Shown piece after piece: positions 1 through 50,603 of a stretch of DNA of 50,603 nt; within the stretch, counting starts at the first letter, position 1; the number at the start of each line of letters is the position of its first letter. Both the position numbers and the translations under genes were made by a program. The DNA lies in IMG/VR virus record IMGVR_UViG_3300044464_000092, positions 1 to 50,603 of that record, one strand, 5' to 3'. The notes beneath the pieces are model-generated. The model saw only the letters and a list, made by a program, of their open reading frames with translations, was not told the DNA's origin and made no database searches. This DNA comes from a virus.

Positions 1-240
1 CTGGGGGGCGCGAACCTGGTCGGCGCGAACCTGAGCCGCGCGAACCTGAGCCGCGCGAACCTGAGCCGCGCGAACCTGAGCCGCGCGAACCTGGGAGACG
101 CGAACCTGCGCGACGCGTACCTGCGCGGCGCGGACCTGCGCGGCGCGGACCTGAGCCGCGCGAACCTGAGCCGCGCGAACCTGAGCCGCGCGAACCTGGG
201 AGACGCGAACCTGGGCGGCGCGAAACTGGGCGGCGCGCGC
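1..240 (+). repeat. 15-bp tandem repeats encoding pentapeptides
   Basis: About sixteen near-identical 15-bp units, mostly variants of CGCGAACCTGAGC, run from the window edge to about 240. They encode the pentapeptide helix. Near-identical units at the very end of a contig are a likely cause of the assembly break and may hide an unknown number of missing repeats. Confidence 0.9.
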
Positions 241-561
241 GATGACCTGCGGGCCGTGCTCGACGCGGCGCCGGTGGAGGTCGCGGGACTACTCGCGGCG
301 CTGCGCGAGGGCAGCATCGACGGTAGTAAGTACGAGGGCGAGTGCTCGTGTCTCAAGGGGACCCTCGCGACCGTGCGGGGGTGCGGGTATCGCGAGCTCG
401 GCGGCGGAGCGCTGGCTCCAGACTCCCAGAGCCCGAGCGAGTTGTTGTTCGCGGCGATCGCGCCCGGCGGGACGCCCGAGGTCAACCCGGTGGCCGCGAT
501 CGTCGAGGGGTGGATCGTCGAGTGGATGCGCGAGCACGAGCAGAAGGAGCAGAGCAAGTGA
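1..561 (+). CDS. Pentapeptide-repeat protein, C-terminal part (5' truncated by window edge)
   Basis: The frame is open from the first base. About the first 80 residues are A(N/D)LXX pentapeptides ([15 protein letters not shown]), which in this family fold into a right-handed square beta-helix. The following ~100 residues are a non-repeat tail with '[10 protein letters not shown]', a cysteine-containing segment I recognise from phage pentapeptide proteins of this type. The stop overlaps the next start (GTGA). The missing N-terminus is probably the partial gene at 50504-50603. The role in the phage is unknown; DNA mimicry is known for other pentapeptide proteins (Qnr, MfpA) but is not shown here. 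Confidence 0.85.
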
Positions 562-1208
562 CGATCACTATCAAGACCGAGCTCGCCGTCGCCATCGCAC
601 GGTGGGCGATGGCAGATCACGGCGACCAGCTGTCGGCGGTCGTGTTTCGCGATGGCGTGGTCTGCGCGACCGATGGCCACGCCATGTGCTCCCTCCCGAT
701 CGATACGCTCGCCGACGAGTTCGGCGTGTACAGACGCGATTTGTTGGCCGCGGTAGCCGCGCAGGACGTGATGGCGCGCGAGGAGTTCTACGCGAAGATC
801 GATCACGATCTCAAGATCAACGACTACGAAGCGCAACTCACCGATTGGCCTCGTGGCACGCGCGAGCTGCAGCTGACCTGTGCCGGGGAGGACGTGCGTA
901 TCGACCTCGGTGGGATCACGCTATCCGTGCCGGCCGCGGTCATATCGACCTACCCGACGGCTCGCGTGCTCGACGAGATGCTGTCGGCGAAGACGTGCAA
1001 GGGATCGCCGGATGGATATCTGCTCAACCCGAGGTTCCTCGCCGAGGTCGAGCGGACCAATAACGCGACGTCAGGGAAGAGCGTCCGCGTCGTCTCGTGG
1101 GGCAAGCTCGGCAAGCAAGGCGCGATAGATCCGGTCGTGCTCCATGGCGATACCGGCGCGAGGTTCGCGATCATGCCGATGAGGGACGTGAAGGGACAGA
1201 GCAAGTGA
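558..1208 (+). CDS. DNA sliding-clamp-like protein (beta-clamp fold)
   Basis: 216 aa starting at GTG 558, which overlaps the previous stop. '[13 protein letters not shown]' resembles the 'ATDGHRLA' segment of DnaN-type clamps. The C-terminus 'FAIMPMRD', preceded by '[11 protein letters not shown]' and a beta-strand 'PVVLHGD', matches the last clamp domain (NPxYL...YxIMPMR). The protein is about 60% of the length of bacterial DnaN, so it has fewer clamp domains. I see no phage DNA polymerase in the window, so it probably acts on host replication or recombination proteins. The fold is fairly sure; the partner is unknown. Confidence 0.7.
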
Positions 1209-1426
1209 CCTCGACGGAATCGAACGCGCTCGAGCTGCTCAAGCAAGGGCTGCGAGATCGCGACCAGTATTATCGAGATCTGCTCGCGATGACCGAGCGC
1301 AACACCGAGCTAGCCAAGCGGGTAAGCGAGCTCGAGATCGGGCTGCTCGATGTCTGCATGCTGATCGATCGCCAGATTGACGATCCGAGACTGATCGAAC
1401 TCCGCAAGCTAGCGAGCGGAACCTGA
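1205..1426 (+). CDS. Small coiled-coil hypothetical protein
   Basis: 73 aa from GTG 1205 with a 4-nt overlap to the clamp-like gene. It is rich in Glu, Arg and Leu with a heptad-like pattern (residues ~8-45), so it is probably helical. No family recognised. The junction sequence CAGAGCAAGTGAC at its start also occurs at the start of the clamp-like gene. After it comes the only long gap in this operon. Confidence 0.7.
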   Translation: MTSTESNALELLKQGLRDRDQYYRDLLAMTERNTELAKRVSELEIGLLDVCMLIDRQIDDPRLIELRKLASGT

Positions 1427-1512
1427 CATGTCTCCGCCGCGCATCGTGTGGCGTCGCGAGCGCGCAAGGGGTGGCGGCCCTGCGGGATCCGCCCCCGGCA
1501 TTTCGCCGGTGC
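1427..1512. other. Gene-free spacer with a hairpin before the tRNA-like element
   Basis: The spacer from 1427 to 1602 interrupts a run of overlapping genes. Its first half holds a hairpin CCGGC-ATTTC-GCCGG (about 1495-1510) immediately 5' of the tRNA-like element. No convincing reading frame of its own. Confidence 0.5.
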
Positions 1513-1588
1513 GCCGCTGGAGCGCGAGGAGTGCGCCCTGGTTTCTACGTCCTTTACAGGGAGCCCTGGTTCGATTCCAGGCAGCGGC
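1513..1588 (+). tRNA. tRNA-like element with aberrant anticodon arm
   Basis: A perfect 7-bp acceptor stem (GCCGCTG 1513-1519 with CAGCGGC 1582-1588), a 4-bp D stem (GCGC/GCGC, loop GAGGAGT containing GG) and a perfect 5-bp T arm CCTGG-TTCGATT-CCAGG (1565-1581) are all in the right order. The part between D and T arms (1537-1564) is 28 nt instead of about 23 and gives no standard 5-bp/7-nt anticodon arm. The best pairing there, CCCTG/CAGGG, leaves a 16-nt loop. The discriminator is A, and ACGA follows instead of ACCA. It may be a decayed tRNA, a tRNA with an insertion, or a tRNA mimic. No anticodon can be assigned. Confidence 0.45.
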
Positions 1589-1602
1589 ACGAAAGGATAC
1601 CA

Positions 1603-1698
1603 ATGACCAGCGGACTCGTCGCGTCCATCATCGTGCTCGTCGTGTACCTGCTGATGACGACCTGGCAGGTCGTAAGCGCGAGGAAAGGCACCAAATGA
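1603..1698 (+). CDS. Very small single-pass membrane protein
   Basis: 31 aa. ATG 1603 is preceded by AAAGGA at good spacing. One hydrophobic segment (VASIIVLVVYLLM) is followed by the basic tail 'SARKGTK', which predicts a single membrane helix with the C-terminus inside. The stop overlaps the next ATG. It pairs with the next membrane protein; the function is unknown, and early phage membrane peptides of this kind often act in exclusion or membrane remodelling. Confidence 0.6.
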   Translation: MTSGLVASIIVLVVYLLMTTWQVVSARKGTK

Positions 1699-1898
1699 AC
1701 GTTGTCGTCTGGATCGTCGTCGGGATCATCGGCTCAGTCGGCTTTGTGCTGGCGGAGGTCGGCGCGTACAGGCTCGGCGTGCGGCATGGGAGAGAGCTCG
1801 CGGAAGTCGATCTCAAGGGCGCAAAGATGGAGGCAAAAGCGTGGAAACAGATCGCGTGCGCAACGCGCATGCCGCTAAGAAAGGAAGCAAAACGATGA
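1695..1898 (+). CDS. Small membrane protein
   Basis: 67 aa with a long N-terminal hydrophobic helix (residues ~3-25, 'VVVWIVVGIIGSVGFVLAEV') followed by a charged helix rich in Lys and Glu. ATG 1695 overlaps the stop of the preceding membrane peptide (ATGA). No family recognised. The N-in or N-out topology cannot be decided. Confidence 0.65.
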   Translation: MNVVVWIVVGIIGSVGFVLAEVGAYRLGVRHGRELAEVDLKGAKMEAKAWKQIACATRMPLRKEAKR

Positions 1899-2107
1899 GT
1901 AGATATCGCGTGATGGGAACAGTTACGATCTCCGTCTCGGTAATTGTCGAGGCCAAATCCAAGACAGATGCTTTACGTCTCGCCGGGGATGCTCCGATGA
2001 TGTCGCTTTGCTACTCGTGCTCGCGTGGGGAGGATGGCACGTGGTGCACGAGCGGTGAGCTTGACGGCGAGGCCGCCATTGATCGCGATAGAGTGGAGAA
2101 AGTATGA
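1895..2107 (+). CDS. Small hypothetical protein
   Basis: 70 aa from ATG 1895 in a 4-nt overlap. 'YRVMGTVTISVSVIVEAKSKTDALRLAGDAP' has the beta-beta-alpha look of small phage proteins in which an alternating beta hairpin precedes an 'A...A...A' helix. It has two cysteines ('CYSCSRGEDGTWC'). Function unknown. Confidence 0.65.
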   Translation: MSRYRVMGTVTISVSVIVEAKSKTDALRLAGDAPMMSLCYSCSRGEDGTWCTSGELDGEAAIDRDRVEKV

Positions 2108-2730
2108 GCAGGAAACCGAAATGCGAGCATATCTGCTCGAAGTACACGTACATCAACGACGCCGCCATCGCGCGGCACTGCACGTCGTGCGGCGAGCGGA
2201 TGCCGCTCGGGACGAGCAATGACGTTGGCGTCGAGGTGGAGATCCGTGCTGCTGAGCTGGCCGCGCGAGCGCTCTCGGGTTGCAGCATGGGATTCCGCTG
2301 GCTCGACGAGAAGCTCGGATTCAATCTGCCGAATCTGGAGGGTAATGACTCAGACGAGTGGATGTCTGGCTGGTTCGCGCGCGCCATCGTCGATCACGAC
2401 ATCTCGAGCGAGGTCGGTCCAACGAGCTTTGGAGATCCGGCGTGGGCGCCGGATGGTGTAGCCGCGGAAGATGCCCTGCGTGATCCAACGGTCGACGCAC
2501 GCAACGCCGCGATCATCGCCGAGCGGACCAGGCACGACACGGCGTGGAGCGACGTCATCATCGCGAGCGGCCCCCGTCCGGAGAATCTCTCCGGCGCAAC
2601 TCTGGCCGCTCCTCCGCGCGACGTGATCGGAGCGATCGAGAAGCGCATCGCCGAGCGGACCCGTCACGACGTCGCCGCATCGGTCGTGCGACACGCGGAG
2701 ATCGAATGCGATCCGCAGGAGGAGCCATGA
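2104..2730 (+). CDS. Zinc-ribbon hypothetical protein
   Basis: 208 aa from ATG 2104 (4-nt overlap). The N-terminus carries C7-x3-H/C and 'CTSCGERM' (Cys-x2-Cys), together a probable zinc site. The segment 'IIAERTRHD' is followed about 50 residues later by the near repeat 'RIAERTRHD', which suggests an internal duplication in the C-terminal helical part. No family recognised. Confidence 0.65.
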   Translation: MSRKPKCEHICSKYTYINDAAIARHCTSCGERMPLGTSNDVGVEVEIRAAELAARALSGCSMGFRWLDEKLGFNLPNLEGNDSDEWMSGWFARAIVDHDISSEVGPTSFGDPAWAPDGVAAEDALRDPTVDARNAAIIAERTRHDTAWSDVIIASGPRPENLSGATLAAPPRDVIGAIEKRIAERTRHDVAASVVRHAEIECDPQEEP

Positions 2731-2933
2731 CCGCCATCGAGCTCGCCGCGTACCAGGGCGCTGCATGGGGCGCGCTCGACCGCGCCGCGCAATGGCGACT
2801 GCGGCTCGCCGACCACTGCGTGACCGCGGCCATTGCGCTGCGGAGGTCCGAGTGCACCGACTACAGCATCGCGATCAACAGGATCACCGCGATGCTCGAG
2901 ATGGGCGGAGCGGAGCGGGGAGGTGCGTCGTGA
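2727..2933 (+). CDS. Small helical hypothetical protein
   Basis: 68 aa from ATG 2727, preceded by GGAGGAGCC and overlapping the previous stop. It is alanine-rich, all helical in appearance, without motifs. Function unknown. Confidence 0.6.
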   Translation: MTAIELAAYQGAAWGALDRAAQWRLRLADHCVTAAIALRRSECTDYSIAINRITAMLEMGGAERGGAS

Positions 2934-3181
2934 CACTCGAGCAAATCACGCAGTTGCGGGTAATCGTCGCCGGCGAACGGCCGGTGATCTCGCGGACCAG
3001 GTACAACGTCTACCGCAAGGGCTGGCTCGTAGAGGTCGGCGGCGAGACCAGCAGCGTGCGGACCGTGCAGCTCACCGCCGCGGCGTGCGTTGAGCTCGGC
3101 ATCGCGCGGACCGACGAGCGGTACGAGCTCGTGCTCGCAAACGGAAGTTGGTCCCACCGGGGCAGCATGGAGACGCCATGA
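2930..3181 (+). CDS. Hypothetical protein
   Basis: 83 aa from GTG 2930 (GTGA overlap). A mixed beta/alpha pattern ('RYNVYRKGWLVEVGGE' strands). No cysteines at zinc-site spacing, no family recognised. Confidence 0.6.
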   Translation: MTLEQITQLRVIVAGERPVISRTRYNVYRKGWLVEVGGETSSVRTVQLTAAACVELGIARTDERYELVLANGSWSHRGSMETP

Positions 3182-3363
3182 CGTGGGACAGGGGAGAGGC
3201 TGAGCTGCTGATCGGCCGTGCAAGGGGCTGTGAGGGGCAATTCGCTCCGTCGTATCTGGTGGCCAGATTGTCGGAGATGTTGCTGTGCGCGCGCGATGAG
3301 ATTGATCGCCTGCAGGGCCGGAACGATGCGCTCGAGGCCGTGTGCAAGGCGGGTGGCCGATGA
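3178..3363 (+). CDS. Small hypothetical protein
   Basis: 61 aa from ATG 3178, which overlaps the preceding stop; a GTG further upstream would only add residues inside the neighbour. The second half ('ARLSEMLLCARDEIDRLQGRNDALEAV') is a predicted coiled coil. Function unknown. Confidence 0.6.
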   Translation: MTWDRGEAELLIGRARGCEGQFAPSYLVARLSEMLLCARDEIDRLQGRNDALEAVCKAGGR

Positions 3364-3530
3364 CCGCTCCGAACCGCCACGCCTACTCGCGCCTCGAGAC
3401 CGACGAGGAGCTGATGGCTCGCATCTCAGCGAAGAGACGGCACCCAATCTCGACTCGACCGGGGTGCTCGGCGGACGAGCGCGCTGCGGAGTTCGGCTTG
3501 GAGCGCCGACTCGTGTGGGTGACGGCGTGA
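3360..3530 (+). CDS. Small hypothetical protein
   Basis: 56 aa from ATG 3360 (ATGA overlap). Basic and without recognisable motifs. Support comes mainly from its place in an unbroken chain of overlapping genes. Confidence 0.5.
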   Translation: MTAPNRHAYSRLETDEELMARISAKRRHPISTRPGCSADERAAEFGLERRLVWVTA

Positions 3531-3670
3531 TCCACCACGTCAAGCTCGTGCTCATCGGAGCGCGCTGGTCATGGGTCTGCACGTGCCGCGCGCACGGAGC
3601 GGAGCGGATGTGGCGACGGCAAGCGCGCGACGAGGGGCGAGTTCACAAGGAGTCGAACCGTGGGCGATGA
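3527..3670 (+). CDS. Small basic hypothetical protein
   Basis: 47 aa from GTG 3527 (GTGA overlap). Contains 'WVCTCRAHGAERMWRRQARDEG', short and strongly basic toward the C-terminus. It could bind nucleic acid, but nothing specific supports this. Confidence 0.5.
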   Translation: MIHHVKLVLIGARWSWVCTCRAHGAERMWRRQARDEGRVHKESNRGR

Positions 3671-3836
3671 ACACCTTCACGCTGCGAACGGGATCGCATG
3701 GGGAGCGGCCGTGAGCCTTGCGATCGGAGCGCTGCTCGCCGGCCTCGGACTACATGGTCCGGCCGTCGCCGCGGCGCTGTCCGGATTCGCGATGATTTTC
3801 ATCGCGATCGCGGTAGTTGGGATGGGGCGGCGATGA
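3660..3836 (+). CDS. Small two-helix membrane protein
   Basis: 58 aa. GTG 3660 is chosen because AAGGAG lies 7-8 nt upstream; it overlaps the previous gene by 11 nt. Two hydrophobic helices (residues ~12-30 and ~36-54) are separated by a short Gly/His/Pro turn, a hairpin holin-like topology. As an early gene it is more likely an exclusion or membrane-modifying protein than the lysis holin. An alternative start at GTG 3711 would remove most of the first helix. Confidence 0.6.
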   Translation: MGDEHLHAANGIAWGAAVSLAIGALLAGLGLHGPAVAAALSGFAMIFIAIAVVGMGRR

Positions 3837-3997
3837 GCGACGTCCTGCTCCAAATCATCTGGGTTGCCGCGCACGTCGGGCTCCGCGAGTGGAGCCGCGA
3901 GCGCCGGCCGACCGCCGCGCAGTGGTCGCACGTCCACGACATCACCATCGAGCTCGGCTGTCCGCCGGCACCGCGCATGGGGAGGGTGTGGTCGTGA
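3833..3997 (+). CDS. Small hypothetical protein
   Basis: 54 aa from ATG 3833 (ATGA overlap). No recognisable motif. It ends in 'VWS', as does the next gene product, because the gene junctions share a 19-bp direct repeat. Confidence 0.55.
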   Translation: MSDVLLQIIWVAAHVGLREWSRERRPTAAQWSHVHDITIELGCPPAPRMGRVWS

Positions 3998-4003
3998 TCA
4001 AGC
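3985..4003 (+). repeat. 19-bp gene-junction direct repeat, copy 1
   Basis: The identical 19-mer occurs again at 4245-4263, exactly 260 bp away. Each copy contains the stop of one gene overlapping the GTG start of the next, so recombination between copies would delete or add precisely one gene. Confidence 0.9.
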
Positions 4004-4257
4004 CATGGCGATGGGGCCGACTCGAGTCGATCGCGCAACACCACCTTGAGACGTACGTCCTGCGCGACGGCAACGGCGATAACCGCTGCACGATCTGGAG
4101 AACCGTAGACGGGCATATGTGGCATACGTGGACTGTCGGCGGAGTCGGCGGGGAAAACGATACGGCCCCGACGCTCAACGATGCGAAGGACCAGGCCATC
4201 GCCGCCATCGTCCGACAGGGCTGGGCCCCGGGTGGATGGAAGGTGGTGTGGTCGTGA
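3994..4257 (+). CDS. Hypothetical protein
   Basis: 87 aa from GTG 3994. It looks like a small beta-rich fold ('TYVLRDGNGDNRCTIWRT', 'HTWTVGG') followed by a helix 'LNDAKDQAIAAIVRQG', a common shape in small phage proteins. The junctions at both ends share GGTGTGGTCGTGATCAAGC (3985-4003 and 4245-4263), so the gene is bracketed by direct repeats. Confidence 0.65.
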   Translation: MIKPWRWGRLESIAQHHLETYVLRDGNGDNRCTIWRTVDGHMWHTWTVGGVGGENDTAPTLNDAKDQAIAAIVRQGWAPGGWKVVWS

Positions 4258-4263
4258 TCAAGC
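4245..4263 (+). repeat. 19-bp gene-junction direct repeat, copy 2
   Basis: Second copy of the junction at 3985-4003; it carries the stop of the 3994-4257 gene and the GTG start at 4254. Confidence 0.9.
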
Positions 4264-4610
4264 TCAAGCTCGCTGACGGGCGCGCGGTCACTATCGGTAC
4301 CGGATCGGACCACCACTCTGATGGCGTGTGGCTGCTGAGCGACACAGGGCTACTGCGCCGGCTCACGCCGGACGACGCACGCCGGATTGCAGCGGAGCTT
4401 ACACATGCAGCCGCGATCGAGGAGCGGCGGCTGGCCAAGAAGCCGGGGGGGTGGCCGGTGAGGGGGCTTGCGCTCGGAACACCAGAGCATGGCATCACGA
4501 TCATGCAGGTAATCGCGATGGCCCTGTGGGTAGCGTCGTGGGACATCGTGGGACGCGACCGGCACATCGCCGCACGCCGCGATCTATCACGATGCATGAG
4601 GGGCCGGTGA
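4254..4610 (+). CDS. Hypothetical protein
   Basis: 118 aa from GTG 4254. The first ~60 residues ('DGVWLLSDTGLLRRLTPDDARRIAAEL') read as a compact strand-strand-helix unit. A hydrophobic stretch 'ITIMQVIAMALWVASWDIV' near residue 85-103 could be a membrane helix, followed by a basic tail. The mixture suggests either a tail-anchored protein or a fusion of two small genes. No family recognised. Confidence 0.6.
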   Translation: MIKLKLADGRAVTIGTGSDHHSDGVWLLSDTGLLRRLTPDDARRIAAELTHAAAIEERRLAKKPGGWPVRGLALGTPEHGITIMQVIAMALWVASWDIVGRDRHIAARRDLSRCMRGR

Positions 4611-4918
4611 GGGGCCGGACCATCGCCGACCTGCAGCGGCGCCGAGACGAGCACCAAGCCGCGGCGGACGTGATCGGCAAGCGGCTATCGGCGATCGCGT
4701 TCTCCAGGAAGTGGTACGAGACGCTCGCGGTCGAGGTCAAGATCATCGACCGGGTTCGCGAGTTCCTAGCGTGGCGTCCCGATCTCACGTTCTCGCCCGG
4801 AGAGATCATCGAGGCATGTCATGCCGGCAGTCACGCGGTCGCCAAGGCGCTGACCCGGCTCGTGCGAAGCGGGGCGATCGTCAGGGCGGCGCACGCCGCG
4901 TACAGGATCGCCCGGTGA
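4607..4918 (+). CDS. Winged-helix / HTH protein
   Basis: 103 aa from GTG 4607 (GTGA overlap, GAGG upstream); ATG 4592 in the same frame would add 5 residues. The N-terminal third is a charged helix. Residues ~45-103 ('FLAWRPDLTFSPGEIIEACH...AVAKALTRLVRSGAIVRA...YRIAR') read as a winged helix: helix, recognition helix, then a beta-wing ending in 'YR'. It probably binds DNA. Its position next to int suggests a directionality factor or early regulator, which is inference. Confidence 0.6.
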   Translation: MRGRTIADLQRRRDEHQAAADVIGKRLSAIAFSRKWYETLAVEVKIIDRVREFLAWRPDLTFSPGEIIEACHAGSHAVAKALTRLVRSGAIVRAAHAAYRIAR

Positions 4919-5202
4919 CCGCATCCGAGCTGCGCCAGCTCGCGCGGCTCGCCGCGACCCTTGCGAGCGAGCTCGAATCCGGAGGAGCCTTGCGGCTGGG
5001 AATCGCCGCGTCTGGTCAGGAGGACCAATGCGACGAGGAAAGGCACAGCGAGCTCATGGACCATACCGACACGGGAAGATGTGGCGCGTCCACTTCGTCT
5101 CCGGATCCGGGAGAGATCGGAAGACGACATATGAGGTCTTTGCTTCGAGGGCAGACGCCCAGAAGTGCTACGACGACGCCACGGACGAGGCGCAAGGGCT
5201 AA
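4915..5202 (+). CDS. Possible small protein overlapping int
   Basis: GTG 4915 overlaps the previous stop as in the rest of the operon. The first ~37 residues ('ASELRQLARLAATLASELES') look like a genuine amphipathic helix. The rest lies in another frame inside the integrase N-terminus, where its composition loses protein character (long Arg/Thr/Ser runs). It may be a translated leader that couples to int, or a gene whose 3' end has been overwritten by int. Confidence 0.35.
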   Translation: MTASELRQLARLAATLASELESGGALRLGIAASGQEDQCDEERHSELMDHTDTGRCGASTSSPDPGEIGRRHMRSLLRGQTPRSATTTPRTRRKG

Positions 5203-6089
5203 CCGTGAGCACAGCCATCAAGGCATGGCTCGACGCGAAGCGAGCGCAGGGCCTCGCCGATCTCACCATCGTGGCGTACGAGCAGCGGATCAGGATGCTG
5301 CTTGGCTCGATGATTAACCGGCCCGTGCGATCAGTCGCGAACCGCGGACCCGAGCTCTATGCCGCCGCCCTGGAAGGTCGCAAGGCGGACTCGCACCAGA
5401 ACCTGCTCGTTGCGGGGAGGATCTGGGGGAAGTGGTGCGTGCGGCAGAAGTGGCTCCGCGCCAACCCATTCGCCGAGGTCGACCCGGTCGGCCGGCGGGT
5501 GCACGGCGCCGACAAGATCAGGCTGACCGTTGACGAGTCGCGCAGGCTCGAAGCGTGGTGCCTCGCGCATCCGGACGATCAGGGCGCGGTGCTGACGCTC
5601 GGCTACCTGTACCTCGGCACCCGTAACATGGAGCTCGCGGTACGCGACGTGCGCGACCTCGACGACGGCGTGCGGCTGCTGTTGATCGGCAAGGCGAAGT
5701 CGCGCGCCGGTCAGCGCAAGCTCGTGGTGCCGGTGGCGCTGGGCGCCCTGCTGCGGGCCCAGGTCGACGGACGTCCATCTGATGCGCCGGTGTTCGTCAA
5801 CGCTAAAGGGCAGCGGATGGGCAGCAACACGGCCCGCGACCACGTCAAACGCGTCTGCGTTGCCGCCGGGGTCCCAGAAGTCCCACCACAGGCGCTGCGG
5901 AGGACTCAGGCATCGCTTGCGATGGATGCGGGGGAGACTTCGCTCGCGGTGGCGCGGCACCTTGGGCAGGCGACCGGAGAAGCCCCGAAGGTCACAGCTC
6001 AGAGCTATCTCGAGCGCGGCTCGGTGGCGACGGCGCAGGGCGAGCGAGCGATGCGGGCGATCCGAGGGCGGACCGCGATTGGAAACTGA
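5028..6089 (+). CDS. int: Tyrosine recombinase (phage integrase)
   Basis: 353 aa. ATG 5028 has AGGAGG 4-5 nt upstream. Residues ~15-50 resemble an arm-type DNA-binding module ('WRVHF...VFASRADAQKCYDDA'), ~55-155 the core-binding SAM-like domain, and ~165-345 the catalytic domain. Visible catalytic residues are R199 ('LGTRNMEL'), a beta-hairpin Lys near 222-224, R291 ('QALRRT') and nucleophile Y327 ('AQSYLER'). The two usual histidines are Gln here: HxxR is Q288-A-L-R291, and 'LGH' is 'LGQ' (Q314). It integrates and excises the prophage; candidate arm sites follow the gene. Confidence 0.93.
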   Translation: MRRGKAQRAHGPYRHGKMWRVHFVSGSGRDRKTTYEVFASRADAQKCYDDATDEAQGLTVSTAIKAWLDAKRAQGLADLTIVAYEQRIRMLLGSMINRPVRSVANRGPELYAAALEGRKADSHQNLLVAGRIWGKWCVRQKWLRANPFAEVDPVGRRVHGADKIRLTVDESRRLEAWCLAHPDDQGAVLTLGYLYLGTRNMELAVRDVRDLDDGVRLLLIGKAKSRAGQRKLVVPVALGALLRAQVDGRPSDAPVFVNAKGQRMGSNTARDHVKRVCVAAGVPEVPPQALRRTQASLAMDAGETSLAVARHLGQATGEAPKVTAQSYLERGSVATAQGERAMRAIRGRTAIGN

Positions 6090-6236
6090 TTGGAAACTAC
6101 GGCCATTCGTCCGCAGATTCCTCGACGAGAAAGACTACTAAGTGAAGAACCGGCAGTTATTATCCATCCCGACGACGCTACACCCTGAAAAGTTTCCAGG
6201 CGAGCGATTCCCGCGTCGACGATGTGAGTGGAAACC
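6081..6236 (+). other. Candidate attP region with repeated GGAAAC sites
   Basis: Starting over the int stop codon there are four copies of a GGAAAC core: direct at 6081-6087 and 6092-6098 (within a tandem GATTGGAAACT), inverted at 6191-6197 (AGTTTCC), and direct at 6230-6236. The stretch 6099-6190 between them has no gene and is less GC-rich. The arrangement of short direct and inverted repeats around a gene-free centre beside int is typical for an attachment site with arm-type sites. The core crossover cannot be located without the host attB. Confidence 0.45.
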
Positions 6237-6254
6237 GGTGAAAGGACCGACGAC

Positions 6255-6506
6255 ATGAACCAGTCGGCGCGCTGGCGCTGGCTCAACGCCAACCTTCGCC
6301 CCCTGCTCGACGGCTACGCCGCGGCGCTGGACGAGGTGGCAAGGCTGCGCCACGAGCTCGGCGACGCCACCGCGCATGAGGGCGACTGGCTCAGCAAGAC
6401 CTCGCGGCTGATGTGCGAGACGGTAATGGGTGACCGCGACGCGCTGCGGGCCGAGGTTGCTCGGCTACGAGCAGAGCTCGCGAAGCGCCTCGAGCCCACC
6501 GGGTAG
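6255..6506 (+). CDS. Small coiled-coil protein
   Basis: 83 aa. ATG 6255 is chosen because AAGGA lies 8 nt upstream; an upstream GTG at 6228 would start inside the repeat region. Heptads with 'EVARLRHEL' and 'EVARLRAELAKRL' predict two coiled-coil segments. It is the last plus-strand gene before the lysis genes and overlaps the end of the endolysin gene tail to tail by 42 bp. Function unknown. Confidence 0.65.
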   Translation: MNQSARWRWLNANLRPLLDGYAAALDEVARLRHELGDATAHEGDWLSKTSRLMCETVMGDRDALRAEVARLRAELAKRLEPTG

Positions 6507-7169
6507 CACGAGCGCGCTGATGTCGACGCGTCCGCATCCCGGGGCCTCTAGAGGGTATCCAGCCGGGCCCGCGGTCTGGGGCTCGGTGCCGCGGTATTGC
6601 CAGAGCATCAGGTGCTCCAGGTTGGTGCCGGTCCGCGCGATGACGTCGTGGGGCAATCTGGAGCCGTACAGCGCGATCGCCGAGCGCCCGCACCCGAGCC
6701 GGTCGGTGACGCCCACGCTGCGCAACAGCTCGCCGCCGTAGAGCGTCGCGGTGCGGCCGGTCAGCTCGGTGTAGCGCCCCGCGAAGGTCCGCGTGACGTC
6801 CTCGACCTGCGCGTGGCTCGGGTTTGCGATCCGCTGGCCGCCGCGCTCGACGTCGACCATCAGCGGAAGCTGCCCAGGCGCCGCGTCGGGCTGGATACCG
6901 CGGACCGCGCGGACCGCGAAGTCAGCCTGCATCATCCCTGACTGGTGGAGCGTAAGGTAGTGATAATACCCGACAAACAGGTCAGCGCCGATGCGCGGCG
7001 AGAGCGCGAATGGCGCGCGCTGGCGCGCGGCCCAGGCGTCGTATCGGTAGTCGAGCCCCTGCGTGATCTTGAAAATCGCGAAGTGCCACGGCGCGCCGGC
7101 CGCGATGTACGTCGGCCAGTCGCACGGGTGGTCCCCGGGGTAAACGTCGACTCCCGTCGGCTGGATCAC
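6465..7169 (-). CDS. Endolysin, glycoside hydrolase family 25 (muramidase)
   Basis: 234 aa from GTG 7169, which overlaps the stop of the small gene before it. The GH25 signature is clear: 'GVDVYPGDHPCDWP' (residues 6-19), 'FAIFKITQGLDYRYD' (30-44), 'FVGYYHY' and the catalytic D-x-E in 'PLMVDVERG' (D106, E108). It cleaves N-acetylmuramyl-(1,4)-N-acetylglucosamine bonds in the host wall at lysis. There is no signal peptide, so it needs a holin; candidates lie just upstream in the same operon. Confidence 0.9.
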   Translation of the reverse strand: MIQPTGVDVYPGDHPCDWPTYIAAGAPWHFAIFKITQGLDYRYDAWAARQRAPFALSPRIGADLFVGYYHYLTLHQSGMMQADFAVRAVRGIQPDAAPGQLPLMVDVERGGQRIANPSHAQVEDVTRTFAGRYTELTGRTATLYGGELLRSVGVTDRLGCGRSAIALYGSRLPHDVIARTGTNLEHLMLWQYRGTEPQTAGPAGYPLEAPGCGRVDISALVLPGGLEALRELCS

Positions 7170-7333
7170 GGCTTCATCCCGGGCGGCAGATCGACGAGCC
7201 GACGATCGATGTCGCGGCCCGCGGGCACCGGGTGGAGCTCCACGGCATTCCGGCCGCGGTGCACCTGACATTCGACGATTCCGCCGATCAGGCACAGACA
7301 GAGCGGCTGCTTCCAAAGCTGGAATCCGCTCAT
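7166..7333 (-). CDS. Small lysis-module membrane protein
   Basis: 55 aa from ATG 7333 (ATGA overlap). A short hydrophobic segment with cysteines ('LCLCLIGGIVECQV', residues ~11-24) is followed by a Pro/Arg-rich tail 'VDLPPGMKP'. It could be a short membrane-anchored or lipoprotein-like lysis accessory (the Cys at residue 23 lacks a clean lipobox). Immediately upstream of the endolysin. Confidence 0.6.
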   Translation of the reverse strand: MSGFQLWKQPLCLCLIGGIVECQVHRGRNAVELHPVPAGRDIDRRLVDLPPGMKP

Positions 7334-7629
7334 GGTTTCGCTGCCGAGGCAAGGGGAACCGCAGGGAACCGCGCTACGAGCTTCGCGTCCTCGGTCGCAT
7401 CGAGCTGGACCTCGCTGGCGAGTATCGCGTCGATCGCTGCCGCGGCCTCGGCCGGCGTCATGACGCCCGTGCTGCCGTCCTCCCACGCCTTGATCGCCGC
7501 GGTGAGCATCGCGATGCCCTCGGCCGCCGGCGGGCCGCCGATGCCGGTGATCCGCTGGGCCACGGCCAGCACCGCGAGCACGGGGTCGATGTCGCGGAGG
7601 ACGCTACGGATCTGGTCGATGGTGCTCAT
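7330..7629 (-). CDS. Lysis-module hypothetical protein
   Basis: 99 aa from ATG 7629. All-helical and alanine-rich, without a membrane segment strong enough to call ('VLAVLAVAQRITGIG' is mildly hydrophobic). 4-nt overlaps on both sides place it in the lysis operon. Function unknown. Confidence 0.65.
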   Translation of the reverse strand: MSTIDQIRSVLRDIDPVLAVLAVAQRITGIGGPPAAEGIAMLTAAIKAWEDGSTGVMTPAEAAAAIDAILASEVQLDATEDAKLVARFPAVPLASAAKP

Positions 7630-8405
7630 GGTGTCTCCCTGGTCACGATGGCTTTGATCGCGTCGACCACCTCGCCAGCCGCGGTGAGCGCCGATGCGAG
7701 CGATGGTTGGTCATTGAGGGGCCCGGCGATGGCGATGGCCCGGTAGGCCGTGGCGATGGCCGACACCAGATCGGTGCGCTTGCGGCGCCAGCTGGCGAGC
7801 CGCGTCTTGCCGTCCTCGAGCGTAACGGCGTGGGAGATGATGTCGTCCTGCTCGATCTGATCGTAGGTCGCGAGCGAGTCCCGCGCGGCTCCGACGCTGA
7901 GCTGTGCCGCCTGCAGGGTCTCGGTCCGCGTGTTGTGGGTGCAGGCGATCTGCGAGCCGCCGAGCGCCAGCAGCGCGAGCGCCGTGATCCCGATCCGGGG
8001 CAGCGCCGGCCTCACCACGGGTTGCCAGACCAGCGCGATCGCGCCCATCAGCGCCGCGACGATGCCGGCAGCCGGCGCGCCCTGGAATCGCCACTGGATC
8101 ACCGTGCCGAGCACCGCTACTGCGCCGGTGATCGCGGCCAGGATGCGGCCCTGCGCCAGCCAGTGCGTGTTGGCGTTGAGCGCGAGCAGCCGCTGCGCCA
8201 ACGCGTATCCGAGCCCTGCGCCGCCCCACAGCCATCCGTAGGTAGTGAACAGCTCCCAGCCTGCATCGGTGGCCGTGGTCGCGACGGTGCCAGGGTCGCC
8301 GGCCGCATGAGCGTGGTGCAGGTAGAGCAGCATGCCGATGGCGTAGACGAGGAGGGCCCCGAGGGCGACGAGAGCGACTTGCTTGATGCGGTGATACGAG
8401 ATCAT
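7626..8405 (-). CDS. Multi-pass membrane protein with lipobox-like site and extracellular helical tail (holin/spanin candidate)
   Basis: 259 aa. About five hydrophobic segments (near residues 9-30, 45-70, 87-105, 110-130 and 134-150). The last one ends in 'ALGGSQIAC', which looks like a lipoprotein signal embedded inside the protein. The remaining ~105 residues are a soluble, mostly helical domain ('AARDSLATYDQIEQDD'). This reads like a holin-like membrane part joined to an outer-spanin-like part, but a plain membrane anchor for a helical domain is equally possible. Located in the lysis operon. Confidence 0.6.
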   Translation of the reverse strand: MISYHRIKQVALVALGALLVYAIGMLLYLHHAHAAGDPGTVATTATDAGWELFTTYGWLWGGAGLGYALAQRLLALNANTHWLAQGRILAAITGAVAVLGTVIQWRFQGAPAAGIVAALMGAIALVWQPVVRPALPRIGITALALLALGGSQIACTHNTRTETLQAAQLSVGAARDSLATYDQIEQDDIISHAVTLEDGKTRLASWRRKRTDLVSAIATAYRAIAIAGPLNDQPSLASALTAAGEVVDAIKAIVTRETP

Positions 8406-8950
8406 GGCGAGGTGTCCTTGGGCGCCGACATGGGCGCGAGTGATGAGCTGCGATGCGGGTCGTCGCGAAGGTGCTGATCGACGGTCTCTTTGAGCTGCTG
8501 GAATCGGATCGCTGCCTCGCGCTCATCACCGGCCCGATTCCAGAGTAGGCGGGTGACGACGCCGAGGGAGCCGAGTCCCAACATCAGGATCGCGATGGCG
8601 ACGCGGCGCACCGTCTTGTGGGTCCGCTCGAGCTCGGTGACGCGGCCGGGAAGCGCGAGCAGCGCGGCGGTGCCGTCCTCCATCTTGCGGTTCTCGCTCC
8701 GCTCGTCGAGCGCGCGCTTGGTAGCCAGCGTGATCGCCTTCACGAAATCCTCGACGGTAGCGGCCTCGCCCGGGATCCGGTTGCTGAGCCGCAGCGACTC
8801 GAGCTCTTCGGGCCGGAGCGGCCGGTCCAGTGTGATCGACGGCGCCGTGACCTCATCGCGCTCGCGTTGGCGCCGCCGCTCGCTGTCGTGACCGACCAGG
8901 TGGAGCGGCATGCGCCGGCCGTGCGGGGGCGTGGGGTCATCGTCGGTCAT
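8402..8950 (-). CDS. Single-pass membrane protein of the lysis module
   Basis: 182 aa. A charged N-terminal half with 'GRVTELERTHKTVRRVAI' leads into one membrane helix (residues ~125-147, 'VAIAILMLGLGSLGVVTRLLW') and a helical tail 'FQQLKETVDQHLRDD'. The coiled coil followed by a C-proximal membrane helix is similar in layout to XhlA/inner-spanin type accessory proteins. The assignment is by architecture and position only. Confidence 0.55.
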   Translation of the reverse strand: MTDDDPTPPHGRRMPLHLVGHDSERRRQRERDEVTAPSITLDRPLRPEELESLRLSNRIPGEAATVEDFVKAITLATKRALDERSENRKMEDGTAALLALPGRVTELERTHKTVRRVAIAILMLGLGSLGVVTRLLWNRAGDEREAAIRFQQLKETVDQHLRDDPHRSSSLAPMSAPKDTSP

Positions 8951-10407
8951 GGCTTGATTCCGATCTGGAGTCCGACGGTGATCGCGCTGTTGGTGCTCGT
9001 GCCCGACGCTGCGCCGGTCGCGCCGGCCGCGGCCTTGATGCCCGAGGTCAGGCCGATGACCTGGAAGTCGCTGCCGATCGCGTACGTCCCGCTCTGGATC
9101 AGCTGCACGCTCGTGAGTCCGGCGTTGGTCGCGGCGTACCCGTTCGCGCCTCCGCTATACCCGCCCTGGAAGATCAGGACGATCTCGTTCGCCGCGGTCG
9201 TGGTGATCGATGGGATCGAGAGCGGGCCGGTGTCGAAGTTGTTGTTGACGCTGCCGTTGACGACGTCGATCGCTGGGTTCGCGTTTGGACCGCGCACGGT
9301 GAAGCACTTGAAGGCGTTGAAGTTGTTGGTGTCAGCGAACGCTGTAGCCGCACCGCCATTGCTGCCGGCTCGCTGGTAGAGAGCCACCTGCTGGTTGAGC
9401 CCGGCGAACACGCTCGTCAGGTTGGTTGACGCGACCAGAGCCCAGCCCGCCGGCGTCGTCTGCGCCGCCGCGACGAGCCCCGTGGTCCCGATCCCGAGCT
9501 CGAGATCCCCTACGAGCGTCCCGGGCCACGACCGCGGTGCGAGCGCTCCTGCGCCGTGCGCGGCCGGCCCCCAGCCAAGCACCGCCGGAGTCGTCGTGAC
9601 GGTCTGGCGCGCCAGCCCGAGCTTGTCGGCGATCGCGAATGCCGCGCGCTGGCCGATCGTGATGTACCCGTCCGCGTCGAAGTGAAACCCGTCGGTGAGC
9701 GCGATGTCATCGTTGTCGATCAGCAGCAGGTTCGGGTCACCCGCGGCCACCGCGACCTGCGCCGCGCGCACCGTCGACGTGAACGCACCAGATCCGTTCA
9801 CGTTGGTTTTGACCCACGCGACGACGAGACCGGCGCTGAAGTCAGCGCGCAGCGCCGCGAGGAACGCAGTCATGTTCGATTGGAACGCGCTGCTCATCGG
9901 CGCCGTCGAGGCGTCGTTGGTGCCGAGATGGACCGTGATCGCTCGGACCGTTCCGAGCGCGCGCATCCGCGCGACGAACAGGTTGTAGAGGTTGCCGGCG
10001 CCGGCCGCTGGGTACGTGCTCGTCGGCAGCCACTCGGTCGCGAGCGTCGATCCGGAAACCGCCATCACGGCCATGAGCGGCTTGGCGCCGGCCGCGAACA
10101 GCGCCTGTCCCATCGTCAACTCGATGCCCATGCTCGGGTTATTGGGGTTCGTGTACGGCTGCAGCGTGCCCACGAAGTCAGCGAACACCGGCGGGAACGC
10201 AACGCCCGGTGCGATGTGCGAGCTGAGCTGCACCGTAGTGAATGGCGTCGTCAGCCCGAAGCCGCCATCGGCGTTGTTGGTGACGCCCTGACCGTAAGCG
10301 TTCGAATCTCCGAGGATCGGATAGACGTTCACTGTCGTCGGCGAATCGAGGCCGATGCGCAGCGCCATGCTGAGCCCGATGCGCAGACTCTGCAGCCCGA
10401 TCGGCAC
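8947..10407 (-). CDS. SGNH-family hydrolase / esterase, virion-associated
   Basis: 486 aa from GTG 10407, whose codon shares a base with the preceding TAG. SGNH blocks are visible: block I 'ILGDSNAYGQG' (nucleophile S35), block III-like 'HLGTNDAS' (N164) and block V 'TDGFHFDADGY' (D239, H242). This is the carbohydrate-esterase form seen in phage tail proteins that deacetylate surface glycans. The C-terminal ~220 residues are a beta-rich, Ser/Thr/Gly-rich domain of fiber type. It follows the ejection proteins in the late operon, so it is probably a tail-associated deacetylase that modifies the receptor glycan. Confidence 0.75.
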   Translation of the reverse strand: MPIGLQSLRIGLSMALRIGLDSPTTVNVYPILGDSNAYGQGVTNNADGGFGLTTPFTTVQLSSHIAPGVAFPPVFADFVGTLQPYTNPNNPSMGIELTMGQALFAAGAKPLMAVMAVSGSTLATEWLPTSTYPAAGAGNLYNLFVARMRALGTVRAITVHLGTNDASTAPMSSAFQSNMTAFLAALRADFSAGLVVAWVKTNVNGSGAFTSTVRAAQVAVAAGDPNLLLIDNDDIALTDGFHFDADGYITIGQRAAFAIADKLGLARQTVTTTPAVLGWGPAAHGAGALAPRSWPGTLVGDLELGIGTTGLVAAAQTTPAGWALVASTNLTSVFAGLNQQVALYQRAGSNGGAATAFADTNNFNAFKCFTVRGPNANPAIDVVNGSVNNNFDTGPLSIPSITTTAANEIVLIFQGGYSGGANGYAATNAGLTSVQLIQSGTYAIGSDFQVIGLTSGIKAAAGATGAASGTSTNSAITVGLQIGIKP

Positions 10408-10892
10408 TACTTTCCGGCTCCTGCGACCGTCAGCTTGCCGCCGGTCGCGCCAACTACGACGAGGAGTCGCGTCCGTGCCGCCCCGGTCTCGACCACATGC
10501 CAGAGCGCTCCACCGATCCCGGTCCCAAGCGCAGCGACGACACACGCCGTGGCGCCGGTCCCGACGCTCCACCCGGTGCCATCGACAGCCACGTACCCGT
10601 TGGTGGGCCGCTCGTTTTTCCAGCCGCCCACCGCAGTACTCGTGTCCGGAAGATCACCGGCCGTCGACAGGCTCGGGTGGCCTGGCTGATTGGTGTCCTG
10701 GATCGTCGCCGAGGTGATCACGATCGCTGCATCTCCGGTGATGTCGACCGACGTGAATGCCGTGTCCTTGGTCGGCAGGATGTACGCGTACGTGTGGCTC
10801 GCGACGAGCGAGAACGTCCCGTGCGGCGCCTCAGCAGGTGCCGAACCATCTGCGGTGTCGATCGGAAACAGGTATCTAGAATTTCCATGCAT
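10407..10892 (-). CDS. Hypothetical virion or tail-associated protein
   Basis: 161 aa from ATG 10892 with GAGGTG upstream. Beta-rich, Thr/Gly-rich sequence with a pattern like small phage capsid or fiber decoration domains ('THTYAYILPTKDTAFTSVDITGD'). No family recognised. Sits between the large ejection protein and the esterase. Confidence 0.65.
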   Translation of the reverse strand: MHGNSRYLFPIDTADGSAPAEAPHGTFSLVASHTYAYILPTKDTAFTSVDITGDAAIVITSATIQDTNQPGHPSLSTAGDLPDTSTAVGGWKNERPTNGYVAVDGTGWSVGTGATACVVAALGTGIGGALWHVVETGAARTRLLVVVGATGGKLTVAGAGK

Positions 10893-10895
10893 GGG

Positions 10896-13800
10896 TCACC
10901 TCGGTGCGGAGCGACGGTCGGAGTCTGGGAGATAGGCCTGAGACAGGTTGGTGGAGCCAGCGATCGACGGCATCGGCGGCGAACCCGGAGGTGCAGTCGG
11001 AGCCGCCGCCGGGGCCGGCGCGAACGCGCCCCGCAACACGAATGCGTTCTCGGGTTCCATGCTCGGATGAAGGCTCACGTCGAACAGCAGTGAGTTCTGA
11101 ATTAACTGCCGGTATTCGACTGGTTTGCTTACGTCGGCCGCTCGCGCGATCAGTCGCTGCTGTGCCAGCGCGAACAGTCGCTGCCACACCACGCGCATCG
11201 TATCCGCGGCCTCGGGGGTTAGCGTGCGAGCGTGGAGCGCATCGAATGCCACGGTTGGATCGTTCGCTACTGCGAGCCGACGCCCCCACTGCAGCGCATC
11301 AGCCGCGGACGGGGTCCATTGCTGCTTCGTGTACGGATTCGGAGGCGGACCCTTTGGCGCGGTGTCGTTGAGGTGCTTGTACATCGCGATCATGTGCGCC
11401 TCCATCGCGTTGATGAGGTCGGGGTCCTTGAGGTCGCGCATCTCCTTGCTGACCTTGTCGACGACGAGCTGCGGGTTGGTAGCCGCCGCCGCCACCTCGC
11501 GCATGCGGACCGCAGCGAGCTGGGATGTCGAGGATCCCTTGGGCGCATCAGGCTCGCCGTCATCGAACGCCCGGCGCTGCAGCGCCGCGTTGACGCGCAA
11601 CCCGGTTGCCACGATCGTCGACTTGACGATCGGCTCGTTCCTAGCGACCAGGCCGAGCGATCGATCGACCGCGCTCGCGATGGCGTCCTTGGTCTTCGCG
11701 GCCAGCGCCGCGGCGCGCGATTCTGCCGTCGCAGGTACCCGCCCCATGAACCGACCGGTAGCAGCCTTCAACGCGCGGTACTTGAGGTACGCGCTCAGCA
11801 TCGGCCCGATCACCGGGATGTCGTGCGGCGATGGAACCCCAGGGACACCGAGATCGTGCGCAACCTCGACGCCTACTCCGATCGCCTGAGCCCCAGCGAC
11901 AGCCCGCGATCCGAGCCCGGTCCTGGGAGCGCCAGCTACGGGCGACGGGGGCAGCGCGGCGCGCGCATCCTCGGCCGCCTTGGTCGCGGCCTTGGAGCGG
12001 AGCGTCGCCTCGGTCTCGGTGGCTCGAGCTCGCGCATGGGCCGCATCGGCCTCTAGCTTGCCTTGCTTCGCATTCGCCATCCGCTGGCTCCAAGTCGGAT
12101 GGCGTGGCCCGGCCGGCTCGGGCGCAGCCGCAGCGTCGCCGGCTGAATCATCCGCTGCCCGTGCGATCCTCGACACCGTCTTGCGGCTCGCCTCATCCTC
12201 GGCGGCGCGGAACGCCTGAGCAGCCTCTTTCGCCGCGGCCGGCGCGACATCGCCGATCGCCTCGGTGAGCTCGGCGGCGGCCTTTTCGATCCGCGTCACG
12301 ACCTTGGCCATCGCCGCAACGTCCTCGACCGCCCCCGGGCGCGCGCCGACCGCGGTCATCTGCTGCTCGATGGCCTTGGCCTCGGCAACCGCAGTATGCT
12401 GCTCGACCGTGCTCGTTGCCGCCGCAGCGCGCTCGAGCGCTGACTCGTGGGCGTCGGCGAGCCGGCGCAGCGCCATCGGATGCCCACGCTCGACTCGCTG
12501 CACCGCGTAGCCGGGCCGGGCCGCCTTACGCGCGATCCACTCCGCCATTGCCTGGCCCTGCGCGCGCGCCTCGTCTCCGGCCATCGCCGAGCCCTCGTAG
12601 AAACCGGCTCCGGGCCCCGCGAACCCTTCGTTCCACGGCGGGGTGATGCTCTTGAGCGGCTCGCCGCTGTCGAGACGCGCCTTGGTGCCGCGGAGCAAGG
12701 TCTCGAGGTCGTCGGCCGGCGCCGCGGCCCCCCGGGGGGATTTCATCTCCCACCAATCAGGGCGAGCGTCTCCGATCTTGGCGTTCGCGCCGTTGAACTT
12801 GCGCTCGGCGAGCCCCGCTTTCTCCAGCCCTTCCCATACGCGCTCCGCGCTCGGAGAGCGCGAGAAGTCAGAGGCCAGTGGAACTCCATGCTCCTTGATG
12901 AGCGCGTCGTTCAGATCGCGATACATCGCGTTTGCGAGTCCGCGCCCCCTGAGGTCGGGGTCGATCGTCGTGTACTTGACCCGGTAGACGCCCTGCGCGT
13001 CACGCACGGCCTTCAGGTGACCGGCCTCTCCGGTCGGCGACGTCAACTTGATCTTGATCTCGCCATTGCCTGGCTCGATCTCAGGCCTGACGCCAGAGTC
13101 GCCGAAGATCTTGGATGGCGCGGTTTCGGACGCGGCGCCGACCTTGACCGGTGCGGCAGACTGGATCTTCGCTCCCCCATCGCTCAGCGCCCGACGCTGC
13201 GCAACGATGGCGTCCCATTCGTCGGAGAGCTGCTGGTACTCCGGAGTACCCGACTGCATCGCGTCGAGCTTGTTTCCGATCTCGGCCTGGCGCGCGTCGA
13301 GCTGGCGCAGGTCGGCCGGCCCATGTCGGAGCACGTCATCTGCAGCCGGCTCGGTACCGGTCGACCACTTCACCTTGATCGGCGCGTCGGCCTCGACGGC
13401 TGCAGCGAGCCGATGACGGCCATCGGTTACGGTGATCTTCCCCTTGGGCGAGACATTGAGCTTGATCGGATCGCGCTGTCCCTCCGCGATCTCCTGCTTT
13501 GCCTTGGCGATGCGCACCTCGTCGGTGGCGCCGCCGGGTGGCTCGAAGTAACCTTGCTCCGCGATGTCGCGCGCTGGCACGGTGCGATCCAGGTAGTTAT
13601 CGGTCGCGCGCTCGTGCGCTCCGATCTCGGCGTGGTCCGGGATGCCGGCGGACTTGGCCGCGTCGGATTTGGCCGCGACCTCGCCAAGCGACGCCGATGG
13701 CTGGGTCCCGCGGGCCGGGCGTAGCTCACGGGTTACATCGAGCTTGGGCACCTCGGGCGGCAACACGTCGGAGCCGATCGCGATGCGAGCTGAGGCTTCG

Positions 13801-14879
13801 CCGGACGGGGCCGCGCGGCCGGAACGCCGCGGGCCGAACTCGCTGACCGGCTCCCGGATCGTCGCGCCCTCCGCCTGTACCGCGGGTGCAGCAAGGCCCC
13901 CGAGCGACGCCTCGAGCTCGGGGTCGACGCTGGCATGTAGGTCGGAGAACTCGATGCGCGCCGCCTCGTACTCGTTGAGGTTGCTGAGCAGCTTCTGGGC
14001 GGCCTCCGGATCCAGGATTCGCTCTGGCGCATGGACGGCGAAGCCCTCGGCGGCTTGAGGGATTCCTCCGACCTGCGCGGCCCGCGCCTCGGCGACCCCC
14101 GCAACCGCCTGCTGGCGCACCAGATCGGCTTGCTCGCGCGCGGCCTGTGCGGTGGCGAGCTTGGCGCGCGCCATATCGGCCGCCTGGTCAAACGACTCGA
14201 GCGAGGCCTGGCTCTTGGTCGCCCATTCCTGCGCCGCGAGCGTGGCTGCTTTCTCGCCGCCGTCAGCGATCCGCGCGAACATGCGGCGCGCCGCGATCGT
14301 GCCGGCAACCACGCCGTGTGCCGCCGCCGCCCCGCCGGCGCCGAACGCCAGCCCTGTTCCGAGCGCGCCGACCACCCCCTCGGCACTGAGCTCGCGGTCG
14401 CCGAGCGCGGTGTCGGAGAGGTAGATCCCCGCGTTCTGGACCGCTCCCTCGATGCCGCCCGCGACCAGCCCGCCGGTGAGTCCGCCGCCGGCCCTCTCTG
14501 CTGCGCGCGCCGCGGTCCGGGATAGGTACCCGGCCGGGGTGGCGCTGAGCGCGCCGCCGGTCGCGAGCGCAGGGAGTAGCGCACCCGTGATCTGCCCGCC
14601 CGCGGACAAGACCGGATGGGCCTCGCGTTCGGCCGCGAGCTGTTCGCCAGCCCCCTTGCTCAGCAGACCCTTGAGCGCGACGTCGGAGAGGCCGAGCGTG
14701 AGCCCAGAGAGCGTGCTGGTCGCGACAGCGTTGAGCGCGCCGACCGCTCCGGTGTCCTCCGGAGTCACCCTGGTCTCGGTAGACGCGGCCTCGGTAGAGC
14801 TGATCGGGGTGTCGGTTGGCCCGGCCTGCTCGTCGGGAATCGAGACGATCGACCCGTCCTGTTTGCGGTACAGGCCCAT
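10896..14879 (-). CDS. Giant internal virion / DNA-ejection protein with ParB-like and GNAT-like segments
   Basis: 1327 aa, Ala-rich. The N-terminus has several Gly/Ala hydrophobic stretches (residues ~45-190) of the kind used for membrane insertion by podoviral ejection proteins, followed by long coiled-coil helices. Around residues 455-515, 'DPIKLNVSPKGKITVTDGRHRLAAAVEAD' (shortened here by function: strand, DGRHR, helix) matches the ParB/sulfiredoxin-type nuclease core. Around 600-690, 'DPDLRGRGLANAMYRDL' matches GNAT motif A. The C-terminal half is helical again. Most likely released into the host with the DNA; the embedded domains may act on host molecules on entry. Confidence 0.75.
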   Translation of the reverse strand: MGLYRKQDGSIVSIPDEQAGPTDTPISSTEAASTETRVTPEDTGAVGALNAVATSTLSGLTLGLSDVALKGLLSKGAGEQLAAEREAHPVLSAGGQITGALLPALATGGALSATPAGYLSRTAARAAERAGGGLTGGLVAGGIEGAVQNAGIYLSDTALGDRELSAEGVVGALGTGLAFGAGGAAAAHGVVAGTIAARRMFARIADGGEKAATLAAQEWATKSQASLESFDQAADMARAKLATAQAAREQADLVRQQAVAGVAEARAAQVGGIPQAAEGFAVHAPERILDPEAAQKLLSNLNEYEAARIEFSDLHASVDPELEASLGGLAAPAVQAEGATIREPVSEFGPRRSGRAAPSGEASARIAIGSDVLPPEVPKLDVTRELRPARGTQPSASLGEVAAKSDAAKSAGIPDHAEIGAHERATDNYLDRTVPARDIAEQGYFEPPGGATDEVRIAKAKQEIAEGQRDPIKLNVSPKGKITVTDGRHRLAAAVEADAPIKVKWSTGTEPAADDVLRHGPADLRQLDARQAEIGNKLDAMQSGTPEYQQLSDEWDAIVAQRRALSDGGAKIQSAAPVKVGAASETAPSKIFGDSGVRPEIEPGNGEIKIKLTSPTGEAGHLKAVRDAQGVYRVKYTTIDPDLRGRGLANAMYRDLNDALIKEHGVPLASDFSRSPSAERVWEGLEKAGLAERKFNGANAKIGDARPDWWEMKSPRGAAAPADDLETLLRGTKARLDSGEPLKSITPPWNEGFAGPGAGFYEGSAMAGDEARAQGQAMAEWIARKAARPGYAVQRVERGHPMALRRLADAHESALERAAAATSTVEQHTAVAEAKAIEQQMTAVGARPGAVEDVAAMAKVVTRIEKAAAELTEAIGDVAPAAAKEAAQAFRAAEDEASRKTVSRIARAADDSAGDAAAAPEPAGPRHPTWSQRMANAKQGKLEADAAHARARATETEATLRSKAATKAAEDARAALPPSPVAGAPRTGLGSRAVAGAQAIGVGVEVAHDLGVPGVPSPHDIPVIGPMLSAYLKYRALKAATGRFMGRVPATAESRAAALAAKTKDAIASAVDRSLGLVARNEPIVKSTIVATGLRVNAALQRRAFDDGEPDAPKGSSTSQLAAVRMREVAAAATNPQLVVDKVSKEMRDLKDPDLINAMEAHMIAMYKHLNDTAPKGPPPNPYTKQQWTPSAADALQWGRRLAVANDPTVAFDALHARTLTPEAADTMRVVWQRLFALAQQRLIARAADVSKPVEYRQLIQNSLLFDVSLHPSMEPENAFVLRGAFAPAPAAAPTAPPGSPPMPSIAGSTNLSQAYLPDSDRRSAPR

Positions 14880-17351
14880 CTACTGGACCCCCCCGATCCC
14901 GAGCTTGCGAACGCCGTCGAGGTAGCGCTGCTGGTCGGCCGGTGATGCGCCGCGGAGAAACGCGGGCAGCTGTGTCTGGCTCGTCGGCGTGAGCGGGACG
15001 ACCGGCGGGACGTCGGCAGGAAGACCCTGACTTATCCGCGCCCTTTGCCCGGCCAGCTGTTTCTCTGCGCCGGGGGTGAGCGCGGATGGGCCGGGGCCCG
15101 GAGAAAGCGGCGCCGTCGCGGCCTCGAGCTCCTTGGCACGCATCGGATTCTCGTCTCGGATCGCCTTGAGCACATCGGCGAACAGCTTCGGATCCTCGTC
15201 TCGGATTAGGTGAGCGAACCCCGAATACAGCGATCCGCGGTCGCCCTGTAGTGGTACCGCAAGCTGCTCTACGATTCCGGCGTACGCCTTGTTGCCGGCC
15301 GATCCAGCGCGCTTGATCAGTGCACGGGCCTTGTCGTCATCCGCTGGGTCGAGGCCGTAGTTCGACGGCTTCCCCGGTGCTCCGGTTCTTGGATTCGGTG
15401 CTCCAACGCGCCCGAGCGCGGCGTTCTGCGCCTTGTCAACCGGGCTGCGCTCGTCGAGCGAACCGGTCAGAGGAGTGAGCACGCGCGACGCAATTCCTGG
15501 AGTTGCGTCCTCGCCGACTTCCTTGGCGGTCTTGCCGCCGAACTTCACGTCCTCGGAGCTTTGCCCTGGCTTCCACTTCGTCTTAATCCCGGCGCTCTTG
15601 AGTGATGCAGCGGCGTTGACCTCGGCGTCGCTGCGCAACACCTTGAGCGCGGCCATCGCTTTGCCCTTATCGACCTCCCTGGAGATCCAGCTGTCAGGGT
15701 CGATGCTGAGCACGTGGTCGAATGCTTTCAGCGCCCCAACCGTCACGCGCTCACCGAGCGTGGCCACGTAGCGCGCCTTGACGTTTGCGATATCCGCGGT
15801 GATGGCGGCCCACTGCTCGCGATCGATCGCGCCTGGGTCCTTCTCCAGCTTCGCGAGCGTGTTGGATACCAGGTCGTGAACCACATAAGTGATCTTGATG
15901 GCCTTCTGTGCTTCTTCCCCGATCTTCCTGTTGGTCGCGATGGCAGCATCGTTGAGCTTCGCGCTGTCGCGCAACAGCTGGGCTTGCTGATTGAGCTGTG
16001 CGGCTTGCTGCGGATCGCCGACCTTGCGTGCCTGAGCCTCGTAGGAGTCCGCATCTGCCATCTTCTTCTCGCCCTCGGGGGTTAGGAGTAGATCGCCAGT
16101 GACCGGATCGTTGACCCCGAGCTCGGATACCTTCTTCGCCTTCTCGGCCGCGGCCTTCTCGCCGGCCGCGAGGTACTTCTCGGAAAGCGCGGCCATCCTG
16201 TCGCGTTCCGCCACCTGCTGGCCAAAATAGAATCGCTTGTCCTCGAGATCTTGTCCGCGACGCTGCAGACCGATGGACTCCGCGTGTTGCTGGGCCGACT
16301 GCTTGCGCGCTGCCTCAGCATTGGTTTGGTCCCACAGCCGCGATGCAGCGTTCTCCTTGAGCTTGACCTTCTCCTCTTCGAGCTTGGCGTTGAGCGCTCC
16401 AGCATTCGCTTGCGCTTGTGGCGACTTCTGCTGTGTCGCAATCGTCTGCACCGCCTGCTGCGCCTGCTCGAGTGCGCCGGCTTTGCGCACGTCGATCTCT
16501 GCGAGCCGATCGCCAGCCGCTTGTCGATGCTCGCCGATGCCAACGTTCATTTGCGCGATGTCGGCTCGGCGCTTGTCGAGGTCCGCCATCTGCGCGGCGA
16601 CCTTGCGGTCGATCGCTTGAATCATCGCGTCGTAGGCCTGGTTGTGAAACGCGCCGCCGTACTGCTTCTGCTGGATCGCAGCTCCGATTCCACCAAGCGC
16701 GACTCCGATCGCAGCCCACACCGGATGGTCGAGGCCTCGATCAACCTTCGTGTCCGCGACCTTTTTTACGGCGACGTCGCGCGCCTGCATCAGGCTATTC
16801 AGCTTCGCGGCGTTCTCCTGCGCCGCGCGCGCGCGCTCGGCGAGGATCTTCTGCGTCTCAGCGTCCCGCGCGGCGAGTACATCCCCCTGCTTGGTCGCGG
16901 TGTCGGCCTCGACCTGCGCCGACCTGACGTTCGCCGCCTTCTCGCCCTCGACCGCCTTGTCTGATGCAGCAACGCTGCCCGCGGGCCCGTACTGCTGCAG
17001 GAGCTGGGCGTTGGAGAGCGGCGGTGCTGGGGTGACCGGCTGCGCGCCGGCCTCGGGGCCAGGATCGGTAACCGGGGTATGGCTTGGCCGCGGGGCGAAC
17101 TCGGGGCCACCTGACGGCACCTGCGCCGGCGTGGTCACGGGCGCGGCGGTCGCGTCCGGCGGTGGCGTGAGTGCGGCCAGCCCCGCGGTGTCATCCGGGG
17201 ACCAGTTCGGCGCGCCGCCGCTCGGCAGCGTCAACGGCCCGGCCGGCGCCGGGGCCAAGCCAGGGAACTGCGCCGCGAGATCGGACGGCAGCGTGAGCGT
17301 GCGCCCGTCGGGCGTCGTCACGATCTGCGGCTGGCCGGCAAAGAGGGCCAT
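14880..17351 (-). CDS. Internal virion / ejection protein, coiled-coil
   Basis: 823 aa. A Pro/Ala-rich N-terminus (~130 residues) is followed by a very long helical region (~150-480) rich in Ala, Glu, Gln and Lys ('AEKAKKVSELG', 'QQAAQLNQQAQLLRDSAK') and a more compact C-terminal part. One short apolar segment ('AIGVALGGIGAAI', ~215-228) could insert into a membrane. Composition, length and place between the nozzle and the giant protein fit a P22/T7-like ejection protein. No enzymatic motif seen. Confidence 0.7.
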   Translation of the reverse strand: MALFAGQPQIVTTPDGRTLTLPSDLAAQFPGLAPAPAGPLTLPSGGAPNWSPDDTAGLAALTPPPDATAAPVTTPAQVPSGGPEFAPRPSHTPVTDPGPEAGAQPVTPAPPLSNAQLLQQYGPAGSVAASDKAVEGEKAANVRSAQVEADTATKQGDVLAARDAETQKILAERARAAQENAAKLNSLMQARDVAVKKVADTKVDRGLDHPVWAAIGVALGGIGAAIQQKQYGGAFHNQAYDAMIQAIDRKVAAQMADLDKRRADIAQMNVGIGEHRQAAGDRLAEIDVRKAGALEQAQQAVQTIATQQKSPQAQANAGALNAKLEEEKVKLKENAASRLWDQTNAEAARKQSAQQHAESIGLQRRGQDLEDKRFYFGQQVAERDRMAALSEKYLAAGEKAAAEKAKKVSELGVNDPVTGDLLLTPEGEKKMADADSYEAQARKVGDPQQAAQLNQQAQLLRDSAKLNDAAIATNRKIGEEAQKAIKITYVVHDLVSNTLAKLEKDPGAIDREQWAAITADIANVKARYVATLGERVTVGALKAFDHVLSIDPDSWISREVDKGKAMAALKVLRSDAEVNAAASLKSAGIKTKWKPGQSSEDVKFGGKTAKEVGEDATPGIASRVLTPLTGSLDERSPVDKAQNAALGRVGAPNPRTGAPGKPSNYGLDPADDDKARALIKRAGSAGNKAYAGIVEQLAVPLQGDRGSLYSGFAHLIRDEDPKLFADVLKAIRDENPMRAKELEAATAPLSPGPGPSALTPGAEKQLAGQRARISQGLPADVPPVVPLTPTSQTQLPAFLRGASPADQQRYLDGVRKLGIGGVQ

Positions 17352-18071
17352 CTACTTCCCCGCGAGGATCTGGCCGCCGGCCGCGAGCAGTCCGCCGAAG
17401 ATCCCCTTGTCCTGATTCTGGGCCTGCGATTTCGCAATCTCGGCGGCTATCTGCGCCTGGTCCCACCCGAGCTGCTGGCCGAGCGCCTGGATCTGGCGCG
17501 CGTCGTTCAGCTGGGTCTGGTAGAGCTGCGACTGCTGATTACCCTGCGCGGCCTGTTGGGATAGCTGGGCGTTCTGGGATGCGATTTGCGCGTCCTGGCC
17601 AAACGCCTGCCCGTACAGCGCGCCACGCTGAGCGTTCGCCGCCTGCTGGTCGGACATCTGCGCCTGCGACGCCATGCCGGCGCCCTGCAGCCCGAGGTCT
17701 GCGGTGTTCCGCGCGGCGTTGCGCGACGCCAGCGCGGAGTTCGCGCCGTGCGCCATGCGCGCGGCTGCGGTCTGCGCCGCCGTCGCCTGTCCGACCTGAC
17801 GGTTGACCGCGAGCTCGCCAGCTCCAGCCTGCTGTCCGCTCGCGATCCGCCCAAGGTCACCGGCGACGCCCATCAGTCCGCCGCGGGACTGATCGATGTT
17901 TCCGGTCGCGAGCTGCGAGGCATTGACCGTCGGAGCCGCGCGACCTGCGGCGCCCGACGCCATCTGCCCGAGCTGCGCGGTGGCCGCGTCGTAGTTCTTC
18001 AGCTTCGGGTCGATGCCGGCAGACGAATTGCCGCCGAATACGTAGTTTCCGACGTCACCCCAGAATCCCAT
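17352..18071 (-). CDS. Gln/Ala-rich internal virion protein
   Basis: 239 aa. ATG 18071 has AGGAAG about 12 nt upstream. The N-terminus 'MGFWGDVGNYVFGG' is followed by a low-complexity Gln/Ala/Asn-rich helical region ('ASQNAQLSQQAAQGNQQSQ'), and the C-terminus 'GIFGGLLAAGGQILAG' is apolar and glycine-rich. Small first member of a three-gene ejection-protein block. Confidence 0.65.
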   Translation of the reverse strand: MGFWGDVGNYVFGGNSSAGIDPKLKNYDAATAQLGQMASGAAGRAAPTVNASQLATGNIDQSRGGLMGVAGDLGRIASGQQAGAGELAVNRQVGQATAAQTAAARMAHGANSALASRNAARNTADLGLQGAGMASQAQMSDQQAANAQRGALYGQAFGQDAQIASQNAQLSQQAAQGNQQSQLYQTQLNDARQIQALGQQLGWDQAQIAAEIAKSQAQNQDKGIFGGLLAAGGQILAGK

Positions 18072-18073
18072 GG

Positions 18074-21000
18074 CTATGCACTTCTTCCTGCCGTCATTGG
18101 ACGGCGTACGTTGCCGATGACCGTCCCGGTCACCACGAGTTCGGTGAGCTCGAACGAGGCGCCTGCGAACCCCGCGGCCTCGAAGTCCTCGAAGCGCAAC
18201 TGGACCGATTGCCCGGTCTCGTAGATGTCGATCCGCCACGCGTACTCGCCGGGGCCGGTGCCGCCATATTGGCCGTCGTCGTAGAGCCCGTCGTTGTAGT
18301 TGGTGCCAGCGATCGGCTCGACTCCGACGGTGTTTGCGAATGAACCGGTGATCCACCCGGTGCTGGACGATGCACCGGTCGCATCGAGCCACGCGGGGTC
18401 CGTCCACCCGAGCGTGTAGTCGGTCTGGTACTGGACGCCGAGCTGATGGGCGCTGATCCATGTGCCGAGCAGATGGATGTTCGAGAAGCTCTGGAACCCC
18501 TGCAGGTGTTCCGCGAGGTGGATCCACGCAGTCTCGAAGCGCAACCGGATCCGCTGGCCAGCGTCGCTGTACTCGCCTACGGTCTCGCGAAACACGCGCC
18601 CGTCGGCACGCAGGTAGTAGTACTGGCCATCGACCACTGCGGCATCCAAGCCCTCATGATTGGTGAACGTCGACCACTGATTGAACAGGTAGTCAAAGAG
18701 CAGCGTCGACCCGCTGTCGGTAAGGAACACGACCTGAGTGCGGTTGGGTAGCGTCGTCGCGCGTCGCACCGTCTGCGCGTTGAAGGCCTCGACCGCCGCG
18801 CCCACGTACTCGACCGTCGCGTCGTTCGAGAGCCGGTAGATCCCCTTTCCGCTCTTGAACATGTGGCCGTCCGGCGTGAGCACAACCGACGCTGGGTCGG
18901 TGCATCCGACGTCGCTCGGGATCGTCTGGACCGCCGAGAACCCGGTCACGTCGATCGATCCGGCGTTGTCCGGGCCGTCGCCGGCGAACGTGAAGATCGC
19001 GCCCTCGGTCCAGACGATCTCGCGGTTGTCGCGCGACGCGCCAGCCACGACATCGCCGCCCTGCAGGTCGACGCGCAAGAACAGGTCCGGTGGCCACTGG
19101 ACGCCGAATCCGTCGGAGAACGGCTGCGAGTAGCGGACGATCGTCCCATCGGTCGGATCGGTCGAGAACAGCCGGTCCTTGCCGCGCCACATCGCCGATC
19201 CGAGCGGCGTTGGGTCGTTGGACAAGATCCCGCCGTCCGTGTAGAGCTCGTCGAAGGTCGCGAGCGTCGTATCGCTCATGCGATCGAGAAACGACACCGT
19301 GTCGACGGTGGTGTCGTTGGCGACATAGCCGTTCGCCGCGCCGACTGTCGTGGGATCGAGCGACGTGACGCGGAACAGCTGCGCCGTGTCGCCGGTCTTC
19401 GCTGCGAGCGATCGGGCGACGCCGATCCGGACGCCGGGCTTGAGCGTCGCTCGGCACGGCGGCAGGGTCAGCGTAACCTGCGTGTCGCCGCCGCCCATCG
19501 TTACGAGCGTGCCGGCCGACGTTGGACCGAGGTGGATCTCGCCCTGCGAATCGGTCCACTCGTACCAGGATCGATAGAGGTACGTCGTCGACGAGGTCAT
19601 CGAGCCGCCGCCCGCAGCTACCGTAGCGATCAGCTCGGGGCCAACATGGAACCCTAGCTCGGTCCAGATACGCCCGTCGTAGTGCATGGGGCACGCGCCG
19701 GCCATGTACAGTCCTCGCCCGTACTCGACCGCCTGATGGCTCGCTTGGCTGTCGAAATCCATCGTGACGAGCTGAATCGCCGTCTCCTGGAACTTGTCGT
19801 CGTTCTCGCTGATGAGCCGCTCGCGAAACCCGACGGTGAAGTTGATAACGCTGCCCGAGGCGTGCGCCGACGCGAGGTGCTTGCGTGCCGGTGCACCGGC
19901 GGCGGACGCCGGAACATGCCGGCCGACTGGGACGAATCCGTTGCCGGACAGCGACGAGAACCGGTAGGTCACGTACGTGTTGAAGAACGTCGTGTCGTGC
20001 GCCATGCACGCGAACGCCTCACCGCCGATCACGAACGCTCGCGACACGAGGCACATCGACCGGATGACGCCGTCGCCGCCCGCGGGCCCGGTGGCGCCGG
20101 TCGCGAAGTCGATCGCCACGGACGTCACGAAGTGGTTGGAGGCTGCAGCGGCGGTCGATTCCCACGCGGTCCATGCCGTGCTCGAACTGGTCGCAGCGAC
20201 TGCTACCCGCACAAGGTCTGCCGCCGAGGCGACGGCGGCGCTGAACGTGTTGAGCACGGCGATCGGCGTTCCCGCTCCGCTGCCGCCCGACAGGATAAGC
20301 ACTGTGCTGGTGGGGACCGCGGTGACGTAGGCGAGCACGAAGCGGTCTCCGTTGGCGCCATCGAAGGTGAAGTGGGTGAGCCCGAGCGGGGTGCCGACCC
20401 GGCGCGATGCTGCGATCGTCAGGACCGACGGGTGACCGAGCAGCGGCACACCGAGCACGCCGCTCTGGTCCACGTAGCCGATCCGGATCGCCGTCGTGCC
20501 GTCCTCGCACCATGCCATCGCCGCCGGAGTGCCGGTTCGCGTCGTGGGGCAGGCGTCGTAGACGCAGTCCGTACCGTCGATGGTCGCGGTCAGGATCGCC
20601 GGTGACACCGCCGCGCTCGGGGCCGCTGGGTTGACGACGATCACGTATATGGTCTTCGTGCTGACCACCGCGTAGTAGACGTGCAGGTTGCCGCCGACCG
20701 CGACACAGCGTGGCGAGATGCCGGACGCGTGCGCCTGCGTCGGCGCCCGGTACACCCGTTCGCTGGTCGCGTCAGTCGTCGACCACCAGACTCCGCCCTG
20801 CGAGTCCTCCCAGGCCGCGACCGTGACGCCCGCGAGCGTCGCGTGGTCCGGCATCGTCTGCTGTGTCCCCGTGACCACGAGCGGCCGGTCGGTGCCCACG
20901 GCGCTGTAGACCGCGCCGGCGTCGCTCCACTGGCTCGCCCCGGTCTCGCGCGAGTAGCAGCGCGACGCCGCGAACTCGAGGAGCTCGTTGCCTCGCGCGG

Positions 21001-21211
21001 CCATACGGATCGCGCCGGTGATCGTCGACGACGAGCCATCGATCGCCTGCCCGGCGTCGTCGTACCCGTTCCGCTTCTGGATCGAGATGGCCCGGGTGAA
21101 GACCCCGTTCTCGAGTGCGAGGAGCTTCGTCCGCGGTACCGCCTTGGGGTCCGCCTTGGTTTCGACTCCGCCCGCGAACGCGAAGTGGACCTCCTGCTCA
21201 GGCAGCGCCAT
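18074..21211 (-). CDS. Tail nozzle / packaged-DNA stabilisation-type protein
   Basis: 1045 aa, almost all beta. The N-terminus 'FAGGVETKADPKAVPRTKLL' followed by 'LENGVFTRAISIQKRNGY' is the classic start of podoviral nozzle proteins (T7 gp12-like, P22 gp10-like). The rest shows the repeating strand pattern of a beta-propeller (e.g. 'GTDRPLVVTGT', 'RLSNDATVEYVGAAV', 'NQWSTFTNHEG'). It would close the portal channel and carry the fibers. It starts at ATG 21211, 50 bp downstream of a conserved hairpin leader. Confidence 0.8.
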   Translation of the reverse strand: MALPEQEVHFAFAGGVETKADPKAVPRTKLLALENGVFTRAISIQKRNGYDDAGQAIDGSSSTITGAIRMAARGNELLEFAASRCYSRETGASQWSDAGAVYSAVGTDRPLVVTGTQQTMPDHATLAGVTVAAWEDSQGGVWWSTTDATSERVYRAPTQAHASGISPRCVAVGGNLHVYYAVVSTKTIYVIVVNPAAPSAAVSPAILTATIDGTDCVYDACPTTRTGTPAAMAWCEDGTTAIRIGYVDQSGVLGVPLLGHPSVLTIAASRRVGTPLGLTHFTFDGANGDRFVLAYVTAVPTSTVLILSGGSGAGTPIAVLNTFSAAVASAADLVRVAVAATSSSTAWTAWESTAAAASNHFVTSVAIDFATGATGPAGGDGVIRSMCLVSRAFVIGGEAFACMAHDTTFFNTYVTYRFSSLSGNGFVPVGRHVPASAAGAPARKHLASAHASGSVINFTVGFRERLISENDDKFQETAIQLVTMDFDSQASHQAVEYGRGLYMAGACPMHYDGRIWTELGFHVGPELIATVAAGGGSMTSSTTYLYRSWYEWTDSQGEIHLGPTSAGTLVTMGGGDTQVTLTLPPCRATLKPGVRIGVARSLAAKTGDTAQLFRVTSLDPTTVGAANGYVANDTTVDTVSFLDRMSDTTLATFDELYTDGGILSNDPTPLGSAMWRGKDRLFSTDPTDGTIVRYSQPFSDGFGVQWPPDLFLRVDLQGGDVVAGASRDNREIVWTEGAIFTFAGDGPDNAGSIDVTGFSAVQTIPSDVGCTDPASVVLTPDGHMFKSGKGIYRLSNDATVEYVGAAVEAFNAQTVRRATTLPNRTQVVFLTDSGSTLLFDYLFNQWSTFTNHEGLDAAVVDGQYYYLRADGRVFRETVGEYSDAGQRIRLRFETAWIHLAEHLQGFQSFSNIHLLGTWISAHQLGVQYQTDYTLGWTDPAWLDATGASSSTGWITGSFANTVGVEPIAGTNYNDGLYDDGQYGGTGPGEYAWRIDIYETGQSVQLRFEDFEAAGFAGASFELTELVVTGTVIGNVRRPMTAGRSA

Positions 21212-21257
21212 GGCGCCCCCAGGAAGAGGTCTCGGTGCGGCGAAGGGTGCGGCGAAC

Positions 21258-21366
21258 GGCCATGGGGAAGCGCTTCAGCGCTACCCCGCGACTTGTTGCG
21301 GCAGCTCGATCGACGAACTAGTCGACCTTCATGGATCCGAGCACATCCGGATCGGAAATGCAAGCG
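21258..21366 (-). promoter_or_regulatory. Late control element, copy 1 (promoter-like box plus hairpin leader)
   Basis: Read on the minus strand: TTGCAT (21363-21358), a 17-nt spacer, then TCGGAT (21340-21335), and further down a hairpin (21287-21264; GGGGTAGCGCT-GA-AGCGCTTCCCC with one T-T mismatch). Copy 2 upstream of the portal gene shares the 15-mer GGATCCGAGCACATC, TGCAAGCG at exactly the same distance, CTTGTTG, and GGCCATGGG. The spacer forms a dyad GATCCG...CGGATC. A 5' leader ATG at 21263 opens a 21-codon frame into the nozzle start. Probably a phage-specific promoter; the sigma-70 match is weak at -10. Confidence 0.65.
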
Positions 21367-21440
21367 GCGTTACGGGAGCGACAAGTGCAGCGAGATGCGG
21401 CAGTTGCGTGTGATGTTGGCTCCGGGCAACGCTCCGCTTG

Positions 21441-21650
21441 ATGAACACGCGCAATAGGTTGCTCCTAGCGAGTTTCATCATGTCCGCGATACTTTTTTGG
21501 GACAACCGGTACTGGTTTCTGAACAATTGGGATAGGTTAAGCCTTTGGTTTGCGAGCATCAGGCCAGATGACAGGAACGGGTTATACTGGCTATTGGTGA
21601 TCACACTTATTGTGGTCGGGGTTGCTATGGCGACGAAGAGGCGCGAGTAG
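21441..21650 (+). CDS. Small membrane protein, moron candidate
   Basis: 69 aa from ATG 21441 on the strand opposite to the surrounding late genes. Two hydrophobic segments (residues ~7-20 and ~48-64, 'LYWLLVITLIVVGVAM') flank an aromatic stretch 'WDNRYWFLNNWDRLSLWF'; the C-terminus is basic (ATKRRE). The DNA is visibly richer in A and T than the neighbours, a sign of separate acquisition. Probably expressed from the prophage, e.g. for superinfection exclusion. This is inference. Confidence 0.6.
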   Translation: MNTRNRLLLASFIMSAILFWDNRYWFLNNWDRLSLWFASIRPDDRNGLYWLLVITLIVVGVAMATKRRE

Positions 21651-21685
21651 TTGCGCTGCTGGATCGGGATGCTCACCATGGCCCC

Positions 21686-22051
21686 ATGATGCGAGCGCTG
21701 ATGGTGTTGGTCCTGGTGACGGGGTGCGGCTCGCTGTGCACGGTGAACAGGGTGGGGATGGCGGCGGCGGTGGCAGCGACCGCCATCGATTGGTGCCAGA
21801 CGACAACGGCGGCATCGGTGCGCATGGGGCCCTGGGAAGATGGGCGTGCGGCGATGATACTTGGAAGCGCGCCTAGCAGTGCCGCGGTAGATGCGTATTT
21901 TGCAGTCGTCATCATCGGCGCGCTCGCCATCACGAGCGCACTGCCTGAGCAATGGCGTCCAGCCGCGTGGGGAGGCGTGCTGGCAGGCGAAGTATTCACC
22001 GTGGCCGATAACCTTTCCTCGACCAATTGCGCCGGAATCGGCGGACCATAG
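21686..22051 (+). CDS. Lipoprotein with membrane segments, moron candidate
   Basis: 121 aa from ATG 21686. The signal peptide 'MMRALMVLVLVTGC' ends in the lipobox V-T-G-C (C14). Later hydrophobic segments lie near residues 23-35 and 69-85 ('AYFAVVIIGALAITSAL'). The stop falls next to the stop of the convergent tail-fiber gene without a gap. An opposite-strand frame over the same bases lacks protein character. Together with the gene before it this forms a two-gene plus-strand cassette, likely lysogenic conversion or exclusion. Confidence 0.6.
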   Translation: MMRALMVLVLVTGCGSLCTVNRVGMAAAVAATAIDWCQTTTAASVRMGPWEDGRAAMILGSAPSSAAVDAYFAVVIIGALAITSALPEQWRPAAWGGVLAGEVFTVADNLSSTNCAGIGGP

Positions 22052-23167
22052 TTATGGCTGGTCGTAGTCGACCTCGGCCATGAAAACCTCGACCGATGCG
22101 GCTCCGGTCGTTCTCGTGGCGACGATAAAGTAGCTGGTTGTCGATGCAACCACGGTTGTCAGCCCGGAGTTGGTCAGCGTCTGCTGGGTGCCAGCTCCGC
22201 TGGACACCGATGACGACGCGATACCAACCCCGGATCCGGTCGACGTCAGGCTATTGAAGTCGTTGCGAAGCTTGGTCGGCCCCGTGGCGCTGTCGATGAT
22301 ATAGAGGCGCACGGCAAGGATGCGAGTACCGACGGGAAGGACGATTGGTGCGGTGGCATCAGCCCCGTTCCAGATAAGCCCGCTCGATCCGTAGCTGAAC
22401 GCGACTCCGGATCCAGCCTGGAACGCGGAGCCGGGAATCGAGAGCGTCTTGGTGCCGTGCTTGACCAGTCCGGTGCCGCTCAAGATGACGTTCTTGTTTA
22501 CGGCCATCGTCGCGTCGTTGACTACCGTGTTCGAGAACGTGACCGCTCCGGTGTTGTCGACCTGCGCGAGCACGGTCGAGCCCGGAACAGCGGTCGGGTA
22601 GGTCAGCGTGTAGCTCGCCGCCATCCCACCCGGTGCGGCATGGCCGACGTAGAACGCGGTCGTGCCGCCGGTCGGGTATGCGCGCAGTTCCCCCGCGGCG
22701 ATGCGCGCCCAGTTACCCGCGCCGTCCTTGAACGTGTAGCGCTTGTTGGCGTCGTCGAACGCCTCGACGGCGCCGACGCTGACGTAGTCACCGCCGATCC
22801 CGCCCGCGAATGCCGCGACGTTGAGCGCCGATCCGGCGGTGAGCTTGACGTTGTTACCGGCGTTGCTGCGCCAGTAGAGCTCGTTGTCCGACGAGTTGAC
22901 GAAGATGCTCTTGTTCTGCGCGCCCGACGATAGCGCAGTGACGCTCGAGAACTGAACGCGGTGGAGCTGGGTAGGCGCGTAGAGCGACGAGAACGGGATG
23001 TCGGCGTTGACGTTTAGCGCGGCCGACGTGATCGGCAGGCCCTTGCCGATCGTGTGGTCGTGGGCATCCTCGCGCACGTAGTTCGCGTCGATCGTGTCAC
23101 CCCAGGCACCGGATCCGGGGGCGCCACGGGTTGGGAGCACGAGCCCCATGTTTGGAAGGGTCGTCAT
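22052..23167 (-). CDS. Tail fiber-like protein
   Basis: 371 aa. The N-terminus 'LPNMGLVLPTRGAPGSGAWGDTIDANY' is the typical start of phage fiber/baseplate-attached proteins, and the rest is beta-strand and Ser/Thr/Gly rich with trimer-fiber character ('YWRSNAGNNVKLTAG'). It presumably binds the host surface or carries the next fiber component. No intramolecular chaperone or enzymatic motif is seen. Confidence 0.7.
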   Translation of the reverse strand: MTTLPNMGLVLPTRGAPGSGAWGDTIDANYVREDAHDHTIGKGLPITSAALNVNADIPFSSLYAPTQLHRVQFSSVTALSSGAQNKSIFVNSSDNELYWRSNAGNNVKLTAGSALNVAAFAGGIGGDYVSVGAVEAFDDANKRYTFKDGAGNWARIAAGELRAYPTGGTTAFYVGHAAPGGMAASYTLTYPTAVPGSTVLAQVDNTGAVTFSNTVVNDATMAVNKNVILSGTGLVKHGTKTLSIPGSAFQAGSGVAFSYGSSGLIWNGADATAPIVLPVGTRILAVRLYIIDSATGPTKLRNDFNSLTSTGSGVGIASSSVSSGAGTQQTLTNSGLTTVVASTTSYFIVATRTTGAASVEVFMAEVDYDQP

Positions 23168-23168
23168 G

Positions 23169-23948
23169 TCAGCTGTACTCCTCGATGATGATCAGGCCAG
23201 CGGACCCCGCGCCCCCGGCCCGGTTGGTTGCGCCGGCCGAGGCCCCCGCGCCCCCGGCGCCAAAACCCGCCGCCGCGGCCCCTGCGGTGTCGCCGGCCCG
23301 CGACAGGCCGCCCGAGCCGAACGGGCTGTCGGCCCCGCCGCCGCCGAACGCGAACCCGTTGATGTCGATGCCGTGCAGGCCCGCCCATTGGAGCGCCACG
23401 TCCGCCGTCGAGCTTCCCGCCGCCGTGTTGGCCGCGCCGGGGGCGAACACGGATGCAGCATTGCCCTGGCCGGCTGCACCGGCGCCGCCCTTGGCGGTGA
23501 GCAGCACCGCGTTGAGAACGACCGTGGTGTCGCCGCCCGTGGCGCCCGTGCCGCCCCCGCCGGCGCCGCCGCCCCCGGCAGCGCCGATCGTCACGGCCCC
23601 GCCGTCGCCAGGCGCAGACGACAGCTCAAGGTAGACCCCGCTCGCCCCGCCGCCGCCAACCGACGTGTTGGCGCCGCCCGTGGTCCCGCCGCCCCCGCCG
23701 CCCCCGCCGATCATGCGCACGCGGACCAGCACCGTGCCGGCCGTCGGGGTGTACGTCCCGCTGTCCGTGAACCGCTGCAGTCCCAGGTGGCGCCCGGCCT
23801 GGAGCCCTCCGGTCCGGCGTAGCTGCGTCTGCAGGCCCTCGATTGCTTCCTCGGCCTGCTGCATCACGCGGTCGGCCCCGGCGTCGCCCGTTGACGAGAG
23901 CGACACCGCAGCGACCGAGCCAGGTGGGACGACGCGCCGGCCCGCCAT
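23169..23948 (-). CDS. Glycine-rich tail fiber tip / adhesin candidate
   Basis: 259 aa. The first ~60 residues are helical and likely the attachment part. 'GTYTPTAGTVLVRVRMIGGGG' (residues ~62 on) introduces a domain with many poly-Gly runs (up to eight Gly) separated by short variable segments, ending in 'AGLIIIEEYS'. This organisation is known from glycine-rich phage fiber domains, and poly-Gly runs form polyglycine-II bundles in the S16 gp38 adhesin. It is the likely receptor-recognition protein. Confidence 0.7.
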   Translation of the reverse strand: MAGRRVVPPGSVAAVSLSSTGDAGADRVMQQAEEAIEGLQTQLRRTGGLQAGRHLGLQRFTDSGTYTPTAGTVLVRVRMIGGGGGGGGTTGGANTSVGGGGASGVYLELSSAPGDGGAVTIGAAGGGGAGGGGTGATGGDTTVVLNAVLLTAKGGAGAAGQGNAASVFAPGAANTAAGSSTADVALQWAGLHGIDINGFAFGGGGADSPFGSGGLSRAGDTAGAAAAGFGAGGAGASAGATNRAGGAGSAGLIIIEEYS

Positions 23949-24610
23949 CAGAACCCCGGCCTCCAGCGGTCGAGGTCTTCACTTCCTTCCCAGCCCTCGT
24001 GCAGGTTCAGGAGCTCGGGGCCGGTCGAATTGCGCTCGCTGGCTTCGCCCTTGATGCGCGCGCTAGCCGCCGAGAGATCCTGCAGCCACTGCGTCGCCTC
24101 GCGCCCCATGTTCTTGTAGAGCCGGACGAGCGCGCCGCTGATCGTGTACTCCTCCCAGCTGTTGTAGAACTCGCGCGCCGTCGTATCGAGCGTTGGCGCG
24201 ACCGGCGTGTACGTCACTCGCAGCGTGTACGCCGCGTCCGGCGTGGGGTAGAGGTCGATGCCCCGCGCCGTCAGCCGATGTGCAGTCGGCCGGCCGGGCG
24301 TGGTGCCGTAGCGGTTGCGGTCCTTGATGCCGATGCGCGGCAATGGAACGAAGTCCGCCCCCTCCTGTCGATCGATCGCCCGAGTGATCCACGTCGTCGG
24401 GGGCAACGCGACGAACGCCACCGCGTTGGTCGTGGTGACCGTATCGGAAGTGTCGTAGAAGCCCGAGTTCTCCTGCACCACGAGCGCGTAGCCCTCGGCG
24501 AACGCCGCTTGGATCTCGGTCGTCAGGTTCGAGTCGGGAAAGCGGTTGGTGTTCCGCATGTCGCCGCGAAACCTGACGATCGAGATGATCTCCGCGAGGG
24601 TCTTCGTCAT
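23948..24610 (-). CDS. Head-tail adaptor protein
   Basis: 220 aa. 'MTKTLAEIISIVRFRGDMRNTNRFPDSNLTTEI' at the start (first helix, then 'FPDSNLTTEI') and 'YNSWEEYTISGALVRLYKNMGREA' near the end match podoviral adaptor proteins that sit under the portal ring. A central beta part holds 'AHRLTARGIDLYPTPDAAYTLRV', the common 'yRl.G..i.l.P.P...y.l.v.Y' pattern. It lies between capsid-decoration genes and the fibers, as expected. Confidence 0.75.
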   Translation of the reverse strand: MTKTLAEIISIVRFRGDMRNTNRFPDSNLTTEIQAAFAEGYALVVQENSGFYDTSDTVTTTNAVAFVALPPTTWITRAIDRQEGADFVPLPRIGIKDRNRYGTTPGRPTAHRLTARGIDLYPTPDAAYTLRVTYTPVAPTLDTTAREFYNSWEEYTISGALVRLYKNMGREATQWLQDLSAASARIKGEASERNSTGPELLNLHEGWEGSEDLDRWRPGF

Positions 24611-24614
24611 CAGG

Positions 24615-25340
24615 TCACGACAGCGTGCAGCCGTTCTGGTAGGTCACGCTCCAGCTCGATCCGGTCCATTCGAGCACGGCGCAATCGCCGACCACGGTCG
24701 CCGACGCGACCACGCCGATCGCCCCGAGGTGGGTGTACGCCTCGTTGATCATGCCGGTGAACACCCCATCGATGCTGCCGACCGGGGTCGACGCCGCGGT
24801 CGAGTTGGTCACGATGCAGCGCTCGCCGATGGCCGAGCCATTCGGTAGCGCCTTAGTGCTCGTGCTCGAGACCGTACCGGTCACGGAGCAGCAGTAGCGG
24901 AGCCACAGGTTGAGCCCCGTGAGCACGGTGGTGCCGACCACGACGGCATCGACGAGTCCGCCCGCGCGCTGGACGCGAGTAGCGCGCCACAGCAGACCGG
25001 ACGTCGCGACGAGCTCGATGGCCTGGCCGACGGTATCGAAGGTGAACGTGCTCGAGCACGCGAACCCGGTCGTGGTGTCCGGGCTGGAGATCGTGACCGT
25101 GCCGAGCGGAGTTGATGCCGCCGAGACGCACACGATTCGCTTGCGCTGTCCCGCGACGGTCGGCGCGGCCAGCGTGTAAGCCTTGGTCCCGCTGACCGTC
25201 AGCTCGGTGGTGTACGTGGTCAGGTCGAGCGCGCCGGCCGCGCTGACCGCATCGATGCCGCCGCCGAGCGCGGGGCGCAGTTGGTTGATGGTCGTGGTGT
25301 CGAAGTTTCCGACTTCGCCGAGGTGAGTTACGCTGAGCAT
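24615..25340 (-). CDS. Beta-rich virion protein (decoration or head-fiber-like)
   Basis: 241 aa from ATG 25340 with AGAGGA upstream. Long strands with many Thr, Val and Gly ('TTELTVSGTKAYTLAAPTVAGQRKRI'), including 'GWAR'-free jelly-roll-like spacing. Similar modules occur in phage head fibers and decoration proteins. No family assigned. Confidence 0.6.
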   Translation of the reverse strand: MLSVTHLGEVGNFDTTTINQLRPALGGGIDAVSAAGALDLTTYTTELTVSGTKAYTLAAPTVAGQRKRIVCVSAASTPLGTVTISSPDTTTGFACSSTFTFDTVGQAIELVATSGLLWRATRVQRAGGLVDAVVVGTTVLTGLNLWLRYCCSVTGTVSSTSTKALPNGSAIGERCIVTNSTAASTPVGSIDGVFTGMINEAYTHLGAIGVVASATVVGDCAVLEWTGSSWSVTYQNGCTLS

Positions 25341-25351
25341 GATGATCCTCT

Positions 25352-25741
25352 TCAGTTCCTGTTGACGGCGCGAACCGTCCAACGGATGTAGGCAGTGGTG
25401 GTGGTGGGGATGTCCGTCGGAGTCGTGTTCGATCCGAAGACGAAGGTTGCGGTGCCTGCGGTAACGTCGATCGCCGAGGCCTGGAGGTTGAAGTCCTGCG
25501 TCCCTCCGACGAACGTTGCGATCGGAGCGAACATGAGCTGGGGCCATTTCTTGGCGAAGGTGACCGTGTACGTTCCGGTCGACGCCCAAACGGCGGTGAC
25601 GATCTCGCCGCCGCCGTTGACCGCCGAGTCAGAGTTCACCAAGTCGCCGCCGACGCCGCCGCCGGTCAGCTTCGCGAAGAGCTCGACCACGTACGTTCGC
25701 GGCGTCTCGACTGGGTTTCGTTGTCCGTTTGGAGTGGGCAT
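25352..25741 (-). CDS. Small beta-rich head protein
   Basis: 129 aa starting at ATG 25741. Strand-rich sequence 'GTYTVTFAKKWPQLMFAPIATF' with 'FVFGSNTTPTDIP'. Directly follows the capsid gene, so a decoration or stabilising protein is likely, as in other phages with such small beta proteins behind the capsid gene. Confidence 0.65.
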   Translation of the reverse strand: MPTPNGQRNPVETPRTYVVELFAKLTGGGVGGDLVNSDSAVNGGGEIVTAVWASTGTYTVTFAKKWPQLMFAPIATFVGGTQDFNLQASAIDVTAGTATFVFGSNTTPTDIPTTTTAYIRWTVRAVNRN

Positions 25742-25750
25742 GGCGTTACC

Positions 25751-27019
25751 TCACGAGCTCGCCTGGATACGGGCGACGCCGTTCCAGCCGGGGGCGGCGC
25801 AACCGAGGTTCTGATACGATCCGAGGCGAGCCTCGACGCTATCCTCGTTCTGTGACGGCTGCAGACGCATGCCGGTCGCGGCCTCGCCGGTCCAGTTGAT
25901 CCACTCGCCGGTGTGCCAGATGCGCCACGTGTCAAGTTGGAGCGCGTAGAGCCGGTTGCTCGGGCAGTTGCGATCCGGGTAGATCTCGACGTTGCGCCCA
26001 CCGCAGATCGCCTTGTAGCCCGAGAACCCGACGACGACCTCGCCGTTCGGGCCTTCGACCTCTCCGGTGATGTCCTTCAGGATGCGGACCTTCGAATTCG
26101 AGACGATCTCGAGGTCGGCGAGCGACTCGGGGTTGGCGAAGATGTGCGACGTCTTGCCCCCGTACTTCGTGATCTTCGAAACGAGCTTGATGATGACCGC
26201 GTCGAGATCTCCAACGCCAGTCCCATCGAGGAACACGCCACCGAGTCGCACCGGAGAAACGTTACGGGTGATGTTGTTGAAGCTCGCGGCCAGCAGCGTC
26301 GCGCGGTCCGTTCCGGCGGGAAGCCAGTCGGCGAGCCCCGAGAGGCACGCGTTGTACTCGCCGCGCTGAAACACGAACGAGCTCGTGGTGATGCTAGCGA
26401 TCTTGGTTCCGAGGTTGTCGGCGATCGTGACGGTGCCGGATTCCTCATCGACCGCGGTCACCTGCGTGGTGTCGCCGTTGTCGAGCAGAGAGCCGCTGCC
26501 GTCGGTCGTGGAGAACTGCAGGATCTGATCGACGGTGAAGTTGAAGCAGCTCGCGTTGTCCGTGAAGGTGAGCGTTGTCGTGTTCGTCGATGCGATCGAC
26601 AGCTGACCGATCGATCCGCCCTGGGTTCGGTACAGACGTCGGCCGATCTTCTCGCCGAGGGACTTGAACCCGCGATCGAACTCCTTCAGCGCCTTCACGA
26701 AGGCGTCGGACTTCTTCTCGGTCGAGTACAGCAGCTCGTTGTTGATCTGGATGCGCTGGTACTGCTTCATCCGGAAGAGGATGAAGTCGAGGTACTTCGA
26801 GGTCGTCGAGTCGCTCATCGCGAACCCGTAGTCGGCGCTCGCGCCTTGCGGGTTCGCGTACTCGACGGGTTGGATGTACCGCCGGCCGCCGGCCTGGTAG
26901 CGCTCCTTTTGGAGGAATCCCAAAAGCGGGTTCTCCCCGAACGATTGCTCGAGGATCTTCTCTTCAGTGTAGACGTCCTTGAGGAAGGCGTCCTGATTTG
27001 CGATCGTAAAAGCGGTCAC
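25751..27019 (-). CDS. Major capsid protein
   Basis: 422 aa. The order and content fit podoviral HK97-fold capsid proteins: N-terminal 'NQDAFLKDVYTEEKILEQSFGENPLL', 'YIQPVEYANPQGASADYGFAM', then the spine-helix region 'LLYSTEKKSDAFVKALKEFDRGFKSLGEKIGRRLY' (read in parts), 'SPVRLGGVFLDGTGVGDLD' and C-terminal 'YALQLDTWRIWHTGEWINW'. Residues ~135-215 are a beta-rich insertion that may be an I-domain. It lies between scaffold and decoration genes. Confidence 0.8.
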   Translation of the reverse strand: MTAFTIANQDAFLKDVYTEEKILEQSFGENPLLGFLQKERYQAGGRRYIQPVEYANPQGASADYGFAMSDSTTSKYLDFILFRMKQYQRIQINNELLYSTEKKSDAFVKALKEFDRGFKSLGEKIGRRLYRTQGGSIGQLSIASTNTTTLTFTDNASCFNFTVDQILQFSTTDGSGSLLDNGDTTQVTAVDEESGTVTIADNLGTKIASITTSSFVFQRGEYNACLSGLADWLPAGTDRATLLAASFNNITRNVSPVRLGGVFLDGTGVGDLDAVIIKLVSKITKYGGKTSHIFANPESLADLEIVSNSKVRILKDITGEVEGPNGEVVVGFSGYKAICGGRNVEIYPDRNCPSNRLYALQLDTWRIWHTGEWINWTGEAATGMRLQPSQNEDSVEARLGSYQNLGCAAPGWNGVARIQASS

Positions 27020-27059
27020 GTGTTGTGCTCCTGGTTGGGAGCACCGCGATCAGTCGGAG

Positions 27060-28331
27060 TCAGTCTTTGCCGAAGTACCGCTCGGCAAGAGCATGCCGAC
27101 GCGCGGTTTCGTTTCGATACTTGGGCTTGGCCTGGTCCGTATCTGTTGGCGTTGGCTTGGCCGGCAGGGCCGGTGGCGCAACACTCGCGCTCGCGTTCGT
27201 GATGGTCCTGGCGCCCGGAGTTGTTGCGCCTGCTGTGTTTTCCGTCGACGATACGGTCGGTTGAGCTGGGGTAGCGGTGCTGGTCGCTGATGCCCCTGCG
27301 ATCTCGTCGCGGAGGGCTTGGTAATGGGTTTCGATGACCTTGGAGTAGTGGTGTAGGAGATCGCTGCCTGGGGTCTTGGGATCGACCTCGCCAGCCTTGA
27401 TGCCGGCGCGGACGGAGTTGAGTAGCAGCTGCGCCGGGGTCGTGCTGTCGAACAGCCGCGCGTGCTTCATCAGCAGCGGGTACTTCTCGGCGTGATTGAG
27501 CTCTCCGAGCTCGGTGTCGAGCCGGCTCACGTACTCGGCATCGGCGCGCGTCTGCGCCTCGGCGGCGGTCTTCGCCTCGGCGGCCCTGGTCTGCGCCTCG
27601 CGATCGCGCCTGTCGCGCTCGATGAGCAGGCGGTTGCGCTCCGTGCCGATCTCCGCGCGCTTGCCCGCGTCGAGGGGCATCTTGAGCTCGTGCTCGGTCC
27701 AGAGCGCGTAGTTGCCAGCCATGATCCGATCGACGTCGGGTGATGCCGCGTCCTTGATGCCCGCGTTGAGGGCGACGAGCTTGCGCAGCGAGCCCATGAA
27801 ATCGGTGGTGAGATCGCGCTCGATCTCGTGGAGCGCCTTGGTACGCTCGTCCGGCTCTGCCGCTCCGCTGGTCTTGTGCTTCTCGATCTCCGCCACGAGC
27901 CGCTTGTTGGCCTCGGCGAGCCGGTTCGCGCGCGCCGTGAGCTCGGTGTCCGCCGCAGGCTTGGGATCCGCGACGGCGGGGGCCGCCTTCGCTTCCGGGG
28001 TGGCCGCAGCTACCGCGCCGACGCCAGCGAACGTGGGTTCCTCCGGCTTGGGCGCGGACACGCCGTCCTTGCCGCGCACGTCGCCGTGCTCGTCGAGGTT
28101 GCGGAGCATCGCGCGCTGGTGCTCGGTGAAGGAGCGGCCCTGCGGTGGTGTGGACGAGCGGACCGTGCTGACCTCGTTATCGTCGCGCTTATCGGGGGCG
28201 TCGCGCTTCTCGGGGGAGGCGACGACCGAGCCATGCCGGATCTTGACGGTCTCGTGCCCGCGCGGAGCCGGTGCTGGGGCGGCGGCAGCTGGGGCGGCGG
28301 TCGATTCGGTGATGGATGGTGCGTCGGACAT
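27060..28331 (-). CDS. Scaffolding protein
   Basis: 423 aa with an Ala/Pro-rich unstructured N-terminus, a central long coiled coil with many Arg/Glu/Ala ('RLLIERDRRDREAQTRAAEAKTAAEAQT' read in parts) and a short basic C-terminus ('KYRNETARRHALAERYFGK'), the usual capsid-binding end. It lies between portal and capsid genes. No protease gene is visible, so scaffold probably leaves intact. Confidence 0.75.
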   Translation of the reverse strand: MSDAPSITESTAAPAAAAPAPAPRGHETVKIRHGSVVASPEKRDAPDKRDDNEVSTVRSSTPPQGRSFTEHQRAMLRNLDEHGDVRGKDGVSAPKPEEPTFAGVGAVAAATPEAKAAPAVADPKPAADTELTARANRLAEANKRLVAEIEKHKTSGAAEPDERTKALHEIERDLTTDFMGSLRKLVALNAGIKDAASPDVDRIMAGNYALWTEHELKMPLDAGKRAEIGTERNRLLIERDRRDREAQTRAAEAKTAAEAQTRADAEYVSRLDTELGELNHAEKYPLLMKHARLFDSTTPAQLLLNSVRAGIKAGEVDPKTPGSDLLHHYSKVIETHYQALRDEIAGASATSTATPAQPTVSSTENTAGATTPGARTITNASASVAPPALPAKPTPTDTDQAKPKYRNETARRHALAERYFGKD

Positions 28332-28341
28332 GGGATCCTGG

Positions 28342-30333
28342 TCAGGCCGCCATCATCTGGGGCGGGACAGCGCCGATGGGCGGCGGTGGTGGGATGGGGC
28401 CGGACGGCATCATCGGGACGCCACCGGGAAGCGGCTGCGCCATGCCCGGCGGTGGCGGTGGGCCACCGGGGGGGATGCCCATAGATGCGGGGTCCGGCTG
28501 GGCAGCAGGCGGCGGGTTCTTCTTCTTGAGCTCGTAGACGACGAGATCCACGTAGTCGCGAAACCGCGTCTCGATCTCCGGTGGCGCGTTCTCGGCCTGG
28601 GCCCAGTTGTAAAACGCCGTCGAGATCTTTAGTTCTAGATCCAAGTCGTTGTACTGCTCCGGGATCGGTGCGATCTCGTCATCGTCGGCGAGCAGATCCA
28701 TCTTGCGCAAGCAGTTGCGGAACGGGGCGAGCACGATACGATTCGCCTCGCTGAGGTCCGGATCGTCGAGCATCAGCGTGGGGACCATCCACTGCGGGAT
28801 CACGCCAGCCTTGGCGAGCTGCTCGACCACCGAAAGCTTGCCGGCTCTGGTGTCGGGAAGGAAGCCGATCGGCTCGATGCGGAGCCGGTAGTCGCCATCC
28901 TTGAGCTGGACCTTGCTGTAGTCGAGCTGCGCGATGGCGTCGCGCCCCTTCCAGCTCACAGCGACCCAGGACTTCTTCTCGCCCTTGCGCTCGAGCCGGC
29001 GCCGCGCCGTACGTGCGCTCGCGTCGATGTAGCGCTGCGCGGATTCGAGCCGGTACCGCGCATAGTTCGCCTGCGGCATCCTGAAGCGGTCGCTGTCGAT
29101 GTCGTACTGCGTGTCGAGCGCTGCGCCAGATGCGCCGGCCCCGAGTGGGGAGCGACTCTCGGCGTTTGCCTGCGAGACTCCGCTCATCTTGAACATGTAG
29201 TCGATGAACTTATCCAGCGCGCTCATCTGCGCGACGTTGTACGGCTGAGGCGCGTTCCATTGCGGTGGCTGGCCGCCCTTGTACTTGAGTTTGAACGGCG
29301 CCATCCCAGACAACATCTCCGTCGGGATGTCATTCGCCTCGTTGACCATGAAGAACCCGCGACCGGTCGCCGCGAGATTCAGTTGGATGTCGCGGACGAT
29401 CTTGTTGACCTCATGCTGAAGGTCCGCGAGCTGGTCAACGAACCCCTCGGGGTAAAGGCCTCGAGGTGGCTTGCCGAGCTGGAAGCATGCCCACGGGAAT
29501 CGCGGCTCGTGCCACTCCTCGCTGACCAGCGTACCGTGCTCGCCGGTGACGTCGATGCAGAGCACGTGTCGCCCGTTCTCGCTGTCGCGCATCGTCGGCG
29601 GATGCCACGCGGTCCACGTGTCGACGTAGTCATCGAGATCGCCGAGCCGCGGGCCATCACCGTCAAGCTCAGTGTCGTCCGGCCGTCGGATAGACGGTGG
29701 AGCGAGATTGAGGATCGCGTCCTTCGCGTGCGGGAACATCTCGGCGAGGTGATCGCGAGCGACACGGCGGATCCGGATCGCCTGCTGCGGCTTGCCGTAC
29801 TTGCACTCGCGGCGATCGAACAGCAAATCGTTGACCGGGATCCGCTCGGCGAAGATCGAATTGTCGGTGTCGTCGATCCAGGTGAAGCCGATGCCCAGCT
29901 GCGTCCCGTCGTCGAGCGCCCACCGCGACAGGTCGTCGAACTCGGTCTCGAGCATCTGCCCGACGATGAACTCGCGGAATTTCTGGCCACGCCGCTTCAG
30001 CTTCCACTCCGAGTCCGTGGTCACGATGCCCGGCATCGGCCGGTCCTTCGAGAGCCGAGAGCTGAAGGTGTCGCAGATCGCCTTCACCACGTTGAGTCGC
30101 GCGACGCCATAGCCGCCGTGGTCTAGGTGTGCGAGCGCGGCGCGGTTACGCTGCAGGCCCACGCCGCGGTAGATGCGCTCGCGGGTCAGGTTGCGGCGAT
30201 GGAAGTTGCTCTCGAGCGAGAGCAACGTGCGCCCGTGGCTGACTACGTGCTCATGGACCGGAGCGCCGACGGGAAGCTGCCACCAGTGCTCGTCGCGCTG
30301 GATAACACGCTGCTGTCGTCTCGATGGGGCCAT
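28342..30333 (-). CDS. Portal protein
   Basis: 663 aa. 'YGVARLNVVKAICDTFSSRLSKDRPMPG' near residue 60-85 and 'DRFRMPQANYARYRLESAQRYIDA' are typical of podoviral portals, as is the Pro/Gly/Met-rich tail ('GGPPPPPGMAQPLPGG'). It forms the dodecameric channel for DNA packaging and tail docking. ATG 30333 follows directly on a hairpin of the upstream control element and has no clear Shine-Dalgarno site, so a slightly later start is possible. Confidence 0.8.
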   Translation of the reverse strand: MAPSRRQQRVIQRDEHWWQLPVGAPVHEHVVSHGRTLLSLESNFHRRNLTRERIYRGVGLQRNRAALAHLDHGGYGVARLNVVKAICDTFSSRLSKDRPMPGIVTTDSEWKLKRRGQKFREFIVGQMLETEFDDLSRWALDDGTQLGIGFTWIDDTDNSIFAERIPVNDLLFDRRECKYGKPQQAIRIRRVARDHLAEMFPHAKDAILNLAPPSIRRPDDTELDGDGPRLGDLDDYVDTWTAWHPPTMRDSENGRHVLCIDVTGEHGTLVSEEWHEPRFPWACFQLGKPPRGLYPEGFVDQLADLQHEVNKIVRDIQLNLAATGRGFFMVNEANDIPTEMLSGMAPFKLKYKGGQPPQWNAPQPYNVAQMSALDKFIDYMFKMSGVSQANAESRSPLGAGASGAALDTQYDIDSDRFRMPQANYARYRLESAQRYIDASARTARRRLERKGEKKSWVAVSWKGRDAIAQLDYSKVQLKDGDYRLRIEPIGFLPDTRAGKLSVVEQLAKAGVIPQWMVPTLMLDDPDLSEANRIVLAPFRNCLRKMDLLADDDEIAPIPEQYNDLDLELKISTAFYNWAQAENAPPEIETRFRDYVDLVVYELKKKNPPPAAQPDPASMGIPPGGPPPPPGMAQPLPGGVPMMPSGPIPPPPPIGAVPPQMMAA

Positions 30334-30410
30334 GGGATCGCATTGCGACCCCTCGGCTTGTTGAGGTACCTATGTGGATCCGAGCACATCGCTCGGAGTA
30401 TTGCAAGCGT
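30328..30410 (-). promoter_or_regulatory. Late control element, copy 2 (promoter-like box plus hairpin leader)
   Basis: On the minus strand: TTGCAA (30406-30401), a 17-nt spacer, TCGGAT (30383-30378), and a hairpin GGGGTCGC-AAT-GCGATCCC (30352-30334) ending at the portal ATG. The spacer holds a perfect dyad TCCGAGC-GATGT-GCTCGGA. Upstream, AGCGTG-ATTA-CACGCT (about 30406-30421) is another perfect dyad. Sequence and spacing are shared with 21258-21366 in front of the nozzle gene. It lies between the TerL segment and the portal and probably starts a separate late transcript. Confidence 0.65.
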
Positions 30411-30423
30411 GATTACACGCTGG

Positions 30424-30621
30424 TCAGCGGCGGACGGGAAGCTTCGTTGGATGGTGCGCCGCGGCGTGCTGGCGCTCGGGTAGCCGGGTGGCGCCGGCCG
30501 CCTTGTCCGCAGCCGCGTAGTCGCGCCCGACGCTCTGCGGGATCCCGGCGCGCCGCGCGAACCCCGGGTCATGAGCGACGGCTTCCATGAGCCTGTGCTG
30601 GGCCTTGCTCCGCGACGGCAT
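30424..30621 (-). CDS. Small conserved phage protein ('SKAQHRLM' type)
   Basis: 65 aa from ATG 30621 with AAGGG 6 nt upstream. 'MPSRSKAQHRLMEAVAHDP' and 'GIPQSVGRDYAAADKAAG' match a small phage protein often found near packaging and portal genes (consensus 'SKaQh..M..va.np.fA.k.giPqsVgkdf..aD'). Its function is unknown. The stop of the gene before it overlaps the ATG (TGATG). Confidence 0.75.
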   Translation of the reverse strand: MPSRSKAQHRLMEAVAHDPGFARRAGIPQSVGRDYAAADKAAGATRLPERQHAAAHHPTKLPVRR

Positions 30622-30773
30622 CAGTAGCCCTTCGGCTTCATCGGAGGCGGCATCATCGGGTGGTGTGCCGCTTTGTGCCTCCGTGGCGGATGCATGGTCG
30701 GCTTGCATTCGGGGGCCGGGTGGATGCGCGGTGGCGCGTCGTTGTCGCCGTCGGGGTCTTTGCGTGGGGTCAT
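30621..30773 (-). CDS. Very small Pro/His-rich protein
   Basis: 50 aa from ATG 30773. It ends in 'HHPMMPPPMKPKGY', a Pro/Met-rich tail ending 'MKPKGY' of a kind seen in small proteins that accompany the 'SKAQHRLM' protein. Its stop overlaps the next start. Too short for most gene finders; support is its composition, position and overlap. Confidence 0.55.
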   Translation of the reverse strand: MTPRKDPDGDNDAPPRIHPAPECKPTMHPPRRHKAAHHPMMPPPMKPKGY

Positions 30774-30782
30774 GCCCACAGA

Positions 30783-31082
30783 CTACCCGCCGTCGTCCAG
30801 GCCGTCACGCGGCTTGTAGCCATGCTCCTCCCAGATGTCAGACTTGTCGGGCGTCGGCTCGCCGGCAAGGCCCTCGCGCTTGCGCTGTCGGATGTCGACG
30901 ATCTGCATCACGAGCTTTCCGACTCGGAGCATCGGGCCGACCACGTAGCCCTTGCGTCTGCAGAACTCTAGGAGCTGAATGGCGTCGGCGAGGTCGGTGT
31001 TCTCCGCTGGCATCGGCAACGGGTCGCCATCGGCGTCGGTCTCGACGGGGCCAGGTGGGAACGGTCGGCTGGAGTCGGTCAC
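30783..31082 (-). CDS. Hypothetical protein between portal and TerL
   Basis: 99 aa from GTG 31082 (GTGA overlap). A negatively charged N-terminus, a central helix 'ADAIQLLEFCRRKGYVV' and an acidic tail. No family recognised. Confidence 0.65.
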   Translation of the reverse strand: MTDSSRPFPPGPVETDADGDPLPMPAENTDLADAIQLLEFCRRKGYVVGPMLRVGKLVMQIVDIRQRKREGLAGEPTPDKSDIWEEHGYKPRDGLDDGG

Positions 31083-31252
31083 TTCGGATCCTCGCAGATG
31101 GGGACTTCTCCGACCCTGTACAGGTGCATCATCCCGTCGCGCAGTAACGCCCGGTCATGTACGTGGTCGGCTCCGTTGAGCATCATGGTCCGGCACGCTT
31201 CGCACTTCATGGCATATCCGCGAATCGTCGCCGTATACTCGTCGTTCACCAT
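31079..31252 (-). CDS. Small Cys-containing hypothetical protein
   Basis: 57 aa. ATG 31252 has GGAGGG 6 nt upstream, inside the last codons of terL; a GTG three bases later also overlaps the terL stop. 'CEACRTMMLNGADHVHD' and a later Cys ('EVPICEDPK') suggest a zinc site of the C-x2-C...C type. Function unknown. Confidence 0.6.
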   Translation of the reverse strand: MVNDEYTATIRGYAMKCEACRTMMLNGADHVHDRALLRDGMMHLYRVGEVPICEDPK

Positions 31253-33054
31253 TCGTATCCCTCCTGGCTCTTGTACTCCTCGGCGAGCTCGTCGGCATCG
31301 AGTAGACGCTCTTGGAGCTTGGCCTCGCGCTTGTCGAGGTCCATCTCTTCGCGCTCGGCCTCGGCCATGAGCGCTGCGCGCGAGCCGGCAGCGGGCCGCT
31401 CCTGGCCGATCTTCGAGAGGTAGTGGGTGAGCGCCGCGAATCCATAGCGTCCGGCGTCGGCGCAGTGGTCCCCGTGGACCACGCCAGCGACCGAGCGGTG
31501 CTTGTGGACCTGGCGTGGCTTTCCCGGCGCGGTGGGCAGGTACACGAGATGTTTCATCTCGGTGTAGAGCGGCGAGCCGTCGCGTAGGTGCACGAGGCCT
31601 CGTCGGATGTCACCGGCCAGCAACTCCTCGAGCGTGTTCTTGCCTGCCTTGTTCGCTTCTTCGAGTGGCAGGTTGAGTCGGCGCTGCCACTCCGCGAAGT
31701 CGCTCGCCTTGCCCGCCGAGTCGCCGCCGAACGAGACGATCGCCGGCTCGACCTCCCACAACAGCTTGATATACCTCGCCTGATCGTCGCTGTGAATTCC
31801 CGTCTGCTTCCACGAAAACATCTCGTAGACGTCGTGCAGCGTCGGCGTGAACGCCCACATCACCGCAGCGAACGGGTCGGGGTGAAATCCGAAGTCGAAC
31901 CACAGCGAGTAGAGCCATTTGTGCTGACGCCGATCGCGTCCCACGAACGGCAGGTCCAGCACTGCGGCGTGGTGATCGTACCAGGGCGGATGTCCATCGA
32001 ATCGCGGGTCACTTCCGACGAGCGGGTTGTTGGCGAGGCGTTGCGGCGCGAACAGCAGCGAGGTCTTGGTGCACGCGTGGACCGGGTAGACGTACCGCGC
32101 GTCGCCCTTGACCCACATGCCGCGCTGCTCGCGGAGAAAATCCGGCTCGTCTCCCTTCCAGTTGTTCTCCTTGAGCGCGAGGCCGGCGGTGTTGGCCTCG
32201 CGGACCTCCACGGCGGCATGCTCGGCCTCGTCGCGTGAGACGAACGGGCCGGTGCGGATTCCGACGTTGTCTTGGACCCAATAGCCGTCGTCGGTCTGAA
32301 CGACGGCGCCGAAGAACGGGTTGTGCGTCGACGCGATGACGTGCACGTCCCAGTTCGGCAGGCGCTCGTCTTCTTCCTCCTTGGTGATCTCGTAGAACAG
32401 GCCCGCGCAGTCCTTGCCCGGCGTTCCGGTGACCCAGCATTCGCCCTGCGTGTCGGTGAGGCTACCGACGACGACGGCCGAGTAGAACTCCTCGAGATAC
32501 GGGAAGTCCTGCACCTCGTCGACCCATATCACGTGCTTCGCCACGCCGCGCATGTCGGTGTGGTCGCTAAGCGAGTCGGCGCCAATGAGCTCGATCTGCG
32601 AGCCGTTGCTGAAGTCGAGGATCAGGTCTCCGTCACGGACCTCGATGAGCACTCCGCCGAGCTTGTACGCCGCCGCGGCGTGTCGGTGCGGGACCTGCTC
32701 GCCCTCTTTGCGGAGCAAGTCCCAGAACCCCGACTTGGTGTCGTTCTCCCAGGCCCGCTTCCGCGCGTTCTTGAGCGTGTCGGTGGCGTATGTGCCGCGC
32801 CATCCCGGCTGCTCAAGCGAGCGCGCGACGAACTCACGGACCCCGCCAGCGGTCGCTCCGGCGCGTCTGGTCTTCTTCGTCGCCCGCTTCCTTCGAGCCA
32901 GATCGCGGGCGTAGAGCTGGCGCTGCTGCGGGTAGAGCGGAGCACGCAGCCAGGTCGCGGCTTCCTGCGCATCGGGTCCGTCCTGCGTGATAGCGACCGG
33001 GCGCCGTCGCGCCAGCTCGCGCAGCGCAGCCATGCCGGGGCGACGCAGTTCCAT
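31246..33054 (-). CDS. terL: Terminase large subunit
   Basis: 602 aa. ATPase part: deviant Walker A 'KTRRAGAT' (K61-T68), Walker B 'HVIWVDEVQDFP' (~170-182) and coupling motif 'CWVTGTPG'. Nuclease part: 'LWFDFGFHPDP' (first Asp), 'SFGGDSAGKASDF' (second) and 'HGDHCADAGRYGF' (third). It translocates DNA into the prohead and cuts it. I find no certain small terminase; the gene at 37173 is a candidate by position. Confidence 0.9.
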   Translation of the reverse strand: MELRRPGMAALRELARRRPVAITQDGPDAQEAATWLRAPLYPQQRQLYARDLARRKRATKKTRRAGATAGGVREFVARSLEQPGWRGTYATDTLKNARKRAWENDTKSGFWDLLRKEGEQVPHRHAAAAYKLGGVLIEVRDGDLILDFSNGSQIELIGADSLSDHTDMRGVAKHVIWVDEVQDFPYLEEFYSAVVVGSLTDTQGECWVTGTPGKDCAGLFYEITKEEEDERLPNWDVHVIASTHNPFFGAVVQTDDGYWVQDNVGIRTGPFVSRDEAEHAAVEVREANTAGLALKENNWKGDEPDFLREQRGMWVKGDARYVYPVHACTKTSLLFAPQRLANNPLVGSDPRFDGHPPWYDHHAAVLDLPFVGRDRRQHKWLYSLWFDFGFHPDPFAAVMWAFTPTLHDVYEMFSWKQTGIHSDDQARYIKLLWEVEPAIVSFGGDSAGKASDFAEWQRRLNLPLEEANKAGKNTLEELLAGDIRRGLVHLRDGSPLYTEMKHLVYLPTAPGKPRQVHKHRSVAGVVHGDHCADAGRYGFAALTHYLSKIGQERPAAGSRAALMAEAEREEMDLDKREAKLQERLLDADELAEEYKSQEGYEW

Positions 33055-33057
33055 TTG

Positions 33058-33621
33058 CTACTCGTCGTGCGGGCTGCGGCGGACGTCGGGCGGTGTCAGG
33101 TTCGAGAGGTTGAGCGCGAGCTCGCCGAGATCGACGATCTCGAGGTCACCAGCGTCGACGCCAGCGAGCAACCACTCCACGATCTCCAGCCACACGGTCT
33201 CCTCGCCCTTCGCCATCGCCGCCTGGCCCTTGCTGAGCGTCTCGTATGGCGCGGTCAGGCGGATCACGCGGTCGACCGGCGGCGGTTCACCTGGGTGAGC
33301 CTCGCGCCACTTCCGCAGCGCGCGCGCCATCGCGACGCCCTCGATGATCCACGGTCCGGGCTCGTCGAGCCACTCGCTCGCCAGCCGCGATGCCTCGGAC
33401 CAGCCATCCTTGCCGAGGTGAGCGGTCTGCTCGATTAGGTCGTCGGTATGGCGGAGCCTGATGTCTTCTGGGAGCCACGCATCGCACCTGACCGCGTGCA
33501 TGCCATAGGTGCGCCAATCGACTACTCGGAAGCCATCGCAGTTGCAGCGGACGAGCTCTAATACTGCTACTGCATGCGTCGTTTTGCCCGTGCGCGGGCC
33601 GCCGCAGATCACGATCCTCAT
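33058..33621 (-). CDS. P-loop NTPase (small kinase/AAA-type)
   Basis: 187 aa. The Walker A 'GGPRTGKTT' (residues 7-15) directly follows the first beta strand 'RIVIC'. 'GPWIIEGVAMARALRKW' and 'VDRVIRLTAPY' fit the Walker B and lid strands of kinase-like P-loop proteins. Substrate unknown. The gene before it encodes a shortened relative of its N-terminus, so this is one half of a duplicated pair. Confidence 0.7.
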   Translation of the reverse strand: MRIVICGGPRTGKTTHAVAVLELVRCNCDGFRVVDWRTYGMHAVRCDAWLPEDIRLRHTDDLIEQTAHLGKDGWSEASRLASEWLDEPGPWIIEGVAMARALRKWREAHPGEPPPVDRVIRLTAPYETLSKGQAAMAKGEETVWLEIVEWLLAGVDAGDLEIVDLGELALNLSNLTPPDVRRSPHDE

Positions 33622-33791
33622 CGCTCAAACCTCCACCCTCTCGCCAAGCAGATCGCCTCGCGAATGTCATCGCGCTCGCGCTGTGGCTGGTCCTCGAGCT
33701 GCGACTTTGCGTACGCGATCTCGAGTACCTTGATCGCGAAGTCGCCTGCGATATCGGTGCTCGGACCGCCGCAGATCACGATCCGGGTCAT
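33618..33791 (-). CDS. Truncated paralogue of the adjacent P-loop protein
   Basis: 57 aa from ATG 33791, overlapping both neighbours by 4 nt. 'MTRIVICGGPSTDIAGDFAI' aligns with 'MRIVICGGPRTGKTTHAVAV' of the next gene, but G-K-T is lost (STDIAG). The remainder is a charged helix 'KSQLEDQPQRERDDIREAI'. The strand and glycine turn remain, so it may still fold, but it cannot bind nucleotide in the P-loop way. Confidence 0.65.
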   Translation of the reverse strand: MTRIVICGGPSTDIAGDFAIKVLEIAYAKSQLEDQPQRERDDIREAICLARGWRFER

Positions 33792-34009
33792 GGCTTGTAC
33801 TTCCTGACCACGCGCAGCAGCGGGTGATCGGAGAGCTGCACGCTCAGCAGCTTGTCGATCGCCTCGCCCTCCTCTGGCGTTGCATGCTTCCGGCAGGGAA
33901 GTCTTCCACTCGCGAACGCGAAGTAGCAGTCGGCGCAGTGCGTGTTCAGTCCGCCATTACTGACTTCACTTCGAGCGCGGACCTCTTCCCATGTGAGCGC
34001 AAGGGTCAC
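33788..34009 (-). CDS. Small zinc-binding-type protein
   Basis: 73 aa from GTG 34009 (GTGA overlap). 'HCADCYFAFASGRLPCRKH' gives C-x2-C-x11-C-x2-H, a probable zinc site. Otherwise helical. Function unknown. Confidence 0.65.
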   Translation of the reverse strand: MTLALTWEEVRARSEVSNGGLNTHCADCYFAFASGRLPCRKHATPEEGEAIDKLLSVQLSDHPLLRVVRKYKP

Positions 34010-34296
34010 GGCTTCCCCTTCGCGTCCTCGACCTGCGGAGCGCTCGCCAGCGGCTCGCTCGTGAAGGTCGTGAGCTTGTCGTAGTCCTCGGGTTTCATGC
34101 CGTCCCACGAGAGCCAGCACGCGCTGCGCGAAACCTCGTAACCGGGGCCGGTGGGTGGGAGCAACACGATCGCAGGGCCGCGGACCAGGACGCGCCACTC
34201 GTGCACAACCACGACGGGGCGCTGCAGATTGATCTCGCGGATCATCTGCAGAGCTCGGGGCCGAATCTCCGGAAGTACGACGCGTAGCAGTTTCAT
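34006..34296 (-). CDS. Hypothetical protein
   Basis: 96 aa from ATG 34296, which overlaps the previous stop; an in-frame ATG three codons earlier lies inside the neighbour. Strand-rich 'QRPVVVVHEWRVLVRGPAIVLL'. No family recognised. Confidence 0.65.
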   Translation of the reverse strand: MKLLRVVLPEIRPRALQMIREINLQRPVVVVHEWRVLVRGPAIVLLPPTGPGYEVSRSACWLSWDGMKPEDYDKLTTFTSEPLASAPQVEDAKGKP

Positions 34297-34838
34297 TTGC
34301 TCCACTCCTTGTAGGGCACATGCGACACCGTGGAGCCGTGGCCTCGGAGCCAGTCAGCGATCCACAGGTCGGCCTGCACGTGGCCGCGGTTGTGCGGCTT
34401 GGCCCCCTCGTGCGTGTAGACGATGTTGCCGCGCAAGTGCGCGGCCTCGATGAGCGCGGCCATCACGCCGATCGACGCGAAGCCATGCGACCGCGCGCGC
34501 CGGTACTGGTGGGTCACATAGATCCAGTGGATGGTGTCGATTGACGGCCAGCGCGACCACGCCAGCCAGCCCACGCCCCGGCCTGGCACCGCGCCGTCAC
34601 AGACCAGCACGTGCGTGTCGGACCTGGCGATGGCCGTGCGCAGCGTCGGCACCACGAGCTCCTTGTAGGCGGCCCACGTCATGCGGTCGCAGCGCCGCGA
34701 TCCCTTGTAGCTCTGCGACCAACTGTGCAGCACCCAAGGCAACTCGTCGGCCCGCATCGCGCGCACGTGCGGCACGAAGGTCGGCGGTGGCGCCACGGTG
34801 AACACCGCGCGCCGCGGGATGGTGAGCTCGACGGTCAC
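34293..34838 (-). CDS. GNAT-like acetyltransferase fold protein
   Basis: 181 aa from GTG 34838. 'VRAMRADELPWVLHSWSQSYK' is a typical GNAT start (alpha1), 'TIHWIYVTHQYRRARSHGFASIGVMAALI' holds beta4 and a motif-A-like loop (Q-x-R-R-A-R-x-x-G), and 'GNIVYTHEGAKPHNRG' fits beta5. Proteins like it occur in many phages without a known substrate. It could modify host or phage proteins or nucleobases. Confidence 0.6.
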   Translation of the reverse strand: MTVELTIPRRAVFTVAPPPTFVPHVRAMRADELPWVLHSWSQSYKGSRRCDRMTWAAYKELVVPTLRTAIARSDTHVLVCDGAVPGRGVGWLAWSRWPSIDTIHWIYVTHQYRRARSHGFASIGVMAALIEAAHLRGNIVYTHEGAKPHNRGHVQADLWIADWLRGHGSTVSHVPYKEWSK

Positions 34839-35131
34839 CTCAGCATCTCCTCGTGCAACCGGTCCAAAGCCGCGCGCCAGCGCTTCTCGCAGGGCTCGAG
34901 CATCTTGCGAGCCGCGTCGAGGTCGATCGCCGCGGCCTTGAGTTCGGCGTACGCAGCAGCTTCCGCGGTGCCAGCTGGGCCGACTGTCGCGTGTCGTCTA
35001 GTGGATGGCGAGAACACCGTGCTCGGCCCCGGCGCATCCTCCGGATCATCGACGTCGCACGAGCATTTCACGTCCTCGGCGCCGGCATACATCACGAGGT
35101 CGCAGAGCGAGTTGTTGGGGTTGTGCTTCAC
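34835..35131 (-). CDS. Hypothetical protein
   Basis: 98 aa from GTG 35131 (GTGA overlap). The N-terminal part has three Cys ('SLCDL...VKCSCDVDDPED') and an acidic patch; the rest is a helical hairpin ('AAAYAELKAAAIDLDAARKML', 'RWRAALDRLHEEML'). No family recognised. Confidence 0.6.
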   Translation of the reverse strand: MKHNPNNSLCDLVMYAGAEDVKCSCDVDDPEDAPGPSTVFSPSTRRHATVGPAGTAEAAAYAELKAAAIDLDAARKMLEPCEKRWRAALDRLHEEMLR

Positions 35132-35811
35132 GTGGTCTCCTGGGGCCAGTCGTAGTCGAGCGAAGCCACGGCAGCCGCCGCAGGTTGCGTCGTGGGCGGC
35201 GAGACCGATGGAGGGGCGGTCCCAGCGGCGCTCACGCCTGCGGCGGCTGGCAGCGAACTGGGCGCGTCCGAGTCGATGAGCCCCGCGAGGAGCTCCATCT
35301 GCGCGGTGAGGTTGCCGAGCTCTTCGACCGCGACGCCATCGAGGATCCACACGAGCGCTGCGCAGGTCGCCGCCTGCAGGCCAGGCTCCTTGCTCTCGCG
35401 GGGCCCCGCGACGTTGAGCACGGCGACATGGTTGCCGTGCAGCCAGTCGAGCAGCGTGCCGCGCAGCGCTGGTGTCACCTGTCCCCGGCCCCGCGGAAGC
35501 ACGAGATGCTTGCACGGCTTGCGCTGGCGCTTGCACTCGCGCGCCGTGAAGTCGCTGCCGCCCGTGAGCTTCTCGGCGTACGACACGATGAGCGTGGCGT
35601 CGCTGTCCTGGACGTTGAGACGCGTTCTGATTCCGTACTCGCGGCTCGAGCTCTGGCGCATCTTGGACGCGTAGATCTCCGGGACGCGGCCATCCTCGGC
35701 CTTGTAGTCGGCGGTGGCCCAGCCGCCATAGCTCAGCCCGAGCCGGATCGCTGCGTCCATAGCGCCGCGATCCGATCCGGTCTGCCCGCCCGAGACGATG
35801 GTGATGGTCAT
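35128..35811 (-). CDS. YpsA / putative molybdenum-cofactor carrier-like protein (SLOG superfamily)
   Basis: 227 aa. 'TIVSGGQTGSDRGAMDAAIRLG' (shown in part), 'GGWATADYKAEDGRVPEIYA', 'REYGIRTRLNVQDSDATLIVS' and 'GGSDFTARECKRQRKP' reproduce the conserved blocks of the 'putative molybdenum carrier' family. This family belongs to the SLOG Rossmann fold that binds nucleotides or nucleotide-derived ligands. Residues ~170-227 are a low-complexity Ala/Pro tail. A role in sensing or sequestering a nucleotide ligand, possibly against host defence, is inference. Confidence 0.75.
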   Translation of the reverse strand: MTITIVSGGQTGSDRGAMDAAIRLGLSYGGWATADYKAEDGRVPEIYASKMRQSSSREYGIRTRLNVQDSDATLIVSYAEKLTGGSDFTARECKRQRKPCKHLVLPRGRGQVTPALRGTLLDWLHGNHVAVLNVAGPRESKEPGLQAATCAALVWILDGVAVEELGNLTAQMELLAGLIDSDAPSSLPAAAGVSAAGTAPPSVSPPTTQPAAAAVASLDYDWPQETT

Positions 35812-36140
35812 GCGTCCTTGATCTCCTGATAGCCGGGTGGCTCGAGCACGCCATCTGCCCCCAGCGTTGCCGTCAGGCAGACATCGATCCCGGCAAGCGC
35901 TGCTGCCTCTGCGGGAACGGCATCCTCACGCATCGTCTCGGCAAGATGCTTCAGCGCGTCACGCATGGCGCGGAGACGACTCAACTCCTCTAGGTCATCG
36001 GCGTGCGTGATGTACTCGCGCCGCGGATGCCCGACACGTCCCAGTGCGTCGGAGCATCGAGTCACCTCACATCCATGCACGGCGCAACCGAGATAGTGGC
36101 CATGCTGGTTCAGTGGTTGCGGTGAGGCGTAGGTCGTCAC
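35808..36140 (-). CDS. Hypothetical protein
   Basis: 110 aa from GTG 36140 (GTGA overlap). 'GHYLGCAVHGCEVTRCSD' suggests a metal site. The following helix 'LEELSRLRAMRDALKHLAETM' and tail 'ALAGIDVCLTATLGADGVL' look folded. No family recognised. Confidence 0.65.
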   Translation of the reverse strand: MTTYASPQPLNQHGHYLGCAVHGCEVTRCSDALGRVGHPRREYITHADDLEELSRLRAMRDALKHLAETMREDAVPAEAAALAGIDVCLTATLGADGVLEPPGYQEIKDA

Positions 36141-36559
36141 GACTCCACCTCGCCCGACGACACGCCGATGCCACAGCTCGAGCCGGCCCAGGGGGAGTCC
36201 TCGGCGCATCGCTGCGTCTCGAGCGCCCCAACCTGATCCGGGTAATACCCGGCCGCGAGCGCGAACTCCGCAGCCTCTTCCTGGGAGGCATACTCCTTGT
36301 CGCCGCCGGCAACGGACCACGAATCGAGATGGCAAGGCACCACGTCCGGCACCGCGCTCAGCGGAACCTCGACCACGAAGTCGCCGTGCACCGGGCACCG
36401 GTACGTCTGCGGCGCGAGCTTGTGCAGGTCACCGCGCTCGCGGATCCCCCACGTCTTGCCCCGCGGCTCAACCGCGCCCTGCTGCGTCTCGGTCATCACG
36501 ATGCGCGCGGGCTTGACGCGATCGCGGAGCGTGATCTTCGGGTTGTAGTTGATGGTCAT
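36137..36559 (-). CDS. Hypothetical protein with metal-site pattern
   Basis: 140 aa from ATG 36559 with GGAGGA close upstream. 'YRCPVHGDFVVEVPL' and 'DVVPCHLDSW' resemble a zinc ribbon (C-P-x-H ... C-x-L). Helix 'QEEAAEFALAAGY' follows. No family recognised. Confidence 0.65.
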   Translation of the reverse strand: MTINYNPKITLRDRVKPARIVMTETQQGAVEPRGKTWGIRERGDLHKLAPQTYRCPVHGDFVVEVPLSAVPDVVPCHLDSWSVAGGDKEYASQEEAAEFALAAGYYPDQVGALETQRCAEDSPWAGSSCGIGVSSGEVES

Positions 36560-37176
36560 GGATCCTCCTGGTCCACCACCACGCGCGCTCGCTCCGCCTG
36601 CTTGCCGGCAGTGATCTTCGCGCGGAGCTCTGCGCTCCAGTGCGCGGAGATCGCGGCGCGCTGGGAGGGGGTGAACGGATGCATGCCGCGCACGGTCTCC
36701 ATTCTGACCAGGCGATCGATCGCGAGCAGATCGCGCAGCGTCATGCCGTCGTACTCGGCGTCGAGAGGAAGCAAGCGGCCATTGGCATCGCGACGCCATC
36801 CTTGTAGCCAAGCTGCAAGGCGCACCGCATACACCCGGTCCGATGGCACGCACTCGCATCCAATGATTGGGATTCCTAGCCCGGTGTCAATCTTATCCGC
36901 GGGCTTACCGCAGCTCGGGCACTCTGTCTTGCTGGGCGCCATCTTGCCGACCTTGGACTCGGCGGCCGAGTTCGTGAACGTCGTCGAGGTCACCGCAGCG
37001 ATGGGAACATCGAACGGCGCGATGGGCACGTCTTTCAGCGGAGACTCGGCCTGGGAGACAGGGACCATCTTGTTCAGGCCGGAGTCATAGAACACGGGCT
37101 CGATCCACTCGTGATCCTCTCGCGCAGCGGCGGTCGACTTGTACTTGGGGAGATCGGTGAATTTGTACAGAGTCAC
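36556..37176 (-). CDS. Zinc-ribbon hypothetical protein
   Basis: 206 aa from GTG 37176. Central ribbon 'CPSCGKPADK...IPIIGCEC' (C-x2-C, then C-x-C) about residues 97-120. The C-terminal ~80 residues are helical ('DGMTLRDLLAIDRLVRMETV', 'SQRAAISAHWSAELRAKI'). No family recognised. Confidence 0.65.
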   Translation of the reverse strand: MTLYKFTDLPKYKSTAAAREDHEWIEPVFYDSGLNKMVPVSQAESPLKDVPIAPFDVPIAAVTSTTFTNSAAESKVGKMAPSKTECPSCGKPADKIDTGLGIPIIGCECVPSDRVYAVRLAAWLQGWRRDANGRLLPLDAEYDGMTLRDLLAIDRLVRMETVRGMHPFTPSQRAAISAHWSAELRAKITAGKQAERARVVVDQEDP

Positions 37177-37589
37177 GATGTCGTCCTTTCGAGTTCTTGC
37201 TCTCGCCGTTTCCGCGCGCCATCGACGAGCGCCCACTGCGCCGCCGTCCACGTGCCGGCCGCAGCGACGAGCTCGGCTGCGAGCTGGGCCTCGAGTTGCT
37301 CCGTCGGCAGCTCCTTGTAGGCTTCCTCCTGCGCGTCTAGCACGGCCACCATCGCGCCGCTCGAGCGCCCGAGGAACGTGTCGATGCGCTGCAGCTCCTC
37401 GAGCAGCTTCATGGGCATCTCCTCGAGGTCGTCCAGTCCCTCGACGAGCCGCTGCAGTCTGAGCTGTCGCCGGCGCCAGATGCGCGCCTGAGTGCGATGC
37501 AACATTCCGAACAGCTGCAGGTCCGTCCTGGCCGTGGTGAGCGAGCCGTAGGGGCGCCCGCGAGGTCTTCCTGTCTTGCGTCGTGGCAC
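37173..37589 (-). CDS. Helical protein with AT-hook-like start, possible small-terminase-type
   Basis: 138 aa from GTG 37589. The N-terminus 'GRPRGRPYGSL' carries a G-R-P core repeated twice, like an AT-hook, followed by long helices ('MLHRTQARIWRRRQLRLQRLVEGL'). A DNA-binding N-terminus plus a helical oligomerisation region a few genes before terL would suit a small terminase subunit, but no family match is certain. First gene behind the operator-like dyad at 37602. Confidence 0.55.
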   Translation of the reverse strand: MPRRKTGRPRGRPYGSLTTARTDLQLFGMLHRTQARIWRRRQLRLQRLVEGLDDLEEMPMKLLEELQRIDTFLGRSSGAMVAVLDAQEEAYKELPTEQLEAQLAAELVAAAGTWTAAQWALVDGARKRREQELERTTS

Positions 37590-37601
37590 TGCGTCAACCT
37601 G

Positions 37602-37623
37602 ATCGTGGCAAAATTACCACGAT
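37602..37623. promoter_or_regulatory. Operator-like inverted repeat in an AT-rich gap
   Basis: A perfect dyad, half sites ATCGTGG and CCACGAT with an 8-nt AT-rich centre (CAAAATTA), lies 13 bp before the GTG at 37589. The gap 37590-37691 is clearly AT-richer than the rest. I see no convincing sigma-70 promoter on either strand, so the dyad may be a repressor site, an attenuator hairpin or a packaging-related site. Confidence 0.5.
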
Positions 37624-37691
37624 TTCTGTATTGATGGTGGGTACAATTATTAATTCGCAACCTGAATCATACTCGATAGTTGCGCGGACGA

Positions 37692-37886
37692 TCACCGGTT
37701 AGCGGTCCTCAGAATGTTGTTCGCGACGTCATCCAGCGCGTCCCGCTCAGCGTCCACCTTGCGAGCGCCGCCATCGTGCTGCCGGATCGCCGCGCGCTCG
37801 GTCCACAGCTCGGTGACGTCGTCGAGCGTGCGCCCGCTGCGCTTCGCGAGGCGCTGCAGCTGGTCCTGGAGCGCGCTCCACCTCAC
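37692..37886 (-). CDS. Small helical hypothetical protein
   Basis: 64 aa from GTG 37886 (GTGA overlap). All helical, with 'ALQDQLQRLAKRSGRTLDDVTELWTERAAI' (in part). Possibly DNA- or protein-binding; no family recognised. Confidence 0.6.
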   Translation of the reverse strand: MRWSALQDQLQRLAKRSGRTLDDVTELWTERAAIRQHDGGARKVDAERDALDDVANNILRTANR

Positions 37887-38083
37887 CGCAGCAGCCCCAG
37901 CAGCCGATCGAGCGCTGGGACCAGGTGAGCGAGCGCGGCTTCGTCCGTGGCCATTCCGCTCGAACCCACGAGGACCGAGGCGCTCCACCCGCACTCGGGA
38001 TCGTGCACGCACACGACCTGGAAGTGGTAGCCGCTCTCGTCGTGGACCGAGAACTCCTTGCGCGTCGACTCGAGCTTGATCAT
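37883..38083 (-). CDS. Hypothetical protein
   Basis: 66 aa from ATG 38083 (AGGTG 5-6 nt upstream); an in-frame ATG at 38107 would add 8 residues. 'FSVHDESGYHFQVVCVHDPECGW' is strand-rich, followed by 'DEAALAHLVPALDRLLGLL'. No family recognised. Confidence 0.6.
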   Translation of the reverse strand: MIKLESTRKEFSVHDESGYHFQVVCVHDPECGWSASVLVGSSGMATDEAALAHLVPALDRLLGLLR

Positions 38084-38182
38084 CGCAGCACCTAGCACGT
38101 GATCCATCGTTGCTCGTACCCGTAACCATTGGCTGCGTCCGCGGCGGCCTCCTTCTCGTTTCCGAGGTGGTGCCGTCCAGTT

Positions 38183-38350
38183 AGGCAGCTTGACCTACGA
38201 TCCGGGGTGCACTACCTTGGATCGTGAGGGAGCGGTCAAGACTTCGGTCGGACGGCTTCACCTGAGACACTCGGTTCGCGCCGGGTGTCTCTCCTATCAA
38301 CGAACAGAACCATCTGGCATCAAAGATGCACGAAATGGTAACCTGTTGGA
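38183..38350 (+). ncRNA. Structured RNA candidate in a gene-free region
   Basis: Four consecutive hairpins on the plus strand: (1) CTTGACC...GGTCAAG (7 bp) enclosing ACGATCC...GGATCGT (7 bp); (2) GAC-TTCG-GTC, a C(UUCG)G-type tetraloop; (3) GAGACAC-TCGG...CCGG-GTGTCTC, 11 pairs with one G-U; (4) a three-step hairpin AACAG/CTGTT, ACCAT/ATGGT, GCATC-AAA-GATGC. The G-U pair and the UUCG loop are favourable only in the plus-strand RNA. The first part also contains TTGACC-17-TACCTT, so a promoter with an operator dyad is an alternative for that portion. No known riboswitch, ribozyme or tmRNA pattern is recognised. Confidence 0.45.
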
Positions 38351-38374
38351 ACTATTTGCGCCGGCTCTGGATGG

Positions 38375-38527
38375 CTATGGGTCCTCCCATCCCCGGAGGG
38401 CTCGCGCACTATCCCAGTCGAGCGGGCCCGCCACGGCCGGATCCTGCGCACCAACGCGCGCAGCAGTCCGCCAGCCCTTCAGGTACGCGTGATACCGGTT
38501 CTCCACGTCGATTCGCGCGCGAATCAT
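38375..38527 (-). CDS. Very small hypothetical protein
   Basis: 50 aa from ATG 38527, overlapping the previous stop (ATGA). 'VENRYHAYLKGWRTAARVG' and 'PLDWDSARALRGWED' look like genuine helical protein. Too short for many gene finders. It is the last minus-strand gene before the structured region. Confidence 0.6.
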   Translation of the reverse strand: MIRARIDVENRYHAYLKGWRTAARVGAQDPAVAGPLDWDSARALRGWEDP

Positions 38528-38883
38528 CGCTCCGTCCTCCCTGGCCTGGCGATCACCTGACGACGCAACTCCACGACCTGATCCGCGTGCGCCATCGCCA
38601 GTTCGGCCACGTATTTGTCCAGCAGAGATCCCTTGTATTGCTCACGCAGCCGCGCGAGCTCTGCCACGTACGCCGCGGCGTAGATCGCGACCTCCACGCC
38701 TTCGCGCGGCTCCGTCATCGTCGGGTAGCGAGAGACGAACTTGCGGCAGTCACATGGCGGAGCGTGGCGGTCATCGCAGTACTCCTGGCCTACCGGAACT
38801 CCATTGCCCCTTCCGACGTCGTGGAATACCCGATCGTGGCCGCACTCCATGCAGGAGTCTGGGTCGGTTGATGGTGCGATCAC
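38524..38883 (-). CDS. Zinc-binding hypothetical protein
   Basis: 119 aa from GTG 38883 (GTGA overlap). N-terminal 'CMECGHDRVFH' and 'CDDRHAPPCDC' give a Cys/His-rich site. The rest is a helical hairpin ('AAAYVAELARLREQYKG', 'MAHADQVVELRRQV'). No family recognised. Confidence 0.65.
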   Translation of the reverse strand: MIAPSTDPDSCMECGHDRVFHDVGRGNGVPVGQEYCDDRHAPPCDCRKFVSRYPTMTEPREGVEVAIYAAAYVAELARLREQYKGSLLDKYVAELAMAHADQVVELRRQVIARPGRTER

Positions 38884-39140
38884 TTCCCCGCCTCGACGCA
38901 CGCGACCCACCAATCCATCGCCTGCTCCGCTCGCCGCCACGCGCGGTACGCGTCGAGCTCTAGCCATGCGACGTCCCGAGGCACGCACAGGTTGGAGTAG
39001 CGCCACGGGACCTCTGGGCGTACCGGCGCGGCGCCGCAGCGCGCGATCGCCTCGACACCAGCGTCCGGCGTGGCGCGAAGGTTGTCACCGCACCCTGACG
39101 CGATCACTGAAAACAACGCTAACACTATGAGTTCACGCAT
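38880..39140 (-). CDS. Lipoprotein
   Basis: 86 aa from ATG 39140 with GGAGG 5-6 nt upstream. 'MRELIVLALFSVIASGC' is a type II signal peptide with lipobox A-S-G-C (C17), followed by 'GDNLRATPDAG'. The mature part is ~70 residues with three more Cys. A surface lipoprotein in this place could act in superinfection exclusion or lysogenic conversion. The 'CGDN...PDA' start is a style I know from Myxococcota lipoproteins, which hints at the host. Confidence 0.75.
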   Translation of the reverse strand: MRELIVLALFSVIASGCGDNLRATPDAGVEAIARCGAAPVRPEVPWRYSNLCVPRDVAWLELDAYRAWRRAEQAMDWWVACVEAGK

Positions 39141-39176
39141 GATTCCTCCGTGAGGCAACTCTCCTAATGAACACCC

Positions 39177-39205
39177 TTGCGTGTACTCACGTTTGTGAGT
39201 ACAAC
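39177..39205 (+). promoter_or_regulatory. Promoter with 22-bp perfect operator dyad
   Basis: TTGCGT (39177-39182), 17-nt spacer, TACAAC (39200-39205). The dyad with half sites TGTACTCAC (39182-39190) and GTGAGTACA (39195-39203) around GTTT fills the spacer, so a bound regulator would block RNA polymerase. The -10 ends 6 nt before ATG 39212, implying a leaderless mRNA. The ribbon-helix-helix protein encoded second in the operon is the natural candidate binder. Confidence 0.6.
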
Positions 39206-39211
39206 AAGGTC

Positions 39212-39748
39212 ATGGCGATCACCAACAAGTTCCCTGGCCGTTGCTCCTCCTGCGGATGTTCCGTTGCCCCGGGCGAGGGACACGCGGTCAAGTCCGGTGC
39301 CGGTGGCTGGACCGTCCGTTGCCGCGAGCACGCCGGATCCGATGCGCCGTCGTCGTCCTCCACCGTCTCGTCCGCTCCGGTCCATGCGTCCCGCGCCATC
39401 ACGGTCGAGCGCGTCGGACGTCGCAGCTACCTCCGCGGAGACACGCTCGCGGTTCGCGGGCTGCTGCGCAACGGTGGGTGCACGTGGGACGCCGATTCCC
39501 GCGCATGGTGGATCGGCTCGGACGACAAGGCTCGGGCCCTGGCGGAGCAGGCCCGTACCGCGACGGCAGAGGCCGCGCCGCGCAAGCGGATCACTCACTG
39601 CGTCTACTCCGGGTGCCGAGCCGCGCTGAGCGACTGGCAGATCCAGCACAGCCACAAGTTCTGCTCGCAGGACTGCGCACGCGACGCACGGACCGGTGGA
39701 CAGTCTGGTTACTTCGGTGGCCAGTGGCATCAAGGAGATAATGATTAA
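39212..39748 (+). CDS. Zinc-binding protein of a plus-strand island
   Basis: 178 aa from ATG 39212. An upstream ATG at 39167 would put the operator inside the gene, so the later start is preferred. N-terminal 'CSSCGCSVAPGEGHAV' (zinc site), a Ser-rich linker, a middle domain 'YLRGDTLAVRGLLRNGGCTWD...WWIGSDDKARAL' (a beta-hairpin fold seen in phage proteins) and a C-terminal 'CVYSGCRAAL...KFCSQDCARD' that resembles a zinc-finger of the treble-clef type. Possibly nucleic-acid binding. Function unknown. Confidence 0.65.
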   Translation: MAITNKFPGRCSSCGCSVAPGEGHAVKSGAGGWTVRCREHAGSDAPSSSSTVSSAPVHASRAITVERVGRRSYLRGDTLAVRGLLRNGGCTWDADSRAWWIGSDDKARALAEQARTATAEAAPRKRITHCVYSGCRAALSDWQIQHSHKFCSQDCARDARTGGQSGYFGGQWHQGDND

Positions 39749-39936
39749 TGGCACTTATCACCAACAAGGGATCGCGGATCAACGTCCGGCTCCCATCCCG
39801 CGAGCTCAAGCTCTGGCACCGCGAGGCTGCAGCTGCAGGCCTCACCCTCTCCGACTGGCTCCGCGGTCTTGTTACCGCTGCCATCCGTGGATCAGTTGAA
39901 ACCGCGCCCACCGAGGCGCAGAAGGAATCGCTATGA
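39748..39936 (+). CDS. Ribbon-helix-helix DNA-binding protein
   Basis: 62 aa from ATG 39748, one base overlap with the previous stop. 'RINVRLPSRELKLWHREAAA' and 'GLTLSDWLRGLVTAAIRG' give strand-helix-helix, the CopG/Arc/MobC pattern. Such proteins bind as dimers to inverted repeats, so it is the best candidate for the 22-bp dyad upstream and for autoregulation of this three-gene unit. Confidence 0.7.
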   Translation: MALITNKGSRINVRLPSRELKLWHREAAAAGLTLSDWLRGLVTAAIRGSVETAPTEAQKESL

Positions 39937-40265
39937 CTAGCTGGGGTAAATGTCCCGCCTGCCTCGAGCCACAGATAATGGCGCGCCGTACCGGACTGGA
40001 CGACGACGGTCAAGAGCGGATCGTCCCGCATTGCAGCAATAACACTCGACGATCCGGCCGTCTCCACGATGCCGGATGCCCTGGATCCGGAGCCCTGCCA
40101 CTTGCCATCCCCGCACCTGCACCGCAGCATCCTCCGATCGCTCCGTGTGACGCCGGGGCGCCGAAACCGACCGAGCCGCAGCTGCCGCATCACCTCACAC
40201 CTGAGGAACACAACCGACGCGTCCGAGTCTATCAGCGAGCGCTGGACCGTTGGCATGGGGCCTAG
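39933..40265 (+). CDS. Zinc-ribbon hypothetical protein
   Basis: 110 aa from ATG 39933 (ATGA overlap). 'CPACLEPQIMARRTG' with a later 'PHCSNNTRRSGRLHDAGCPG' makes a C-x2-C...C...C ribbon. A proline-rich linker leads to the C-terminal helix 'TPEEHNRRVRVYQRALDRW'. Ends 5 bp before the convergent methyltransferase gene. Confidence 0.65.
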   Translation: MTSWGKCPACLEPQIMARRTGLDDDGQERIVPHCSNNTRRSGRLHDAGCPGSGALPLAIPAPAPQHPPIAPCDAGAPKPTEPQLPHHLTPEEHNRRVRVYQRALDRWHGA

Positions 40266-40270
40266 GCAGC

Positions 40271-40834
40271 TCACGCCGCTGACCTCTCCAGCTGATTTCC
40301 GAGCTGGTCCCACCCTGCGCGCCGGCGCCGCGCGAACAGCTCCAGCCGGGGCCCCGAGACCAGCGGCTCGGCCACGAGCTCGAAAAACGCGTCAGGCTTA
40401 GCGCTGTGCATGTACCTGCCGTCCTCGCCCACCGGGACGGGGGCCGAGAACACCGAGCGCACGTTGTGGGCCTGGACGACGCGTGAGGCACGTCCGCGCA
40501 CGCACACCAGGCAGGTCTCGTGGCTAGCACGGACCGTCCTACCCATCCCGAACCAGGGCTTCCCGGTCCTGGTCGTCTTGATCCAGACGACCTCGCTCAG
40601 CGGCCGGAAACCCCATGCCCTGGCGAGCTCGAGCGCGTCCCCCTGCATCGATGCCAGGCGCCAGAGCAGCAGCACCGCATCGTCGGCGATCGCGACGCAG
40701 GTGGACGCGAGGTACCCGCAGAGCTCGTGGTGCGACATCACCGGGTACTGCCGCGCGGCCCCGCGAGTCGGACCTGGTAACTTGTCGCGCGGAGCCCACG
40801 GCGGGTCGGCAACGATCAGGCGGTAGGTGGTCAT
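40271..40834 (-). CDS. MT-A70 type adenine methyltransferase
   Basis: 187 aa from ATG 40834. The AdoMet-dependent N6-adenine signature 'DPPW' (D10-W13) follows the strand 'YRLIVA'. 'DAVLLLWRLASMQGDALELARAWGF' and 'EVVWIKTTRTGKPWFGMGRTVRASHE' are the characteristic later blocks of the MT-A70/phage DNA methyltransferase family. It probably methylates phage DNA and protects it from host restriction. No matching endonuclease is seen. Confidence 0.85.
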   Translation of the reverse strand: MTTYRLIVADPPWAPRDKLPGPTRGAARQYPVMSHHELCGYLASTCVAIADDAVLLLWRLASMQGDALELARAWGFRPLSEVVWIKTTRTGKPWFGMGRTVRASHETCLVCVRGRASRVVQAHNVRSVFSAPVPVGEDGRYMHSAKPDAFFELVAEPLVSGPRLELFARRRRAGWDQLGNQLERSAA

Positions 40835-41142
40835 GCTGGCCTGACCTCCGCGCCGATCGCCTCGAACGCCTGCTCCACGCTGCGTGCGATCACCGGCGCT
40901 GGCCCCTTCCACGCGCGCCACCAACGCACCTGCGCGTCGTTGAGCTCGCTGTGACCGACGATGCCACCGCGGGGGCCGAACGGTAGCTTGATCTCGATCA
41001 GGTACAGCACGCCGCGGAACCCGACGAGCAGGTCAGGCATCCCGTCGCCGGGTAGGCGCTGTACCGCGGCGCCGATGGCCTCGAGTGCGTTCACGATCTC
41101 CGGTTCGTTGGCGTCGCGACGCTGAGCGCTGCGACGGATCAC
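40831..41142 (-). CDS. VRR-NUC-like nuclease
   Basis: 103 aa from GTG 41142 (GTGA overlap). 'PDLLVGFRGVLYLIEIKLP' carries the PD...(x)EIK core of PD-(D/E)XK nucleases in the VRR-NUC arrangement, preceded by 'EPEIVNALEAIGAAVQRLPGDGM' and followed by 'LNDAQVRWWRAWKGP' with the conserved D-A-Q. Such proteins act in phage replication or recombination as structure-specific nucleases. Confidence 0.75.
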   Translation of the reverse strand: MIRRSAQRRDANEPEIVNALEAIGAAVQRLPGDGMPDLLVGFRGVLYLIEIKLPFGPRGGIVGHSELNDAQVRWWRAWKGPAPVIARSVEQAFEAIGAEVRPA

Positions 41143-41336
41143 GAGTTCAGGCCCTCGACGAGGATCCCAGCCGCAACCATTCGCCGCTCGAACTCGACGC
41201 CTACGAGCCGGAGCCACACCTGCCTCTCCGCGATGTCGCGATGCGGCCCGCCTCGCCACTTGACCGACGCGGCAGCCTGGTCGCGCAGCTCGCGGAGTAG
41301 CTCTTGCGGCGGGTCGGCCCAGAGCAGCGGGGTCAC
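41139..41336 (-). CDS. Small helical hypothetical protein
   Basis: 65 aa from GTG 41336 (GTGA overlap). 'QELLRELRDQAAASVKWRGG' and 'WLRLVGVEFERRMVAAG'. No motif recognised. Confidence 0.6.
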   Translation of the reverse strand: MTPLLWADPPQELLRELRDQAAASVKWRGGPHRDIAERQVWLRLVGVEFERRMVAAGILVEGLNS

Positions 41337-41680
41337 TTCGTCCTCCGACGCGGCGGGATCTCGGTCGGGTAGATCTCTCGCCACGCATCGTAGACCGTGC
41401 TCTCGCCGAGCCCGAGCTCGGCCGCTGCCTCGCGCACCGTGACCTGCCACAGGTGGGCGTACCGTGCGGCGACACGAGACAGCGAGGTTGGTCGCAGCGC
41501 GCGCCGGCGCTGGGCGCCGAGCGTTCCTCGTCGCCGGTAGAATTCGCGCCGCTTGTCCATGGTCGCGCCGTACAGCGCCTTGATCCGCGCGACAGTGTCC
41601 TCCTGAAGCAGCACTCGCTCCTCGTCGGTGAGCGGGCGGTGGAGCCAGCGCACGAACCGGATCCGCTCGTCGTCGGTCAT
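41333..41680 (-). CDS. HTH protein
   Basis: 115 aa from ATG 41680 (ATGA overlap). Near the C-terminus 'TVREAAAELGLGESTVYDAWREI' is a clear helix-turn-helix of the resolvase/transposase-like kind; the N-terminal part is helical with many Arg/Glu. It could be a regulator of the replication operon or a terminase-like DNA binder. Confidence 0.65.
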   Translation of the reverse strand: MTDDERIRFVRWLHRPLTDEERVLLQEDTVARIKALYGATMDKRREFYRRRGTLGAQRRRALRPTSLSRVAARYAHLWQVTVREAAAELGLGESTVYDAWREIYPTEIPPRRRTK

Positions 41681-41925
41681 GGTTTCCTCGTCGAGTGCTG
41701 CCAGGCTCGCTTGCCGCACAGCCTGCAGGTATCGTCGGCCGCGCAGAGCTGTGAGCGCTTCCCGTCGGCGCACCACAGGCCGCGCCACCACTGCTCGATC
41801 AGCTCGTCCTGCAGCAGCTGGATCATGTGCTCGCGCTCCTCGGTGTCGGTCGCTGCCTCGTAGCGCGCGAGCGCGTCTCGGATGCCGCGAGCGGTGGCGA
41901 TCACGGGATCGGTCTCGTCGCTCAT
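41677..41925 (-). CDS. Small zinc-ribbon protein
   Basis: 82 aa from ATG 41925 (ATGA overlap). The C-terminus has 'WCADGKRSQLC' and 'CRLCGKRAW', a C-x2-C type metal site. N-terminal helices are charged. Function unknown. Confidence 0.6.
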   Translation of the reverse strand: MSDETDPVIATARGIRDALARYEAATDTEEREHMIQLLQDELIEQWWRGLWCADGKRSQLCAADDTCRLCGKRAWQHSTRKP

Positions 41926-42095
41926 AGCTTGCTCCTCGGGCAGTCCATCCGGCCGCACACCGGGCAGTAGATCGCGCGGCGCCGCGCATCGTCGATGGCG
42001 TGCTGGAGCTCGGCGTACGCATCGCCGCGATGCTCTGGTTCGGCGGCCCGCCACGCTTCGAGCGCGTCCTGAATGCGATCGGCGACGGCGTTCAT
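41922..42095 (-). CDS. Small zinc-ribbon protein
   Basis: 57 aa from ATG 42095 (ATGA overlap). One helix followed by 'IYCPVCGRMDCPRSKL', a C-x2-C...C site. Function unknown. Directly downstream of the helicase. Confidence 0.6.
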   Translation of the reverse strand: MNAVADRIQDALEAWRAAEPEHRGDAYAELQHAIDDARRRAIYCPVCGRMDCPRSKL

Positions 42096-43453
42096 GACAC
42101 CCTCGTCAGCGGCCCAGACCACTCGGCAAACACAGTTCCGGTCCTGCCGTTGCTGTTTTTGAGCACGCACAGCTGGATCTGCGCGCGATGCTCTTCGGAT
42201 GTCGGCTCGAACCGGTGGCCCTCCCAATCGGGGTCCCAGTCGATTCCCTTGACCGGAGAGCCGTACTCTGAGCCGCGGTAGAGCCCCACGACGCATTTCG
42301 CGCGCTCCTCGAGCGATCCGCTCTCTCGTAGGTCTGATAACTGGGGGCGCTTGTCGACGCGCTGCTCGAGCTGGCGATTGAGCTGCGACATGACCACGTA
42401 CGCGATCTCGTCGGCCTTGGCCGCATCCGCGAGCGTCGTCACGATGTCGGTCAATGCCTCGTGCCGTGAGTAGCGCTGCCGAGGCGGTGACTTCACGAGC
42501 TGCACGTAGTCGACGATCGCTACTCGCGTCCCGTTTTCTCGACGGTGCCGGCGCACGCTGCGCACGACCTCGTCGGCCGTGATCCCGCTACGCCCATCGA
42601 CGAGCCAGCGCCGGCCCCGAAGCGCGACGTGCGACCTCGCGATCTGCGAGCACTGCCACGCGGTCAGGCTCGCGTTGCGCAGCGACTCCGCAGGCACCTC
42701 GCTGGTCCGAGCGATCGTCCGGTCTGCATACGCCTCGACCGTGTCCTCGAGCGAGAACAAGTGCACGCCATCGCCAGCTGCCGAGCACGCGTCGGCCGTC
42801 GCGAGACCAAGGCTCGACTTTCCCATCCCTGGCCTGGCCGCGACGATGCTCACGATGCTCGGTTGCCAGCCGCCGAGTTTCTCGTCGAGCTTTGCGACCC
42901 CGGTGGGGAATCCGGTCATGGTCCGCGCGCCGGTCGCGCGTTCCTGCGCGATCAGCTCGAGCTGCTTGAATCTCCGCTGCACGAGCGCGGAGATCGCCGT
43001 CGCTGAATCAGGCTGGTCCTCGTCGATTCGCGAGAGCACCGCCATCGTCGCCGAAAGCAGCTCTCCGCCGCCAAGCTCGCTTGCATGCTCGAGTAAATCG
43101 GCGAGCGCGATCCGGATCCTCCGACCGAGCGAGGCCTCGCGGATCTGGCGCACGTACTCGACGGCATTCGCCAGCGTCGGCATGTGCAGCGCCAGCTCGC
43201 CGAGAAGCGCGAAGTCGATCGCGTCGCCGAACCCGTCGCTGGCGAGCTGAGCCTGCACCGTCACGACGTCGATCGGCCTATTCTTGTGCTCCAGGTTCCT
43301 GATTGCTTTGAAGATTGCTCGATGTTTCGCGTGGTGGAAGTCATCGCATTCGAGCCGCGGGAACTGCGCCAGCGTCGACGGCTCGACGAGGATCGCTCCG
43401 ATCACGGAGGCCTCGAGCGAGTGGATTGCCTGTATTTGTTCGGGTGAGTTCAC
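42092..43453 (-). CDS. dnaB: Replicative DNA helicase (DnaB-type)
   Basis: 453 aa from GTG 43453. N-terminal domain 'QIQAIHSLEASVIGAILVEP' to ~150 (DnaB-N), then the RecA-fold ATPase with Walker A 'AARPGMGKSS' (residues ~205-214), 'HLFSLED' (H1a), Walker B 'VAIVDYVQLV' and 'LRESGSLEERAKCVVGLYR' (arginine-finger region). It unwinds phage DNA at the fork. The preceding gene is the likely initiator/loader, so the phage has its own replisome entry but no own polymerase. Confidence 0.93.
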   Translation of the reverse strand: MNSPEQIQAIHSLEASVIGAILVEPSTLAQFPRLECDDFHHAKHRAIFKAIRNLEHKNRPIDVVTVQAQLASDGFGDAIDFALLGELALHMPTLANAVEYVRQIREASLGRRIRIALADLLEHASELGGGELLSATMAVLSRIDEDQPDSATAISALVQRRFKQLELIAQERATGARTMTGFPTGVAKLDEKLGGWQPSIVSIVAARPGMGKSSLGLATADACSAAGDGVHLFSLEDTVEAYADRTIARTSEVPAESLRNASLTAWQCSQIARSHVALRGRRWLVDGRSGITADEVVRSVRRHRRENGTRVAIVDYVQLVKSPPRQRYSRHEALTDIVTTLADAAKADEIAYVVMSQLNRQLEQRVDKRPQLSDLRESGSLEERAKCVVGLYRGSEYGSPVKGIDWDPDWEGHRFEPTSEEHRAQIQLCVLKNSNGRTGTVFAEWSGPLTRVS

Positions 43454-44259
43454 AGGATATTCGTCTTCTTTCCAGTGGTTACGTTGTTGTTCTGACTCCA
43501 CGAACCGTTCTGACCGCTCGTAGGCGGCCGGGCGCTGCGAAGCCAGTTGCGCCACCGCGCTTCCCAGTCTTTGCAGGTCTCGCCCTTGGCTCGTGCCCAG
43601 TCCGCCAGCTTCGCAAGCTCGAGCTCCACGCTCACCCCTCGCCTGGAAGCGTCAAGCTCTGCTGCTCGCGTGGCAGCTGACTCTGACGGCTTCCAGTCCT
43701 CGGGTAGCTGGACTGCGGCCTTGCGGGGCCTGGTTGCCTTGGGTGTCGGTACGGTGTCCGGTACCAGCGTGAGGGAGGGAGCCGGATTTTCGGCGACCGC
43801 TCTCTCTCTGATCTCCTCTCCTCTCCTCTCCTCTCCTGTGTGACTGTCCGGACAGTCACGTTTGGTCACGTCTACGTCCGGACACTTTCGTGACATCGAG
43901 GATGATGAGGAGTCCTCTCGGGACCTTGCGCGCTGATTGCGTTTCCGCTCGGCCTCCGTCATCGGCCGCTTCCCCCAGTCGTCGTCCCACCCGCGGATCA
44001 CGAAATCGTGGCCGTCCTGGACCAGCAAACCTGTCCGGACACATCGTGACACCCCTTCCGCGGCTTGCTCTGTTGTGAGCATCAATACATCTGCGAGGTA
44101 GTCCGGATCGAAGTGATCTGCCGAGATGACACCGTTTTGGTCGACCTCGGCATTGCGGCGCAGCGCGAACTCGAACACCTGCCGACCGAGGTTGCCGGCT
44201 CGGCGGATCCTCGGATGGGAGTCGAGCGATGCGCTCACCTTGCACCAACTGCGTGCCAT
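43450..44259 (-). CDS. Replication initiator / helicase-loader-like protein
   Basis: 269 aa. N-terminal ~100 residues 'SWCKVSASLDSHPRIRRAG...FEFALRRNAEVDQNGVI' and 'ADVLMLTTEQAAEGVSRCVRTGLL' read as a winged-helix replisome-organiser domain. A charged, Ser-rich linker follows, and the C-terminus 'WARAKGETCKDWEARWRNWLRSA' has the 'W...W..WL' signature of phage replication proteins of the O/DnaD type. It probably recognises the origin and loads the helicase. Confidence 0.7.
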   Translation of the reverse strand: MARSWCKVSASLDSHPRIRRAGNLGRQVFEFALRRNAEVDQNGVISADHFDPDYLADVLMLTTEQAAEGVSRCVRTGLLVQDGHDFVIRGWDDDWGKRPMTEAERKRNQRARSREDSSSSSMSRKCPDVDVTKRDCPDSHTGEERRGEEIRERAVAENPAPSLTLVPDTVPTPKATRPRKAAVQLPEDWKPSESAATRAAELDASRRGVSVELELAKLADWARAKGETCKDWEARWRNWLRSARPPTSGQNGSWSQNNNVTTGKKTNIL

Positions 44260-44841
44260 CTATCGGCTCCTCTTGAGCGGGTAGAGCGTTCGCCACAGCG
44301 CCGCGAACTGGTCCCAGGTCTCCACGCAGCCGCCGACCTTGGCCGCGAACCGCCGCGCGTCGAGCTCTGGCACCCAGCCACCCAGCACCGCGCCGTCACC
44401 TTGGCGAACGCGCCAGCGATGCGATTCGGGCGGGGCCTTGGGCAGCGGCTTGACCCTCTTGCGCGGTGCTGGCCCTGGCTCGACGAGCACGCGCTTGGGC
44501 TGATGGAACAGCAGCATCTTGCGGCCGTGCTCGTCGTGGTCGTGGCAATAGTTCCGGTCGGCGCCGACGGTCGGTGCGCACTCGAGGCACAGCGCGCGAT
44601 CGCACGTGCGGCCCACGTCGCCGAGCGGAAAGTCGCACAGCGAATCGGAGACGCCGCCGCAGTGAAAGCACGGTGGACCGAGCGCGCCGCACAGGAACAC
44701 CGCCGGACCGCGCCCGTCGCTTGCTGCCTCGTAGGTGATGCCGCCGAGGGTGCGCTCCCTGGGAGGCTGCAGCCCTTCAATCCGGAACGCCTCGGCGACG
44801 CTCGGCAGCCTGACGCGGTAGCAGTGGCGCTTGTCGTCCAT
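44260..44841 (-). CDS. Zinc-binding hypothetical protein
   Basis: 193 aa. 'GPPCFHCGGVSDSLCDFPL...CDRALCLECAPTVGADRNYCHDH' is a double zinc site (C-x2-C, C..., C-x4-C-x2-C, C-x-D-H) about residues 55-105. The C-terminus is basic and ends in 'TWDQFAALWRTLYPL'. A nucleic-acid-binding role near replication is plausible. Not recognised as a named family. Confidence 0.65.
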   Translation of the reverse strand: MDDKRHCYRVRLPSVAEAFRIEGLQPPRERTLGGITYEAASDGRGPAVFLCGALGPPCFHCGGVSDSLCDFPLGDVGRTCDRALCLECAPTVGADRNYCHDHDEHGRKMLLFHQPKRVLVEPGPAPRKRVKPLPKAPPESHRWRVRQGDGAVLGGWVPELDARRFAAKVGGCVETWDQFAALWRTLYPLKRSR

Positions 44842-45369
44842 CTACCGGCCCCGCTTCGTCGCCGCGGGGTCGAACCGCGTGTGGCGTGACGCCAGATGAC
44901 CGATCTCTCCGCACGATGAGCACCGGCGCGTCGCGATATCGCGACCAGGATTGGCTGTGCGGTAAGCCGCCATTTTGCGCTCTGACGCCTTGTCGGCGCA
45001 CCGCTGGCACGTCGTCCGATTCATCATACATGGAGCGACCTTGCACCCCACGCATCGATTAGCGGACAGGGCTATATCCCGTCGAGCGGAGTCGCAGCGC
45101 GCAGCCGCCGCGGAGCATCCGCGGCATTTCTTGATCCCTCGGATACGCGGTCGACCGCATTTACACAGGCCGTCGGAGACGTGCTCTGCTTGGCTTCGCG
45201 CGTGGCGGTCCAGGCATTCGCGGCACGTCTTACGCCCGGGCTCGTGACGTCTGCACCTGCACTCCTGGCAGTACCCGTGCCCGATGGCCCACGCGCGCAG
45301 GGTGCGGAGCCGGTCGACGTTGGACATCCCGGTTGTCAGGCCGGCGGGGGGGCGGAGTAGTGCTGTCAC
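44842..45369 (-). CDS. Cys-rich protein with four zinc modules
   Basis: 175 aa from GTG 45369. Four Cys-rich units follow one another: 'CQECRCRRHEPGRKTCREC', 'CKCGRPRIRGIKKCRGC', 'CVGCKVAPCMMNRTTCQRC' and 'CSSCGEIGHLASRH', the last being a zinc-knuckle-like C-x2-C-x4-H-x4-H. The strongly basic spacers suggest RNA or single-stranded DNA binding. An alternative start at ATG 45327 would remove 14 residues. Confidence 0.65.
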   Translation of the reverse strand: MTALLRPPAGLTTGMSNVDRLRTLRAWAIGHGYCQECRCRRHEPGRKTCRECLDRHARSQAEHVSDGLCKCGRPRIRGIKKCRGCSAAAARCDSARRDIALSANRCVGCKVAPCMMNRTTCQRCADKASERKMAAYRTANPGRDIATRRCSSCGEIGHLASRHTRFDPAATKRGR

Positions 45370-45791
45370 TGGTCCGGATCCTTCGGGTCGTCAACGTAGG
45401 ACCAGTTCTTCGGATCCATCGTGTACGAGATGATCAGGTGGCGCGCGCGAACCGGGGCAGGAAGTCCATCGACGAGAACGCCGGTTTCTACGGAGACCTC
45501 GTCGAAATGAACAGCGATCCTACCGAACAAACGCGGCCATCGTGTTCGTAGCGCGAGCTTGAGGTGCTGCCACCACGTGGACGGGCATCGCATGGTCTGG
45601 CGTGACCGCTTGCCGTATCCGCGCAAGGTGCGCCTGAACTCGACCGCATCGGCGTGCTCGCAGATGCGCGGCTCGGACCGCGTGAGGTTCTTGAGCGTGT
45701 ATCCGTCGATCAGTTCGATCATGTGCAGATCGATGCTGTCGAGCACGAGCTGGTGATAGATTGGGCCTTTACGCTCCGACGTTTTGGTCAT
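45366..45791 (-). CDS. Hypothetical protein
   Basis: 141 aa from ATG 45791 (ATGA overlap). Mixed strands and helices ('HLKLALRTRWPRLFGRIAVHFDEV'), 'DPKNWSYVDDPKDPD' acidic tail. No family recognised. Confidence 0.65.
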   Translation of the reverse strand: MTKTSERKGPIYHQLVLDSIDLHMIELIDGYTLKNLTRSEPRICEHADAVEFRRTLRGYGKRSRQTMRCPSTWWQHLKLALRTRWPRLFGRIAVHFDEVSVETGVLVDGLPAPVRARHLIISYTMDPKNWSYVDDPKDPDQ

Positions 45792-45955
45792 TTTGTCTCC
45801 GTCCTGATGCCCCACGTCCTCCGCCAGTCCTCTGGCGTGTCGCCGCCGCGGTCTAGCAGGGACCGCTGCGCCTCGAGCTCGATCTGATCGCGCGCCGCAT
45901 CGTCGTGGATGTGGCGCGTGGCGCTGCGGACGATGCGCTGACGGCGGCGGGTCAC
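45788..45955 (-). CDS. Small basic hypothetical protein
   Basis: 55 aa from GTG 45955 (GTGA overlap). Arg-rich helix 'RRRQRIVRSATRHIHDDAARDQ' then 'DTPEDWRRTWG'. No family recognised. Confidence 0.55.
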   Translation of the reverse strand: MTRRRQRIVRSATRHIHDDAARDQIELEAQRSLLDRGGDTPEDWRRTWGIRTETK

Positions 45956-46377
45956 GGCGACACCCGGGATTCCTGCGCCGCCCTGGCATCGCGCCCAGCC
46001 CGGATGATCTGCGCGCGCGCCTTGCGAGCGGCGTCGCGCGCGACGATCTGCTTGGCCCGTCGCTCCTTGCGCTCCGCCGCCGCCGCCCGGTCGAGCTTGA
46101 GACACTTCGGGCAGAGGTCGTGCTTCGTGGTGCGCTCCCTGCCCTCGACCTCGGGCAGGTCATGCAGCTTGCGCTCTCGGCCGCGCGAGTCGACCACGGT
46201 GCCGCGATCCCGCAGCGCCGTCCGTGCTGCCTGTCCCGGGTCACTGCCGCGGCCCCAGCCCTGCGTCGCCCAGTAGGTGCGGTTCTGTTTGCGCCCGCAC
46301 ATCGCGGTAGCCACCGACTTGCCGCATCGGTCGCACGTCAGCTTGACCCCCCATTGACGGGGGAAAATCGTGGTCAT
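45952..46377 (-). CDS. Zinc-ribbon protein with basic helix
   Basis: 141 aa. 'LTCDRCGKSVATAMC' near the N-terminus and 'KHDLCPKCLKLDR' near residue 90 make a split zinc ribbon (CxxC...CxxC). A long Arg/Ala/Lys helix follows, typical of nucleic acid binding. Function unknown. Confidence 0.65.
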   Translation of the reverse strand: MTTIFPRQWGVKLTCDRCGKSVATAMCGRKQNRTYWATQGWGRGSDPGQAARTALRDRGTVVDSRGRERKLHDLPEVEGRERTTKHDLCPKCLKLDRAAAAERKERRAKQIVARDAARKARAQIIRAGRDARAAQESRVSP

Positions 46378-46631
46378 GGGTACGCTCCTCTCTGCAGCTG
46401 GGCGCTGCGCTCGAGCTCGTGCTGCCGCGCGACCGCGCGGACCAGCGCATCGAGCACGAGATGGTTGGTGACGCGGCGCTCAGTGGACCAGTACCAGACG
46501 TCGTGCGCCCACGGGTCACGGGTGACGACGTCGGCGATCGAGCGCCGGCCGAACAGCACGCGGTCGAGCCAGGATGCCTCGCAGGAGACCGAGGCGCGGC
46601 CGATGTCCAGGAGGTGGACGATGACCTTCAT
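46374..46631 (-). CDS. Hypothetical protein
   Basis: 85 aa from ATG 46631 (ATGA overlap). 'MKVIVHLLDIGRASVSCEASWL' with 'VTRDPWAHDVWYWS' and a C-terminal helix 'LVLDALVRAVARQHELER'. No family recognised. Confidence 0.6.
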   Translation of the reverse strand: MKVIVHLLDIGRASVSCEASWLDRVLFGRRSIADVVTRDPWAHDVWYWSTERRVTNHLVLDALVRAVARQHELERSAQLQRGAYP

Positions 46632-47029
46632 TGCAGCCCCGCGATCTCGCCCCACACCGCGGGGTCGTACGTGCGCTCGGGAGGCTCGGGCCCGAGCCTG
46701 GTCAGGTTGATCGCGATGCCGCCGCGGTCCGTGGTCGCCGCGCGCTTGCGGTGCATGCCCATGCTGACCGTCCCGCCGCACAGCGAGACGCCGTCGCAAC
46801 GCTGGAGCGCGGTCAGGTCGTCGACCATCCGCTGCTCTCGGATCGCCGGGCTATCCCGGCCCCCGAGCGATTGCTCGGCGGTAATCCACGGCGCGACGAA
46901 CGTCACGCGTGGAAACGAGGCGCGGTGCCAGGCGAGCCAGCGCACGCCACGCGCGAGATTGGCGCGCCGCTCGCGGGCCGTCGCGGCGCGGTAGGGAGAG
47001 GCGACGTAGACCACGCGGCGGTTCGTCAC
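46628..47029 (-). CDS. Deoxyribosyltransferase-like (DUF4406-type) protein, copy B
   Basis: 133 aa from GTG 47029. 'RRVVYVASPYRA' (first strand and loop), 'NLARGVRWLAWHRASFPRVTFVAPWITAEQ' and 'CDGVSLCGGTVSMGM' follow the nucleoside 2-deoxyribosyltransferase-like fold of phage DUF4406 proteins. It is a clear paralogue of the next upstream gene. The ligand may be a nucleotide; catalysis is not shown. Confidence 0.65.
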   Translation of the reverse strand: MTNRRVVYVASPYRAATARERRANLARGVRWLAWHRASFPRVTFVAPWITAEQSLGGRDSPAIREQRMVDDLTALQRCDGVSLCGGTVSMGMHRKRAATTDRGGIAINLTRLGPEPPERTYDPAVWGEIAGLQ

Positions 47030-47469
47030 CGGAACCCCTCGTAGAGGTCGACCATTAGCTCGGACGGCAGGCTGATCGGCGGCTCATCTCCGAGGTGAGT
47101 CAGGTCGACGACGCGCTGCGCATGCTGGCACTCGCGCTCCATCCCACTCGAGATACGCCCACCGACCAGCACGATCCCGTGGCACAGCTCGACCACCGCG
47201 CAGTCATCTACGAGTCCGGCCTCGCGTAGCTCGGGGCTGTCGTCTCCATGGAGCGACTGAATGGTGGCGATCCACGGCGCAATGAACGTGATGGCCGGGA
47301 ATGAGCTACGAAGCCACGCGAGCCAGCGCAGGGCGCGCTCGAGATTCCGCTGCAGCGCGTGATCGAACGCGGCCAACTGATCGAGCACGCCTCCATAGTT
47401 CGCGGCCTTGATCTCCGCCTCGGTCGGAGAGAGCGGATGGGCCACGTAAAACACCCGGCGCGCGGTCAT
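47026..47469 (-). CDS. Deoxyribosyltransferase-like (DUF4406-type) protein, copy A
   Basis: 147 aa from ATG 47469 (AGGAGA 6 nt upstream); an ATG at 47514 with its own good Shine-Dalgarno would add 15 residues. 'RRVFYVAHPLSP', 'NLERALRWLAWLRSSFPAITFIAPWIAT' (in part), 'GDDSPELREAGLVDDCAVVELC' and 'GIVLVGGRISSGMERE' align block by block with copy B. Copy A has an insertion of about 15 residues after the first strand. Likely tandem duplication. Confidence 0.65.
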   Translation of the reverse strand: MTARRVFYVAHPLSPTEAEIKAANYGGVLDQLAAFDHALQRNLERALRWLAWLRSSFPAITFIAPWIATIQSLHGDDSPELREAGLVDDCAVVELCHGIVLVGGRISSGMERECQHAQRVVDLTHLGDEPPISLPSELMVDLYEGFR

Positions 47470-47500
47470 GGGGCATCTCCTGGGCACCAACCAGAACGGA

Positions 47501-47776
47501 TCATCGCCTGTCATGGGGCACCTCCTCGTCGCAGCACTCGTCCGCGAACCGGATCGCTACCGCTGCAACCTGGATCGCTTCCTTGCGCATCGCCGCGAGG
47601 TCGCGATCCTTCTGCTTCCGGAACACGTGGGCCTCCAGCTCACGCACTTCCTCGAGCAACACCCCCAGTCCCTCGTGCGCCGAGTTGTAGCGGGGCCATC
47701 GCAAGCGAGCATCAAGCGCCTCTTCGATCGCATCGTCAGAGGATCGGATCAGCCCAGCTGTTTCGATCACGGTCAT
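47501..47776 (-). CDS. MazG-like nucleotide pyrophosphohydrolase
   Basis: 91 aa from ATG 47776 (ATGA overlap). 'GVLLEEVRELEAHVF' is the E-E-x-x-E metal motif and 'EAIQVAAVAIRFADE' the second acidic helix of all-alpha NTP pyrophosphatases of phage MazG type. It may hydrolyse nucleotides or (p)ppGpp-like alarmones to help replication. Stands beside two nucleotide-fold proteins. Confidence 0.7.
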   Translation of the reverse strand: MTVIETAGLIRSSDDAIEEALDARLRWPRYNSAHEGLGVLLEEVRELEAHVFRKQKDRDLAAMRKEAIQVAAVAIRFADECCDEEVPHDRR

Positions 47777-47934
47777 GGCCGCTCCGTTCCGCCGCGCGAG
47801 CTGAACACCTGCTCGGCTTGCGAGTTTGTCTGAGCGTGAGCACGGTCTACTCGTGCGGGCAGTAACGCGGCTAAGACGCGCCAGTAGCGTGCGAGGCGAG
47901 CGGCGATCACGAGCGCCTCCGTAGAGGTGGTCAT
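47773..47934 (-). CDS. Small hypothetical protein
   Basis: 53 aa from ATG 47934 (ATGA overlap). 'ALVIAARLARYWRVLAALLP' could be an amphipathic or weakly membrane-associated helix. No family recognised. Confidence 0.5.
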   Translation of the reverse strand: MTTSTEALVIAARLARYWRVLAALLPARVDRAHAQTNSQAEQVFSSRGGTERP

Positions 47935-48200
47935 GCTGCACTCCGAGGGTTGATCTGCTCCCACTTCGCGCTGACACCGAGCGAGGCTGCGAGCGCTGCG
48001 AGCCTGTCTAGCTCCTTGGTTCGCACGCCGAGGACGCGTGCTATCCGACAGCCCTCGTCGAGGGTGAGCCCAGTTTTCCCGGTTAGCTTCCTCCCCAGGG
48101 CCGGGAGATCGCAGTCAACGCCGCTTTTCTCCTTGAGGCTCGCGTAGGTTAGCCCCATCGCCGCCATCGCTTCGAGTAGTTCGGTTCGCACGTCGGCCAT
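47931..48200 (-). CDS. Cro-like HTH regulator
   Basis: 89 aa from ATG 48200. 'ELLEAMAAMGLTYASLKEKSGVDCDLPALGRKLTGKTGLTLDEGCRIARVLG' (in parts) is an XRE-type helix-turn-helix. It is divergent from the repressor gene with shared operators in between, as expected for the lytic regulator. Its mRNA probably starts at or near the ATG. Confidence 0.7.
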   Translation of the reverse strand: MADVRTELLEAMAAMGLTYASLKEKSGVDCDLPALGRKLTGKTGLTLDEGCRIARVLGVRTKELDRLAALAASLGVSAKWEQINPRSAA

Positions 48201-48206
48201 GCCCTA

Positions 48207-48235
48207 CTTGTAGAATGCACACTGTGCAAAGGCAA
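48207..48235 (-). promoter_or_regulatory. Promoter for the cro-like operon with palindromic operator O1
   Basis: On the minus strand TTGCCT (48235-48230), 17-nt spacer, TACAAG (48212-48207). The perfect palindrome TGCACACTGTGCA (48216-48228) fills the spacer. The -10 ends 6 nt before ATG 48200. Confidence 0.7.
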
Positions 48236-48241
48236 GCTGCT

Positions 48242-48274
48242 TTCACACTGCGGGTTGGCACGACGTCGTAAGAT
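48242..48274 (+). promoter_or_regulatory. Repressor promoter region with degenerate operator O2
   Basis: A -10-like TAAGAT at 48269-48274 ends 6 nt before ATG 48281. The -35 region overlaps a degenerate copy (9 of 13) of the operator at 48242-48254 (TTCACACTGCGGG). A weak -35 next to an operator would suit positive or negative autoregulation by the repressor. Confidence 0.5.
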
Positions 48275-48280
48275 TCTGAT

Positions 48281-48697
48281 ATGACTACGAAACCTGCTCC
48301 AAAGTACGAACGATCAGGCAAGGCGAAGCCGCCCCAGTGGTGGCTTGACAAGGTCTTGCCGATCCTTGCCAGCAAGGAGGTACGGTACGCGGATATCGCA
48401 CGTGCAGCCTCTGAGCATGCTGGACGGCGCTCGCCATGGCGCGCCGACGCCATCTCCAAGTTCCGGTCCGGAGAGATCCAGACGGAGGAGCTCGCCAACG
48501 GGATCAGCGCCGCGCTCCAGATCCCGCCGCCGTTTTTCGTGGCCCCGACGGAGGCCGCTGCCGTGGCCATGCTGCAGATCGTCAAGCGTGAGCAGGCATA
48601 CACGGGGACGCAAAGCGAGAAGCTAACGGTTATCGATCGGGTAGCCGACGCTCAAGTCGGAGCGGCCATCGCCGCAAGGCGGGGAAAGAGGATGTAG
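48281..48697 (+). CDS. Immunity repressor (CI-type HTH)
   Basis: 138 aa from ATG 48281; no Shine-Dalgarno site and a -10 only 6 nt upstream, as for lambda cI made from PRM. 'VRYADIARAASEHAGRRSPWRADAISKFRSGEIQTEELANGISAAL' (in parts) is a helix-turn-helix of the XRE class with an insertion before the recognition helix. The C-terminal ~50 residues are helical, and no autocleavage (LexA/S24) domain is present, so induction must differ from the RecA-type. Confidence 0.7.
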   Translation: MTTKPAPKYERSGKAKPPQWWLDKVLPILASKEVRYADIARAASEHAGRRSPWRADAISKFRSGEIQTEELANGISAALQIPPPFFVAPTEAAAVAMLQIVKREQAYTGTQSEKLTVIDRVADAQVGAAIAARRGKRM

Positions 48698-48709
48698 TAT
48701 TGTCGTATT

Positions 48710-48907
48710 ATGGTGGATGTGGAATGTGGTCTTGAGGCGCTGTTATCCGCTGCCGCTCGACTTCTCGAGCTAGATCCGGGCCGCTTCATGCGGGTTCTCG
48801 CTCTCTGCCGAGCCTACCTTGCGGTCTACGAGCAGCCGGACGAGGGCCTGCCTGAGCTCCTGGCGAGCTGCGAGATGATCGCCGGAAACGACAAGCACTC
48901 CGCGTAG
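48710..48907 (+). CDS. Small helical protein after the repressor
   Basis: 65 aa from ATG 48710. Entirely helical ('GLEALLSAAARLLELDPGRF', 'MRVLALCRAYLAVYEQPDEG'). Probably co-transcribed with the repressor. No family recognised; an antirepressor or repressor partner are possibilities only. Confidence 0.55.
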   Translation: MVDVECGLEALLSAAARLLELDPGRFMRVLALCRAYLAVYEQPDEGLPELLASCEMIAGNDKHSA

Positions 48908-48921
48908 CTACGACGCGTCGT

Positions 48922-48977
48922 TTCACATTGTGCATTTTGGAGGTTGACGGATGAGCTTGCACGATGCACATTGTGCA
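48922..48977 (+). promoter_or_regulatory. Early promoter with operators O3 and O4
   Basis: TTGACG (48944-48949), 17-nt spacer, CACATT (48967-48972). Operator O4 TGCACATTGTGCA (48965-48977) covers the -10 and O3 TTCACATTGTGCA (48922-48934, 12 of 13) lies upstream of the -35. The -10 ends 7 nt before ATG 48980. The same operator family occurs between repressor and cro-like gene, so this is the repressor-controlled early promoter. Confidence 0.7.
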
Positions 48978-48979
48978 AC

Positions 48980-49297
48980 ATGCTCGACGCCAACGCTCTC
49001 GCCTACCTCCCCGCTCCGAACGGCCTGACCTTCGGCGCCGTCGCCGTCGTCGTCCTGGTCGTCGACGCTCGCCAGCTACGCGCCCACGGTCGCCGCGTGG
49101 TCCCCCGGTGCCACCCGCGGCTCGTGCGGGACACCGAGCAGGATCGCCAGCGCATGGTGAACGTCCTGGACCGCGCCGCTGGTCGCCCGTGCGCCACCCC
49201 GGTCGCGGGCCCGAAGCGCCGGTGGGTCGCCGCTCTCGCCTCGGTGGCCGTGATGCTCGCGGTCGTTGGCGCCGCGGTGATGGCGGTGGCGCTGTGA
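48980..49297 (+). CDS. First early gene, C-terminal membrane anchor
   Basis: 105 aa. ATG 48980 follows the promoter directly with no Shine-Dalgarno site. Starts with an apolar segment 'GLTFGAVAVVVLVVDA' (~13-28), then a basic middle part, and a strong C-terminal helix 'VAALASVAVMLAVVGAAVMAVAL' (~82-104). Tail-anchored membrane protein of unknown function, expressed first after infection. Confidence 0.6.
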   Translation: MLDANALAYLPAPNGLTFGAVAVVVLVVDARQLRAHGRRVVPRCHPRLVRDTEQDRQRMVNVLDRAAGRPCATPVAGPKRRWVAALASVAVMLAVVGAAVMAVAL

Positions 49298-49566
49298 CGC
49301 TCGTCGACCATGCCGTGCACCGGCACGCGGCGCACTACCTGTACGACCACCAGGCGCGCGGCCACAACCTCGAGCAGTGGGTGATTGCGTCGCCCGCGCA
49401 GCCTACGCGTGAGCAGCTCACCGCGCTGGGGCTGCCGGCTGACGCCGAGTGGCACATCGGTCTGCTGGACCTCGAGGTCCAGCACTGGGTCTACGTCGCG
49501 CGCCGCCCGATGTCGCCCGGGGTGTGCGCGCTCTGCCGTCCGGCGGGGACGGCGGTGGAGCTGTGA
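49294..49566 (+). CDS. Early hypothetical protein
   Basis: 90 aa from GTG 49294 (GTGA overlap). 'IASPAQPTREQLTALGLPADAEWHIG' and 'CALCRPAG' near the end. No family recognised. Confidence 0.6.
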   Translation: MTLVDHAVHRHAAHYLYDHQARGHNLEQWVIASPAQPTREQLTALGLPADAEWHIGLLDLEVQHWVYVARRPMSPGVCALCRPAGTAVEL

Positions 49567-49787
49567 CGCTCTACTGCATATGGATGGTCCGCGCACAGGC
49601 GATCGTAGACGACGACGTCGGAATGATCCTGCTGTGCGACGTCGCCCTCGGTCGCCGCCTTGAGGACCGCGACCTTGACCGGATCCCGCCCGAGGCCGCG
49701 CAGCGGTACCTGATGATGCGGAGCGGCGAGGCTCGCGCGGAGCTCCATCGCACTGATGGGGCGACGATCGCGGTAGGTGGCCGATGA
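49563..49787 (+). CDS. Early hypothetical protein
   Basis: 74 aa from GTG 49563 (GTGA overlap). The C-terminus of the previous protein and this junction reuse the same 'GTGACGCTC' start as 49294. Small mixed fold. Function unknown. Confidence 0.6.
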   Translation: MTLYCIWMVRAQAIVDDDVGMILLCDVALGRRLEDRDLDRIPPEAAQRYLMMRSGEARAELHRTDGATIAVGGR

Positions 49788-50071
49788 CCACCGTCCGGGT
49801 CAACTACGCCGGCAACGGTCGCTGGGCCATCGCGTCGACCGGAGAGATCGTGGCGATCGGCATCTACATTCCGGGCGACAGGAACGCCGAGTCGTTGGGT
49901 AACTCACTGTCCCGCGCGCTCAACGCCAACATCATCCGCCACGCGGGGAACCTGCTGATCGAGGCATGGGATCCGTGCGGTACTAACATCATCGGCCAGC
50001 CCTGCGCCGAGGAGCTGCTGGTCGCGATCCAGATCAAAGACGGCGAAGTGACCGTGTTGGTGCCGCGATGA
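49784..50071 (+). CDS. Early hypothetical protein
   Basis: 95 aa from ATG 49784 (ATGA overlap). 'TVRVNYAGNGRWAIASTGEIVAIGIYIPG' strand-rich start, then 'LSRALNANIIRHAGNLLIEAWDP' helix. Looks like a small folded domain. No family recognised. Confidence 0.6.
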   Translation: MTTVRVNYAGNGRWAIASTGEIVAIGIYIPGDRNAESLGNSLSRALNANIIRHAGNLLIEAWDPCGTNIIGQPCAEELLVAIQIKDGEVTVLVPR

Positions 50072-50274
50072 CCGCCGCCGATCGCCAGCGCGACACGCGG
50101 AGCATCTCCATCACGGAGTACGCAATCCTCGCTCGCACCGAGTCGATCGATCTATCGGTGGAGTTCGATCCGGAGTCCAGGTCACTCCATCCCGTGGAGA
50201 TCGCCACGGACCGCGGTCGCCGAGTCTACAACCGCATCAGCCGAGCCATCGTGCTCACTGGGGTATCGCGATGA
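50068..50274 (+). CDS. Early hypothetical protein
   Basis: 68 aa from ATG 50068 (ATGA overlap). 'SITEYAILARTESIDLSVEFDPES' then 'IATDRGRRVYNRISRAIVL'. No family recognised. Confidence 0.55.
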   Translation: MTAADRQRDTRSISITEYAILARTESIDLSVEFDPESRSLHPVEIATDRGRRVYNRISRAIVLTGVSR

Positions 50275-50507
50275 CGTCAGTGGAAATCTACGAGGACAGG
50301 TCGTGCGGAGTTGTCGTCATCGACGATGACGGGTCGATCGACATTGACACCGGAGATCTAGTTAGACCGCCTGGTCGAACGCGCACGATCCCGGTCCCGA
50401 TTCTATCATCGCTGCAGGTCTACTGCGCGATGCCAGCCACGCGCGAGCTCTCGAGCGACAGCATCGAAGCTGCTCTCGAGGCGCTCGTGCAGAGGAGCGC
50501 GCCATGA
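50271..50507 (+). CDS. Early hypothetical protein
   Basis: 78 aa from ATG 50271 (ATGA overlap). Acidic N-terminus ('CGVVVIDDDGSIDIDTGD') and a C-terminal helix 'SSDSIEAALEALVQRS'. No family recognised. Confidence 0.55.
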   Translation: MTSVEIYEDRSCGVVVIDDDGSIDIDTGDLVRPPGRTRTIPVPILSSLQVYCAMPATRELSSDSIEAALEALVQRSAP

Positions 50508-50603
50508 AGACCGAGATCAAGCATCGCATCACTCGGGCCGTGCTGGACACGACGGAGGTTGACGACACCGACGAGAACCCGGTGCGCACCGCGCTCGTCA
50601 GGG
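50504..50603 (+). CDS. Pentapeptide-repeat protein, N-terminal part (3' truncated by window edge)
   Basis: ATG 50504 (ATGA overlap), open to the window end, 33 residues visible. 'MKTEIKHRITRAVL' then 'TDENPVRTAL' matches the known N-terminus of phage pentapeptide proteins ('MK.EI..R.tg.vLf...e...n..r..l..Av..gAnL'), which is followed by A(N/D)L repeats. Those repeats are what the window begins with, so this is most likely the same gene as 1-561. A straight join would be one base out of phase, so a few bases or repeats are missing. Confidence 0.7.
   Translation, partial: MKTEIKHRITRAVLDTTEVDDTDENPVRTALVR

Follow-up and report, generated by a model that had tools for sequence, protein, structure and literature searches.

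The phi29-type pRNA is a phage packaging RNA with a three-way junction, and the put-type RNA antiterminators of HK022 are pairs of hairpins that lie near early promoters and act in cis. The gap in T4 gene 60 is 50 nt long. The bypass element of that gene is built of matching take-off and landing codons around a structured gap (PMC11194080, PMC5009743). GOLLD and ROOL are ornate RNAs of phages and prophages that are several hundred nucleotides long, are widespread, and often lie near tRNA islands; many GOLLD members exceed 800 nt (PMC12286853). The element analyzed here is shorter than GOLLD and ROOL and lies in the 50,603-bp virus record of an uncultured phage, with a GC content of ~67%, the whole of which is called the window below.

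Between ~6.4 and 48.2 kb, nearly all genes of the window are on the minus strand and closely packed (Table 1). ARAGORN found no tRNA or tmRNA genes in the window. The terminase had no match in the named phage collection, and the phage group is without a close relative there. We note that a gene at 35128-35811 on the minus strand, in the phage early region, strongly matched cpYpsA (circularly permuted YpsA SLOG family, PF12694), and homologues of the cpYpsA protein are present in several related phages. Moreover, the left end of the window (1-260) carries 15-nt repeats of the GCGCGAACCTGAGCC type in tandem, which may point to a pentapeptide-repeat protein.

Table 1. Features of the element and of its setting in the window
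Feature	Position	Strand	Basis or remark
Whole structured element	38157-38353	+	MFE and shuffle statistics
Pa, UCC/GGA	38161-38163/38348-38350	+	Pairing probability 0.3-0.6; may close whole element
P0 domain	38165-38263	+	13-pair arm enclosing P1, P2, and P3; inverted repeat I1
P1+P2 (first hairpin of the first-pass annotation)	38190-38239	+	z -4.45 on plus, -2.75 on minus
P3/H2, GAC-UUCG-GUC	38240-38249	+	Sequence
P4/H3	38264-38291	+	12 pairs including two U-G; pair probabilities 0.9-1.0
P5/H4	38303-38347	+	Three tiers of 5 pairs
Promoter-like TTGACC-17-TACCTT	38190-38218	+	Low confidence; 5th best weight-matrix site in window
Headless 3' end of small gene, HLGNEKEAAADAANGYGYEQRWITC then TAG stop	38092-38169 (codons 38169-38095)	minus	In-frame reading
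Flanking gene, 50 aa	38375-38527	minus	Upstream in minus-strand cluster; ORF and codon score
Flanking gene, 66-74 aa (start 38083 or 38107)	37883-38107	minus	Downstream in cluster; ORF and codon score
Integrase-like gene	5079-6089
Major head, portal, and terminase genes	25.8-33.1 kb	minus
Terminase	31.2-33.1 kb
Replication initiation protein and DnaB-like helicase	42.1-44.3 kb

The element folds far better than chance. The first-pass annotation proposed four hairpins at 38183-38350, and all four were found on the plus strand. Those 168 nt folded at -73.6 kcal/mol on the plus strand (z -4.86, with none of 200 shuffles as stable) and at -59.9 kcal/mol on the minus strand (z -2.68). The proposed left edge did not hold, as position 38183 cuts a helix and leaves the closing arm (38165-38178/38250-38263) outside. 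The ~195 nt from 38157 to 38353 make a better unit, with an MFE of -92.0 kcal/mol on the plus strand (z -5.97, 0 of 500 shuffles as stable) and -79.7 kcal/mol on the minus strand (z -4.64). Across the record, none of 336 sampled window/strand segments reached a z of -4. A GC-corrected sliding fold of the whole window ranked the segment at 38161 with the most stable plus-strand segments, though not first, as a stretch antisense to the major head gene came ahead of it. No segment of the window has a lower GC-corrected folding energy than that stretch (26721-26930), and in two relatives (G002 and G003) low-energy segments fall in what is likely the head-gene region, the gene assignment being putative. 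Rfam 15, with GOLLD, ROOL, pRNA, and the group I and II introns among its families, gave no match in the window at the gathering threshold. The best match below threshold, the vertebrate snoRNA SNORD17, scored 19 to 20 bits against the 45 needed and was put down to chance. The proposal of an unknown structured RNA is upheld on statistical grounds, as z is near -6 and Rfam gave nothing better than chance. The element is probably a small structured RNA; structure by itself is no proof of RNA function.

The predicted architecture is compact. In the model, 38157-38353 would form a pair of three-way junctions, one nested in the other, with Pa closing the whole, and the P0, P2, P4, and P5 helices are firm. 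The P0 arm pairs 38165-38170 with 38258-38263 and 38172-38178 with 38250-38256 across a single U.U, with pair probabilities mostly of 0.9 to 1.0, and the P0 domain as a whole has a z of -4.98 on the plus strand and -4.32 on the minus strand. Within it, P1 (TTGACC/GGTCAA, 38190-38195/38234-38239) has a pairing probability of about 0.5 and faces a competing alternative pairing. Inside P1, ACGATCC/GGATCGT (38197-38203/38219-38225) is prolonged through two tandem G-U pairs into the 13 pairs of P2 (38197-38209/38213-38225), with GUGCAC at the apex. P3 would sit flush against both P1 and P0, but it is weak and is not the favored state in the energy model; were the RNA to start near 38225, a longer alternative form of H2 would arise and three hairpins would be left. 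P4 (z -5.44 on the plus strand, -3.88 on the minus strand) abuts P0 without a linker and is joined to P5 by 11 nt of single strand. Finally, a UAGG/CCUA pseudoknot between J1 (38179-38189) and J2 (38292-38302) is possible but would arise by chance with an estimated likelihood of ~25%, and we do not claim it.

Among the records searched, the element is restricted to one lineage. The sole other carrier found was a near-identical contig, IMGVR_UViG_3300044787_000021, in which the element is 100% identical. That identity is uninformative, however, because the surrounding 1.2 kb (37732-38927) also shows zero differences between the two contigs. A nucleotide search of phages and plasmids gave either no match or a chance match of 25 nt, and the exact H3 hairpin was found among viral contigs only in the one near-identical contig. 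Matches to a 16-mer of the linker came from 10 contexts, all unrelated, and were discarded. When the flanking genes at 37883-38107 and 38524-38880 were used as bait, just IMGVR_UViG_3300044787_000021 was recovered. The terminase, in turn, has relatives at 30 viral loci, with 33 to 100% identity over most of the protein apart from two short matches. In the full records of the ~30 terminase relatives, the covariance models R1 and R2, which are built on one distinct sequence and could miss a strongly diverged homologue, found the element only in that contig. It was not conserved at the syntenic place in relatives, and no relatives of the terminase or of cpYpsA were found in prokaryote genomes.

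A neighboring gene appears to have been disturbed where the element sits. The gap between the flanking genes (38108-38374, 267 bp) had been described as gene free and exceptional in so packed a genome. About 205 bp of it is clearly noncoding, and from 38170 to 38390 neither strand shows a coding signal, but a startless coding-like tail on the minus strand reaches 38092. Moreover, by a crude gene caller the gap is unusual but not unique in this record. No start codon opens the HLGNEKEAAADAANGYGYEQRWITC frame, and its TAG stop lies 8 nt ahead of the ATG at 38083, a spacing to be expected in a packed operon. With a codon score of 0.364, HLGNEKEAAADAANGYGYEQRWITC is on a par with real gene ends; 2.9% of stop-free off-frame segments score as well. 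No intact homologue of the gene tail was found. Since this startless tail lies beside the element, a small gene seems to have been beheaded there, exactly where the structured element sits.

The reading that we put first, tentatively and short of an even chance, is that a structured RNA cassette, recently gained and specific to this lineage, replaced the head of the small gene or interrupted it, with the plus strand mildly favored. The absence of the element and its flanking genes from the other records searched is consistent with a recent lineage-specific cassette, and the headless tail points the same way. We infer that this phage lineage acquired the ~195-nt element recently, by whatever route, and that the cassette took the place of, or broke into, the 5' part of a minus-strand gene. 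Replacement or insertion is the simpler account and is preferred to an intron or bypass. The element would most likely act as a folded RNA, in which the P0 arm bears P1 and P2, and possibly P3, and is stacked beside P4, while P5 forms a third arm. As a working model, it may be a small phage RNA that is transcribed from the plus strand against the minus-strand operon and that may act either in trans or as an antisense RNA on its own operon. A recognizable target was not found within the phage, as matches of the element elsewhere in the window, with both strands compared, did not exceed 12 nt, which is near chance.

The choice of strand is less clear than the fold. A G-U pair and the UUCG loop had been taken to favor the plus strand, and we find that strand mildly favored, but the argument is weak because the minus strand also folds well beyond chance. 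The plus-minus difference over 38157-38353 is 12.3 kcal/mol and is equaled by 7.8% of shuffles. Four internal G-U-type positions speak for the plus strand (170-258, 204-218, 205-217, and 271-284, by the last three digits) and one for the minus strand (C314/A334). Tandem G-U pairs in P2 and U-G pairs in P4 lengthen those stems on the plus strand only, P2 and P4 are clearly better there, and the cUUCGg loop points in the same direction. H3 and H4 together have a z of -5.76 on the plus strand versus -3.48 on the minus strand, whereas for H4/P5 taken alone the minus-strand fold is slightly the better (-16.5 versus -13.3 kcal/mol). Our estimate for the plus strand is a little over one-half.

The proposed promoter does not stand out against shuffles. 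The first-pass annotation had proposed that TTGACC-17-TACCTT is the element's own promoter, with CGATCC/GGATCG as operator. A plus-strand site as good occurred in 10.6% of gap shuffles, and in 20% when both strands were counted, so neither the site nor the proposed operator is above chance, and the site is no evidence of a promoter. The shuffled gap is AT-richer than the window. No terminator-like site or U-tract was found in the gap, including after 38353 at the 3' end of the element. We note that the AT-rich gap 37590-37691 holds a terminator-like plus-strand site at 37601-37624, a hairpin with a T-rich stretch behind it; shuffles yield about one such site by chance.

The strongest rival would place the element on the other strand. 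It could be a cis-acting intercistronic element in a polycistronic minus-strand mRNA, between the genes at 38375-38527 and 37883-38083, where it would control polarity, processing, stability, or elongation in the manner of an attenuator or antiterminator. Such an element would need no promoter of its own, as its two neighbors are on the minus strand, like nearly all other genes between 6.4 and 48.2 kb, and both the minus-strand fold (z -4.64) and the greater stability of H4 on that strand are in its favor. P2 and P4, however, fold more weakly than on the plus strand, the gap lacks a terminator-like U-tract, and the element is not kept at the syntenic place in relatives. We regard this reading as rather unlikely.

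Somewhat more doubtful still is that the element is palindromic DNA without RNA function, either an inserted, nonautonomous mobile element or a patch of quasi-palindromes that template switching produced, and that the small gene was truncated by it. Palindromes would give unusually strong folding of both strands, as is seen here, and the headless tail adjoins the element. Moreover, other strongly structured and mutually unrelated gaps in related phages, as in G003 and G005, suggest rapid turnover. Against an origin as a MITE or as an insertion sequence derivative, the element is a single copy in the window and in the relatives searched, its ends match only as UCC/GGA rather than as long terminal repeats, the candidate target duplication is just 3 bp (TTT), and TnpB was not found in the window. 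Strongly structured gaps recur in the group (G003 12363-12584, G005 49016-49187, G011 42895-43506, and G004 8438-8582), and those inspected (in G003, G005, G002, and G004) differ from the element in sequence and layout. Such phages either amass unrelated palindromic inserts or carry fast-changing RNA elements.

Some gaps in relatives have features of their own. G003 (L041:12351-12591) and G007 (L047:11300-11552) share a homologous, ~240-nt quasi-palindromic region between divergent genes, whose two ends mirror each other, gene starts included. In G003 the region has z values of -6.6/-4.1, and 11 of 54 predicted pairs still pair through two-sided changes between the two phages. In G005 (L045, 48995-49190), iterated GTGGTTCC/GGAACCAC palindromes lie just upstream of a DEAD-helicase-like gene and are possibly an origin or operator array. 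Finally, downstream of a primase-like gene in G002 (L038, 12775-12887), a 24-nt sequence that includes the palindrome GGATCGCGATCC occurs twice as an exact direct repeat, and the two copies are likely operators.

The remaining readings are weaker. That the element founds a new class of compact phage RNA, marked by nested three-way junctions, a self-complementary GUGCAC apex that might permit a homodimer, an anti-operon strand, and a gene-beheading cassette, is a long shot. That the hairpins came together by chance in a nonfunctional intergenic remnant undergoing decay is very improbable; the sole homologue is identical and evidence from conservation is absent, but a z of about -6, 0 of 500 shuffles as stable, and the lack of a comparable sampled segment in the window all speak against it. 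Least probable is an intervening sequence, a small intron or bypass of ~194-197 nt closed by the Pa stem and joining MGGPIAIQSRRK (38390-38355) to EKEAAADAANGYGYEQRWITC (38157-38095) in a minus-strand gene, for although the 3' ORF is headless and a closed RNA domain sits between two reading frames, no Rfam intron matched, the putative 5' exon MGGPIAIQSRRK has noncoding codon usage (-0.25), no relative of the joined peptide turned up in the phage collection, neither the tail nor an alternative join matched PHROGs or Pfam, and inspection of the frames revealed no identical take-off and landing codon pair that would bring a coding-like 5' ORF back into frame.

Should it prove to be transcribed, the element would be a phage RNA, compact and structured, that belongs to no described family. 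One-lineage cassettes are invisible to comparative RNA discovery, and the sole handle on them, until transcript data or diverged relatives come to hand, is single-sequence statistics together with clues from gene context, such as a headless neighboring gene. The record has no RVT_1 or Cas12f1-like_TNB match that would indicate a retron or TnpB guide RNA and no PF07751 match that would indicate an Abi_2/AbiF-type RNA system, nor did PADLOC match the latter among the neighbors. Like T4 gene 60, the locus has a structured gap upstream of a 3' frame without a start codon, but its gap is ~195 nt, a matching codon pair was not seen, and the 5' frame is not coding-like. Like the put RNAs of HK022, it has tandem hairpins in phage sequence, but four or more stems lie within a gene cluster and no promoter is shown. 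The phi29-type pRNA is similar in size and has a three-way junction, which here is only modeled, but the element does not lie beside the packaging genes; in neither comparison is there an Rfam match. From GOLLD and ROOL the ~195-nt element differs in that it has no Rfam match and that the window holds no tRNA gene, and it resembles them in kind: like them, the element is an intergenic phage RNA candidate with no protein product and an elaborate predicted fold.
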